Assembly: GCA_943736015.1 (NCBI GenBank)
Contig: OX031071.1
Coordinates: 12,682,119 to 12,746,118 of the forward strand
Source: Tridacna crocea
Lineage: Eukaryota; Mollusca; Bivalvia; Cardiida; Cardiidae
Length of the DNA: 64,000 bases
Direction of reading: 5' to 3'
The translations under genes and the position numbers were made by a program. A model generated the notes under the pieces. That model saw only the letters and a list, made by a program, of their open reading frames with translations. It was not told the origin of the DNA and did no database searches. This document shows, piece after piece, positions 1 through 64,000 of the stretch; the first letter of the stretch is position 1, and every line of letters starts with the position of its first letter.

Positions 1-465
1 ATAATTTCATGATATTGCGTCCCACAGTGTTTGGTGGTCACGTCAACAACTTTAAAGGGCTAGACAGAGCCGTTAAAAAAAAAAAAAGCACTTCGAGGCG
101 CTTCGGCGATGTTCAGGACATTAGCTGTGCAAAGGTATGACTTAGACATTTGTTATTTTCGTTTGTCTAAAATTTAAAGATAAAAGCGAGAGAAAACTTT
201 GCAGTATCTGAGTAGACAGCATGCAAGTCAAATTCTAGTTAACCTGTTATGATTAAAAATGAAATAAAACGTCAGGGTAACCAGATCTACCCTTCACACG
301 AGTATAACGGTTTCTCGTTGATCTTAATAATTTGTGTGCATGTATGTCAGTGGCGTAGCTGAAGCCTAAATCACAGTATGCACATTTGAAGGGGTTTGGG
401 AGTCCTCCTGGGGGAACGAAAATAAGGCAATATAGAGTTGAAAAAGGCTGTCCATGGCCATTTAT

Positions 466-486
466 ACACACACACACACACACACA
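466..486. repeat. (CA)n microsatellite
   Basis: About ten CA dinucleotides in a row. Confidence 0.95.
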
Positions 487-2184
487 AATTTAAAAATTGA
501 GCAGATATCTGAGTATGTGTCAGTAACACAACTGATAAGGTACTCTCACAGAAAGTTTATACACAGAACAACATGGATCCTTTATGATGTCCTCCCCCGG
601 GATGCCGACCTAGGCATCCCTCCAGGTCTGAATGTGGGGCCTTGTTTCGGGTTTCTTGGAGGGGGAGCGTTGGATTTACCGTAAGCCTTGGTCTACAACC
701 ACTTGCCGAACAACCGTCTTTGTGCATTCCTTGTTTACAAAGATGCAGAATATGTTATTCAGCAAAGAAAATGGTGAAATAACAATACTGACACATTTTG
801 CAATCAAAGCAAAACAGTTTAACCATCATTTTGGTATGGAGTGACCGTAATGATTTGAGAAATAAAAACAAATATAATTATGTATGTCGATGCTAATTCT
901 TCACTACCTGCAACATTTCAGCCATAGAATATTTTTCAAATAGGCTAAACAGTCTGAACAGTCTTTAGATTCTTATTAAATAAAATTGGAAACATTGTAA
1001 CTAAAGATATATTTCTTATATCAAGCAATACCTCCTTTTATTCTGCTACAAAAACAGTAAAATGTGATTGACAGGAAATGAATAATTCAAATAAATTTAG
1101 TACAAAAATGATGATAATTTTTATTATCTGAACTTACAAATAAGTTTCTTTGTAAGCACGTGGTGTATTTAAATTTTCTGAAAGTGTAAGAAACTTTGTG
1201 ACAAAAGTTGAAATTGCTCATCACAATCAATTTCTGTTGTTGCAACAATGTTTTCAAAAGTTTCCAGCTACATAGTCATGACAAGGTGTAACTCATTCTG
1301 TCATAGAATCAAGCTTTGATGGGTGTTAAATTTAAAAATTTTGAAAAAATAGGGGGAAAAGGAGAAAATTCTCACAATGAGCAAAATCTCATTTTGCCAT
1401 AATGGTTTCTTCTGTATGAGAATTTCAATACTTTCTGAAGCTGATATATTTTTTGCCAGAATCCTCCAAAATGGAAGACATACAGAACTGCAAATCACGG
1501 AAAGGGTTAAAAACCCAAAGTACAAATATAAATATATTTAGATACCATTGCCAATGATTAATTTCTCAATATTTGTAATTTGCAGACCTGATGAGTTTTG
1601 GTATTTTCTTTAGTCATCATAACCTTGACTAAATCTACAGCAGATTACATAGCAAACATGTAGACCTGTGCAAATACAAGAATTTTTCATTATTTATATA
1701 TAACTTCTTGACAAGCAAACATTTTCTTTTATGGAAATAGTGCTCATTTTGAGCCAAATATTGTTTGTTTGCAATAACATTTCAACTGCTGTCTTTCACA
1801 AATCAGCATTATCTCACCATAAGGCAATGAAGAGTATTCCTTCCCAATCAACAAACCTAAAGCAATAAGCCTATATGATCAAAACATATTTGGAAAAATG
1901 TTAAAAGTTCTCATAAATATCAATACAGTGGATTCCACTGAATTGCAATCATAATAATAGCAATTCACTGCTTAATTGCAACTGACTTAATGCACAAACG
2001 TTAGATATAAAAAACAAAATGCTCTCTCTTATTGCAATTTTCTGTTATTAGGGAAAAAAAAGTTAGCAATATGGTGTTGCAATTGACAGGAATCAACTGT
2101 ATTACTTTCAAATAAAGTTGGAAAAGTTTGTGGCAAAGAAATATACATGTACTGTCCATAACCAGAATTGTCCACAATGCTTTT

Positions 2185-2745
2185 TAGCTCACTTGAGCAC
2201 AAAGTGCAAAGAGCTATTGTGATCAGGCTGTGCCCGGCATCTGTCGTGTGTCAACAATTACTTGTGTGCACTCTAGAGGCTACGTGATATCTCGGACAAG
2301 TTCAATGTTGGGTCAAAAACTAGGTCACTGGGAAAAATCTTAGAACAACCTTGTGTGCAATCTAGAGGCTACATTTTTGGCTCAAATGTCTTCAAACTTG
2401 ATCAGAATATTTGTCTCCATGAATATCTTGGACAAATTTAATATTGGGTCACATGGGGTCAAAAACTAGGTCACTAGGTCAAATCCTAGAAAAACCATGT
2501 GTGCACTCTAGAGGCTACATTTTGGCTCAGATGTCTTCAAACTTAGTCAGAATGTTTTTCTCAATGATATCTCGTACAAGTTTGATATTGGGTCAACTAG
2601 AGTCATCAACTAGGTCATATGGTCAAATCTTAAAAAATCTTTTATGCACACTAGGGGCTACATTTGTGGCTAAAATGTATTGAAACTTGATTAAAATGTT
2701 TGTCACCATGATATCTTGGACAAGTTTGATATTGGGCCACAATGG
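2185..2745 (+). repeat. Bivalve-type element starting agctcacttgagc, with ~147-bp internal tandem units
   Basis: The start tttttagctcacttgagcac is shared with the element at 33189. It is followed by gagctattgtgatcaggctg, whose complement recurs near 62600. Inside are repeated units anchored by ctagaggctac at about 2270, 2360, 2508 and 2653, spaced roughly 147 bp, each followed by aaatgtcttcaaacttgatc-like and tatcttggacaagttt-like blocks. Confidence 0.75.
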
Positions 2746-2759
2746 GTAAAAAAATTCCC

Positions 2760-2988
2760 TTAACTCATTACCAAACGACAAAATTTTAGACTGGTCCAAA
2801 TCAGAGGAATTTGCAGATGACAAAATAAAAGTGACTGAAAAATTGAAATTTGTTTTGTGAAAGGTAGAAAACATTGTGGGAAAAGGAGAAAATGCTGGTT
2901 ACCGGCATTTTCTCCTGTTCCGCCACAAAGTTTTCTAAAGGCTTCTTTCTCAGGGATGTAAAAAAGGGATGGTGTGGTTATGGGTTAA
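2760..2988. mobile_element. TTAA hairpin MITE copy
   Basis: TTAA at both ends, terminal motif resembling ccctttaccaaacgacaaa, and a central hairpin around gagaaaatgctggttacc flanked by aacattgtgggaaaagg and its complement. Non-autonomous, no ORF of its own. TTAA duplication with ends beginning CCC suggests a piggyBac-type source; this is inference. Confidence 0.85.
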
Positions 2989-3213
2989 CCTTTTCCCGCA
3001 TAATCTCGAATTTTAGCGACCCTGAAGATAAAGCATTTTTACATCATTTTGAGAAGAGAGAAAATGCTGTTAACCAGCAATTTCTCCTTTTCCCATTATG
3101 TTTCCTACTCTTTCAAACACAAATACCCTTATTTTGAGCCACATTTCATAAGTTGTCTGCAACTAATTTCTACTTGTACGAGTCAAAAATTTTGCCGTAT
3201 AGAAAAATGTTAA
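2985..3213. mobile_element. Second, tandem TTAA hairpin MITE sharing the TTAA
   Basis: It begins at the same TTAA that ends the previous copy (2985-2988) and ends gttaa at 3210-3213. It retains gagaaaatgctgttaaccagc and the ttgtctgcaac end block, but is more diverged. A further fragment of the core hairpin lies at about 3255-3300. Confidence 0.7.
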
Positions 3214-5107
3214 AATGTAATTAGTAGATACAGGTGTTTACAAATAATATTACTCAAAATGAGCATTTTCTCCTTTTCCTACAATATTTCCTATTCTGTC
3301 AGAAACTTAAAAGCATTTAAGAATAGCGGAAGACAACACACTGAATAACCATGTTTGTCAATGACAGTTGTCAATGTAAACATATTTTGGTTGCCGTCCG
3401 GAAGCGTTTCTGCGCATGTGCGAGATACCGGAAAAGAGAAAACACGAAAAGGTCTATAGTAAAGGCTTAATTAAACGGATGGCAAAGATAAAAAATAAGA
3501 AAGCACGTTTTGAGGAGTTTTATCTTGATCTTTGACCGCAAAAGCCCTTGGTTTCACCTGTAGCGCTGGAGAGGTAAAATATTTTCAAACTTAAACAGGG
3601 GAGAAAACCGTAACATGTTGATAACACTAATTCAGACGAAAACAGAAGAATTTAAGACGAGGAAACAGATGCACATGTATGTCACAATTAAAAGAATGTG
3701 TTTTTTATATACAAATAAGAAAAGCACCAAGATAGTTTTTTTCTTCTGCCAAAGGGGGAGTACCCCTGCCGTATTTGAGATGGTAGTACTGGTTGAATAA
3801 CTATTGAGACGTCACTAATATCAATATAATTTTAGAAACTATCCTTCATATCGCCTGATGAAATTAAGTAATATAAAAAACGTATCAAGATAACACATGA
3901 CCAATTTTGATTTAAAGGCGATAAATAAACAATAAATAGTATTTTCGTACTGCACTGGATAAAAGCTAAAACATTCCTGAAAAAAAAAAATCTTTCCTAA
4001 AAAAGTAATTAAATAATTAATAACCAATTTATAAGTCTGAAATTTGTAGATTCATTGAAAATTATGCAGTGTTGTTAAGTCACGTGTACGATAAAAATAT
4101 AGCGTAGGACAGGAAGAATGTGTATAACTATCTTATCTTTATTTTTCTTAAATTATTATCAATTTTTTTTATCAAATTTAACCCTGATACTGGCGATTTA
4201 TCTTCACTAGAAAATATCAAATCAAATATAATAAATGCTATTATTTTCAGATATCGCAGTTTTCTTCTGCACATAAGAGTTCCTTTGCTATCATAACTAT
4301 TTAATATAAATAATTAGATGGGTCTCGTTGTGATTTATTTTATTCGTTTATTTATCTTTGATTCGATGATTTAGTCGGATCTCTTCTAAACTATTGACCA
4401 GCGAAATTTGAATATTATAAATGTAACACCATAGAATCGATTCATTGTATTTTTGTGGGACAGTTCTGTGCGTTAATGCAAATAAGGATAATGGAGTTTA
4501 CATCATGAGCTAGTTTGGTATTCAATAAAACATAGACGTGGCACACTACGGAAGAAAATGCTGGGAAAAGTCGTCATTGACAATTACTTTATCAAGGAAA
4601 TATACCACTCGTCACAACTCAGCCGATTCCGTACCTACATTTAACCTCGTCCGTAGAACAGTCGTTTCCATTTGAACTGCGAATCACTTGATCTTATATA
4701 TGGTGTGCCAATTTAGTCGTATAGCAACAGCATTAACAACGTCGATGAGTTTATTCTTATCTGTCTATCTGTCGGTGTACTTCCCTTGGAACTGATAAAC
4801 CAAGTTTAAAAATTAATGTCTGAACTGTTTGTCAACTTAAATAAAGTTGAAAGATTTCGATAGAAAATTGAAACTCAAGTTTTCTTTCGTAAGAGGAACA
4901 TGTCAACTTTCAGAACGGTAAGCCGGCGTATTTATGGGCGATGAATGTATCGATCTGCTGCATATCAATACACCAGATACAGCTGTGGGAATTGATGGCT
5001 CCCATCACCCGAGTTTTGCCGAATGGAAAATATACATAATGATCTTACGATTAAAGTCCGGAATAAACAAACAAATGACCAAATGCAGCTCTGAAATACA
5101 AACCACC

Positions 5108-5190
5108 TCTGGCGGGACTCGAACCCGTGATGGGCAAATGTCCTCATTTTTGAGCTTTTTAAAAGACCAATTCCATAGCCAATGAGCCAA
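5108..5190 (-). repeat. tRNA-derived SINE head
   Basis: On the minus strand it carries an A-box-like tggctcattggct and a B-box cgggttcgagtcccgcc in tRNA order, separated by about 45 bases. It cannot fold as a full tRNA cloverleaf, so I call it a SINE promoter region rather than a tRNA gene. Confidence 0.65.
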
Positions 5191-5844
5191 AAAAATATCT
5201 TCCAAACGCAAAAGTCAGGTATTGTATTTAAATCGGGACGGAACTATGCATAAAGGAGTGGTCTCCCGTAACACACCCCCTTTTAAAGTCATCATTTATT
5301 GATGACTCGAAGCCTGATCAGGCATAAAGACCGTCTTTGAACAACTAATTGGATTAATGGCTCAATATCCAATCCCGGAAAAGCCCCCATCTTACGAACA
5401 TGAAAGTTTGCAACAAATACTTGGCTGAAATACAAACCATAATTCCAAAGATTACCATAATTCAAAATCTTGCTTCTAAAGAAGTAAGAAATAGAGTTTT
5501 TTTTATGACTAAACGCCAATTTTGCATGCTTGTATAAATAAATTAATCAGATTATGACAGAAAAATCATAAACATATTTCTGAAAAATAAGTAAAATTAC
5601 CAATTATATAACTTTACTGGACTTTGTGATGATAGGCAGTTGCTGGGAATACAATGTTTTTAATTTTATTTATTACTTGATATTAAGACATGCTTTTGCA
5701 GAAACGAAAATGTCTTACAGACGGCTGTTTAATCTTAAGATTTTTAGATTTTACACTTTTTAAGTATCTTTATTTACATCGATTAAGAAACAAGTTCTTA
5801 CAACTTATACTAATCTCTCTCGATTCTGCTTCCAGGGAACTGCA

Positions 5845-5970
5845 CCAGTACTTGCGCCGTATGTGTAGCCCTATGAAGAATCTCAAAGTTGACACCCGCT
5901 CCCAGGTATCAAATTTGGGACCTTATGGTTACGATGCCGACATTCTACCTCACTACCACGCATACAAAAT
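5845..5970 (-). repeat. tRNA-derived SINE, degenerate
   Basis: The minus strand reads gtggtagtgaggtagaatg (A-box-like), then aatttgatacctgggagc (B-box-like), then caagtactggtgcagttccc, a core also seen in other SINE copies here. Confidence 0.5.
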
Positions 5971-7363
5971 CAGATTTAACACTGATTATATTTTGTGACC
6001 ACAAACAAGGTTTTTTTTCTCTTTTCTTCTGTTTTTAATTTTTCAAAAAGACGATTTTTTTTATTCCAAAATCTTTAACAAGTTACACTGATGTTACACA
6101 CTAATAGAATCTCGTTAGCAACATTTCTATTTTACAGCCAATTTCTTTGTAAAGACATTGTTTTCGTTATTTTTATTTTCAGAGAGCTTTGGATTGAGGA
6201 GATTCACTACGAATTCTTTTCCTAAACTGATTGTTACCTATAGAAGAATCTATGTAAAAGGACATTGTTGCTACAGAAAACGTAGAAACGTTGATGTATG
6301 AGAGACAAGTAATCATAAATTTCAAACATTCTTATAGCAGCAATTATTCATTTCAGACATTCATAGTTACACACAATTTTTTCCCACACATTTTTTACAA
6401 ATACATGGCATATCTTTCCTGTACGGACAGGTTTCTTTTCTAAAGTGACTTTTGTTAGAGACATTCTTGTACTGAATCTCAAAGTCACAGTTTTTGGCAA
6501 TGTTCTATTAACGACAAAGTTGTTTTGTATATATTTTCATACTAAAGTCATTTTTATCAGACACCTCCATTTTACCAACAGAATTTGGTTATGGTTGAAT
6601 ATTTTAAAGACATATTTTTTTTACAAAGAGACTTTTGTTTCCAAATGATTTTGCCAAAAGGCAATGTTTGTCACCAAAAATGTTCTATTACAGACTAATC
6701 TTAGATTCTGACTTTTTTTTCTCAAACGGCTACTTAAAGATGTTTCTCCAGAGAGATAAAAACAAAACAAAAACGTTTGATAAATACCGAGACAATACAA
6801 TTCATATAGACTTATTTTAACGAATTCTCCTTGTTGTTAATCAGAATTTGGCCAAATAAAAGTTATGAGCACACTTGATCTATCATTACACGCTAACATT
6901 CATACATGTACTTAAAAAGGGAAGAAGAAAGGGTTTTCGAAAATATGTATCAATAGCTTATTAAAGTGACCTTCGTCGCTGGTTAACAACTGAAAGAGTG
7001 TGACATTTTTCTTAATCCTTTTTCGGACACCTCTGGTATTAGGATAAGTATGAAAAAAATTATATACAAAATCAAAAACTTTTAAAAGCGCCGTCAGTTG
7101 AAAAAGTGTTTCAATGAAGTAATCGTTTGAAGGAAAAGTAGGATTACTGAAGCAATGCTTTTGAACAGGTCTTATACGGATAAGAAATATTGTCACATAT
7201 TCTAGACAATACCATTCTTTTTTATTTCAAAGATTTACTAAGCTAGTGTACTTACTTATCTCCAATCATGGGAGCTTGGACCTGATAGTTTTTGTCCTGA
7301 ACCATACAACCATCATTGACTGCTACCACACATACATTAACGAGACATTTACTAGTATCTTAC

Positions 7364-7491
7364 CTTGATAATCTATAGCAATGCCGTTTGGCAATGTTAA
7401 ATCTGAGGACACCCGCAGGGTTTGCCAGTTAGTGCCGTCCATTTTTGCTCGATACACTTCCTGAAGACCGTGGTCTGACCAAAACATTAGC
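7364..7491 (-). CDS. LRP-like receptor, exon 14 (last in window): propeller 3, blade 4
   Basis: Encodes GLMFWSDHGLQEVYRAKMDG and the blade end LPNGIAIDYQ, a clear YWTD repeat. The acceptor TTATTTCAG|G is at 7492 and completes GG|G = Gly from exon 13. The donor CAAG|GTAAGA is at 7363, phase 1. Two more blades and an EGF module should follow. I found no convincing exon for them between 1 and 7363, so they probably lie beyond the left edge. Confidence 0.92.
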
Positions 7492-8201
7492 CTGAAATAA
7501 AACAACTAAAAGAACATGCTTCAAAAACGACCTACAGTAGTCAACGGTCGCAAGCCATTTAAGAACACAAATAAAAATTGATAAATGGACTGGTCGGTCA
7601 GTTAACCAGTCAATAAATCAAAGCATCTAACAATTAATGACTTGAATAAAACATCTGAAAAATACGCACTATCGTTAACTAACTTTACCATTTCCTTCTT
7701 CTTGAAAGTTAAGTATTTGAGATAATATTCGTCTTATAATTATGAAAATACTGAGCCCATTTATTTATTTATCAATTTATTTAATTATTAAATCTGGTAA
7801 TATAGTTTAAGTTTCTCAGAGCAAACAAACTGTTGAATTATTGAGCAGCACAGGAGAAAGAATTACTTACGAAATAGATCAAAGACTAACATGCAAAAAA
7901 GAATTTTTAATATAGATCTACGCCCTGCGATACCAATAGACTCAGTGACTTGGAGTAAGACTAACATAAAATGATTTTGACATTGACTTAGTCCTCAAAG
8001 TAAGAATCATTTAAGTATGAAGCATTGCTTTAAATACTTTTAAAATCTAACAGATCATGAACATGTTTTATATTTTTACCTGCTCTGTAAGATTTTCAAA
8101 CACGAACTATCTATTGAATTCGACAACTGGGTCATCTCAGCGCGTTAAAAATATCCCTTCAATTTTTCTATCAATCGTATGAGTAAGAGTAATTTACGTA
8201 C

Positions 8202-8391
8202 CCTTCGTGCGGATCCAACACAATAGCACGAGGATTATCACCAAAGGTTATTATCTTTTTGTGTTTTCCATCCCGTGTTAACACTCCAACACCGACAAAG
8301 CCACCGCTGCGAACTGGAACTGATGTGTAATAGATATTCCCGCTTGCATAGTCGATTGCAAATCTATCAGGATGTGCATCATGGAAGAAAT
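8202..8391 (-). CDS. LRP-like receptor, exon 13: propeller 3, blade 3
   Basis: Encodes DAHPDRFAIDYASGNIYYTS and NPRAIVLDPHEG, matching the LRP pattern P.G.A.D....NIYWTD with YYTS. The acceptor is a tandem AAG-TAG site: use of TAG starts the exon at 8391, use of AAG at 8394, differing by one Val codon with no frame change. The donor GG|GTACGT is at 8201, phase 2. It lies 12.7 kb from exon 12, across a repeat-rich intron. Confidence 0.9.
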
Positions 8392-10518
8392 CTACTTGGA
8401 AATGAATAAACTAGACATAAAATGCTCTAACCTTTCGGCACCAATGTATGAAACTCATCTTTGTTGGTGAAAAAAGCTTTTTCTTGCCATGTATTATAGA
8501 ATTAAACTTTGGTTCATAATACTTAAGATTATTTTTTATGCCAATGAGAAATTGTTGAAAAAAAAGAGCAATTTGTCGTTATGCATCAACTTTTTCAAAC
8601 TGGCAGACTTTCAAGACGTAAAATGTTATCTCCATGATGTGGCGCTTTACCGACAGATATAAGAAAACAACTTTAGGTACATTGCTTGTATAACAGGTGA
8701 AGATCAGACCTCAAAGGCCTTATATCTCTGGTCCTTATATCTCGGAGTATTCAATTTTTTCCTAATACATTTGCAAAGAAAGAAGAATTACAGTTTGAAA
8801 CCAATTACACTCTTTTCTACCTGGATCTTAATTGGAAAACAAAACAAAATTCAACCCAAATATATGTCATGTTTATATATTTAATTGATTTTACAGTCAT
8901 TTTACAATCAAACACAAATTCCCATATCGGCATTTGGAAAAAGCATTAATTCTCAAAATATGCAAAAAATGGCAAAAAGAAAATCGCAGTATCTCCACCA
9001 TTTTTTACCTATCTGCTTTATCAGACTTGCATTTAAGGCTGGTAACCTATTCAACTCAACATTTTACCTGTTGATGCCGACTGTGCTCTTCTTCTTAAAA
9101 CCTTCTTTTTTTAATGACTTTGAGACCCAGGAAGTAGAACCTCAATTTATGTAGCAGAATATCATTTTAAGCATATGCTTTAAATGATGCTTTTTCAAAA
9201 TGTTATTCAACTCTTCTGGGTCTATAGCAATCCATAGAAGTAACATATACAGAAATGTTGAGAATTTATTTGGGCTTAAGATTTTCTAGTGTCTTTCTCA
9301 TCACAATAGAAATGTGACTTTTGTCTGAAATTATATTACATATTGTAAACCATTATTGATATTCCAGCACTGCACAAGGCAAGGGTAAGATTTGTGATGG
9401 GAATCCTTATATTATACCCGAATTAGCGAGAATTATAAATACAATTCGACTCATAAAGTTACGTTTTGCCACCTATTTTTTGTAAAATGCAATACATGAT
9501 ATACGGCATAAACTAAGAACATCATGCAAAACATTTAATACAGTCTTATTTGTGTAGTTTTTAATCCTTTTTTTTTTAAATCGGCTTTCCTCTGACGGAA
9601 AAAAAAAAATCGTCAAGATTTCTGTCTTTTGTAATTACCACTTTTGGACGTTCTCCGCCACTTTTTCATCCTTTTTGGTTCGTAATGTAGTCTCATTTGT
9701 TTGCAGATTAATTTGTTTCTGTCTGGAATGGGAGATTGAATTCCTTACTACCATAGATATCCCTTAACGACATTCTGTTTGTATAAGGAATTTATTGTAA
9801 ATATAATTATCAATATTATGTTAACATGAACAGCTGTCACATATTCAAATTGTTAGCGTTTGCCTTATGGAAATCTATGATATTCTTGCTATCATATTTT
9901 TTAACTCCGTTTTTTTTTTATCTATTTTATTTTTAGTCTTCGTGTTTCTGGTATATTCGTTCGTGTCGCATACATTACCCAAATGCTAGAACCGTCTTCA
10001 CTAATGAAGGATGGTAAGACTTGTTAATTAGACAAAATTGTCTGTCAACTGGTATGGCGAACAAGTCTGTGTAGATCTTTCATGTTTTGCTTTTACGAGA
10101 GTATCTATAAATTCAATGTTTTATTTGTACCCTTTGCATTTGGATTCCTTGTGCTATAATTGTGCTCTAAAATCCCCACAGTCCTCTTTAAATTCCACAT
10201 TGATTATTTTCAGAGCATTTCTAAAGCTTCTTGATGAGCAACTAACCCCCTTTTCTTAGGAACAGATGGATTTAGTTTGCACACACGGACATAGAATTAG
10301 ATGTTACTATATGGTATGGTTGTCTAGGGCATATCAGTTTGTTTTTGGAACCGTTTATGTCCTGTATATGGCTTTGTTATGACTAAGCATGCTTATTTTA
10401 CCTCTTTTGTACCATTTCAGCTCTTCCCTCATTTTGCTTATACCATTTATACAAATCATGTATCATATCCACGAACGATATTAGCTAAAGGTACGCTTTA
10501 TTCTGTTTTACTTCCAAG
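8392..10518. other. Intron 12 of the receptor, distal part; no recognised feature
   Basis: AT-rich sequence with long T runs. No ORF with a recognisable domain and no clear repeat. Part of the 12.7-kb intron between exons 12 and 13 (8392-21148). Confidence 0.6.
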
Positions 10519-10837
10519 GGTCGGTAGCTTAGTCGGTAGCCTGCAGGACTTCAGAACAGGGGGTCGTGAGTTCGATCCCCGGCTCGGCCAATTTCTATCC
10601 GAAGATTTGATAATAGTCATTGCGACAGGATTCATTCCTCTTACACCATTTTTGACCATTTGTGTTGATAATGGTTATGTGGGAAAGCAGCCAGCGCTTT
10701 GAAAAGAAAATTGTGCGGAGTGCTTGTAAAAGAGACTCCAGGAAAGCATGAATAGGTGCACTGGCCGCAGCCATATAAATAAAATAATTTTGAAATGGCG
10801 TTAAACACCATGCAATCAATCAGTTAAATCAATTAAT
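10519..10837 (+). repeat. Full-length tRNA-derived SINE of bivalve type
   Basis: The head ggtcggtagcttagtcggta (A box) and gtgagttcgatccccggc (B box) is followed by a tRNA-unrelated body. The 3' end has aaaataattttgaaatggcg, then ttaaacacca and a caatcaatca tail, a 3' module I associate with molluscan SINEs. It is the best-preserved SINE of the window. Confidence 0.85.
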
Positions 10838-11081
10838 CTCTTTTTTTTTTCTAATATTTCAATATTGTGGACTTAAAGGGCAAATCCTAAGATTTTTTGA
10901 CAATACTGTTTTTTTTGCTCCAATCAGCTGCAAATGATGTTAGTAAACACGTGTCCATCAGTTTTCATAAATACCACTCTGTAACATGCCATAAATCACG
11001 CTCGAATTGTCACGCTGATATACGGCCCCAAAAATGGTGCATGGCTTACTTCCCCTGATTCGCTTATCTTCCGTACCTGTG

Positions 11082-11089
11082 TGACGTCA
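11082..11089. promoter_or_regulatory. CRE-type palindrome TGACGTCA upstream of the THAP ORF
   Basis: A perfect CREB/ATF octamer 100 bp before the THAP ATG, inside the subterminal block shared by both transposon ends. It may be part of the element's promoter; function is inferred from the motif only. Confidence 0.4.
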
Positions 11090-11188
11090 TAGTCGCGTAA
11101 GCCTGTGTTTACAGTCAGTAGAAATAAGAAGGACCGCTGATGATTATACGCAGATATCTGAGTATTAACATAGAATTCAGTCGAAAAA

Positions 11189-11617
11189 ATGGTAAATTGT
11201 GCAGCCTATGGCTTCAACGTCGAATCAGGAACACATAGAATTAGTATGTTCAAATTTCCGAAGGAATTAAAAAGGAGGAAACTATGGATTCAACGTTTAA
11301 ACCGGGGCCGGACAGTAACGGAGGATTTTGTGCCATCAGTTCATTCCAAATTGTTTTTGAAACACTTCGAGGACAGTCAGTTCTTAATAAGTCCAAAACT
11401 CGTAAAAGAAGTTGGTTATAGGAATATTAGGCTGCGATTAAAACCTGATGCTGTGCCGACATTGTTCGAAACTCCGAGTCGAAATAAGATAGGCCATAAG
11501 ACAAACATTCCGCAATGGCAATCTCCAAAAAGAAAAACAAACATAAGGTCGGTAATTCCTTTAATTGTTTTTCGTAATATTTTATCCTTTTCTAGATCTA
11601 CATTCTGGACAAAGTAG
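11189..11617 (+). pseudogene. THAP-domain ORF with two zinc ligands lost
   Basis: 142 codons from ATG. Residues 1-92 align to a THAP zinc-finger DNA-binding domain: N-terminal MVNCAAYGF, the invariant Trp in KLWIQRLNR, HFEDSQF, and LKPDAVPTLFE (the AVPTLF signature). The C2CH zinc site needs Cys in place of Phe9 in YGF and of Phe in KLFLKHF; both are TT[T/C] codons one base away from Cys. The rest after residue 100 has no homology I recognise and runs into a hairpin MITE at 11665. THAP domains bind DNA at transposon ends or promoters. Here it is most likely the truncated transposase N-terminus of the surrounding element and probably non-functional. Confidence 0.75.
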
Positions 11618-11664
11618 AAATTGGTGCCGTTTTCTCCCTTTTTTTCCCCAAATGTTTTCAACAT

Positions 11665-11890
11665 TTAACCCTTTACCAACAGACAAAATTTTAGAATGGT
11701 CCAAATTAAAAGCACTTGCAAACAAAGTAAACCTAACTGAAATATTGAAATTTGTTTCCACCAGGATAGAAAACATTGTAGGACAAGAAGAAAATGTTCG
11801 TTACCAGCATTCTCTCCTTTTCCCACAATGTTTTAAAAAGGCTTCCATCTCAGGGTTGTAAAAACCAGGGATTGTTTGGTAAAGGGTTAA
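11665..11890. mobile_element. TTAA hairpin MITE copy inside the transposon
   Basis: TTAA at 11665-11668 and 11887-11890, ends ccctttaccaacagacaaaa and ttggtaaaggg. The central hairpin is partly degraded. A partial copy continues at 11887-12025, another fragment at 12100-12240, and a core plus end fragment at 12765-13059. Confidence 0.85.
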
Positions 11891-12234
11891 TTTGCACATG
11901 ACAAAAAATGGTAATCAAAAAGTTGAAATGAAATTTGATTTGGAAAGGATGGAAAACATTATGGGAAAAGGAGAAAATCTTAGCATTTTCTCTTTTCCTC
12001 ACAATGTTTTCAAAGGCAACAACATAACATATTCATCCAAATTCATAACATAGATTTTGCAAGTACCAAAGTCTGGATTGTTCAAATGATGTTAACTTTC
12101 AAGTGTTTCAGCATTTTCTTCCTTTTCCACAATGTTTTCAAAAGGCTTCGGTCTCAGGGTTGTAAAAAACAAAGGGTCAAGTGACCATTCACCAAACACA
12201 AAAATTTTAGACTGTTTAAATTGAAAGCATTTGC

Positions 12235-12319
12235 AGACAACAAAAGAATTGTGAACCAAAAATATTTGCAGCTGATTGGAGTAAAAAACAGTATGGTCAA
12301 AATATATTAGGATTTGCCC
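12235..12319. repeat. Internal inverted copy of the left transposon terminus
   Basis: The complement reads gggcaaatcctaatatattt and then gaccatactgttttttactc, closely matching 10877-10945 including ccaatcagctgcaaat. It either ends a shorter nested derivative (10877-12319) or is the end of a second copy. Confidence 0.65.
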
Positions 12320-13059
12320 TTAAACAGTAAACATCTTTTTCTTCCCATACTGTTTTTCAAACACTCTTTCTTTGGGTATTGGAAACTAGACCTAGGGTTT
12401 GCATGGTAAAGGGTGAAGTCAGTATCTGGCTACCCCTAGTCATGGTCATAAATGTTAATCCATCACCAGCCAGTTGAAACAATACAGGAAATGGTTACAT
12501 AACATTTGCATATCTCACCCCTTTACTCTGTAATGTTTGTTTGTGACAGTAAACCCATGTTACAGCTTTTATCACGGACACTTCTTCTCTTAGACATTTC
12601 ACTCTTAAAAATGATTTGACAGCTTACTATCATTTTGAACAAATTTTGAATTATATCTTTACATTTCTGATTTGTGGATATTTCCCTGTTCCTCTCCATA
12701 CTCTGTCTTCTAGACAGGCTACTGAGAGAAATCTTTTGTTTTTACGACCCTTGTAAAGATAGAAAAAACTTTCGAAAACATTATAGGTAAAAGAGAAATG
12801 TTGCTGACCAGCATTTTCTCCTTTTTCTACAATGTTTTTTACCCATCAAAAACAAGTCCAAACATGCAAGTTAAATTTAATTTGTTGACTCTAATTGCTT
12901 TCAATTCGGTTGAGTCAATAAATTTCATGTTTGGTAACAATTTAACCCTTTCCCAGACGGCAAATTTTGGACCAGACCAAATTCAAAGCAAAATTCAAAT
13001 TCGGATACTGCTCCCTGTGAACTTAACCAGAACTTGTGCCCAATGTGTGGGATTTATAT

Positions 13060-13307
13060 TTAACCCTTTACCAATCAATCCATAATTTTTACGACCCCGA
13101 AGACAGCAAACTTTTAAAAACATTGTAAGAAAGTTACCAGCTACCTAGTAGAAAGTAACCTAGTAACCAGCATATTCTCCTGTTAACACAGTGTTTTACT
13201 CTGCTGGAAAAAAATTTCAATTTTTGAAATATATAACTTTATTTTGTCGTCTGCAAGCTATTTCAGTTTGGACCTGTTTAATATTTTGTCGTATGGTAAA
13301 GAGTTAA
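13060..13307. mobile_element. TTAA hairpin MITE copy
   Basis: TTAA at 13060-13063 and 13304-13307, with end blocks ccctttaccaatcaatcc and gtcgtatggtaaagag. The central hairpin is degraded. Confidence 0.8.
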
Positions 13308-13861
13308 AAGTAGAAAATATTGTGGATAAAGGATAAATTGATACAAACGTGGTTACCCAGAATATAAAATAATTTTGATGATTGTCTTAACGATCTCGGG
13401 ACATATTATTTTCTCAAATTTCACGCTTGTTAACAGCATTTCAAACTATTCTTATTCTCATGAAAATCGCGATTTATTGTGTAACCCTTCACCCATGAGA
13501 GAACAAATTTTGTACCTGTCAATGTTTACAGAATTCTTTACAAGGTACAAATATAGGATCCACCAACAAATAGTTAGAACTAACATCTCACGATTATCAA
13601 TAGTAAAAGTCAAGAAATCGGTTGTTTGACATGAAACTAAAGTGTAGGAGAAATGTCTTTAAAAGTGTCGGGGAACTGTGTAGTCGTGGAACTGTCTTGA
13701 AACCGTCTTTTTTATTATTATTATTATTAATGCCACCCGTAAATCTACTGAAAATACTTCAAGTGAAACAAAGCTTATGCCGTACACTTAATTTTATCAT
13801 GTATCGAATAATATTTCTGTAAGCGACGTTCGCCCCGTAGCCTAATACATGTAGGCATGAT

Positions 13862-14062
13862 ACTCATCACGCTGTTCAAAAGTCCGGCATAACATCGTTA
13901 TTTTCGCCATTGGTGGGCGAATTTTTACTTTTATCCTCATCATCAGAAACTATTAAGTTTCATTAAAAACTTGGTGGTACATGTACGGCCTTACCGGCCT
14001 AGAATCGTGTATTCCTTCGTCTTAAATATCGCTCATTTCACTATCTGAAACAAGGTCCATAT
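13862..14062 (-). pseudogene. Acidic ORF remnant with a PYMY motif, stops and frameshift
   Basis: On the minus strand from an ATG near 14062 it reads MDLVSDSEMSDI, a stop, then DEGIHDSRPVRPYMY, stops, and after a frame change SDDEDKSKNSPTNGENNDVM. The acidic stretch and PYMY recall the PYMFEP-type N-terminal segment of proteins often annotated P2X7-like in molluscs; this is from memory and unverified. It is broken and probably a second gene of the transposon. Confidence 0.4.
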
Positions 14063-14078
14063 TGAAACAACGCTCCTA

Positions 14079-14086
14079 TGACGTCA
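14079..14086. promoter_or_regulatory. CRE-type palindrome TGACGTCA at the right transposon end
   Basis: The same octamer in mirror position, just upstream of the minus-strand acidic ORF starting near 14062. The symmetry with 11082-11089 supports a paired promoter or terminal function. Confidence 0.4.
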
Positions 14087-14274
14087 CAGATCAAGGTGCG
14101 CTACAATAAGTAAGGGAGGTAAGCGATGCAAGAAAAACTAATAAGCAAAAATATAAATTGAAAAAAAGTACTTTTACTAATTTTTTTTTCAAATTACAAT
14201 ATTACCAGGTTGCCATTTGATAGATGTAGATTTCAAAATTAATCATATCAGAAACTTGTTGATTTGCCCTTTAA

Positions 14275-16176
14275 CTGATTCAATTGCCTTACTTCTGCCA
14301 TTAATCATTATTTTCATCAATTACTCGTACATTGTACTTTCGTTCGATTAATCTACCGCAAACATCAGCAACAACTACCAGACCCTTTTTCGGTTGAACA
14401 AATTTTAATGTTTTGATTCTAACAAGTCCAAAGAAAGCGTTGTTTCTTCCTATTGAATGTTAAATATACCTTTAATAAAATTTTCTAAAATGACCATATT
14501 TACAAATTCTATGGACTTGTGTAGATGTGAATCTCTGCATAGGGCTGTGTGTGAATTACTTGTATTACGTAAAGTTTTGTATTGTTATGATCTGGTCAAG
14601 TTTGAAGATTCATTTGTAAGGAAATACTGCCTCGATCTAATTCTGTGACTTTTTTTCCGCCAAATCCAAAACAAGTTCAAGTTTACCTAATTCTCCCCTA
14701 GATGGGACAAACGGTATTAATCTTTCATAGTACTGAAATTTGTGCATTAGTCAACTGCTTTTTCAAGACTAGTGCCTGAGAACGTGATGTACACCCCTCC
14801 CCCCCCCCCAAAAAAAAAAAAAAAAATGAAATAGAAATATTAGGATTTGTACTATAAACTTGGACGTTTCATTTCAGTTAAGTAAAGGTCAATTTTCACT
14901 TTATTTGCCAACTTGTCACACTGACTGTGATTTTGGTCAATTCTGGCTGCTTCAGCTGTTCCCAGGGCAGGGATTTGTTGATATTAAAAAGCAAATAATA
15001 TCTGGACTATGTTCTTCCAGGTGATGAGTGATGCTTTCAACTCTTTTCTTCAGACCATGAAAATGGATTCACTTCAAACTGCATTGGAAGTAATAAATAG
15101 CCGTTTTACTGGTGTTAATATTGAAAATCAAGTGTTTCATCATGCTACATCAAATTTTTTTTGCACATCTCTCTGCAGTGGTTCAATGATGTAATGTGAC
15201 TAAAATTCTCAAAGACCTGGCTCTAACTTCAAAAAAGGAATCTACATCTATATGTAAATTACTAAAACTTACATAACCACTGACAAAAGGTCAAAATCCG
15301 ACCACATGTTAACTGTAACTTCAAATAATATGTGAGACTTAGTCCATTGTTTACATTGTACTTATTCACACCTACATTTTTTAAGTTCAGACTGTGCAGC
15401 TCTAAGCTTGAACTTATGCAGCTTATATATTTATTTATATATTTGCACCAATATAGCTGTGAAAAGACAGAATCTTGTTCATTTATCTAGTAAGGTTCTG
15501 TGAGACTGTGGCTGATCGGTGAGGGTGTCGGTTGAGTCACCCTTGATTTTATACTCACCTTCTTGCCAGGATTTTATACGAGTGCTTATAGAAAAGACAC
15601 TGCAGAAAATCAACCCAGTCCTAGTAAAACCCAAGTCATACATAAATAAATGGTTTGTTGTCACTATGAGACTGAAACAGTGTTGAAAGTAATCTAAACA
15701 CCAAAAATTAGCGAATCAGCAAATTATTCTTGACGGTAGTTACAATCAATTTCATGTTTTGTGCTATTGCATGGTGATACAAGATGAATTTTCATTTATG
15801 CAACAGAAGGAAGTTACATAAACAATACTCATGAATTACGCATAGCATAAATCTTAGAAAATACAAAACACAACATTTTAGTGTCATCCTTTCAGACTAT
15901 TACATGACTGTTTTTTAGATCAGGAATAAAACCAAAAATTTTCTTTTAAAAAGAAAGAAGAAATCATTGTATCTGAACGATCAAATTGTTGTGTCTAGTT
16001 TGATTTTGTATTCCATATTGAAATTAATAGTTCTAAATTATGTAGTAGCAAGGAAAAACCCGTAAAGGCATTCCTAGGCGTTAGAGTCACGGAAAGGACA
16101 ATGTGCTTTCAGAAGGAAATTACATTTAAAAAGCCATTGTTTCTATTTACCTGGGAGGACTCCAGTGGTTTTTTTA
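14275..16176. other. Intronic sequence, no firm feature
   Basis: C-then-A homopolymer run at 14796-14826. A protein-like open stretch at 15021-15190 follows a splice-acceptor-like ttcttccag, but no family is recognised. Nothing else supportable. Confidence 0.5.
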
Positions 16177-16350
16177 AACTCTTTTACCACACAACAAAAT
16201 TTTAGACTTGTCCAAATGGAAAGCATTTGCAGGAAGAAGAAAACTGCTGGTTAACAGAATGTTTTCATATTTCATATTTCAAATTCGTTTTAAAAGCCTT
16301 CATCCTCCGGGTCTTTTAAAGTCGGGATTGTTTTGTAAGGATTTAAACTA
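16177..16350. mobile_element. Degraded hairpin MITE fragment
   Basis: Retains ccacacaacaaaattttaga, caaatggaaagcatttgcag and an aaggcttcat block; the flanking TTAA is decayed and the central hairpin largely lost. Confidence 0.65.
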
Positions 16351-16859
16351 AACCACACTAGTTTCAAAGCAATACATGCCTAATACATGTATTTCAGAAT
16401 GAGGACAGTTTGTTTCCTCTGTAGCAAGAGTACATTAAGATCAGACAACCTAACACAGTAAAATTACACTCCTATAGGCACACTATTTTAGTTTGAATTG
16501 TTTGCAATCTATATGATTATACCCACTACATGAAAGTTTAGAAAGTGTTGTGTTTATAGTCTGACTAGGTTTGTAAAATGCTGTTTTGATATTGGAGTAC
16601 AGAAATTTCAATGTTTCAGAAGAGTCTTGCATTATGATGATTAATAATGATTTTAGAAATACTTGCAATGCTATGGGAAAGGAAAATATAGTCGTCATGT
16701 TTAGTGTATGCATTTCAGCTCACACGGACTTTAGGGTGAGCTGTTGATATTTTCAATATGACTTCTAACATAATCTCAGACAAATACCACCATCACTAGA
16801 CCTTCTGAAAACCCTTGAATTTCAGTACAGCCAAATAATGCTAATACGAGCTAATTTAT

Positions 16860-16938
16860 GTATGTCTGGGTTTCAGTACTAGGCTGGAGCTCTGAAGTGT
16901 CTTGCCTAATAACACTCACATAAAAAAAAAAAAAAAAA
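16860..16938 (-). repeat. Fragment of SINE family B
   Basis: The minus strand has ggcaagacacttcagagctc and cagcctagtactg, matching the copies at 48742-48890 and 59472-59690. It is followed on the plus strand by an A-rich run at 16921-16940. Confidence 0.6.
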
Positions 16939-17734
16939 AACATAATGACCACCAGGTTATAAGTCCTAAACTTTACTAGTAAGTCATACAGGACGATCGA
17001 CATGTAGAGGGGGTTAATTTTTGTAAGAATTTTCAGATTAGTCTATGTCCACCATCTATGCATTAATTACTTTTCGCTTTTTTGAAATCAAAAATGGTAA
17101 TTAAATGGATGTTATTTCGTTATTCATTCCTTCCCAGTTTGATAAAATTAAGGCCTTTTAAATGTATTTGCAGACAACAATTAATAAACCGATACAAATG
17201 AGCTGAAATTTACTCTTATGATCGAAAACACTGTTCGTACAGGAGAAAATACATACTACCAGAATGTTGTCCATGTCCCATGATGCTTTAAATTGCGTAT
17301 TTCCTTCAGGGTTATTAAAACTTGTCCTGCTGAAAAACTCCATAGATACTTCATGTCATTAGTAAAATCCCAAAGGTTGCTATTTTAAAGTACTTTCTCG
17401 ACCAATAAATATCTCTTAAATGGGAAGTGCAGATCAGAGATCAGACTGCACGTTCTGTACGGTTTTGTACGGTCTGACATTCACCTATACTGTCCTCAAA
17501 AGGTCTGTGAGTCACGCACAGCAGTCCAAGAGTAAACATGAATGTTTAAGAAAGTGTTAAAATAAACCCAATTCAACATTTTCTCCAAATTCAGTTGTCA
17601 GATGCTAAGAAACCCTTACATGGATCCATAATTATATTGCATACCATGTATACTGGTTTATCCCACAGATTGATGTAAATGTATAGCTTGTATTTATATA
17701 AGGACACATTTACTTGTCTTGCTGTAGAGGTAGC

Positions 17735-17830
17735 TGTTGTAGCAATATGGTTGAGTATTTGCCTACTAAGTTTGGAACTGAAGGTTCTAGCTTCAATCCC
17801 AGCCTTTGGGGCTGTTTAACAGAACTGTTA
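17735..17830 (+). repeat. tRNA-derived SINE head
   Basis: A-box-like tagcaatatggttgag and B-box-like gttctagcttcaatccc, in order and about 40 bases apart. Confidence 0.5.
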
Positions 17831-20800
17831 CAGATACGTACATGTAATCAGTATTAAGAATAACATAAGGTTTGTCAAACATGGTCTATATCCTACCCTT
17901 GAATTTGATGTCATACAAAGTTAAATTGGGAAAATCTTTGCGGATTTTCTCTTTTTTTTTAGCCCTCTGACACAAAATAAATCCTATGTTTTATGAGTCC
18001 TTCGTAATAGGTCTTATGTAAAAACAGTGTTGGAAAACAAGACATTAATGTTTCTTTTTTTTCTTCCAGAAATTTTTCTATCCGTTACAAATACAAACCA
18101 CATAATCTGAGGGCTCCATATCTAATGAATTGTTTGTTTATGCTCTAAATTCAGGCTAATTAGTTTTTATGAATCAAATCAAATTATTTCGTATAACGCC
18201 AATAAATACTACCAGATACATATTCCTTTTAATATAAAGTGTGATGGTTCAATTCAGTGAAATGATGTAATTTTGTGCATTTGATAATGGAATTGTACAC
18301 TTCTTTAGCAATAGGTCATTCTGTTTACTTTTATTACACCAGGTATGATGTCTTGATACAGATTTAAATTCCTTGTTGATAGTGTATGTTATTGAATAAG
18401 TACCATTCCCTCCAAAACTGTGGCAAGAAATCTAATAATACTCAAAATGGTTGAGTAGCACTTTAAGGAAGTACCAATTCAGATATGTTTTACTAAATCT
18501 TATCTTACTTCTTTACTTATGATTTTCCGGCTATAATTCAGTTAGTCATTTTTGAGTTTGTTGGGGCTATAGAAATCTAAATAGTTAGTTTTAATTTAGG
18601 GGAGTCAAAAATCTTGTCCTCTGGTAACAAGTTCAACAAGAAGGCACAACAAATTCATATTGCATACATGTGTAAGTAGCAATATATTATACTCTTTGAT
18701 CAAATTTGTTCGTGATTGCTGAAACTGATTGACAGCTGTAGACCTGAACACTGTGTTTTTACAAACGTATCATTATATATCATCGTCCTGTTTTGTATAG
18801 TTCTTATAAATCCATCTTGGTTTTTTTTCAGTCCTATACATGCTTGCAGTCCTAAATATAATACTAACAAAACAAAAAACAACATCAAATTGTTGGATCA
18901 AATTAATACTCAAATGAGTAGTAAAAGAACAGTTGATGTGCAGCATACTTGATAGAACAATTTCGACACAATTGTACTTGCATGCTCTTTCAATAACTTA
19001 CACATTATTAAGTATTACATGTGATATAAAAACCATTATGTTCATTACATCAAATCTTGGCTTAATACTATTCAACAAATCTCCTTATTAGGACTTTCAG
19101 TCCTTTCATTTATGTGTTTCTTATGGTTTTGAATTATAAATACTTTATGTGTGTAAAGCTTTAGTAAAGTCTGTCTGCTAGAAAGTATGTAGCTTTTACA
19201 AAAATTGAAAAAAAGAGGCGCATTTAATATAACAAAGGAAAAAACAGCTCTATTTGAGCTATTATAAAAAGCACACATTATAATCCGTCAGTCTGATATA
19301 ACATCTTGTATTTTGTTGCAGTCAAGATGAATCGTTTTCTTCGAAATAGAAAAAAACGCACACTTTTATGAGAAAATCATGGAAGAACAGATCGATTAAA
19401 AAGCTAGTGAATATGGCGTACAGGGACAGGACTGTCTCAAATGTGACTGATGGAAAACGCAAAGGAAACTCGAAAATACATAAACAGAAGGTGGCTTAAA
19501 GCACTACTATTGCTGGAATAAACACACCAATTGATGATGAAGCAGACTTAGCAAAGATTGAAGTAAAATGATTATATTTACTCATAAACAAACTGTTTTA
19601 CAAGACAAAAACTATCTCTGCAATAACTGGCTAACTGCAGAGAAACTGTGCCAAACAACAGTATCTCATATTGCTTTGAAGTATACCAACTTTATCAACC
19701 ATTTCCTAAAAGAAAAAAAGATGCATGCATGCCGAAAAGCTGTAGAAATGAGCAGAACTAAATTGATGCAGAAAAAAAGGATATAAGTGAATTGCAGTCC
19801 ATACTTACACACAGGTAGAGCATACAAAGGTATTTATGAATATGAATTTAAGAATGTACACAAAACACTAGATTTTCTAAAGACTCCCGCCAAAAGAAGA
19901 AAACGAGAAAATATAATCCCATATTTTCGTCAAACCTGCACACACACCCAACCACCCACACACACACACAATAAATCCTCTGTGTAAATCTGTATTGCAG
20001 CACATAAAAAGGGTTACAAAATAGAGTGATTTGTGCATGAGATGGCTTAGCTTCATAAATCACAATAGATTACAAAAAACACACATTCAGTTTTCTGTTA
20101 CCAAACAGACCCTTATGCACGGTAAACGCTGTCATATCCTTTGTACTAAATGAAGTAGCTGAGTCTCACAAAATACTAAGTTTTGGCTGTGTATGTGGCA
20201 GAGAACCAATGGTTCGAATATAGACTAAAACGAACTTCTAACCGGTCACTTTCGTTTCCCCTACAAATTGGAGCAAGTCAAAGGAGTGTTAATAAAAACG
20301 AATTGTAACATATATATACACGTTAACCATGGTATTGTGATGAAAAGTTTCTCAATTTTGTCAACAGAATGAGACTTTTTTTCAAAATAAGTAAAAGTAG
20401 TTGTTTGCGCGTGCGCGGTGTCTGCCAGCCAAAGCAGTATAAAGAGAGATCCATATAATATTAAACTTTTGTAAGTAATAAGAGAAAAATATGACATGTT
20501 TTGAAAAAGAAAAACAATATAATTAAAAAAATATTCTTGAAGTTTTGAAAAACTTCATTTTTCAGTTTACAATATTGAGTAAATGAACGACAAATAGTTT
20601 CTTCTAGGATAAAAACTGAATGAATTTTCCTCAGAATTTGGCTCCGGTATGTTTTCGGACCGGTCAATTATTCTGCAAAAAATGAGACCAAATACGAGTA
20701 AGTTGTCCCTTTTATAGGCAGGCGACGCGAGAGAAGGTCTATTGGAAATTGCAGCTTAAAAGGGGCCGTTCAGAAGTTCGTTTCAGTGTATCGATTCTTT

Positions 20801-21148
20801 TCTGCGGTAATTAAAGTCACGAGTCAAAAATTTGAAATAAAAATGATAATAATCGTTTATCTTGTGTGCTATGAGACAATTTGATACATCACATAGTCAT
20901 TTCTCAGTGTGACACGCTATTCGATCTTGCAAACGATAGCGCGCTGGCTGTTGATGTGAGATAAAGCGTAGCTTCTCAACCAATAACCCGATTGCTAATC
21001 AATTGCTACTTTGTCAACGAAGGCGTCCATAGCTATATTGCTGGAATGTGAATTCTAAGCCGTACATACATATTTAGATAATAATAGCCTTAAAACATCA
21101 ACCAAAACCAGACAATCATTAAAGAAAATTATACGAAATGAGACCTGC
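17831..21148. other. Intronic sequence, no firm feature
   Basis: Scattered short open frames with no domain, and a (CA)n run at 19959-19971. I see no exon of the receptor and no clear repeat. Confidence 0.5.
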
Positions 21149-21379
21149 CTGTATCGATCAAAACTTCCTCCATTGATCCATTAAGAAACATCCGTCTAAT
21201 TGCTTGATCGCCGGTATCACCCCAGATCACCTGGTCTGTTTGTAGGTCAAAAGTTACTCCAACTGGGCTTCTAGTAGTTTTTGAACGTAAACCAACTGTT
21301 GTATCGTTTGATAACGAGATTTGGTATATCTTGCTATGTGTCCAGTCGGTCAACAGAATAAAGTTGTCCACGAATGTTG
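21149..21379 (-). CDS. LRP-like receptor, exon 12: propeller 3, blades 1-2; predicted GC donor
   Basis: Encodes FILLTDWTHSKIYQI and QVIWGDTGDQAIRRMFLNG, two YWTD blades, with NDT and NGS sequons. The acceptor AACTTTCAG|CA is at 21380. The nearest GT donor (GGCAG|GTCTCA, exon end 21145) gives phase 2 and would put an immediate stop into exon 13. A GC donor four bases earlier (ACAG|GCAGGT, exon end 21149) gives phase 1, joins exon 13 in frame, and matches the ACAG ending of exons 5 and 6. I therefore annotate a GC-AG intron. An undetected small exon in the 12.7-kb intron is the alternative. Confidence 0.85.
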
Positions 21380-21504
21380 CTGAAAGTTTAATGCAGTATT
21401 AGAGATTAAACCCTTGTTAGATTAGTATGTTGATACCGGAGACCACTCCTCCATACATAGCTTAATCACGGTTTGAATACGATACACAACAACTGCGTTA
21501 GAGA

Positions 21505-21595
21505 GAATTTTCTTCAGCTCAGTGCTATGGTGGTGGTGGCTTTTTGTCCCTTTCGTCCAGGCGTTCTAGGTTCAAATCCTGCCCGATCCCTGTAT
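21505..21595 (+). repeat. tRNA-derived SINE head, in the intron between exons 12 and 11
   Basis: Contains agctcagtgctatggtgg (A-box-like) and tctaggttcaaatcctgccc (B box). The rest of this intron (21596-22780) shows only an A/C-rich stretch at 22680-22730. Confidence 0.5.
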
Positions 21596-22780
21596 TTATG
21601 TCATGCATTTATTTGTTTGCTTTTGATAGACTTAGTTCGAAAGAATGTACATTGTTAACTTTGATAGGTAAAATATCAATATAATATGTATTGTAATAAA
21701 CCCTGAAAGCTATTTCTTTTAACTCGAGATTGATTTTTGATAAAACAGCATTGTTCCTTCACATTTTTGGCTCCAATACAGTTTTTTGTAAATAAAGAAT
21801 ACATAACAACATTATTCTATAAGCGCCTGGTCGCATTTTCTTTAACATCCAACGATATTCGGTTGATTATTTATGGACTATGTTTTAACGTGGGAACGCT
21901 TGGAAAGGACGATATGCGATGTACCAATAAATGAAAATCATTGCATAAGACAAGCGTTTCCGGACCCTTATAAGCAAGTATAAACGAATAAAAAGAAGGT
22001 GAGAAAATGTGTATTAGTAAATTCAAGCGGCTTCAACGTCTGGCTTTATACTTTTAATATCCCCAAACTAAATAGTGTACGCTGAACGTTTCCTCTTGGC
22101 ATAATATCCCAAGAACCCGATCGACAAAACTGCAATAACTTGTACAATATCAGATCCTTTTAATTGCATGGCCTTTGATGATTTTAGTACACTGTAAATA
22201 AAACAGTCTTGCCCAGAACCTAGGTCTTATCGAGATTTGGACAAAAATAAAATCAGTCATACGTTACACCAGCTCAATTCCACCTATTTCTTTCACATGG
22301 TGACAATTCCTTCGCTTGATGTATACATTTAAACACCTTTGCCGACTTCCGATTTTGACCGATACAGTTCCAGCACATTTCAGGTTTGCTCTTTTGCATA
22401 AATTTCTACTGTAAATTTTGTAGTGTCGCTGCCTTTATTGATAAAATACATTTACCTTATTCAATAATAATAGCATTAATTCATCAAAATGGTTAAATAC
22501 CCTCGTGCTTCGCACTAAGTGCCAAACCATTTTTTCCTGTACGAACGTAAATGCCCCCAAACTCTACACGTGAATTAATCCTATGCTAAACCTCTTTGCA
22601 GAGAAAATAAGTATGTGAGCACTGATCACTTTACAAAAGACAGTATGCTTGAAACCGATGTTTGACACCACACAAGTCAGCGAAAACCCACACAAACACG
22701 CAAAACAAAACAAAAACAAAACAGAAAAATTGAATGTGGGAGGTGTCGGTTTCTAAACGAGAAGGAATAGTCAAACTTAC

Positions 22781-22900
22781 TTGACAAACAAGACTTTCCG
22801 TCCTCAGCCAGATTGAAACCAAACTCACATTGACACTCACCGACCTGTCCGTTTGGTAAACAGATATGTTCGCAACCTCCATTGAAAAGTTGACACGGAC
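22781..22900 (-). CDS. LRP-like receptor, exon 11: EGF-like module 2
   Basis: Typical LRP EGF-like domain: CQLFNGGCEHICLPN, then ECQCEFGFNLAEDGKSC, with all six cysteines and the NGGC.H.C signature. The acceptor GATAG|GT is at 22901 and the donor TCAA|GTAAGT at 22780, phase 1 on both sides. The split Gly codon with exon 10 gives PEP-G-PC. Confidence 0.95.
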
Positions 22901-23076
22901 CTATCGAAATCAAAACACTGTAAGTACTGCATTGACTACTCTATTTTCTCAAACAAGAATCGTGTACATAAATCATTATGCAAAAACCTTGACCTCTATG
23001 AGCAGCTGTATCGAAATTACTATAAAGGAGACATATTTGTTTCTTTGAAATCTCGTACGTTCGAGAGGAAGTTTAT

Positions 23077-23306
23077 TTAACCCTTTACCACACAATCCCT
23101 ACTTTTGGCGAGCCTGAGAAAGAAGCTTTTAGAAAACATTGTGCGGAAAAAGAGAAAATGCTGGCAACAATCATATTCTTCTTTTCCAACAATGTTTTCT
23201 ATTCTTCAGAAAACAAATTTCAAATTTTCAGTCCCTTTTATTTTGTCTTCTGCAAATGCTTTTGATTTGGACAAGCCTAAAATATTGTCGTTTGGTTATG
23301 AGCTAA
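23077..23306. mobile_element. TTAA hairpin MITE copy
   Basis: TTAA at 23077, ends ccctttaccacacaatccct and ttgtcgtttggttatgagct. The central hairpin gagaaaatgctggcaac is partly decayed. Confidence 0.85.
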
Positions 23307-23409
23307 GAGAAAATGGCATAAAACAGCCTTACTTAAAGACTCAGTAAGGCATGTCAAAATACGTTTGAATTTAAATCGTTCCATTAAAAAGTATGCAAAA
23401 CATTGTGCA

Positions 23410-23587
23410 GATGGCAGTCTGTTATCGTGTAGTCGGACAATGTGTTAGTCGCTGACAGGAAAAAGAATCTTAAAATCAGGTAAAAAGTAAACAAAAGACA
23501 CGGCTACCTGGCAGATGTTAACCTAGTTTTGAAATTACTTTCTGTCAGCGACTAACACTTGGGCCGACCGAACAATGACAGATTGTA
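23410..23587. mobile_element. Small palindromic element with long imperfect TIRs
   Basis: Inverted tgttagtcgctgacag (23442-23457) and ctgtcagcgactaaca, with weaker complementarity extending outward through gtcggac/ggccgac and cagtctgttat/aatgacagattg. No ORF. It is a different family from the TTAA hairpins. Confidence 0.7.
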
Positions 23588-24186
23588 GTCTTCACAGAAA
23601 TTTTTGTACTTTAAAATGATATAATATAAATTCACATGCATTTACATTTGGGCTATATTGTTACTTTAAAAAAAAGAACAAAAAAATTGTAACGATTATC
23701 AATTTTTAACTTTCGAATTGACGGGGAAAATTGTATAGAAATCAGTGTGTTTGAATCATAACGTCACTATTTGCTAAGCTCATAGACGATGATACACTAA
23801 CGACGATGATACATGTAGTTATGCAACATGTGATTCAATAAAAAAGTTGCATCCTACATTTTATTATGAAAAATATGAAAATGTGATAACTGTATAAAAT
23901 GTAATGTACTGAAATACGCACAGAAAAAAAGGTCATTTTGCTTTATAAATATGTTCTAAAACAAGAAAATAAGAAAAAAGAAAAAACGTAGGTGACGAGT
24001 AGTATCCGCTAATCTTGTTTCCCACAAATGAGCTGAACAAAATGCTTTGATTACTACATCACACTATATATTGTTTAGCTGTACTTCCGTCTGAATAGGG
24101 TAGCAGTTAGAATCTTTCACTGAGTCGAAACTCTGTACAGGTATAGAGCGAAAGTTTTGTGATTCCAAGGTGTGTTTATAGTATAC

Positions 24187-24349
24187 CTGGCTCTGGTTTT
24201 TGAAGCACAGGGTCCAAGTATTTGATTATCTTTATTTGACCTGTATAACTAGGCGTGAAGTCATGGTGCTTCTCGAAGGGGTCCTTCTTTTCAAGAACGT
24301 GAACTCTTGATGAATTAAAGGTCAAATCTTCAGCCCATAGTAAAAATCC
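24187..24349 (-). CDS. LRP-like receptor, exon 10: propeller 2, blade 6
   Basis: Encodes GFLLWAEDLTFNSSRVHVLE, the last blade of propeller 2, and a linker ending PVLQKPEP just before the EGF exon. It carries an NSS sequon. The acceptor TTTGACAG|GGA is at 24350 (phase 0) and the donor CCAG|GTATAC at 24186 (phase 1). A 5.7-kb intron separates it from exon 9. Confidence 0.86.
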
Positions 24350-24599
24350 CTGTCAAATGAAAATCGGGTTTCATGTTATGTTAGGTCCAGTTCCACAACA
24401 ACGGCAAAATTTCAAATTATAATTATTGGTACATTATCGTTGTTATTCACCATATTCCCGTTTTTATTAACCGCAATAACCATAGTTTTCATTGTCAACA
24501 TGAGATAAAACATTGAAACATGAAAGGCTTGCATCAACAAAACACCTTATCATACAGGGTTCCACTTTCGAACATTTATGTTTTGTCTTAGAATATAAG

Positions 24600-24640
24600 A
24601 TAAAGATATATATGAGCGCGGATCTGGGAAAAGGTGCCTT
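24600..24640. repeat. Repeat block, inverted relative to 28925-28970
   Basis: gagcgcggatctgggaaaag plus gtgcctta matches the complement of 28928-28960. It probably marks one end of a dispersed element. Confidence 0.55.
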
Positions 24641-25956
24641 ATGGCCAAAATTTTCGATTTTTGTTTTTTTGCATTTTATTAAAGGGGATTCATTTCTGTC
24701 TGATGTGTTTATCATTTTTCATCGATATGATGTGTAGTTTCGGAGATATGCACGTTTAAATACAGGCACCCTCCACAGTGCGTTTTGTTAACGAACGTCA
24801 CGTTAGCGACGTCAATTCTAAAACGCAGTAAAATGCATACATTTTGTCAGTGGGTGTGAAACGTCAATGTAAAAACACATCTCTACATGTTTTTCTTGAG
24901 TTTGTTCCTTGATTTAATCCAAGGATTAAAAGACAACGAGACGCTGTTTAGCTACCTGATTACTTAGGCAGTTTGCCAAGCATTAGGAGAAGAAAAAAAA
25001 AACAAACAACATAAATTATTCCTTGTTACTGAATGTAATGTTAAAAACAATGAGCATATTCATAATTATGACATATTCGTCGCATAAGAAAATTTGATGT
25101 CGCGCGATGTCAAAATTTTCTTACGCTGAGAGAAGTAAACACAAGCACCATGAAAGTTACTACAACACTATATTCCTTTTTATATACCTACAACTTTCAA
25201 CAAGATTTGCAGTTATTGACATTTTATTTGAAAACGGCAGATAAAATGAGAAAATCAATCGGCGCGGATGGTAGTACCTCTTGTCTTCGTGAATGGCGGA
25301 TTAATATTACGTCCTCATACCATATTTGGGACCGTATTTCACTGCGTGTAGATTTTTTTTCTGTCGTGTGTGTTATTCAATTCGATTCAACGCTTGTATT
25401 GGATCCATAAAAAATTACTGATGTATAATAAACGTAGATATACTTAAAAACAGAAGTTGCTCTCTGGTAAAAGGTTGTTTTATGCATCTACAAGGAGAAT
25501 CGACGAGGACCAACCTGCACGAAGTGTGGAAAATAAACTGCGTCGACCTTTCGGGATTTTGTGTGTGAATTTTTAGCATGTTCAATGACTATTCTACCTC
25601 AGGATTATTGAGCCACTTCTATGACGATATGGGCTTTATAGATCCCTAATTTTGTGTTGATTCGCTTGATATGCATGGCGTAGATGCATCAGACCCGCTT
25701 TTGTCAGAGCATGGTGCAGTTTCAAATTCTTAAGATCAGTTTCGGCAAGAACTCTTAGCGTATAGTAGGTATATTAGATAACAGGATCAAACTATTCCTT
25801 TCTTTCTAAAACAGTTTGCAAAGTATTGCACAGTCATATCTACACATTCTTTGAAGTCTGATCTTGATCTTTAATGTTAGCAAAAACTATTAGGTTTATA
25901 GTAGACTGAATCACGTAAAATACATGTATAAAATTATCGATCTATTTATAATGCTG

Positions 25957-26168
25957 TTAAAACTCTACCACACAACCCGTAGTTTTAGCGACCCCCAAAG
26001 AAACAGACTTCTGAAACTGGAAAAAATGAGAAAATGCTAGTAACCGGCGTGTTTTCCTTTTCTCACAATATTTTCTACCCTTGCAAAGACAGTCTTTATT
26101 TATTTGTCCTCAGCAAATGATTTCATTTTGAACCAGTCTGAAATTTTGTCTTTCGGTAAAAAAAAAAA
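25957..26168. mobile_element. TTAA hairpin MITE copy, 3' end decayed
   Basis: TTAA at 25957-25960 followed by aactctaccacacaaccc; central aaaatgctagtaaccggcgt; the right end runs into a poly-A tract. Confidence 0.75.
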
Positions 26169-26690
26169 TTGTTGGAATGCCGTGCTCATTTTTGAAATGA
26201 AGGCGCAAAGAGGTAGTGAAACAGTGTCATTCCTTTGCTGCCGCACATTAGCATGAAATTATATCATGGAGAATGTAGAGAAAATAGCATGCATATAATT
26301 GCAGCCTGATCTTGGTCTACAAATGGGAACCAAAGCGCAAATCCATCTTTTTTTCAAGCACATCAAAGAATGTTAAAAAGTCTCTCTAACAAACCCTTCT
26401 ATTGTGTGTTCCGTAAAAATGTATAAAGATTGATACATGTATATTAAAGTCTGGATGTATTAAATACATAAAAAAGAAAACATATCAGCATCCCTAAAAT
26501 ATTGATGTCCTATCTTTTGGTCATTCAAAGCTAACATCTGCTACATAACATGAACATCTAAAGATCGGTTGTCAAAACTATCAAAATAAACACAAATACA
26601 TGTAATACGAACTTTTAAAAAGTCTTTAGAGAAGATTCAGGCCAAAGAGCTTGCTAAATATTTATCTGTAAAGTGCATGCATATATCAGG

Positions 26691-26914
26691 TGACAACATT
26701 TTAGACTGTACCAAATTGAAAGCGTTTTCTGACGACAAACTGAATATATCCTGAATGATGAGATTTGTCATTAAAAGGACATACAAGGTTGTTGGAAAAG
26801 AAGAAAATACTGGTCATAAGTATTTTCTCCTTTGCCCACATTTTTTTTAAACAGTCTAACCCATGGTCGTCAAAATTTTGCATAGAAAAACTCGAGAAAC
26901 GAAGTAGGGTTAAA
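26691..26914. mobile_element. TTAA hairpin MITE copy, left end decayed
   Basis: Core gaaaatactggtcataagta between ttgttggaaaag and cctttgcccac; right end agtagggttaa at 26914. Confidence 0.7.
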
Positions 26915-27696
26915 TATTTTGTTAACTATGTGTGCCATATAAATTATCAAAACTAGTCTAATGCGCCCCTTTGTTTCTGGAGTACACAATGTAAACGGAA
27001 CTGGACGCATCAGTTACAAAGAGAACAGGAAAAAAGTGTGTTTAAGTCTTTTGGTGTTGCTACACGAATGTGTGGCACGCAGCTCCGCCATATCTTTGTA
27101 GATGTGGACTACTGAATACAGCGTGCATTTTTAGAGAGGGAATCTACATACTCCTTATGTACTGACTTTCTGGTTTTCTCACAGTGAAGATAATTACATG
27201 AGAGGAGTATTATCAGTACACGTTCGCATAGTTCACAGTGAACTGAATAGATGCTCTAATGTCTTCAAACACTATGGGGATGTGGACTCTTTTTCCAGTG
27301 TTTCCATGTGTTAGCACACCAGGTCCATTTTTGTCCATGTGCTCAGCTGCATTAAATTTTTGAGTTGCCTTCGTCCAATGGCAAACACAACCATAAAAAA
27401 TGTCCTACACAAGCATTTCCCCCAAACATAAACTTCTTCCTATTTCTCTTCCTTTTCTCTCATACACGTCTTTATCATTTTTCTCCATTTCGCGCATATT
27501 TTATATGTGGTCGATCATGCCTGTCTTTGTGAATTTTGACGGACAGTTCAAGTGCATTTACACCATCTCTCTTCAAACTCCTCATCTTCATTTAAAAATC
27601 TCCATCGTGACCCAAATTTAAGATCTTTTGACTGTTGTTATTGGCAGTCGGATCACCTTTCTCTGAATCTCCATTTCTCCCATCTTCCTGGTCACT

Positions 27697-27843
27697 CACT
27701 GATTGATTGTAGAGTATTTAACGCCGTTTTCAAAATTATTTGAGACAGAAAGAAATTGGCCAAGCCATTAGTCGAACTCACGACTCCCTGTCCTCAGGTC
27801 CTGTACGCTACTGACTGGGTTACCGCTGCTCGGCTCCTGGTCA
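27697..27843 (-). repeat. tRNA-derived SINE, same family as 10519
   Basis: On the minus strand: ggtaacccagtcagtagcg (A box region), gtcgtgagttcgactaatgg (degraded B box), and the 3' module aaacggcgttaaatac then caatcaatca. Internally deleted relative to the copy at 10519-10837. Confidence 0.75.
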
Positions 27844-28189
27844 CTCAGGTCCTCAATATTAGCCTCAGTACAATCACATTGACCTAGTTCTTGGATAAAG
27901 TGTAGAACCCGTCCATTGATCTTGATGTATGGATCTTCGTCATTTTCCCCATCGGAAATATCAATAGAACACGAAAATGAGCCATCTTAGGAACCAAACG
28001 GTGTGTTGATTGGTGTCCGTCCAAAGTACCTGTCTATGTCCTGAAGGAAGGAATAAACATTAGGGTTGAAATAATGGGTTGGATCAGAATACCACAAACA
28101 AAATATTGTCGAGGGAAAAAAGTAAATAACATTTTTACATGAAAAAAAAAAGGAGACCAGAAGAAGAAAATGTAACTGGTAATAGATGC

Positions 28190-28275
28190 GCCTCGATCTT
28201 ACAGTCCGATCTCATTACGTTTAAAATATAAATTTTAGTAGGCAGCGTAACCGACTGCGCTACCCACGCTTCATA
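28190..28275 (-). repeat. tRNA-derived SINE head
   Basis: The minus strand has gtgggtagcgcagtcggtta, a good A box with D-arm-like context. The B box is decayed. Confidence 0.5.
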
Positions 28276-28924
28276 TGATGACTTAAAGTTTAAAATACAT
28301 GTCTATTTTGATGATTCAGTTCTTAACATCGCCCTCGTTATATTAGACTCCCAAGAAAAACATAAATAGCAGGTACATCTTCCATATATCAGGGTTTAAA
28401 CTACCTAACATCAACATTTGCGGGATTTGTTTTCTAATGACTACCTTTTTTTTTTCATTTCGTAGTGATCACTTGTTGATGCGGCCACAGACCTACGAAG
28501 CTGCATTTAAGGTTGAGAATAAAAAGAAACTGATATGGAAACAAAGCTAGGTTTGCAACATTGTGTTTTGAAAACATCTCTGAAATCAGAAATGCAACTT
28601 AGGCTTTATATCGATAAGAGTAAACTTACCTCCATTACGATGTCTTTCTCAGAAGGTGGGGATTTACATAAATTTCCTCTCCAGATTTATGGCTTCACAT
28701 GCAAATAACTCGTATCAAAAAGAAATTTAATAAAATTGGTCATTCAAACAAACGATAACTTCTTATAATGAATACATTTTCAGTGGAAACATGTTTTTTT
28801 TACATCAAAATTCAAGATTTTTCGCGTGTACACTCTTATCGACTATTTTTAGAGAAACATGTGACGATCACAAAATTGATGACGTAACTTTGAACCGCAA
28901 TATCTCTACGTCACAACTCGACGC

Positions 28925-29082
28925 CTTAAGGCACCTTTTCCCAGATCCGCGCTCATATATATATTGCCCTGATGAGCTTTCAAGCGAAACCGGTTGGCAA
29001 TAAATGTTACTGATATATGCTCCCATGTGATGTTATTCTTCTTTTTTATGTAATATCCTTGAGCCGGAACCAGTTGATTTTT

Positions 29083-29084
<2 letters not shown>
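28925..29084 (+). repeat. Dispersed repeat copy, also at 49165-49290
   Basis: Contains gcgaaaccggttggcaataa then atgttactga, and tttatgtaatatccttgagc, repeated nearly base for base at 49181-49260. It ends against an AT microsatellite. Confidence 0.7.

Positions 29085-29151
<67 letters not shown>
29085..29151. repeat. (AT)n microsatellite
   Basis: Over 30 uninterrupted AT units. Confidence 0.97.
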
Positions 29152-29155
<4 letters not shown>

Positions 29156-29207
29156 GTTTAAGTTTAAGTGTTATAATTTAATCTAATATTCATTAAATTT
29201 TGCCTCT

Positions 29208-29465
29208 TTATACTGATTTTAATTTAAAGGTCATCGACGTCATTTCGATAATTAAAGACGTATCAAAGTGACGGCCGATTATGCTCTTTCCTTGCTGAAC
29301 ATGCAAAATAAAGTCGTCTATCACTTTCGCGCATATTTCAATATCATTCTTCTTGATTTCACTTAAGGTGTTCTTTAACAACACGTCTGTGCTGTCTGGG
29401 TTGGGATTGTCGACCTTTGACTTCACACAACCCAACAGAAAGAAGTCCTTCGGGTCGAAGTCAGG
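29208..29465 (-). pseudogene. C-terminal fragment of a Tc1/mariner-type transposase
   Basis: The minus strand reads HPDFDPKDFFLLGCVKSKV, then a ~50-residue helical-looking tail ending GRHF. This matches the PDLNPIDFFLWGYVKS block around the last catalytic acidic residue of mariner/IS630 transposases and their GxHF tail. Upstream coding is frame-shifted (a stretch CKNQVFCNVDDF continues in another frame). The rest of the enzyme and the TIRs are not visible, so it is a dead remnant in the intron between exons 9 and 10. Confidence 0.6.
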
Positions 29466-30041
29466 ATGAAATCATCAACATTGCAAAACACTTGGTTCTT
29501 GCAGGGCTGTGCTAAGGCACACACATCTAAATCTGTGACAGATTTTTAAATAGTACTTTCGGTGATACGATAATATCAAAACGATATTTTGGACGTCACA
29601 GATTGCAGAATATCTAGCCTGCACACAGTTCCAACCTCAAATTGCGTAACTTCTACCTTTGCAGTACTTTGAGGTCGAAGGTTTACGATCCCTATCCTAC
29701 AACAGAGACATGTTGTTAAAAAAATTTCAAGTGAACTCAATATCAATGATTTTTGAATGTATTTTAAAGTGACTGACAAATTCATCGTGTGTGTTTGGTA
29801 AAGAAAGATCATAAAAGTATCAATGTATAAAAGTGTTGATTGATATGAAAATTAAATGAAATTACCACACACAAAAAACTTTTTTTATTCATGTGCTTTT
29901 GTTTCTACCTCTGTATATTTTCAAATCCATTATAAAGATATACAAAAGTGTTACCCTACTTTCCGGACACCCTGAATAAAAGTTTGATTATAATCAAACA
30001 TTTTTGTTATTGAGTTGCCGTTAAACGACAACGATACCAAC

Positions 30042-30162
30042 CTTGTACACAAGGATGAGTTCAGGGACGACGAAAAATGACGAAAAATCAATATCAAGAT
30101 GTTCTAGGTCAGAACCGTCTACTCCACACCGATAGACGTAACCATTGTCTATCCAATACAAC
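30042..30162 (-). CDS. LRP-like receptor, exon 9: propeller 2, blade 5
   Basis: Encodes RLYWIDNGYVYRCGVDGSDL, a strong YWTD repeat (RLYWID). The upstream intron is only 419 bp (30163-30581). The acceptor CATTGCAG|G is at 30163. The chosen donor AAG|GTTGGT at 30041 is weak but leaves phase 0, which is what exon 10 needs; this reproduces the phase-0 join between exons 2 and 3 at the same propeller position. An alternative weak donor nearby (GTGTAC) would shorten the exon by two codons. Confidence 0.87.
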
Positions 30163-30581
30163 CTGCAATGTAACAAGACATTTGAGCCATGCTCTGTGAA
30201 CAGAAGGAGGGGGGGGCTAAATGAGGTGGCTTGCAAACGATATCCACCCATCTGTTTGCGCAGTCCATTCAGACTGACCTGTGTCAAAACATTTTGCATT
30301 TGGTAAATTTTCTGCACATCCAAGAAATACCCTACAGCATAGTTTAGTCATTGTTGAACGAGCTGGGTTGTATGCACCTATAATCATGTAATGACATGAT
30401 TTGTACAATGAATCACGAACCCATCAACCCTTTTGTCATATTTTGACTTAAAAACTGATTGAATTTGAAGGGTCTCATAAGTGAAAATCCTTTACAATTT
30501 AAGTATTTACAATCCCTGTGAAGTTCTCAGTGCAGATTTCAACTAGTATTTATATAATATTACTGTATAACAAAGCCCTAC

Positions 30582-30722
30582 CGTTGATCCACAAAGTCGA
30601 GAATTAGGGATGAAGGCATGTTCATTTCACCGCTAGTTACAACTGTAGATCGACCAGATCCGTCAAGACTAGCTTTCTCTATAATAGTAGAACCAACTAC
30701 TCCTGACATCCAGTACAACTTT
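30582..30722 (-). CDS. LRP-like receptor, exon 8: propeller 2, blade 4
   Basis: Encodes KLYWMSGVVGSTIIEKASLDGSGR and the MPSSLILDFVDQ blade end, a good YWTD repeat with the S/A-L-DG-S-G-R turn. The acceptor ACTTTCAG|A is at 30723 and completes AG|A = Arg from exon 7. The donor CG|GTAGGG is at 30581, phase 2. Confidence 0.92.
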
Positions 30723-30955
30723 CTGAAAGTTAAGTATGATTATCATCAATCCTCGGAAACAAATTGGCTGAGCCCTGGCGAACCCTTCTTCTTGAGTCCT
30801 ACACGCGACGACAGCGTTATCGGGGCTTGGTAACTGGGTTTTGGACTTATTCACAATATCATTTACAGAGAAAGTCAGATTTATGATCCGTGAAAAGGGA
30901 CTTAAATGCATTTGCAAACTCTATTTGCCAAGGTCAAAACCCTATGCTAGATCTA

Positions 30956-31187
30956 TTAACCCATTACCATACAATCCCTATTTTGACGACCTTGAGAAAG
31001 AAGCCTTTAGAAAAAAATTGTGGGAAAAGGAGAAGATGCTGGTAACCAGCATTTTCTCCTTGTCCCACAATGTTTTCTACCCTTCACAAAACAAATTTCA
31101 AATTTTCATTCACTTGTATTTTGTTGTCTACAAATGCTTTCGATTTGGACAAATTTGAAGTTTCATCGTCTGGTAATGAGTTTATCA
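30956..31187. mobile_element. TTAA hairpin MITE copy, well preserved
   Basis: TTAA at 30956-30959. The central near-perfect hairpin is ttgtgggaaaaggagaagat, gctggtaaccagc, attttctccttgtcccacaa. The right end is ctggtaatgagtttat. Confidence 0.9.
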
Positions 31188-32316
31188 ATTTTTTGCATGT
31201 CAAAGACAAGACTAATTACACTAGTATGCATGCCTTACGCGTGATTCAGTCAATAATACAAAATGGATTTTATTGATCTATAGTTATGTGATGATCTTGC
31301 TTGGTATCACGCGATACGAAGACGTATTTAACCCTCGTTTACCTGAACATGGCTCAAATATATTTATTCAAATGTTATAAAGTTTGAAGCTTGTTGATAG
31401 ATCTAAAGCTTGTTAGTTTTCTTAACCATAAGTTGGATATCTATCCGATAATTTACCAGATTTCTATCATAGGATTTATGATAGATCAAGTAAATGCGAC
31501 AGTATCATTCCTTACGCTACACAGTTCACTGTTTCAATGATGGACGTGTAGGAAAGAAAATGGGATGCAAAGAAAAGCCACAAATAATCTGATCATAGCC
31601 GAAAAAAAAACCATCGTGATTCTCCAATGATGAAAAGGTCATGAATGTGTATCAGGTCTGAGAATTATCAGATGTTGCTGCAGCAGAACCAGGGTAGCTG
31701 TGAAGAAAATTTACACGTTTAAATTGCTTTTTACAGAGAAAAATCTTTATAATAATTTTGATACCTATTTTATAAGGCTACCTTATCTGAAAAAAAAAAA
31801 TTCCTTGCTTTAAAATTTAATTTGGTGAGCTGTGGAAAGGCAAATATGACGTTTTTCGTTTTTGGAAGGGTGTATTCTTGATTAAGATGTTAATTTATTT
31901 GTTAATAGTATTTACCCAGCATTTTTCTTGTTTTAGTTATCTAAGTGAATATAGTATTTTGTGGTTGAACTTGGGAATTACGTGCATTCTGTGTTTAGAT
32001 TTTTGTGATTTTTTTTGTCATTTTGTCATGTATGTCATTTTTTTTTTTGGGGGGGGGGAGGTCATATTCTTTTGCCTTATTAGTAAATATTTTTTTCTTA
32101 ATGCAAGACAAAGGGGTTATGGTAAGAAAAAAAATCGATCTAACTAAAGACAAAACAAAATGGTAAGACATTTCCACATTTATATGTATCATTAAGGATA
32201 AAATAAAGAAACAAAGTTCATTTTGAGATACAGATTATTGTCCATCAGGGTGCCCTTTCCTTTATTGATCTCTAATTATGTGAACACTTGCTTGGCGCAA
32301 TGCAGCGCGGATATGC

Positions 32317-32546
32317 CTAAACCCATTTCCACACAATCCCTACTTTTGACGACCCAGAGAAAGAAGCCTATAGAAAACATTGTTGGAAAAGGAGAAAATG
32401 CTGGTAGCCAGCATTTTCTCTTTTTCCAACAATGTTTTCGACTCTTTCTTAAACAAATTGCAATTTTTTAGTCACTTTAATTTTGTCGTCTGCAAATGCT
32501 TTCAATATGGAACAGACTAAAATTTTGTCGTTTGGTAAAGAGTTAA
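32317..32546. mobile_element. TTAA hairpin MITE copy, well preserved
   Basis: The left end CTAA is probably a mutated TTAA; right TTAA at 32543-32546. Hairpin aacattgttggaaaaggaga around gctggtagccagc. It ends only about 85 bp from the donor of exon 7. Confidence 0.9.
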
Positions 32547-32632
32547 CCCCCCTTTCCCTGAGCATAAATCATTTCTTGGACGACATTTTCAAGATTATCA
32601 GAAAAAGGTACCTTTTTTTTATTTTATATTAC

Positions 32633-32804
32633 CTGGTATGAGGGTCCACTATGATGTTTCGTGGTTGTATGAGCGGATCACCGAAGAACAACGGTGATAA
32701 TTTTTCTGTCTGTATGGATAGAACGGTTATTTGACCTTCAGATGAACCTCCAGTGCCTTCCAGGCTGAGATAAACATTTCTGTCCACCCAATCAAGTGAT
32801 AAAC
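32633..32804 (-). CDS. LRP-like receptor, exon 7: propeller 2, blade 3
   Basis: Encodes LSLDWVDRNVYLSLEG and the blade end IQPRNIIVDPHTR, a recognisable LRP pattern (D-W-x-x-x-N-V-Y) with YLSL in place of YWTD. The acceptor ATCTTCAG|GT is at 32805 and the donor AG|GTAATA at 32632. Entry is phase 1 and exit phase 2. The donor lies just beside a short poly-T run. Confidence 0.88.
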
Positions 32805-32879
32805 CTGAAGATTTATTGTTGGTTTGAATGCAAAAGATAGAGATTATTTCAGTTTGAGGTAAAGATCGGGAAATATTTG

Positions 32880-33120
32880 TCGAAAAATGGGAAAGGTATT
32901 TGAAAATAGCGAGTGCCCTAAGGCGTGAGTTGTTTTCGCGGACCTTTCCCTTTTTAGGCAAATATTTCCCATTTTAATCACAAGCTGATGAAATAAATTA
33001 TATACTATTTTTCCTTTGATTATTTTGTCAACGAATGCCACTTTTAAAAATAGTGATCTAAAGTCAATTAACCAGATTTTCGGCAGGAGGAAAATATTCA
33101 CAGTGATGGGGAAATAATTC
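32880..33120. repeat. Dispersed repeat, copy 1 (copy 2 at 50485-50740)
   Basis: A gcgagtgccctaaggcgtga, gttgttttcgcggacctttc block followed by a ~190-bp body with gattttcggcaggaggaaaa; the same order and strand recur at 50510-50720. Open frames in both copies give similar peptides only because the DNA is homologous. Confidence 0.75.
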
Positions 33121-33188
33121 CTCCCAGCTTAAATTACGTCCTTTCTTTACCTTTCTTTAAAAGTTAAATGTGCTCAGTAATAGGTCTT

Positions 33189-34252
33189 TTTAGCTCACTT
33201 GAGCACAACGTGCTCAAGGGGAGCTTTTAGAATCACACTGTGTCCGTCGTCTGTGTGCGTCAGTGCGTCGTCAACAATTCTTTGAACATCAACTCCTCCT
33301 AAACCGCTCAGCCAATTTGGACAAAACTTGGCTGGAATGTTCCTTGGGAGGTCCTCTTCAAACCTATTCACAGAATTTGATTCCATAAAGAAAACTCTGG
33401 TTGCCATGGCAACCAAATTGAATTTTCTATAAAATTCTTTAAAAATCTTCTTCTCTGAAACCGCTGGTCAGATTTTGAAATAATTTCACAGATATGTTCC
33501 TTGGGTAACCCTTTCAAAATTGTTCGTGAAATTTTGATCGGGCAAGAAACATGGCTCTGGTGAATGGGGGCTACGTGCACTATATATACGGAAAGTAAGA
33601 AATCCTTAAAATTTATTCTTCTCTGAAACCGCTTGTCAGAATTTGAAATATTTTAACAGAGATGTTCCTTGGATGACCCTTTCCAAAAAGTGTTCGCAAA
33701 AATTTGGTCCATGAAGAAACACGGCTCTAGTGAATGGGAGCTACTTGCACTATACTGAAATGAAGAAATTCTTAACAATTCTTCTTCTCTAAAAACCGCA
33801 GGTCAGATTTTGAAATAATTTCACAGAAATGCTCCTTGGATGACCCTTCTCAAAAATTGTTTGGGAAATTTTGATCCATCAAGAAACATGGCTCTAGTGA
33901 AACGATCTCAAAGTAATGCTCCTTTGGTAACCCTTTTCACAAAGAGTTCGCAAGATGCTGAATTGTCTAGAAAACTGGCTCTGATGAATGGGGACTGCTT
34001 GCACTATTTGGCCATGAAGACATTCTTTTTCTCTGAAACGGCTGTTCAGATTTTGAAATAATTTCACAAGAGCGTTTCTTGGCTCAAAAATTGCTATAGA
34101 AACTTTGGGCAATTTGCACTATACAGACGTGAAGAATTTCTTAAAAATTCTTCTTCTCTGAAATGGCTGATTAGATTTTGAAAAAAATGGCTATGGTTCT
34201 TTCAGAAGTTCAGGTGAGCAATCCAGGGCCATCTTGGACCTCTTGTTTCTAT
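33189..34252 (+). repeat. Bivalve-type element with ~160-bp internal tandem units
   Basis: Starts tttagctcacttgagcacaa and ends caggtgagcaatccagggcc then ctcttgttt. Inside, units anchored by ttcttctctgaaaccgc recur at about 33450, 33620, 33783, 34025 and 34150. It lies in the intron between exons 7 and 6. A (GACA)n run follows at 34256-34277. Confidence 0.75.
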
Positions 34253-34370
34253 GTTGAGACAGACAGACAGACAGACGCAGAATGACACAGACGGCAAAGC
34301 AGATGGAAGTTTTATTCATAAGCAAACGAACAGCATGTCATTTTTGGCCATTCAAATAAGTAAAACATAC

Positions 34371-34478
34371 CTGTTATACCCTTTGTCGTAGTTGTTAAGG
34401 TCATGAAGTTTTGACCGTCCGTTTGTACTATCTTCACAACGTATCTCGTGGCAAAGATGAGTTCCCTCGTATTGGAAT
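34371..34478 (-). CDS. LRP-like receptor, exon 6: propeller 2, blade 2
   Basis: Short 108-bp exon encoding ELIFATRYVVKIVQTDG, a degenerate YWTD blade in which LIFAT replaces LYWTD. The acceptor TTACAG|AT is at 34479 and the donor ACAG|GTATGT at 34370, phase 1 on both sides. Joining with exon 5 gives LDT-D-SNTRELIF without a stop. Confidence 0.8.
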
Positions 34479-34899
34479 CTGTAATGCAACATTCATTGGC
34501 AAAGAGCTCGTAAATACCGCATATACAATGTCAGCCTACAGAGAAAGCAGTCTGCATAATCTTTTACGATATAAATTTGACCATTTATAGAAACATTCGA
34601 ATCTATGCCAGAAGTTCAATGTGTCATTACATGGTTAAATAGATTTTGATATAAATTTCCATTCTTTATTCTCTCAAAGTTGAAGACCATTTAGGCCATA
34701 AAATAGTATTACATGTATTTCCATTATGTTTATTAGTAATAATATGGTCTTTAACTGAGATAGTTTTCGGCCATGCATGCACATCAGTGAAATTGCGATT
34801 TGGCGTATTGAAAACGTGGTTTCTGAATATGGTCAAAATACTTTATTTTTCTCAGCGTAGCTGGGATTTTTGTGTTTTCGGGATATTTTATTTATCGCC

Positions 34900-36250
34900 A
34901 GATAAATTAACCACATTTCTTCTCTCGGACGTTTTTGGTGTGGTATTTCTGATCTGGTGAGATAAAAAAAAAAAAAGGCCGACACGGAGGCCGATAAAAC
35001 GATGACAGTACAAACGCTGACCAAGAAGTTCGAAGAAATTAGCAACAAGGCACCTCGAAAACCGGCTACGAAATCGGTGACACAAATGTAGAATGATTTC
35101 ATCAATAATGAAATTCTGGACTGTGTTTATAAAGAGGCATTCAGAGTTCCTAAACGGCATTAGCCAAGCGAATGGATATTTTCGGTTAGCAGTCAACTTA
35201 TTACAATGACGATTACGATTACCAGGAGTCAACCATCTTCTACACGACCAAGATTCGGAGAATCTTGTTCTGAACTGTCTGAGCAAACAAATATTTTTTT
35301 TTTAATTTACTGAAGTATTCAAGGCAGCGGAGTCTTTGATGACAATGTTGATGAATGTTTGGCAAGGTGGTGTTCAGAAAAGAAATGGATGCTGAGAAGT
35401 ACAAGAACAGAACAGTTTGTGTGTGATAAAATTTGCGGCATGCCAGGAAATTTCGATGGCCTTATTACTGCTTAGATGAACGAGCTCGGCTGGGACGTCA
35501 TTTGACAAAAAATTACAAAACACTTGTACAGGTCTCTGTTATTAAAGCCGGGGAACGCTTAATAAAAACAATGAATTTAGCAGCAAAATATAAAAGACAC
35601 GTGAAAAAAGACATGGACATACACATAAACATGTCAGGTCTTGGGCTCATGAGACTGCCAGTTATCAAACCAACATGTTGAGAAGGGACTATTTAAGATC
35701 AGAATTAAAAAGAGAGTATGCACATCTATGCAACAATTCTTTATATGTTTGAGAGATGATATTTGAAGACAGCCAGAGAAATTGTATACGCAGCCAAAAT
35801 CTGCGATGGAATGGCTTGGCCATCTTTAGAAAGGCGTAACTTTAGATCACGAACTTAAGGACAAATCATTTTTTCATTATATACGAATTACAGACTTTAG
35901 ATTAAAATATTTCAGTCGCCCAGCTGGGGGTCAACCCTTGCCGAAAAACTACACAAACTTATACAGCGTGTAAGTTTTGATAATACTTTTACAGCAGGTA
36001 CATTGGAATTGTTTGTCTCAGAATGGGAAAAAGATCACATCAGATAAGAATATCTTGTAAATGGTCAAGAATTGTCAAATTGAGTTTAAAAGGTATGAAA
36101 AGTCAAAAATGACCAAGGTGTTACATGGGATATTTAACTCCGTGGAATGCACAATCATTGGGTCAACAATCTGAGACCACAAAGACCTAGATATTAAAAA
36201 ATCTGAAACATCAATCTCGTTCTGTTACTGTCGAAAGTTTTCTCCACTGA
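34900..36250. other. Possible decayed coding remnant
   Basis: The plus strand contains short protein-like stretches broken by stops, such as ADTEADKTMTVQTLTKKFEE near 34980 and VDECLARWCSEKKWM near 35345. No family is recognised. It may be an old retrotransposon or processed copy. Confidence 0.25.
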
Positions 36251-36675
36251 GACAAAGAACTGATTTTATAAAAAAAAAATGACACAAAATCTTCTAATGC
36301 TTATGGGTCTTACAATGCAGCACGTGTTGATACACTTTACAAATTAATTATTTCAAATCATCAAAATTTAAAGCAAAATTCATGTTCCAAATTGATGGGT
36401 TACTCAAGCAGACTAGACCAGGTTATGATTTCTCTGTTTTATTGTTTGAAGCATTTCCACAAGATAGGTGGCTCTGTGTATATTTTTCTGTCAAGGCGTT
36501 ACTTACACTGAATGAAACCATTTCGTGACGAGAACCACACAAGGTTGTTTATAAGTTATGTTAACCTCATTCATATGTGACTACCAGTACAATTTCTGGG
36601 TGGATAAAGGCAGTCATAACAAGAGCAGGCATTAAAATTATATGGACCTCACAGTGTTTGATCTGCAGCAACATA

Positions 36676-36902
36676 TTAACCTGTTACTCCATAGATACTC
36701 ATTTCTACGCATTGCTTGTGGGAGCATTTAGAAAACAGTGTGGCTAAAGGTGAAATTGCTAGTGACGAGCAATTTCACCTTTTGGCACAATGTCTCCTAT
36801 GCTATCAAAAAGTGTCATATACACATAAGAAACGGCCTCATCCTTGCTGTTATTTAGGGTCAATTAAAATATCATAGAAATGCCTTATGGGGTAAAGGGT
36901 AA
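36676..36902. mobile_element. TTAA hairpin MITE, divergent variant
   Basis: TTAA at 36676-36679; central hairpin aggtgaaattgctagtgacg / agcaatttcacctt, a variant core shared with 44396-44623; right end ggggtaaaggg. Confidence 0.75.
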
Positions 36903-37424
36903 GGAAATGACAATTCTCAGTCTTATTCTCCAGAACGAGATACTGTGGCGGTCCTAATTGTTATAACCATTCAAAAACTTCATGAATATTTTTTCACTGT
37001 ATATAGAATGGGAATAGTTTATAAAATTTCTATAATCAAGAAGAAAAATCCAGGGAACATGGCTCGTGAGAATTCATTTTCAAAACGTATCGACTCATGT
37101 CAGCCTGCATACGCCCCTGGTTAAAACGACATAGTTAGATCATTTTGCTTTTATAATTCATGCATGTCACAAGACCACGATCCATACTGGTAGTGTTATT
37201 TTTTAGACCAAATGGATTTTAAAGATCTCTTATTTTTATGATGGTTTGTTTGTTTTGTTGTATCAAGGATATGCATTCAGCTCTTTTGCCAGAGCACCAT
37301 TCATACATTTTGTCTGCTGCGTCACTTTTTTCAGTGAATGTAACTCACAGCAACTAAAAAGGAAGTCTGAATAGCCCCTTATAAACGTTCAATTATGACA
37401 GAAGATCTGACAAAGAGGGCATAC

Positions 37425-37583
37425 CTGTATCTAGAAATAGCAACTTGTTGTCGCTGTCGATACCACTGGCAACATCCAGTAAACATAGATATCGATACGA
37501 CTTAGACAAACTGTGTATACTCAGCATGCAAATATCCGTCGAACTTGCTATCACAATTGCTCTGTGGAACTCTCCGAAATTCT
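37425..37583 (-). CDS. LRP-like receptor, exon 5: propeller 2, blade 1
   Basis: Starts propeller 2. The blade strands read AIVIASSTDICML and KLLFLDT, so the YWTD core is strongly degenerate (AIVIAS). The acceptor TTTTAG|AG is at 37584 and the donor ACAG|GTATGC at 37424, both phase 1. The start joins the preceding GAA G| to give Glu. The match to the family rests on position between an EGF module and clear YWTD exons and on the compatible frame. Confidence 0.82.
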
Positions 37584-38311
37584 CTAAAACAAACAAGCTG
37601 GTATTGGTTAAGTTATTGCAAGACAACTACAGTTATAGACTCGTGCGTATACAAAGCAGTCACAGACAAAAATTCATTCTTGCACACATTTCGGGATTGT
37701 CTGCGAAGGTCTGAACGCTTTGGAGTAAAATGAGGTTCCTTCTTTTGACGGGTTTGATATCATTCACCTTGAAATCCAACAAGTAGCAGATTCTTTTTAC
37801 CTCATGGCAATAAATCACGTGTCAAAAATAAGTATATGCAAAATGATACCTGCATATGTAGGAAGTTCCATTGATCAAACTCGATAACATTAAGGAATAA
37901 AGGGTGTTTTTATTTTGTTTTTTGTTTTCCTGGAGGTTTGAAAAAAAACAAAAGAAGGTAATCACGCTTTTGTATGAAACCGAGACCTCTTCTCGATTTA
38001 ATAAAAGACTGTGATTATTTTATTTATTTACTAAGTTATTTATTTATTTTTTCATTACTATTATCATTTATTTTTGTTTTCATTTTCATACGTCAAAGAA
38101 AAAAACATCATCATAATTCAGTATCATATACAACAGATACGTACATAAATAGTCATGGACCACTATTTGTATTTATTAGTAAATCTAAATTTGCAGTTTC
38201 TAATGTCTATTTAAGGTAGCAGAGCTTAATTGAAACAGCTACTGTATTTCAACTGTAATATTATTCTGCAAGATTTCCTATTATAAAAAATATGGATAAT
38301 ATTGTATTCTT

Positions 38312-38425
38312 TAACCGAGCCATTTTCTTTCATTTTTCCCGTCTCAGAATTCTCATTTATATATGTAAATACATTATATATTCTCATGGCACAGGGAGAT
38401 AATTACCTCCCCTTTCTTTCAGAAA
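38312..38425 (+). repeat. ggagataattacctccc dispersed repeat
   Basis: An attctcatttatatatgtaa-like block then cagggagataattacctccc. Other copies are at 51150-51270 (same strand) and 59970-60090 (opposite strand). Confidence 0.6.
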
Positions 38426-38552
38426 ACAAAAAAGAAAAAACAAATAAAATGCTATCAGAACTAGTCAATATTGATAAAAAACAACTAATTTGAATTATTT
38501 AGACTATTAAAGTAGTATAAAAAGCTAAACGTAATGTCTGACGTCGTATTTA

Positions 38553-38625
38553 CTATGCGTAGGCTACCGGGCCAATTATGGTTTTGAAAGCAATGGGTTC
38601 GAGCCCCGAAGGTGACTTTTTGTTA
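38553..38625 (+). repeat. tRNA-derived SINE head
   Basis: B box aatgggttcgagccccgaag with a weak A-box-like gtaggctaccgggcc upstream. Confidence 0.45.
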
Positions 38626-38802
38626 CCTTCCTTTACCAACCAATAGTTACAGATTCAGTCCTTATGAATTTTCATTCAAAGTATTAAATTTCTCCTGACA
38701 GAGAGGGTCTTTATCCGGTTTATTCCCTCTTTAAATGAAAGAGGAGTAGCATTCTGAGATGAAATGTTGCAGTACATAAGGAAAACAATCTGTGGAATTT
38801 TA

Positions 38803-38915
38803 TTATACTAAAATCACTGCTACTGTTGTTTTGTTTGTGGTTTTTGTTGTTTTATACTAAAATCACTGCTACTGTTGTTTTTTGTGGTTGTTGTTAATGT
38901 TGTTGTTGCTTTTGT
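38803..38915. repeat. 48-bp tandem duplication plus TTG-rich run beside exon 4
   Basis: tatactaaaatcactgctac followed by tgttgtttt occurs twice (38803 and 38851), then (ttg)n-rich sequence. It ends about 50 bp from the donor of the EGF exon. Confidence 0.8.
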
Positions 38916-38960
38916 TGTGTCTAGTTTCAGCCTTTATGACAATGTCATAAGCAGCATTAC

Positions 38961-39074
38961 CTTCACATGAACGTCCGTCCAGCTGTAATTTATATCCGGT
39001 TCTACAGACGCATTCAGCTGCCGATGTTCCACCACCAACACAGAAATCTTGGCAGTTCAGAGACTTGCATTGGT
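38961..39074 (-). CDS. LRP-like receptor, exon 4: EGF-like module 1
   Basis: A single EGF-like domain with six cysteines in order (QC, NC, FC, EC, VC, SC) and the GYKLQLDGRSC ending typical of the EGF that follows each LRP propeller. Both introns are phase 1. The acceptor TTTACAG|AC is at 39075 and the donor GAAG|GTAATG at 38960. The G left by exon 3 plus AC gives Asp. The calcium-binding consensus is not evident. The acceptor is only about 70 bp from the left end of the inverted repeat starting at 39144. Confidence 0.92.
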
Positions 39075-39143
39075 CTGTAAAGAATGGTATTTCTCTTGTA
39101 GAAACAATGAGCTAAGTTGTTTAATAAATTCTTACACAGTAAC

Positions 39144-42100
39144 AATAGGGTCTGTAAGTCTCGTTTAAATGAAATGGACTTCCGGGATCACTGGTCGCCA
39201 TATTGAGATTTTTTCCACCAGTTTGCTTATGCATATACCGACATTCATGACGCTACACTGATGTTTATGTTTTTCAAATTCTCAAAAATGGGTTTGGAGA
39301 GGAAAGATGTTGGTAAGGGTTAAAATATTGTTTAGAAATAATGCTGTGATTTAAAAAACAATCCGTGGAAATCAGCAAAAATTCGTAAATCAGTTTTCGT
39401 GCATCGTTGCAATGGTTATGCACTCGGTCGATTTCTGATCTAAAGAGGTCAAACTAACCTAGTTATGGCAATAAAATAATGTTCTCAAGTATTTCATCCT
39501 GGAAATACACTCAGAATGCGTCTTAAGAGGTGTTTAGAAACATATTGCGTTTTTGTTATGTTCAGCACCAGTATAGTTTCGCACCTAAGTCGCCTTTGCA
39601 CCATATTGAATGTTGCCGATAATGACATAGCAAATATTCGGCCTAATTTTATTCATTGAATTTCTTAGACAGCCATTCTTAACTGGTCATGAAATAATGG
39701 CTTCGAAACCTATTTTAGCATATTTTGTTGAATTGTATTCAGGTTAATTCATCATTTCAGTAGGGGACTGGGTAAATAGTCTTCACCCTTTAAAGAGCAC
39801 CGAATAAATCAGAGACGCGTTTTTATTCTATAAACAAGATCGAAAGAATAATGTTGAAGTGCCCTTGTCTGGAATGTCTTTGTAAAGCGATCAATGTAGA
39901 TCAGAGATCAGACTGCACATTTTGTACAGTCTGATCATGATGTACATTGATCACAAAAGCAACCAAAGAGGTCAAAGGCACTTTGAGGGTAATAACAAAG
40001 AATTGCAGACTATTTGAATACTCAAGATCTGTAGGCCTATTTGTGCTTGCCCATGTTGATGTACATAGCGAATACAAGTGTAATGTTTCTTATGATGAAA
40101 TATTCTGCAGAAAGTATTTTTGAATATATTGCTTTATCCTATTTTTCCTGCAGGAGGGCAGATAGGCCATGAAATCTTAACAACCACAATAACTGTCCAA
40201 AACATCTACACAGTGCCGCATGAAACATCGTCTACTACAGACGCTTTGGAAATGCCAAACCACTAAAATACAAGATTAATTAATGACAGTCCAAATGATA
40301 CCAGAAACAACAGGATGTACCGCAAGATATGATTTTCCTCTAATTAGAAGAGTAGGCATCTTAGTAGCTTTTTATCAAATGAGATTGTGTTAAAACAGCC
40401 GGGGGGAACCATAACAATTGTGTGAAAAAGAGAAAATATTGGAATGTTTTTCCCGCGGTCTTTTGTACCAAATCAAAGAAAGATTTCACCAGTTCAGTAC
40501 ATATCACCTGCTAATCCTCTCAACTTGAAACAGTCGAAATTTTGTACTGTGAGTTGACCCTTTACCAAACAGTTCCGTTCTTAATTACACTGATGCAGAG
40601 GGCTTTAGACAACATTGAAGGAAGAGGGGAAAAAAGCTGGTCACCAGCTTTCTATATTTTTTTCTCACAATGTTTCCTTTCGGAAATAAACCTAATCATT
40701 TGGGATGCAATTATTCATCCTCCAACTTTGCTTTCAAAAAAGACATAATGAAAATTTTGTTAAATGATAAAAGGTTAAAATGGTTGCATGTCTACTTCTT
40801 GTTCAGCCCTCGTTTAATTCTACTAAGCCTTGCAAGTATTGTTGGACCAGAGACAGCCCAGTTATATGATACCAGCAGATAAAGGGATCAGTGTTTTTGT
40901 GTCCTGCAGTAGACCAATTTTGAAAACATTTTGGCCTATGGACAAATTGATTAAAATAAATATTGTTTGCTTTTGACATGATTTAATGAATACTCAAGCA
41001 TTAATCCTTGATTACTTTTCACATTCACAAGGAAGTTTTATGCTGCAAATATATTTCAGAAGCTATTAAGTCAAAATATTTGATGACTTGTAAATCTTTA
41101 ACAAAAAAGCCTGAGTTTTAACAACCCTGCAGAAAAATGCTTTCGGAAACATTGTGGGAAAAGACATTTAATAATTTTTGCTTTCAACACAATGGTTCCT
41201 ACCCTTTAATAGGTAAATTGTATGATGTGAGCCAAAATCAATGAGCCGTCTGCAAATGCTTTGAATTTGAAGAAGTCTAGAGTTTTATCAGTTGGTAAAG
41301 ATTAAAAGAAATAAACATGAGAAGTGTTGAACATTTTGTAGATATTTATATTTATCACATTTGTAATAACATAAGACTTTAGTAGTATTCTCATGTTACG
41401 GTTTGGGTCCCTTAATGGAGCAAATTTCTGCTTCAGAAAAATATTGTTAAAAATCCGAACTTGTTTAATTATTTGCCATTTCTCACACTTTTTTCAAATA
41501 ATTATTAATTTTGTCCAGCTAATAGGACTTGTATGTAACGGAATTTCTTTTTCCACACAATATCAATGACTGAATGTTGGTTTCATTCTTCAAAGGGCAT
41601 TAAGGAATTTTGTTCAAAACATAAACAAGAATATTGCTTTTCCTTTATTTAACAAAGTTTTGAAACCTAACTTTACTTTTAACACTAGTTAAAATCTCAG
41701 GCCAACGGAGAGAAAAAAATTGAAAGATTGAGATGAAAACATTGTGGCTAATAGATATTGCTGGCTGTGAGCAAAATCATATTTGGTCACAATAGTTTCA
41801 AAAGCAGTCTGCTGCAATTCTGTTTTAATTTAGTGGCATTTCTCGGTTAGGATTTGAATACCCTTTCAATTAACTATTACTGATTTTGAAAAGTACCCGT
41901 AAATATTAGCATGACCTTCTTTGCCTTGCAAAGGTGGTAAATATAGAACATTAATATTATAGTACTAATTTTCTTTAACTCTTTACCATACGACATAATT
42001 TCTGACTAGTCCAAATTGGAAGCATTTGTAGACGACAAAAATTATTTAACTTAAAAAATTGAAAACTGGTTTGAGAAGGAAAGAAAACTTTGCGGAAAAA

Positions 42101-42398
42101 GGAGAAAATGCTAGTTACCATCATTTTCTCCTTTTCCAACAATGTTTTTAGAAGGCTTCTTTCTCATGGTCGTGAAAACTAAGGATTGTTTGGGAAAGTG
42201 TAATTAAATGTTTAAATGACTGCATATCCACTGATATATGAGATCACCAATGCCAACACGTTGTCCTTGAGAGGTGTAGTGTTGCAGTAATGGTTCCTTT
42301 TTAGTGTCATTCTTCTTGCAGGAGAAAGCTCTGAAAGTGTATTAGCAAGAGATGTTTGTAAATATAGTATATCAAGAAGTAAAAGCTTTTAGCTCACC
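39144..42398 (+). repeat. Giant inverted repeat, left arm
   Basis: The left arm pairs with 46950-43057. Anchors include an exact 37-bp match (39180-39216 with the complement near 46878-46914), cctgcaggagggcagat at 40147, aaagggcattaaggaatttt at 41596, ccttaatggagcaaatttct at 41411, and ttttagctcacc at its inner end. It contains hairpin MITE copies at 40554-40778, 41098-41305 and 41975-42207, each with a partner in the right arm. No coding function seen. Confidence 0.93.
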
Positions 42399-42407
42399 CA
42401 CAGGACA

Positions 42408-42586
42408 TATCATAGACTTGTCCAATTGAAAACATTTGGAAAAAACAATTTAAATGGGCTGAGTAGAAAACCTTGGGGAAAAAAGAGAAAATGCTGGTTA
42501 CCAGTATTTTCTCCTATACCTACAATGTTATCAAAAGGCTTCTTCCCTAGGATCATAAAACTTGGGATTGTGTGGTAAAGGATTAA
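42408..42586. mobile_element. Hairpin MITE in the spacer of the giant inverted repeat
   Basis: Core gagaaaatgctggttaccag with right end tgtggtaaaggattaa (TTAA 42583-42586). The spacer 42399-43056 between the arms otherwise shows nothing recognisable. Confidence 0.8.
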
Positions 42587-44395
42587 TGAAAGTCTTTCTT
42601 GTCTCATTCACTTACATATATTTGTTTGTGAATTCGTCTATTGTTGACAGTTTCTTTAAAACCACCTTCAATTGAGTATGAAACTGCTTTCAACACAATT
42701 TCTATCAAATCACAGCTGCCGAAATTTAATGCTGAAAGCAGCCAAAAACTTGATTCAATCAACAAATAATCACGCCTGTAAATTCACCTTTCTGGGAGTT
42801 TCTTAACTCCCCCTTGTAGGTATCCTTCACAGGAATCTTCCTGAGCAACTGGCTGTTTTCAGCCAACAGATTTCATTACCAAACTGACTGAAGTTGCTTT
42901 GATCTTCATTAAATGGACGGATTACAGCTCAAAAATATTGTATGAACAAGTGTATTACTGGTGCGAGATGTTCAGAAACATAGATATGTAAAGTGGCTTC
43001 AATGATAATACCAAAATACTCTTGTCCTGGGCACAGTTATGCACTGAGTTCGCTCTGGTGAGCTAAAAACTTTTATTACTTAGGATACTATATTTAAAAA
43101 CATCTCTTACTAATATACTTTCAGAGCTGCCCCCTGCTAGAAGAATGACAGTAAAATGGGAACCATGACTGCAAGACAACTACACCTTACAGGAACCACA
43201 AGTTATGCAATAGTGATCTCATGTATCATTGGAAATGCAGTCATTTAAACATTTAATTTACCCTTTCCCAAACAATCCCTGGTTTTCATTAGCCTGAGGA
43301 AGAAGCCTTCTGAAAATATTATGAGAAAAGGAGAAAAGGCTGGTAACCAGCATTTTGTCCTTTTCTTTCAATGTTTTCTCCCCTTCCAAAAACAATTTTT
43401 AATTTTTGAGTTATATAAATTCGTCTGCAAATGTTTCCAATTCGGACTAGTCTGAAATTATATCGTGTGGTAAAGAATTAAAGAAATATAATGCTATAGT
43501 ATTAATGTTATATGTTTACCATCTTTGCACAGCAAAGAAGTTAATACCGCTTTTTACGGATGCTTTTCAAAATCAGTAATAGTTAAAAAGGTATTTAAAT
43601 CCTAACCGAGAAGTGTCAATAAATTAAAACAGCATTGCAGCAGACTGCTTCTGAAAACATTGTGACCAAAAATGATATTTCTCACAGCCAGCAATATCTA
43701 TTTGCCTCAATGGTTTCATCTCAACATTTCAATTTTTTTTTTCATTTGCCTCAGATTTATCAAGTGTTAAAAGTAAAGGTAGGTTTTAGGACCATGTTAA
43801 ATAAAGGAAATGGCAATATTCTTGTTTTCTTTAGAACAAAATTCCTTAATGCCCCCTGAAGAGTGAAAGCACTATTCATGTAGTAAAATTCAGTCATTGA
43901 CATTGTATGGAAAAAGAAATTCTTTTACATACAAGTCTTATTAGCTGCACAAAATATATAGTCCTTTGAAAACAGTGTGAGAAATGGCAAATTTATAAAC
44001 AATTTTGGAGTTTTAGACAATAATTTTCTGAAGCAGAAATTTGCTCCATCAAGGGACCCAAATAACACGAGAATAATACAAAAGTGTTATGTTACTACAA
44101 ATGTAATAAAGATAAATATCTACAAAATTTTCAAGATTTCTCATGTTTATTTCTTTTAATCTTTACCAACTGATAAAACTCTTGATTTCTTCAAATTCAA
44201 AGCATTTGCAGACGGCTCATTGATTCTGACACACATCATACAATTCACCTATTAAAGGATAGGAAACATTGTGTTGAGATTGTGGAGAAATTGTTAGTTG
44301 TCTTTTTCTACAGTGTTTGCTAAAGCATTTTTCTGAAGGGTTGTTTATTCTTAGGATTTTTCGGGAAAGACTTACAAGTCATCAAATACACTGAC

Positions 44396-44623
44396 TTAAC
44401 CCTTTCCCAAAGAAGCCCCGGTTTTTACGTGTCTACAGTCAAAATCTTTTGAAAACACTGTGAGAAAAGGTAAAATTGCTCGTAACGAGCAATTTCTCCT
44501 TTTCCCACAGTGTTTTTTACCCTTTTTGAGAACATTCTGCCATTCTATCAATATCTAAAATTGTCATCTGCAAATTCTTTCAGTTTGGAAGAGTCCAAAA
44601 TTTGTCGTTTGGGAAAGGGTTAA
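44396..44623. mobile_element. TTAA hairpin MITE, right-arm-specific insertion
   Basis: TTAA at 44396-44399 and 44620-44623. Ends ccctttcccaaagaagcccc and gtcgtttgggaaaggg; core hairpin aaattgctcgtaacgagcaattt. The left arm has a single uninterrupted ttaa at the matching place (complement of about 41066), so this copy inserted after the arms formed. Confidence 0.95.
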
Positions 44624-45567
44624 TAGCTTCTGAAACATATTTGCTGCAAAAAAACTTCAGAAGCATTCTTCTGAATGTGAAAAAAAGTAATCAAGGAGTA
44701 ATGCTTGAGTATTCATTAAATCATGTCAAAAGCAGACAATACTTATTTTGACCAATTTATCCTTAGGTCAAAATGTTTTCAAAATTGGTCTGCTGCAAGA
44801 AACAAAAAGTTACCTACAGGAGACAACCCACCGACCCCTTCATCTGCTGGTATCATATCATTGGGCTGTCTCTGGTCCAACAACACTTTCAAAGGTTGAA
44901 TTAAATAAGGGCTGTATAAAAAAAAGACCATTTTAACATTTTACCATTTAACAAACTTTTCATTATGTCTATTTTGAAAGCAAAGTTGGAGGATGAACAG
45001 TTGTAGCCCAAATAATTAGATTATTTCTGAAAGGAAACATTGTGAGAAAAAGTATTAAAAGCTTGTGACCAGCTTTTCTCCCCTCTTCCTTCAATGTTGT
45101 CTAAAGCCTTCTGCATTAGGGTAATTAAGAACAGAATTTTTTGGTAAAGGCTTAACTTACAGAACAGACTGGTTCAAATTGAGAGGATTAACATGTGATA
45201 TGTAGCTGAACTGGTGAAATTTGTCTTTGAATTGGTACAAAACACAGCTGAAGATTTCCAATAATTTTTCTTTTTTTCACAATTGTTACGGCTTCCCCCC
45301 GCCCCCTGGCTGTTTTAACACAAGCTCATTTGATAAAGAGCTAACAAGATAACAAGATGCCTACTCTTCCAAATACATGATAATACCCTGAAAATCATAT
45401 CTTGTGGTACATCCTGTTGCATCTGCTGCCATTTGGACTGTCATGAATTAAACTTGTACTTTAGCGGTTTGGCATTTCCGAAGAGTCTAAAGTAGGCGGT
45501 GTTTCATGCGGCACTTTACAGATGTTTTGGACAGTTACTGTGATTGTTAGGATTTCATGGCCTGTCT

Positions 45568-45930
45568 CATCCTCGGATACCCCAGGGTCTCCCTATTTGC
45601 TACGCTACATCGACCCTGGGACAATTGACTAATAAAACTTTGAATCAGCCGCCGAAAATCGATACTAAACGTCATACCGTACAGTACACTCGCCCATCAC
45701 AAAATGATGATAGAACCAATGAAAAGCCAGCATTCGTCCAGCGGGAAAGCGAGCCGCCGAAAATCGATACGAAACGTCATAGCGTACACTACACTCGCCA
45801 ATCACAAAATGATGATGGAACCAATGAAAAGCCAGCATTCGGCCAGCGGTAAAGCGAAGGAAATTCAACTAATTGTCCCAGGGGTCGATGTAGCGTAGCA
45901 AATAGGGAGACCCCGGGGTATCCGAGGATG
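45568..45930. mobile_element. 363-bp MITE with ~60-bp TIRs and 9-bp target duplication
   Basis: TIRs start catcctcggatacccc and run about 60 bp with few differences (through gtctccctatttgctacgct). The flanking duplication is ggcctgtct at 45559-45567 and 45931-45939. The interior holds two ~104-bp tandem units beginning gccgccgaaaatcgatac. A 9-bp duplication is typical of Mutator-like elements, and 8-9 bp also fits Merlin; no transposase is present. The 102-codon frame over it is repeat DNA. Confidence 0.93.
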
Positions 45931-47125
45931 GGCCTGTCTGCCCTCCTGCAGAAAAAAATAGATTAAAACAATGTATTCAAAAAAAAAGATTTTCTGCAGA
46001 CGTTACATTTGTAAGGGCTACATCAAAATGGGCATGCACAGGAACTGATCTTGAGTATTCAGATAGTCTACAATTCTTTGTTATAACCCTCAAAGTGCCT
46101 TTGACCATTTAAGTTGCTTTTGTGATCAATGTACACCATAATCAGACGGCACAAAGTGTGCTTTCTGATCTCTGATCTATGTAGTGATCGCTTTGCAAAG
46201 AAATTCCAGACAAGGGCAACTTCAACATTATTTTTACGATCTTATTTATAGAATGAAAACACCTCCTTGATTTATTCGGCGCTCGTTAAAGATTAGGCCT
46301 ACTTACCCATTTCCTAGTGAAATGATGAATTTACCTGAAAATAATTCAACAAAAGATACCAAAATAGGTTTTGAAGACATGAATTCACGACCAGTTATAA
46401 ATGTCTGTCCAAGGCAATTGAATGAATAAAATGACGCCGAGTAATTGCATCTGTCATTATCGGCAACATTCAATATGGTGCAAAAGAGACTTAGGTGTGA
46501 AACTACACTGGTGCGAAACATATCAAAACCGCAAAATGCTTCTAAACGCCCCTGAAGACGCAAACTGAGTGCATTTCTAGAATGAAATGCTTAAAAACAT
46601 TATTTTATTGCCATAATAAAGTTAGTTTGACCTCTTTAGATCAGAAATCGACCGAGTACATGTCCACTGCAATGATGTACGAAGACTGGGTTACGAATTT
46701 TCGCTGATTTCCACGGCTTGTTTTTAAATCACAGCATTATTTCTAAACAATATTTCAACCCTTACCAACATCTTTTATCTCTGGTTTTTTTCTCTCAAAA
46801 CCCCTTTTTTGAGAATTTGAATAACAGATAAATCAGTGTAGCGTCACGAATGTTGGTATATGGATAAGCAATATAGCGGAAAAAATCTCAATATGGCGAC
46901 CAGTGATCCCGGAAGAGCATGTTATCTCAACGAAACTTACAGACCTTATTTGGCCGGCATGGCAGGTGTTGTCTGATTTTCGGCCAGCTATCAGGAAATT
47001 TCATAATTATAAATGTGACTGGCTATCAAGGTAAAGTTGTCGTAATTTTAAGTCATTTCGGTTAAATATTGTTTTGGTTAAGGTTGTGATACATTTATGC
47101 ATTTCAGCAGATAGGTAAAGTTTAC

Positions 47126-47273
47126 CTGATACACTAGGTTGAGTTTCATCACTGAACATTGCCACACCATAGAAACGTTCGTCGGTATGCTTAAAATGCC
47201 GCAAAGTCTCTCCTGTGGCTTTACTCAAAAACAACACTTGTTCAGAGTCAAGGTCCGTTACTATGATACTGTT
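47126..47273 (-). CDS. LRP-like receptor, exon 3: propeller 1, blade 6
   Basis: Encodes NSIIVTDLDSEQVLFL and the closing strands of the first six-bladed propeller. The acceptor TTCCAG|AAC is at 47274 and the frame is phase 0 after exon 2. The donor is TCAG|GTAAAC at 47125, phase 1, the usual phase for introns flanking EGF modules. The donor lies about 175 bp from the outer end of the giant inverted repeat that fills the next intron. Confidence 0.9.
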
Positions 47274-47407
47274 CTGGAATAAATTGAAATTGATATTGAT
47301 ACACAATGGCTCACCTACGACCAGTCTCGTCCCCTGCAGTCTGCGCAGTCTGTCATGAATCAAAACGTTTGCTTTTGTACAATGTGGATCGATGAATTAG
47401 AATTACG

Positions 47408-47450
47408 CAGACAACAAGGTCACGGGTCCGAGTCGAAGGCTGTATAACTG
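47408..47450 (+). repeat. Possible tRNA-like B box fragment
   Basis: aggtcacgggtccgagtcga resembles a B box; no A box is visible. Weak. Confidence 0.25.
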
Positions 47451-47823
47451 TTAGCACGTAGGTTTAAATACTTAACTTGTTTTGATTATTATTCATATGT
47501 AGTTATTTCCGCTTCTTTTGTCCGCTATCTCCTTAGCGTTTATGACAGGAGACAAATACATAAAACGCGGACCTCTACTTAAAACTTTATACTTGAGCAC
47601 GAGCACAGGGTGTCAAATGAATGGTTATTTTTTTATTATTATTTTTTGAAGAATTAAGGTTAACAATGACGAAAAACCATAGTTATTCTCTGAGTTATAA
47701 TGAATGATGCTCGTAACTGCCCAAATAACCACTATAATTTATATACATTCTATTGAAATTCATGCGTTGCATAGGAGTCATTGACAAGTCTGTTTATATG
47801 GCAAATAACAATTAGATACTAAC

Positions 47824-48076
47824 TTTATACAGAGCTATGTCGTAAAGGTTTGAGTGCGATCTCCGACGGATAATATTCCTGTTTTCGCCCCCAAAATCTG
47901 CGCTTTCTACGGTGTCTCGGACGTAATCAACCCAGTAAATACGTGACTCGGAGTGATCCACTGCTATACCCATAGGCATCACTAACCCTTTAGTTATGAT
48001 CGGGTCTCTGTCGGCGCCTGATAACGTAGACCGCTCAATTCTTGTTAAATTTCCGATATTGCTCCAGAAAAGGTAC
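47824..48076 (-). CDS. LRP-like receptor, exon 2: propeller 1, blades 4-5
   Basis: Continues propeller 1 with YLFWSN, MPMGIAVD and RIYWVD, all classic YWTD-repeat signatures, plus an NLT sequon. The acceptor TTTTCAG|G is at 48077 and completes the Gly codon split with exon 1 (GG|G). The donor is AAA|GTTAGT at 47823, phase 0. The exon is 253 bp. The downstream intron is only 550 bp (47274-47823) and holds nothing I recognise. The upstream intron (48077-51701) carries SINE and MITE copies. Confidence 0.92.
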
Positions 48077-48741
48077 CTGAAAATATCACCGTTTTGACAT
48101 TTAGTTCCATGTAAGATGAGATAAAGATCAGATTGCAATAATTTAGCTGTCAATCCTTCCATCTGCTTTGTCCGCAAATTTTGAAATGCCCAGAGCCTAC
48201 ATCCTTTGTCCTCCCCCTTTTGCCTTCCCCATTGCACCCCTTAGATAATTCATAATGTACAAGGGCCTTGCTCTATGAATATTTGGTTCGTTGCTGATGC
48301 AAACACTGTAGATCAGCAACAGTCTATGCAGACCACGCAGGCTGACTGGGATCGAAACCTTTAGTTATCATCGATGAATTTTTGTTTGTGTCAATGGAAA
48401 ATTCCACCTCATGATCTAGCAAATTTTACGACAAATTCAGTCCATAGCATGCGATATCTTGCGTGTTGCCATGCACCAAAAGATGCGTAAAACTTTTTTC
48501 CGGAACGCCGCTTACTTCTTTTTCTATTATTCGTTGCTTAAAAAGTTTTTCCTTTTCGACTCCTTAGCCAATTTTAGATGCACTTCTTGACATTATATAT
48601 TTTAAAACGTCTTTAAACCAGCATTTTTTCCCCCAATGAAAATCTTCAAATTACTTCTTTTGCATACCCTTTAACTAATAACTCAGCACTCTAACGACCC
48701 TGTTATATCGACTTCATGCACTTCACCATGATACGGTCTCC

Positions 48742-48890
48742 GTGATTGATTGATAGACTGATTGAATGATTTGCGTTCATGCCGCTTTCAACATCATTTC
48801 AGTCATTAAAATTATCCCAGTGACACATATTCACGAATACTTTGGGTCTCAACAGTACCATGCCAGGGCTCTGAAGTGACTTGTGTTACG
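48742..48890 (-). repeat. SINE family B copy
   Basis: The minus strand has caagtcacttcagagccctg, ggtactgttgagaccc and a 3' part ending caatcaatca; it matches 59472-59690 and 16860-16938. Confidence 0.6.
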
Positions 48891-49164
48891 AGTCAAGGGT
48901 AACGAGAAAGAAATTGATCAACCAGCTTTTAACAATTAACAATATTTATTAATGAACAAAGACAAAAGAGTACATTAGGTGTTAAGTTTGAATGAAAATT
49001 TGTCAATTCTTATCTTAGAATGTTGAAATAAAATAAGTCTCTCAAAATCAAGAATAATGTTTAGACTACAAAAGTTTGAAATTTCTGGTTCCTAGAACCT
49101 AAATTAACAACAGTCTCAAATTGCAAGTAGATATGAGCAACCTGCTTAAAAAATTATTCCAACA

Positions 49165-49290
49165 TACTTTCAAAGAGAAACCGGTTGGCAATAAATGTTA
49201 CTGATTTATTCTCCCATGTGATGTAATTCTTCTTTTTTTTATGTAATATCCTTGAGCCCGAACAAGTTGATTTTTTTTCATATATATAAT
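49165..49290 (+). repeat. Dispersed repeat copy, partner of 28970-29084
   Basis: gagaaaccggttggcaataa, atgttactga and tttatgtaatatccttgagc, in the same order and orientation as at 28970. Confidence 0.7.
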
Positions 49291-49372
49291 ATCAAGGATA
49301 GATTTTCATCTACATAGTGGGATAATGTTGTCTACATACCAAATTTACTGCACATGAATACAATATCACCTT

Positions 49373-49596
49373 TTAACTCTACTAAACGACAACTTTTTGG
49401 ACCGGAACAAATTCAAAGCATTTGCAGACAAAAAATAAAATTTTGGTATATGATGATTTCTGACTTTGATAGGGTAGAAAACATCATGGACATGGAGAAA
49501 TACTGGTTATCAGCATTTTCTCCTTTTCCCACAATGTCTTCTTTAGTTTTTTTTCTCAAGGTCGTTAGAACTCAGTATTGTGTGGCGAAGAGTTAA
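49373..49596. mobile_element. TTAA hairpin MITE copy
   Basis: TTAA at 49373-49376 and 49593-49596; ends ctctactaaacgacaac and ttgtgtggcgaagag; core ggagaaatactggttatcag. Confidence 0.85.
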
Positions 49597-50122
49597 CCGA
49601 CAGCGAAAGTCGGTAACATGATACATTGTAATTTCAAACTTAACATCGCTCATAGTTCTACCTTTTTACCTGGCTTAAAGGTGGGTATTTAGAATTTTCA
49701 CATCACACCAAATTAAAAAATATATATGTCACTGAAATTTATATGAAAAAAAAAACAAATACAAATCATCAGTAATAAGGAATCATAAAATTACCAAAAA
49801 AAAAACACTTTTTTTGGTGGTATTCCCTTAAAAGGCTACGTAGCCTCTTAAGCTATTTTCAGATTTCCCGACAAAATCAAAAAAGCATTGTGGGAATGTT
49901 AAGTGACTTGCATGTGACTTATGATTATTAAATTCCATAACAAACATTTAATTATTTTCCATAATGTCTGAATGTTTGAAGCTTCGTCTCTATATTTCCG
50001 GTATGTAAATAAGCGAGTTACTCATGTAAAAATAGACCATGTTTCCCTTCAGTGTCGACCTTGGCTGTAGTAAATCTCTAATTTATCTAGTTGTCGGATG
50101 GTTTTCGACTACTGGGGTTTAA

Positions 50123-50212
50123 AGGTGGCCCTTCAGAATTTAGGACGAAAATTGTACAATTTTTTTTTTGTATTTTTTGTAAAATTTTGTCCCAAAATCT
50201 GAAGGGCCACCT
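50123..50212. mobile_element. 90-bp perfect-ended hairpin element
   Basis: aggtggcccttcagaattt at the left and its near complement aaaatctgaagggccacct at the right, separated by T-rich sequence. Almost the whole unit folds on itself. Confidence 0.75.
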
Positions 50213-50484
50213 GTAAGAAATAAGTTGTCGTTTTCATACTTTTATAAGTTAGGGTATTGTCAACTTCTACGTCTATTGTCTGCCTGATCATGAAGCTGAA
50301 TATATAACTATTATTCAGGATGTTACGAGATATACACGTTAAGCTATTTAACACCCTAGCCTACAAAGCGCGATTCTAGGTGCTTTTGCGGACATTGTTT
50401 GTCTAAGATCAGAATACACAAAACATTAAGTCTGATCCTGAATATACACTGTCCGATGAGGAGATATATCCCCCTAAAAATAAC

Positions 50485-50740
50485 TTTGAAATAGAGAAAG
50501 GTAGGCGAAAATAACGAGTGCTGTAAGGCACGAGTTATTTTCGCGGACCTTTCCTTTTTTAGTCAAATATTTCCCCATATTAACCACAAGCCGATGAAAT
50601 AAATCATATATTATATTTCCTCTGATTATTTTAAAAACGAATTCCACTTTTAAAACTAGTAATCTCAAGTCAATTAACCAGATTTTCGGCAGGAGGAAAA
50701 TAATCCCCCCAACCACCAGCTTAAATTACGTCATTTCTTT
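50485..50740. repeat. Dispersed repeat, copy 2 of 32880-33120
   Basis: Palindromic aataacgagtgctgtaaggc / acgagttattttcgc, then the body ending gattttcggcaggaggaaaa. Same strand as copy 1. Confidence 0.75.
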
Positions 50741-51149
50741 ACCCATGACATTTCTAAAAGTAGACACATGAAATATAATTTACTGCAAAATTTGCTTTTA
50801 TTACTTTTGACCAGAAAGTTTCAATTATTTTATATAGTCAGTTTATGATTGATTTGCGTAAACCGCACGAACAAAATTCCGCGATCATTCGGTACATACT
50901 GTATGCCGAGAAAAGCCGAGGGTGAAGATAGAATAATTATGAATCTATGTAAATAACTTTGACCTGAGTCAGGTTAAATGATGCAGATTATAGCTGAAGT
51001 CAAACACTTTCCAATTTCAACTACAAAAGTTACAGCTGCATAGAAAGTAACTGTGAGATTTTTTCAGTAAGGTTGTACCGTCCAAATGGAAAACAGCTAT
51101 TTCAACTATTATATTATCCTAAACAAAGTTGCTACGATTGAAAATGAGC

Positions 51150-51270
51150 GTTGTTGTACTCTTTTGAACAAGCCACTTTTTCCATTTTTTCTTCTTAGAA
51201 TTATCATTTATAAATCTAGGGCCACTCTATTTTCATTACAAAGGGAGATAATAATTACCTCCCTTTGCTG
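51150..51270 (+). repeat. ggagataat..acctccc dispersed repeat
   Basis: aacaagccactttttcc, then ttatcatttataaatcta, then cattacaaagggagataata; the inverse copy lies at 59970-60090. Confidence 0.65.
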
Positions 51271-51459
51271 AAAACTGACAAAAATATCAACAAATATTTT
51301 CAAGATGGACATCAAAGTAATTTCTGGTCGGTTAAAAAGTGCAAGAATATTGTATCAGTAGAAATCCTTAGTTATCGACTAATAAGAAATTTCATCTCAT
51401 GCTGCACTAGAAGTGTTTTCAGTATAATTTCGATCACATCCGGTAGTGTACCAGTCTAT

Positions 51460-51600
51460 CTTTTTTCATCCTTTAGGCTGCTAAGCGCGACTCAGTGACC
51501 TTTTGCGGAGAGTGTAGATCAAGATCAGACTGCACAGAAAGTGCTGTCTGATCGTTGATCTACACCGTCCATTAAGGGGATATTTCCCCCCCCCCAAAAA
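51460..51600. repeat. Palindromic repeat around gatcagactgcac
   Basis: gtgtagatcaagatcagact and gcacagaaagtgctgtctga then tcgttgatctacacc form a hairpin at 51512-51566. Related copies lie near 17430, 39895, 46130, 50400 and 58060, several with the same flanking gcgcgact / tttgcgga context. Confidence 0.65.
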
Positions 51601-51701
51601 AAAAAAATCACTTTTGAAATAGCAAATTTGACTTCGTTTTATCTGCTTTAAAGTTCCGACTAACTTTTCTAGCAGGACAAGGGTTAGATAAACTCACATA
51701 C

Positions 51702-52161
51702 CCATGAATTGGATCTACCGCTAGTCCGGTTGGCCTTTTCAAATCACTGTCAACGATTACTCTATAAAGCGTTTGATTAGTATCTCGATTGGTTCCCGGT
51801 TGTACTACTATCCATTGATGCGCTTCGTCCACCCAGTAGACGTTGTTCGAGATCCAGTCTACTGCAATTTTCACATATGCGGAGTTTGGAATGCCGTGAT
51901 GAAACGTCTCGATGCCAGAGTAATCTAAATTGTCGGGGTCATAGCCGTTGGCGACGTAGATTCGGGCTGAATAGCCGTCATAAAAGTACAGTAACTGTCG
52001 CGCATAGTCGACGTCACAGGAATAGAACCAAACCGTACCGTCAAACCATATCCGTGTAGCAATCACGTTCTCGTCGTATGGTGTTCCGTTGAAGAAACGT
52101 AAGTGAGTTTGGTTTTGATGGTTGTTGTCATCCATAATCACACTTACAATGATGTTTTCAG
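51702..52161 (-). CDS. LRP-like receptor, exon 1 in window: propeller 1, blades 1-3
   Basis: Extracellular YWTD-type beta-propeller segment of an LDL-receptor-related protein. The open frame contains NIIVSV, LLYFYD and NVYWVD strand motifs and a LKRPTGLAVDPIHG blade end, the usual P.G.AVD pattern of the family. Sequons NQT, NGT and NQT suggest a glycosylated ectodomain. The acceptor is CACAG at 52163-52162; an alternative AG six bases upstream would start the exon at 52167 and keep the frame. The donor is GG|GTATGT at 51701. The exon starts with two bases of a split codon (phase 1) and ends after two bases (phase 2), which matches exon 2. The preceding exon is not visible up to 64000, so the N-terminus lies outside. 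Confidence 0.88.
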
Positions 52162-52271
52162 CTGTGCCTGTTGTTGGTTAGAAATATAGAAAAATAATTC
52201 AATACTAGTTTTTTCATAAACATGTGCGAGTTCTGATTGGCTGTTTTAGCTCCAACATGAAGCAGTGCCGG

Positions 52272-52538
52272 TGTAATGCAGAGAAATGATCCTCCCGTAC
52301 AAAATGACCCAGGTTTATTCTACGTAGAGAAATGACCCCAGAAGTCATTTTACTACGTAGAGGAATGACCCGGGTCATTATTCTACGTAGAGAAATTGCC
52401 CTGGGGATCATTTCTCTAAGTAGAATAATAACCCTGGGGTCATTTTTTTTAAGTAGAATAATGACCAGGGCCTTTCCTCTACGTAGAGAAATGACCCATG
52501 GGTCATTTTGTAGGGAAGAATCATTTCTCTGCATTACA
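52272..52538. mobile_element. Nested palindromic element built of ctacgtagagaaatgaccc units
   Basis: The outer inverted repeats tgtaatgcagagaaatgat (left) and atcatttctctgcattaca (right) enclose alternating direct and inverted ctacgtagagaaatgaccc / gggtcattt modules. It ends about 105 bp upstream of the exon 1 acceptor. Confidence 0.8.
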
Positions 52539-52790
52539 GCAGAACTATTTTTGCACCAAAACGAAAACAAACATGTATACGTTATAACGTGTTTATCTTA
52601 GAGTTAGATCTATATCGAGTCCATGTTAAAAATGCTATAGATGAATTTATAAACTTTCTCTGAATATTGAGGAAAAAATATCCAACAGTAAATTCAAACA
52701 GAGAGCTTAAAACTCATTGTCGCTTTGCTGGGTTCTAACAACCTTATTTTGAACTTACCTCAAGCCTACTGAACTTCTACTTTCAATACT

Positions 52791-52998
52791 TTAACCCTTC
52801 CCAAACAATTCCTGGTTTTTATGGTTCTGGAATAGTAGCCTTTTGAAAACATTGTGGGAAAAGGAGAAAATGCTGGTAAAGAACATTTTCTCCTTTTCCC
52901 ACAATGTTTTCTACCCTGACATAGACAGAAATCATCTTTTCAGCGAGAGTTGAATTGTCGTCTATAAATAACTTAATTTGGTCTAGTCCAAAAATTTA
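52791..52998. mobile_element. TTAA hairpin MITE with near-perfect core
   Basis: TTAA at 52791-52794; the core aacattgtgggaaaaggaga, aaatgctggtaaagaac, attttctccttttcccacaa is one of the best-preserved hairpins of the family. Confidence 0.9.
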
Positions 52999-53689
52999 AA
53001 ATAAGTGATTCTTACATCATGAACAGTCAGTTTTACCACGCTATGGAACATCAGTGAAATTTATATGAATTATTCAAATATTATTCTGTAAGATCCTCTT
53101 AATATGTTACTAAAAACGATCAGATAATGTGATAGAATGTACTGTGACACGCAGACAAATTCCTAAAAGCAAAAATAATCGATTCATGTCAGCCTTTGCT
53201 GTCCTCGCAGACGACTTTTTGTAGGTGCATCCAACCTATAGACGATCTCTCAAAATGGATCTGTCGAAGAAAAAGAGGAACCATCCAAAAAGGGACAGAG
53301 GGCGTCCGAGTTACTGTAGTATGAATTTTATAACTTTTCCAAAGTTCAGTATATCAGAGGAGAAATAAAAACAAGTAAGTAAACCAGTAATCGTCTCTAT
53401 TTCTGAATTCTTCCCGACCATTTGCAAAATGTAAAAATGTTCCATTAGATCATCTTCGCAAGCCAAGGGTTACGATCAACTATGCTGCTCTACCTTTGGT
53501 GGATCGAGCTTGATTTTGACAATCACCCGATACGCATTTTCATTGGTTGCAGCTATGTCTAACTGCATCAAATCAAATCGCTCGTAGCATTTCATCTTTG
53601 ATAAAAATAGAACAGGGTCGCAATAAAAATAGAAGGTAAATATGAATACCTCCGTGGATTATGCAGGATCTGTTATGATTTTTTTATAA

Positions 53690-54200
53690 ACTGTTGCACA
53701 AAAAGTCATGTTCTTTTGTCAGATCCTCAAAAAAGATAAATTATGGCACAAATACACATGTTCTTTCGTCAGATCATCCTAAAAGATAAATGGTGGCACA
53801 AATAGTCATGTTCTTTTGTTAAAGATTTCCTTAAAGATGACTTTCTCACGTTAACCATAATCTATCATCCCTTCTGATTCAATAAAGTCATAATCTAGCC
53901 GCTGTACACATCGCTCTCCAAAGGAGGTCTTTGTAGTTTCTAGCGTAAGGTTGTTCCTTTGGAAAGACTTTGACACAGAAGTCAAACATTAGCGCATTTC
54001 TTTTTCCAAAAGAGAAGCAGATTGTCCCAAGCACAAATACAATATTCTAGTGTCAGACTGTCCTGAAAAGAAGACCTTGTCACAGAAGTAATGTTCTTGA
54101 GCCAGATCCTCCTTTGAGGAAAACTTAGTCACGGAAGTCATGTTAAAGTCAGATCGTCCTTAGAAAGAGTCTCTAGCACAACAGTCGTGTTCCAGTGTCA
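53690..54200 (-). repeat. Tandem array in inverse orientation
   Basis: Three ~50-bp units (complement of tttatcttttcggaggatct then gacaaaagaacatgac) at 53695-53850, then units related to the 56560-57400 type (cagaagtcatgtt, gtcagatcctcc). Confidence 0.75.
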
Positions 54201-54588
54201 AGCTTTATCATAATCCAACAGTCAATGAATTTTCATGGGTGGGCGACCGGGCTTGCCGTATATCGAATATAAGTCAGTACAAGGTTTAACGGAAAGAATT
54301 CGTCTGCACATTTTGAAAAGATAGCTTCAGCACCAAGATTATTATAATTACCCCATACAGCAACTGCATAGTTCAGGGTCGGTAATACAAAAGAGTCAAA
54401 TATATATAATCTTTTTTTAAGCAGATAATTCTAATTGGTTAACAAAACAATTTAAAAAACGTTGTGTGAGGGAAGGAAAGCATGTTGCGCAATGCGTTTT
54501 AGTATTCTCCAATTAGCGTTCTTGAAGAAAACAAAAACAAAAAAACTCCTAAATATTTGAAGAATTCAAATGCGTCGATTTTTTTGTG

Positions 54589-54590
<2 letters not shown>

Positions 54591-54647
<57 letters not shown>
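54591..54647. repeat. (AT)n microsatellite
   Basis: Uninterrupted AT units for about 57 bp. Confidence 0.97.
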
Positions 54648-54648
<1 letters not shown>

Positions 54649-55012
54649 GTGATCGATGTGCCTTCCCTTCTCGAAAATCATTGCTTTGGTTTTATTAACA
54701 TTTAGTTTCAGCTTTCAAACGGTGCAGTATTTTTCTATGTCAGTTAAAATTGATTGTCGCGAGAAAGGATTGCGTGTTAAAAAAAAACAAAAAAAACCCC
54801 AAATGCATCATCTGCAAATAACAGAAAAAAAGGTTTACGTCATAAGTATCTAGGATACCATTTATATCATTTAATACTATCTAATATGGCATTTAGGTAA
54901 AACTAAAAAGAACATAAAATACTGCTTGTTGGATCGCATTGTTTGTTGCTTTTTCAACAATATGTTTTGGGGAATAGTATCTCCTTAACAGACAGTAAAG
55001 ATTCATGACTAT

Positions 55013-56530
55013 TTGTGCCAACATATATCTTTTCGGATGATTTCACAAAAGAACATGACTTTTCGTGCTAAGGTTTATCTTTTAAGAGGATCTGACAAAA
55101 GAACATGTGTATTTGTGCCAAACTTTATCTTTTTTGAACATCTGACAAAAGAATATGGCTTTTTGTGCAACAGTTTATCTTTTCAGAGAATGTAACAAAG
55201 TGACAAAAAAACGTGACTTTTTGTGAAAAAGTTTATCTTTTCGGAGAATGTAACAAAAGAACATGACTATTTGTGCCACCATTTATCTTTTCGGAGGATC
55301 TGACGAATGAAAATGAATTTTTGTGCAACAATTTATCTTTTCTGAGGGTTTCACAAAACAACATGACTTTTTGTGCCGTAGTTTATCTTTTTGGAGAATT
55401 GGATGAAAGAACATAACTATTTTTGCCACCATTTATATTTTCGGAGTATCCGACGAAAGAGCATAACTACTTGTGCAACCATTTATCTTTTTGGAGGATC
55501 CGAAAAAAGAACATAACTATTTGTGCCGTAGTTTATCTTTTTGGAGGATGTGACGAAAGAAGTATTTTTGCCACCAATTACCTTTTCGGAGGATCTGACA
55601 AAAGGACATAACTTTTCATACCACAGTTTATCATTTTGGAGGATCTGAGGAAAGAACATGTCTATTTGTGCCACCATTTATCTTTTCGGAGGATCCGACG
55701 AAAAAGCATGACTTTTTGTGCAACATATTATCTTTTTCGAGAATGTAACAAAAGAACATGGCTATAAGTGCCACAGTTTATTTCTTTGGAGGATCTGAAA
55801 AAAGAACATGTCTGTCTGTGCCAAATTTATCTTTATTGAGAACTTTCTGTGCAATATTTTTGTTTTTTTGAAAATGTTACAAAAGAACCTGATTATTTGT
55901 GTAACAGTTTATCTTTTCGGAGAATGTAAAAAAAGAACATGACTTTTTGTGCAACAGTTTATCTTTTCGCAGAATATTGTGCCACAGTTTATCTTTTTGG
56001 AGGATCTGGCAAAAAACATGAATTTTTGTGCCACAGTTTATCTTTTCGGAGGATCTGACAAAAGAAGATGACTGTCTGTGCAACAGTTTATCTTTTCGGA
56101 GAATGTAAAAGAATAACGTGGCTATTTGTGCCAGTTTATCTTTTCGGAGAATGTAACAAAAGAACATGAGTTTTAGTGCCTTTATTTATCTTTTTGGAGG
56201 ATCTGACAAAAAAACATGAGTTTTTATACCTCATTTTTTCTTTTTTAAGGATCTGACAAACGAACATGACTTTTTGTATCACAGTTTAGTTTTTTGAGGT
56301 TTTGACGAAAGACATTACTTTTTGTGCCACAGTTTATCATTTCGGAGGATCTGACAAAAGAACATGAGTTTTTATGCCTCATGTTTTTCTTTTTTAAGGA
56401 TCTGACTAACGAACATGACTTTTTGTATCACAGTTTATTTCTTTGAGAATTTGACGAAAGAACATTACCTTTTGTGCCACAGTTTATCATTTCGGAGGAT
56501 CTGATGAAAGAATATGATTTTTCTGCCACC
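55013..56530 (+). repeat. 50-bp minisatellite, about 30 units
   Basis: Unit: gtgccacagtttatcttttc, ggaggatctgacaaaagaac, atgactttt. Unit starts are near 55015, 55066, 55115, 55165, 55222, 55273 and so on. Units of type gtgccacc, gtgcaac and gtgccgta recur in that order from 55273 to 55570, a ~150-bp higher-order period. Confidence 0.9.
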
Positions 56531-56559
56531 ATGCATCTTTTTGTAAGATCTGACTTAAG

Positions 56560-57420
56560 AGGAAAAACTCGACAACTGATACTAGAAAAAGTGGGGACGG
56601 TCTGGCACTAGAACATGACTTCCGTGACACCTTTTGAGACAGTCTGATGCGAGAAGATGACTTCTGTGACAAGGAAAATCTGATGCCACAACACGACTTC
56701 CATGCTGGAGTGTCTCTGTGTGACTCTAGAAACATGACTGCAGTGACAAAATCCTCTTAAGGAACAATCTGACACTCGTTAGCTATAAAATTCTGCGACT
56801 TTTTTTTACCTTCCTTAACAATTTTTTCATCTAGTGACGACTTGCCGCTGGAACATAACTTTTCTCACAAAATAATTCCTTTATGTACAATCTGACACTA
56901 TAACTTAACCTTCGTGTTACAACTTAACATTCATGGATTCCGTATCGACAAAGACTTTCTTTAGGACAGACTAGCGCTAGATTATGACTTGGACCGTGCA
57001 GTTGTTTCTGAATCTGATTCTACAATAAATTTCCATGACAGGGTCTTCCTTTAGGTACAGTCTGGTACTAGATCATGCAAGAGTCTCCCTTTATGAAACA
57101 ATCAATCTAAATTACCATTCCCTTTTCGGGAGACTTTATTTACGGCAAATATCACTCTGAAATATGATTTCTCTACTGGAATTATCCTTTAGGGAAAGTC
57201 TCAGTAGAAATGAAATGTTTCATTGTAATTTCTTTCTTTCTTTCTTTCTTTCTTTTTTTCTTTCTTTCTTTTAAAGACAGTCTCTCTCTAAATTATGACT
57301 TCTTTAACTAAAGTCTTTCTGTTAGGGACAGTCTCTTTCTAGATCATTAATTTCCGTGCTTGAGTCTTACTTTAGGATAAAATCTCACCCTTGTATAGAT
57401 GGACACTCCTCGTTTGCAAG
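56560..57420 (+). repeat. Degenerate tandem region related to the 50-bp array
   Basis: Recurring acagtctgacactagaacat and gacttccgtgacag-like blocks at irregular ~50-60 bp spacing. A (CTTT)n microsatellite lies inside at 57231-57272. Confidence 0.65.
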
Positions 57421-57770
57421 AACATTACCAGTTTCTCTGTAATTGGGGAATATTATAACCCTCATATGTTTAACGTTTTTATGTTATAGACAGCTATAAA
57501 GCAAGCCCAAAGGTGCACAAATAGCTTGGTTAGGATTAAAATTAGGAGTCAAGAATTTAAAATCAACAAGGCCAGTGCGCAGCGATTTAAAGTAATTTGA
57601 TAATATAATACTTCGAAAAAACACGCAGGTATTTTAATGTTTAAAGGCAATACACATATACTGAAAGAACGCACGCCAGGACCAATTTAAACTTCGCTTA
57701 TACTCAAGAATAACAAATATTTTGGTAGCGCCCTGAGAAGAAAGTGTTATATGAATTCATGAGATGCATT

Positions 57771-57960
57771 TTATTGCCACACAATCCCTAGTTCCAACGA
57801 CCAAAAGAAAGGGAAAAAAGGATTTCGAAAACATTGCTGGAAAATGCGAAAATGGTGGTAATTCAAAGAACTAAAGGTTATTTATATCAATTTAGATTTG
57901 TTTGCTGCAGATGTTCCAACTTTGGATAGTCTGCACTTTGTAGATGCACACGGCCTCAAT
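57771..57960. mobile_element. Degraded hairpin MITE fragment
   Basis: attgccacacaatccctagt left end and gaaaacattgctggaaaatg core half; the right half is lost. Confidence 0.6.
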
Positions 57961-58254
57961 TCAAATTGTTTTCGAGTCGATAGAAAAAATCCAAATATTG
58001 CTGTTTCAGAGTGAAATATGTATCCCGCAAGGGTGAAATTTTATTAAATGCTTATCGGACAGTTCTATGCAGTCTGATCTTGATCTGTACTGTCGGCAAA
58101 TGGTCCATGGGTCGCGCTTAGCAGCCTTACGAGTAACTTTGCGAAATGAGCCGTTCTCTGAGAAAACAGTGTCCCATACAGATGTCATGGAAATGATTAC
58201 ATAATTTAACTATTAAATAAATGTTCTTACATAAATGTTTATGTATTAGTATTT

Positions 58255-58395
58255 CTACTAAACAAGTTGACTAAAATTGTATGACGCGAGCCAAGGCGAG
58301 CATCAAATACATTCTAGTCAACGAGTTTGATAAAAATGATAATGAAGAAATACGTATTTGAGATTCTATTTATCACATAAAACGAATGACGAACA
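58255..58395. mobile_element. Palindromic element, copy 1
   Basis: aacaagttgactaaaattgt and ctagtcaacgagtttgat form inverted ends around gcgagccaaggcgagc. An inverse-orientation copy with extra flanking similarity lies at 60465-60640. Confidence 0.7.
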
Positions 58396-58479
58396 AAAGG
58401 TATCCTGCATCAACATCTTCTGTCTTCACAAATCTATGGAACGCCTTCACTGCCTTACACGATGGAAGGATTTTATATA

Positions 58480-59090
58480 AAGACAATCAATTATTTTACA
58501 CAGATAAAGCATAAACATATAGATATATAACTCCATATATGCAGATAAAACATTAGAATATAAATATATAGCCCCTTTATATATAGATAAAACATCAACA
58601 TATGAATATAAAACATCATTATATAAAGATAAAACATTTATGTATAAACATATAATTTCCTAATACAAATATAAAGAATAAGATATGGATATACAACTGC
58701 CCTATATATAGATAAAACATTAATATATAAACATATATATGCTTTATATATAGATGAAATGTCAATATATGAATATAAAACGTCATTATATAAAGATAAA
58801 CCTTTATTTATAAACATAAAACTTCCTTATACAAATATGAAAAAATAAGATGTAGATATATAACTCCACTATATGTAGATAAAACAATACTATATAAATA
58901 TATAGTTCATTTATATATAGATGAAATGTCAATATATTAATATAAAACCTCATTATACAAATATAAAATAATGATATACAAATATAACATTAAAATATAT
59001 CAAGATTAGACATTAATGTATACTGATATAACTGTATTACATAAAGATATAATGTTATTATATAAACATCCGCAGATAAAAATCGATACA
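58480..59090. repeat. AT-rich higher-order repeat
   Basis: Degenerate short units of tatataaagataaaacat type. A longer block, tatgaatataaaac then tcattatataaag, recurs near 58600, 58775 and 58935, giving a ~170-bp higher period. Confidence 0.8.
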
Positions 59091-59471
59091 CGTGGTCAAC
59101 TTTTCTCTATGTGCAGGTAAAAATCATTATATAAAGTAGACTCTTTCAATGAGAAGTGTTTCACTATAGCACCGTTCTTGTTTCGCGCCAAGCCACACTT
59201 GTATGACCACGATCAATACAATTTCAAATAGACAATCACTCAATATGCATGCACTACCATACAACGCTAATTTCAATTAAATGTCATTTTCTTCCTTTTT
59301 TTGTTACTAAAATTTCGTACATAGATCTTGAAAAGCTTTAGTCGGAATCTTGTAAAACATCTCTAGCTTCTATCAATTTGTCAGTCGATCAAATGTTATG
59401 CCTGTCCGTATGTTTATCCCTGTCTGATTTTCTTTGTCAGTCCTAGATACCTGTCTCTTGTTATCTTAGTC

Positions 59472-59690
59472 CTGTGTGGATCGGTGGTAAAGTGTAAAGC
59501 GGGAGGCATCGGTTCAATGAAAGCGCTGGGATTTTCGTGAGTGTGGGCAATACACTTCAGAGCCACAGCCTAGTACTGGGTGTAACTTTAGATATACGGC
59601 ATGAATAAGGAAGCCGTTGCCTTGATATGACCTAAACCATGATGAATGCGGGTGAAACGCTATACAAGTTTTCAGTCAGTCGGGTAGTTT
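59472..59690 (+). repeat. SINE family B copy, best preserved
   Basis: Contains ggatcggtggtaaagtgtaa (A-box-like), gcatcggttcaatgaaagc (B-box-like), caatacacttcagagccac, agcctagtactggg and a cagtcagtcgg tail. Confidence 0.6.
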
Positions 59691-59969
59691 ATTTTTTGTT
59701 TCTCTGTCTGTATGTCGCTTCTGTCTTTTAATCTGTCCATTTATCCCTTCATCCTTCCGATTTCATTGATCGGAAATGGTAAAATGGTACAATTTAATAA
59801 TGCATGGAGTTATTTCTTCTGAATGTAGTGGTCCCTTAACACTTCTAGTGCAACATGGAATTTGATAGTTTATAAAGACAGATTTATATAGATATAATAC
59901 TTTTGCACATATTCAACCGACGAGAAATTACTTTGATGTCTATCTTGAAATGATTTGTTGATACTTTTC

Positions 59970-60090
59970 TTAGTTTACAGAAAAAGGAGGTAAATATTAT
60001 ATCCCTTTGTAATGAGAACATAGTGGTTTTAGATTTATAAATGATAATTCTAGTAAGGACAAAAAGGAAAAAGTGGCTTGTTTAAAACCC
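59970..60090 (-). repeat. ggagataat..acctccc dispersed repeat, inverse copy
   Basis: The complement of the 51150-51270 copy, from cattacaaagggatataata back to aacaagccactttttcc. Confidence 0.6.
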
Positions 60091-60464
60091 AGTTCTGATC
60101 AATTTACTGTCACGAGTGCGTTCAGTCAGAGAACTCTACCACAGGATACACGGGAATTTGTACTGCTGCGCTGTTTCATGGAAAAAATGACGTCATTGTT
60201 GCAAGACCTATCCATGTAGAGAGTTTTGAATTTCATATTTGCTTAAATTAAAAAACTGCAGCGAAATTCTCTTACAATCAATATTTTTACGGAAATAGGT
60301 TGACTTAAGCTTTCTATGAACTACATGATTCTTTGTTTGGTGTAGATGTCAAAGAACTATTTACTTGTGTTTCTACACATTTGAAATTAAACTACAACTG
60401 TAAACATGGACCTGTGAATGGTATAGAGGATAAGGTGATGATGCAGGATATTTTTCTGTCTATC

Positions 60465-60640
60465 ATTCGTTTTATACGATAAATAGAATCTAACATTCGT
60501 GTTCATGTACAGTATTACCATTTTTATCAAACTCGTTGACTAAAATATCAAACTTGTTGACTAAAATGTATGTGACGCTCGCCAAGGCTCGTGTCGTACA
60601 ATTATAGTCAATTCTTTTGATAATGAGAACGCTGATGTGG
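60465..60640. mobile_element. Palindromic element, copy 2 (inverse of 58255-58395)
   Basis: cgataaatagaatc, ttatcaaactcgttgacta, acgctcgccaaggctcgtg; an additional partial end duplication (atcaaacttgttgactaaaa) is present. Confidence 0.7.
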
Positions 60641-60682
60641 CATTTGTCAAGGAAAACACTGTGTGGAATAAATAATTTGAAA

Positions 60683-62615
60683 ACAAGAGGGCCATAATGG
60701 TCCAGGATCGCTCACCTGAGTCAATAGGCAAAATTCACTCCTCTTGCGTAATTAAATTTCTGACCAATTGTCCGGCCAATTTAGCATAAAATAGGGCCTC
60801 TAGAGCGTCCACCAGGAATTTCCTAAAGTTGACCTAATTTATTAGAACTCAAAAAAATTGTCAAGACAAACACTCTGAACAGTTTTCAAGTTTTTTGAGC
60901 AATTAATATGGCCTCTAGAGTGCACACGAGGTATTTCTTAAATTCAATCAAGTGACCTAGTTCATGACCCTAGGTGACCCAATTCCACACCCACTCAACA
61001 TTTTACCAAGACAAATATTCTGATCAATTTCCTAATTTCCTATAGTTGACCTAATTTATCACCGACAGTCACACTTTAGAACTCATTAAACAATTAACAT
61101 TCTGAATAGTTTTCAAATCAATTCAGCAAGAAACGCAGCCTCTAGACTGACCACAAAGGATTTCTTAAAATTTGACTTAGTAACCTAGATTATGATCCCA
61201 GGTTACCCAATTTTGACGTCATCCTAGATTTTATCAAGGCAAACATTCTAATTAATTTACATGTCAAGTGAGTGAAAATGTGACCTCTAGAGTGCCCACA
61301 AGGTATTACTTAAATTTGACCTTGAGACATAGTTTATGACCCCAGGTGACCCAATTCTAAACTGACTAAACATGTTGTGTTCAGGTGGGCTAACAAGATT
61401 TGAACAGGTTCACTACACACCAAAAATTCAAAGGTTTCTGCTTTCCAGTTTTAGAAAAGAAGAACTTAAAAGTTTTCCCTCTTTGTTCGAACTTGTTATC
61501 CCCGGGACGGGGCCAGTTTTGACGCCGGCGACATCATTTGAGCGAACTTCGTAGAGGTCCACTAGGAGATGCTACATACCAAATATAAAAGCTCAACACC
61601 TTCCAGTTTAAGAGAAGATGAATTTCAAAGTTTTTCTTCTTTGTTCCTATGTTTGAACTTGTGAACCCTGGGCCGGGTCTAGTTTTTACCCCAGAAGCAT
61701 CAAATGAACAAAATTGGTAGAGGTCCTCTAGGAAATGCTAGATGCCAAATATCAAAGCTCTATGCCTTCAATTTTCAGAGGAGAAGAATTTTAAAGTTTT
61801 CCTTTTTCGTTCCTTTGTTCGAACTTGTGATCCCCGGGCGGTGGCTAACGTTGACCCCATGGGCATCATATGGACAAAATTGGTAGAGGACCACAAGGAG
61901 ATGCTACATAACAAATATCAAAGCTCTACGCCTTCCAGTTTCAGCGAAGATTTTCAAAGATTTTGCTTTTTTTTCCCTTTCTGTTTGAACGAACTTGGTA
62001 GAGGTCCACTAGGAGGTGCTACATACCAAATATAAAAGCTAAACACCTTCCAGTTTAAGAGAAGGAGAATTTCAACGTTTTCCTTCTTTGTTCCTATATT
62101 TGAACTTGGGAACCCTGGGCCGGGGCTAATTTTGACCCCAGAAGCATCTAATGAACAAAACTGGTAGAGGTCCTCTAGGAGATGCTAGATGCCAAATATC
62201 AAAGCTCTAAGCCTTCAATTTTCAAAGAAGAAGAAATTTAAAGTTTTCCTTTTTCGTTCCTTTGTTCGAACTTGTGATATCCGGGCGGTAGCCAGCTTTG
62301 ACCCCAGGGACATCATATGAACAAACTTGGTAGAGGTCCATGAGAAGATGTTACATAACAAATATCAAAGCTCTACGCCTTTTAGTTTCAGCAAAGATTT
62401 TCAAAGATTTTGCTTTTTTCCCTTTCTGTTGCTATGGCTACTATAGTTAAGGGTGGAATTCAATTTCTTGAACAAGTTTGGTAGAACTTCACCAAAGGAA
62501 CATCCCTACCAAGTTTCATCAAAATTGGCCCTGGAGTTTAGGAAGAGAAGATGTTTAAAGGAATTCTGGGGAGAGGGACAGATGTATGCCGGCCCATGAC
62601 CGATCACAATTCAAA
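60683..62615 (-). repeat. Long bivalve-type element with internal tandem repeats
   Basis: The minus-strand 3' end is caggtgagcgatcctggacc then ctcttgtt (60683 side); the other side ends gccggcccatgaccgatcac, matching the complement of 2209-2245. The inner part 61440-62430 has ~165-bp units with anchors cttccagttt or cttcaatttt at 61441, 61600, 61766, 61931, 62047, 62213 and 62380. Confidence 0.75.
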
Positions 62616-64000
62616 AAAAGGGAGAAATACCGGTATTGTTTAAATGTTAACTTGAAAATCTACCTCCTAAGCAAATCAATATGTCTCTGGTTAAATAGAG
62701 ATTATTGGTGCCTAACTTTGCATCGTTTGTGTATTGATGGTCTCCCTTTGATCTTTCAAGAGGAGTCAGGAGTAACGTCCCTTAACGGAAGAATGCATGA
62801 TGGGTATATAGAGAAGCCAACGAAATACAATGAATTCAATTAATTTCATACCTGGATAATATGATTTTGAGATATCTTTGGCCGTCAGGATCTAATTTCC
62901 AACATTACAATTAAGATTTCTACTTGAAAATATTCATACACAATTAAATAACTAGCGTGCAATCATGGGACGAATAAGCCCAGGAACGAACTGGTTTTGG
63001 AACAAACAACCCCGGAAACAATGTGGAAAGAAGACAAATTTTGTGGATATCCTTGCGCCAGTAGATGGCTATGAAGAGATGATGCTATTTTCCATCAGAA
63101 AGAAGTATTGCAATGATCGATGTCCTTTTGCTAATTATATATCTGAGTGCTTCTGAAAAAAAAACTATTTGTGTAGAAAAAATGAGTTTAATTGGGTTCA
63201 TTACCTTCGGTTTTGAACAAATTACAATACATGATCTTCAGAATTCAATTGGGAACATTTATTATTGATATCATAGTGGCATTGTCTTTGACATATTTCA
63301 CAAAAATGATAATACATAAACACTCATGACCCTCTATATCTGCAGGGTAATCTACTAATCCTACAAATCTACAACTTTTTAAATGCACATTTGAATCGGG
63401 ATTATTATGAGCCATGCTCTGGGAAAATAGGGTTTAATTCATCTATGTACTGCATGTGTCTAATAAGTTATTACACTATTACGGATCTATAAAGTCAATT
63501 TTAAAAAATCAACCGAATAAATCAAGAAGTAGATCGGTCTTGGATTTACAGAAAGATTACCAAAAGCGAAAAGTTTCGACTCAGGTCAGCCTGCTCAAAC
63601 TGCGAATACTATTTGCAGGTGCATGAGGCTCCCGTTTCATATGGCATTGCTCTTGAAAATCATTCCTATTATGGTATTCATAGAACAAGGAAGATTTAAA
63701 CATTATCACCCTATACCCCTGACAAACTAATCCGGGCCAGGGCTCGTATTCACCAACCATTCTGAAGAACGTTCTTTGTCTTATTCTTCAAAATTTTCTA
63801 GATTTGAAAGTAACGCAACTTTTGATTGGCTAAACCATTCGGCTCGGGGCGACATGATTCACCACGGCCGTGAACAAGTTTCCAAGTCCCCTGACACCTG
63901 ACCGTAAAACTAATAACGTCTCTTACTTTGTTTCAGCCCACTAACAGACGTATTTTTCGACTTCAAATAACTTCATTATTTCGGCCGCATTTCACTAATA
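62616..64000. other. No recognised feature
   Basis: AT-rich sequence with two short frames (62586-62843 and 62965-63156) lacking any domain. No receptor exon is visible, although the upstream part of the gene must lie here or beyond. Confidence 0.5.

Follow-up and report, generated by a model that had tools for sequence, protein, structure and literature searches.

Inverted pairs of transposon copies within introns are a known kind of structure, the primate Alu pairs among them. In metazoa, the pairing of nearby inverted repeats is described in PMC9989829 as the conventional source of long substrates for RNA editing. Foldback-like elements offer a second point of comparison. Galileo, a Drosophila transposon, can have very long inverted arms ending in one transposon's terminal repeat, and its gap repair, according to PMC4168063, may be aborted, slip or jump to another template, giving defective copies. 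The locus reviewed here is of the first kind. Judged on its sequence, the giant inverted repeat, which lies within an LDL-receptor-like gene, consists of two ordinary transposon copies, old and arranged tail to tail in one intron. It shares with the intronic pairs mentioned above (primate Alu and the metazoan editing substrates of PMC9989829) the presence of opposite copies of one family, within one transcription unit, that can pair. Unlike them, it is built from a DNA transposon, its arms exceed 3 kb, nearly fill the intron and are only 86% alike, and its pairing is a prediction. No account of this structure was found among the literature matches listed, which is not a claim that it is unpublished.

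The pair lies in a 64-kb window (the whole stretch of DNA analysed, 64,000 nucleotides from Tridacna crocea), with the following features:

39075..47125, minus strand: host intron of the LDL-receptor-like gene, with GT..AG in the sequence, 8,051 bp
39144..43024, plus strand: arm A, a transposon copy with its 5' end at 39144/39145 and its 3' end lost; 5' terminus as in loci L026-L044, homology with loci L010-L012 to 43023/43024
43025..46950, minus strand: arm B, an inverted second copy with its 5' end at 46949/46950 and its 3' end lost; 5' terminus present, inner end at about 43023-43036
43020..43036, no strand: junction, where both truncated inner ends meet without a spacer and share about 2 bp of microhomology; from alignment to L010-L013, last bases by eye
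41979..42200, plus strand: MITE in arm A (MITE A), at the same nucleotide as in arm B; sister of MITE B, 99/94
43258..43476, minus strand: the same MITE in arm B (MITE B); from flank comparison and the MITE tree
44400..44619, no strand: diverged MITE akin to the shared one, in arm B only; absent from arm A, 69% to MITE B
45568..45930, no strand: insertion in arm B only, with 60-bp, 97% terminal inverted repeats; the paralog continues without it

The arms span 7.8 of the 8.05 kb of the receptor-gene intron. The original prediction of inverted arms is borne out, both by BLASTN (39144-42398 against 46950-43057, in three pieces, 80-83% identical when gaps are included, E = 0.0) and by arm-to-arm alignment, which gives 86.2% identity over 3,189 ungapped columns. 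Its estimate of about 70 and 175 bp for the rest of the intron also agrees with the 69 and 175 bp obtained from the GT/AG reading. The 64-kb window holds no other inverted matches of at least 300 bp at E 1e-30 or better. Six ORFs were put through a domain scan. ORF 47812-48240 has an Ldl_recept_b match (5.6e-12), the EGF-like matches in ORF 38869-39111 are all under curated cut-offs, as is a match in ORF 51608-52177, and the remaining three of the six have no domain match at E up to 0.01.

Both arms are almost certainly copies of one dispersed DNA transposon that is non-coding and bounded by terminal inverted repeats. When the window's own genome (1.05 Gb) was searched with arm A's outer kilobase, the 40 matches scored, of 930 first-look candidates, had at most 85% identity, arm A itself and its paralog excepted. 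Twenty stretches were fetched, the most similar ones rather than a random sample: one is a tandem paralog (L025) and 19 are other loci (L026-L044). All 19 carry one copy each, beginning at the terminus of both arms (ATAGGG). In the 8.5 kb inside that terminus, a further match of more than 150 bp to the outer kilobase is absent from all of them. The original prediction held that the structure did not form by transposon ends. This part has to be withdrawn, as the pair is bounded on both outer sides by a dispersed transposon's 5' terminus. For the same reason a generic inverted duplication of host DNA can be set aside: the outer borders coincide with the transposon's 5' end, and the left and right flanks of the pair have no inverted similarity beyond 12 bp.

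The complete copies inspected (n = 13) are 3.6-4.7 kb long. Every one of them starts with ATAGGGTC; 12 finish with GACCCTAT and one (L038) with GGCCCTAT, and the family therefore has terminal inverted repeats. Target-site duplications, sought by eye in the 13 copies, are never shared beyond 2 bp; these read AT or TA and could equally belong to the end of the repeat. Neither L036, which is complete, nor L032 has an ORF of more than 100 amino acids within the element, that is, no transposase there. When up to 3 mismatches are allowed, the genome matches a 30-base pattern taken from the 5' end at 217 places (a control pattern at none). Some family copies are mutually 99% identical, so the family was mobile recently. 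With its terminal inverted repeats, many copies (some nearly identical) and lack of a long ORF in the two copies read, it resembles the large non-autonomous TIR DNA transposons. The two arms are 83-88% identical to other copies over at least 800 columns and, by their sequence, are old, decayed copies.

A spacer of about 0.66 kb had been placed between the arms in the original prediction. Alignment to L010-L016 indicates that this spacer is mostly arm A's element continuing, with arm B directly adjoining. The stretch 42201-43024 is unbroken transposon in L010 and L011; in L013-L016 the element homology is unbroken from 42201 to 42926-42969. In L012 the homology is interrupted by insertions and extends to 43023. 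Beyond 43023/43024, L010-L012 stay similar to each other and arm A does not, so arm A is cut at about 43024. The junction falls at about 43023-43025, where about 2 bp are common to both arms (from alignment, the final few bases by eye), and arm A reaches deeper into the element, by about 618 bp, than does arm B. A search of the middle of the intron for the 3' terminal repeat did not find it, and both arms are without their 3' end. A query spanning the junction matched across it only in the window (40 scored of 280 genome candidates).

These results also define how far the likeness to foldback elements goes. As in foldback-like Galileo (PMC4168063), long inverted copies of one end stand at both ends of the unit, here the 5' terminus. 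Unlike those elements, the window's pair was not found as a unit at any other locus or scored place examined, and the family usually occurs as single copies whose 3' end is distinct. The paralog's pair is a product of gene duplication, and a mobile, repeated two-armed unit was not seen. The idea of a mobile palindromic unit is thus rejected on the single arm in 19 of 19 other loci and on the lack of a junction match elsewhere among the 40 places scored of 280.

The relationship between the arms is best read from a MITE that they share. As the original prediction had it, both arms contain this MITE at matching places; more exactly, its position agrees to the nucleotide, and so does its orientation. 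Among 33 loci searched, the site is empty in all 31 other copies for which both flanks were found, with inexact boundaries in three of them (L010, L014, L016). A third MITE-bearing copy was not found: queries spanning each MITE aligned right across it nowhere but in the opposite arm, with 40 places scored for each query of 5,992 and 7,606 first-look candidates. MITE A and MITE B are 82% identical, and copies elsewhere reach 87% to MITE B and 86% to MITE A. In a tree of 59 MITEs (those of the window and of the loci fetched), from which the best-matching copies (up to 87%) are absent, the two are sisters (99/94). Convergent insertion of the MITE is unlikely on this sister relationship, in a tree that does not include the closest copies elsewhere. 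The common ancestor of the arms, as far as sites and trees can tell, probably already carried the MITE.

The tree of the transposon itself has 35 rows, without L012 and L016, which had too few columns, and with older copies represented by five only. In it, the arms group with their paralogs in one clade (97/92). The branch uniting them is very short, at 0.0065 changes per site, whereas each tip lies 0.07-0.09 away, so the arms separated soon after the ancestor that they have in common. Measured by plain identity, many other copies are as near to each arm as the opposite arm is. The original prediction of an inverted duplication therefore survives in part: the arms do share an ancestor of their own (from the MITE site, the MITE tree and the 97/92 clade), and what fails is the view that their formation was unrelated to transposon ends.

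A lower bound on the age of the pair comes from the tandem paralog L025, which has the same outer borders and the same inverted pair. It is without about 3 kb of the centre (about 41084-44068) and, except for 24 bp, without 44400-44680. Arm A is 94.2% identical to its own paralog, and arm B is 89.1% identical to its own. Comparison of the two genes shows, at the level of sequence, the inverted pair to be older than the tandem gene duplication. The two arm-B insertions (44400-44619 and 45568-45930) are missing from the paralog, so they either arrived later or were lost there.

How did two copies of one element come to lie tail to tail? Probably one arm gave rise to the other, as a daughter copy that re-inserted locally. 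A nearby daughter copy is the simplest account, no other descendant of the MITE-bearing ancestor having been found among the places scored. In the full history proposed, one element would have inserted into the intron of an ancestral LDL-receptor-like gene, and a MITE of about 220 bp would then have entered that element. A daughter copy would have re-inserted nearby in the opposite orientation, and a deletion at about 2 bp of microhomology would have taken both 3' ends together with anything between them. Tandem duplication of the gene would follow, after which the paralogs would have decayed separately, the window's arm B gaining two insertions and the paralog losing about 3 kb centrally. We consider this route, by local daughter copy and central deletion, reasonably likely. 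Counting against it are the shortness of the branch that unites the arms, the plain identities, in which other copies come as near as the opposite arm, and the MITE copies elsewhere that match MITE A or MITE B better than these match each other. Within it, we infer the entry of the MITE after arrival in the intron, the local transposition and the single deletion, as we do all RNA effects discussed below. Some local clustering of the family can be seen. Among 100 5' ends listed of the 217 there are six neighbour pairs within 12 kb, compared to a random expectation with a mean of 0.22 and a maximum of 4 in 5,000 trials. Local transposition is visible only as this clustering, to which segmental duplication could contribute. 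Two of the six pairs are inverted, and one of those, on C7, is tail-to-tail; the last kilobase of its first copy has an intact 3' end followed by unrelated DNA.

The strongest competing account has two members of an old, rare, MITE-bearing subfamily inserting independently, followed by a central deletion. The very short branch joining the arms would suit such a history, and the family is abundant, with pairs of copies that do occur. Against it, the MITE-spanning queries (40 scored of 5,992 and 40 of 7,606) found no third member and all 31 readable sites are empty, so that two members of an otherwise undetected subfamily would have met in one 8-kb intron by coincidence. We regard it as unlikely, if still worth keeping in mind.

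A further possibility is that a single insertion was duplicated in place in inverted orientation, through aberrant gap repair or template switching, leaving a foldback-like structure with two 5' ends. The MITE common to both arms, the microhomology of about 2 bp at the turn and the inner ends lying about 618 bp out of step all fit, as does the aborted, slipped or template-switched gap repair described for Galileo (PMC4168063). In addition, in a subfamily of the transposon (L018, L019, L023, L024, L033), a stretch of the interior runs opposite to its direction in arm A. The difficulty lies at the right flank, which has at most 12 bp of inverted similarity to the left and must nevertheless prime on the element's 5' end. 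Moreover, a palindromic copy occurs in 0 of 19 loci and in none of the 40 places scored of 280 candidates. Taken together, this makes duplication in place improbable, and the local daughter copy remains the account we prefer.

Whatever the origin of the arms, the original prediction that the pre-mRNA could pair over kilobases is supported by a fold prediction. In the minimum free energy structure of the inner 3,334 nt, 1,160 of 1,343 arm-B bases are predicted to pair with arm A in register, at -1,685 kcal/mol compared to -757 for the parts folded apart. The longest Watson-Crick run between the arms is 45, and 20 runs are of at least 20. This predicted in-register pairing, along with the persistence of inverted arms in both paralogs, could be taken to mean that selection maintains the hairpin for the sake of the receptor gene's splicing, editing or small RNAs. 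A four-way comparison of arms and paralogs over 1,810 columns has no signal that selection or conversion has preserved the likeness of the arms. The two arms of one intron are no more identical to each other (86.4, 86.6%) than arms are between the introns (87.4, 85.6%), and only 4 columns have the within-intron pattern, against 3 for the control and 95 that follow the tree. The paralog has, besides, lost about 3 kb of the pair. A selected hairpin is, on these grounds, hardly credible.

The likeliest reading is that the arms, in intron RNA, would act as an incidental substrate for ADAR editing with no selected role. At most incidental editing is to be expected, given the lack of concerted change in the four-way comparison. 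We strongly doubt the bolder version, in which the hairpin would form in both paralogs, be hyper-edited, bring the distant splice sites close and so alter splicing or nuclear retention of the receptor transcript. Production of small RNAs from the arms is less likely because a survey of molluscs (PMC12479628) finds no evidence of a dedicated siRNA pathway. As for an assembly chimera, it is very unlikely, to the point of being negligible, because the inverted pair recurs in the paralog at a distance of 109 kb and the arms differ by 14%; nothing in favour of a chimera was found.

A giant intronic inverted repeat can, then, come from ordinary transposon copies. The pair is also datable, in that it precedes the gene duplication and the duplicates have decayed apart since. 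If RNA editing is found, the paralogs with and without the centre provide a natural comparison; otherwise, what the locus records is ordinary genome wear. Evolutionarily young repeats are named as the primary editing targets in a section heading of PMC9989829; the window's arms are old.

The two arms of the inverted structure in the receptor intron, tail-to-tail copies of one non-coding transposon with terminal inverted repeats, differ in their identity to their counterparts in L025, the tandem paralog of the receptor gene (94.2% for arm A versus 89.1% for arm B). Despite this difference, both arm/paralog pairs should share one date, that of the same gene duplication. Separately, L025 carries approximately 1.85 kb of additional sequence at the point matching position 47318 of the window.

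Arm B alone contains an insertion, probably a young MITE, with terminal inverted repeats of 60 bp (97% identical) and an internally repetitive core. The MITE shared by both arms belongs to a family that is very common genome-wide, is self-complementary over roughly 65 bp at its core, and is represented by further copies in the window, examples of which follow the private insertion here:

45568-45930, insertion in arm B only
2763-2977, copy of the shared MITE's family
11671-11892, copy of the same family
30964-31181, copy of the same family
32326-32543, copy of the same family

Elsewhere in the genome, five transposon loci (L018, L019, L023, L024 and L033) form a subfamily in which an inner segment (approximately 40604-42530 in arm-A coordinates) is flipped relative to arm A. 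With its several similar copies, this subfamily represents a rearranged variant that amplified.

At L015, another locus carrying the transposon, an additional 5' end lies at 3047-3528 in the same orientation as the upstream copy occupying the first 2 kb of the locus. This arrangement is another close pair of transposon copies, one left out of the earlier neighbour-pair clustering count. The genome scan with the 5'-end pattern also returned two 5' ends placed back to back at C2:15091861-15091940 of the same genome (G000), with about 20 bp between the matched patterns.
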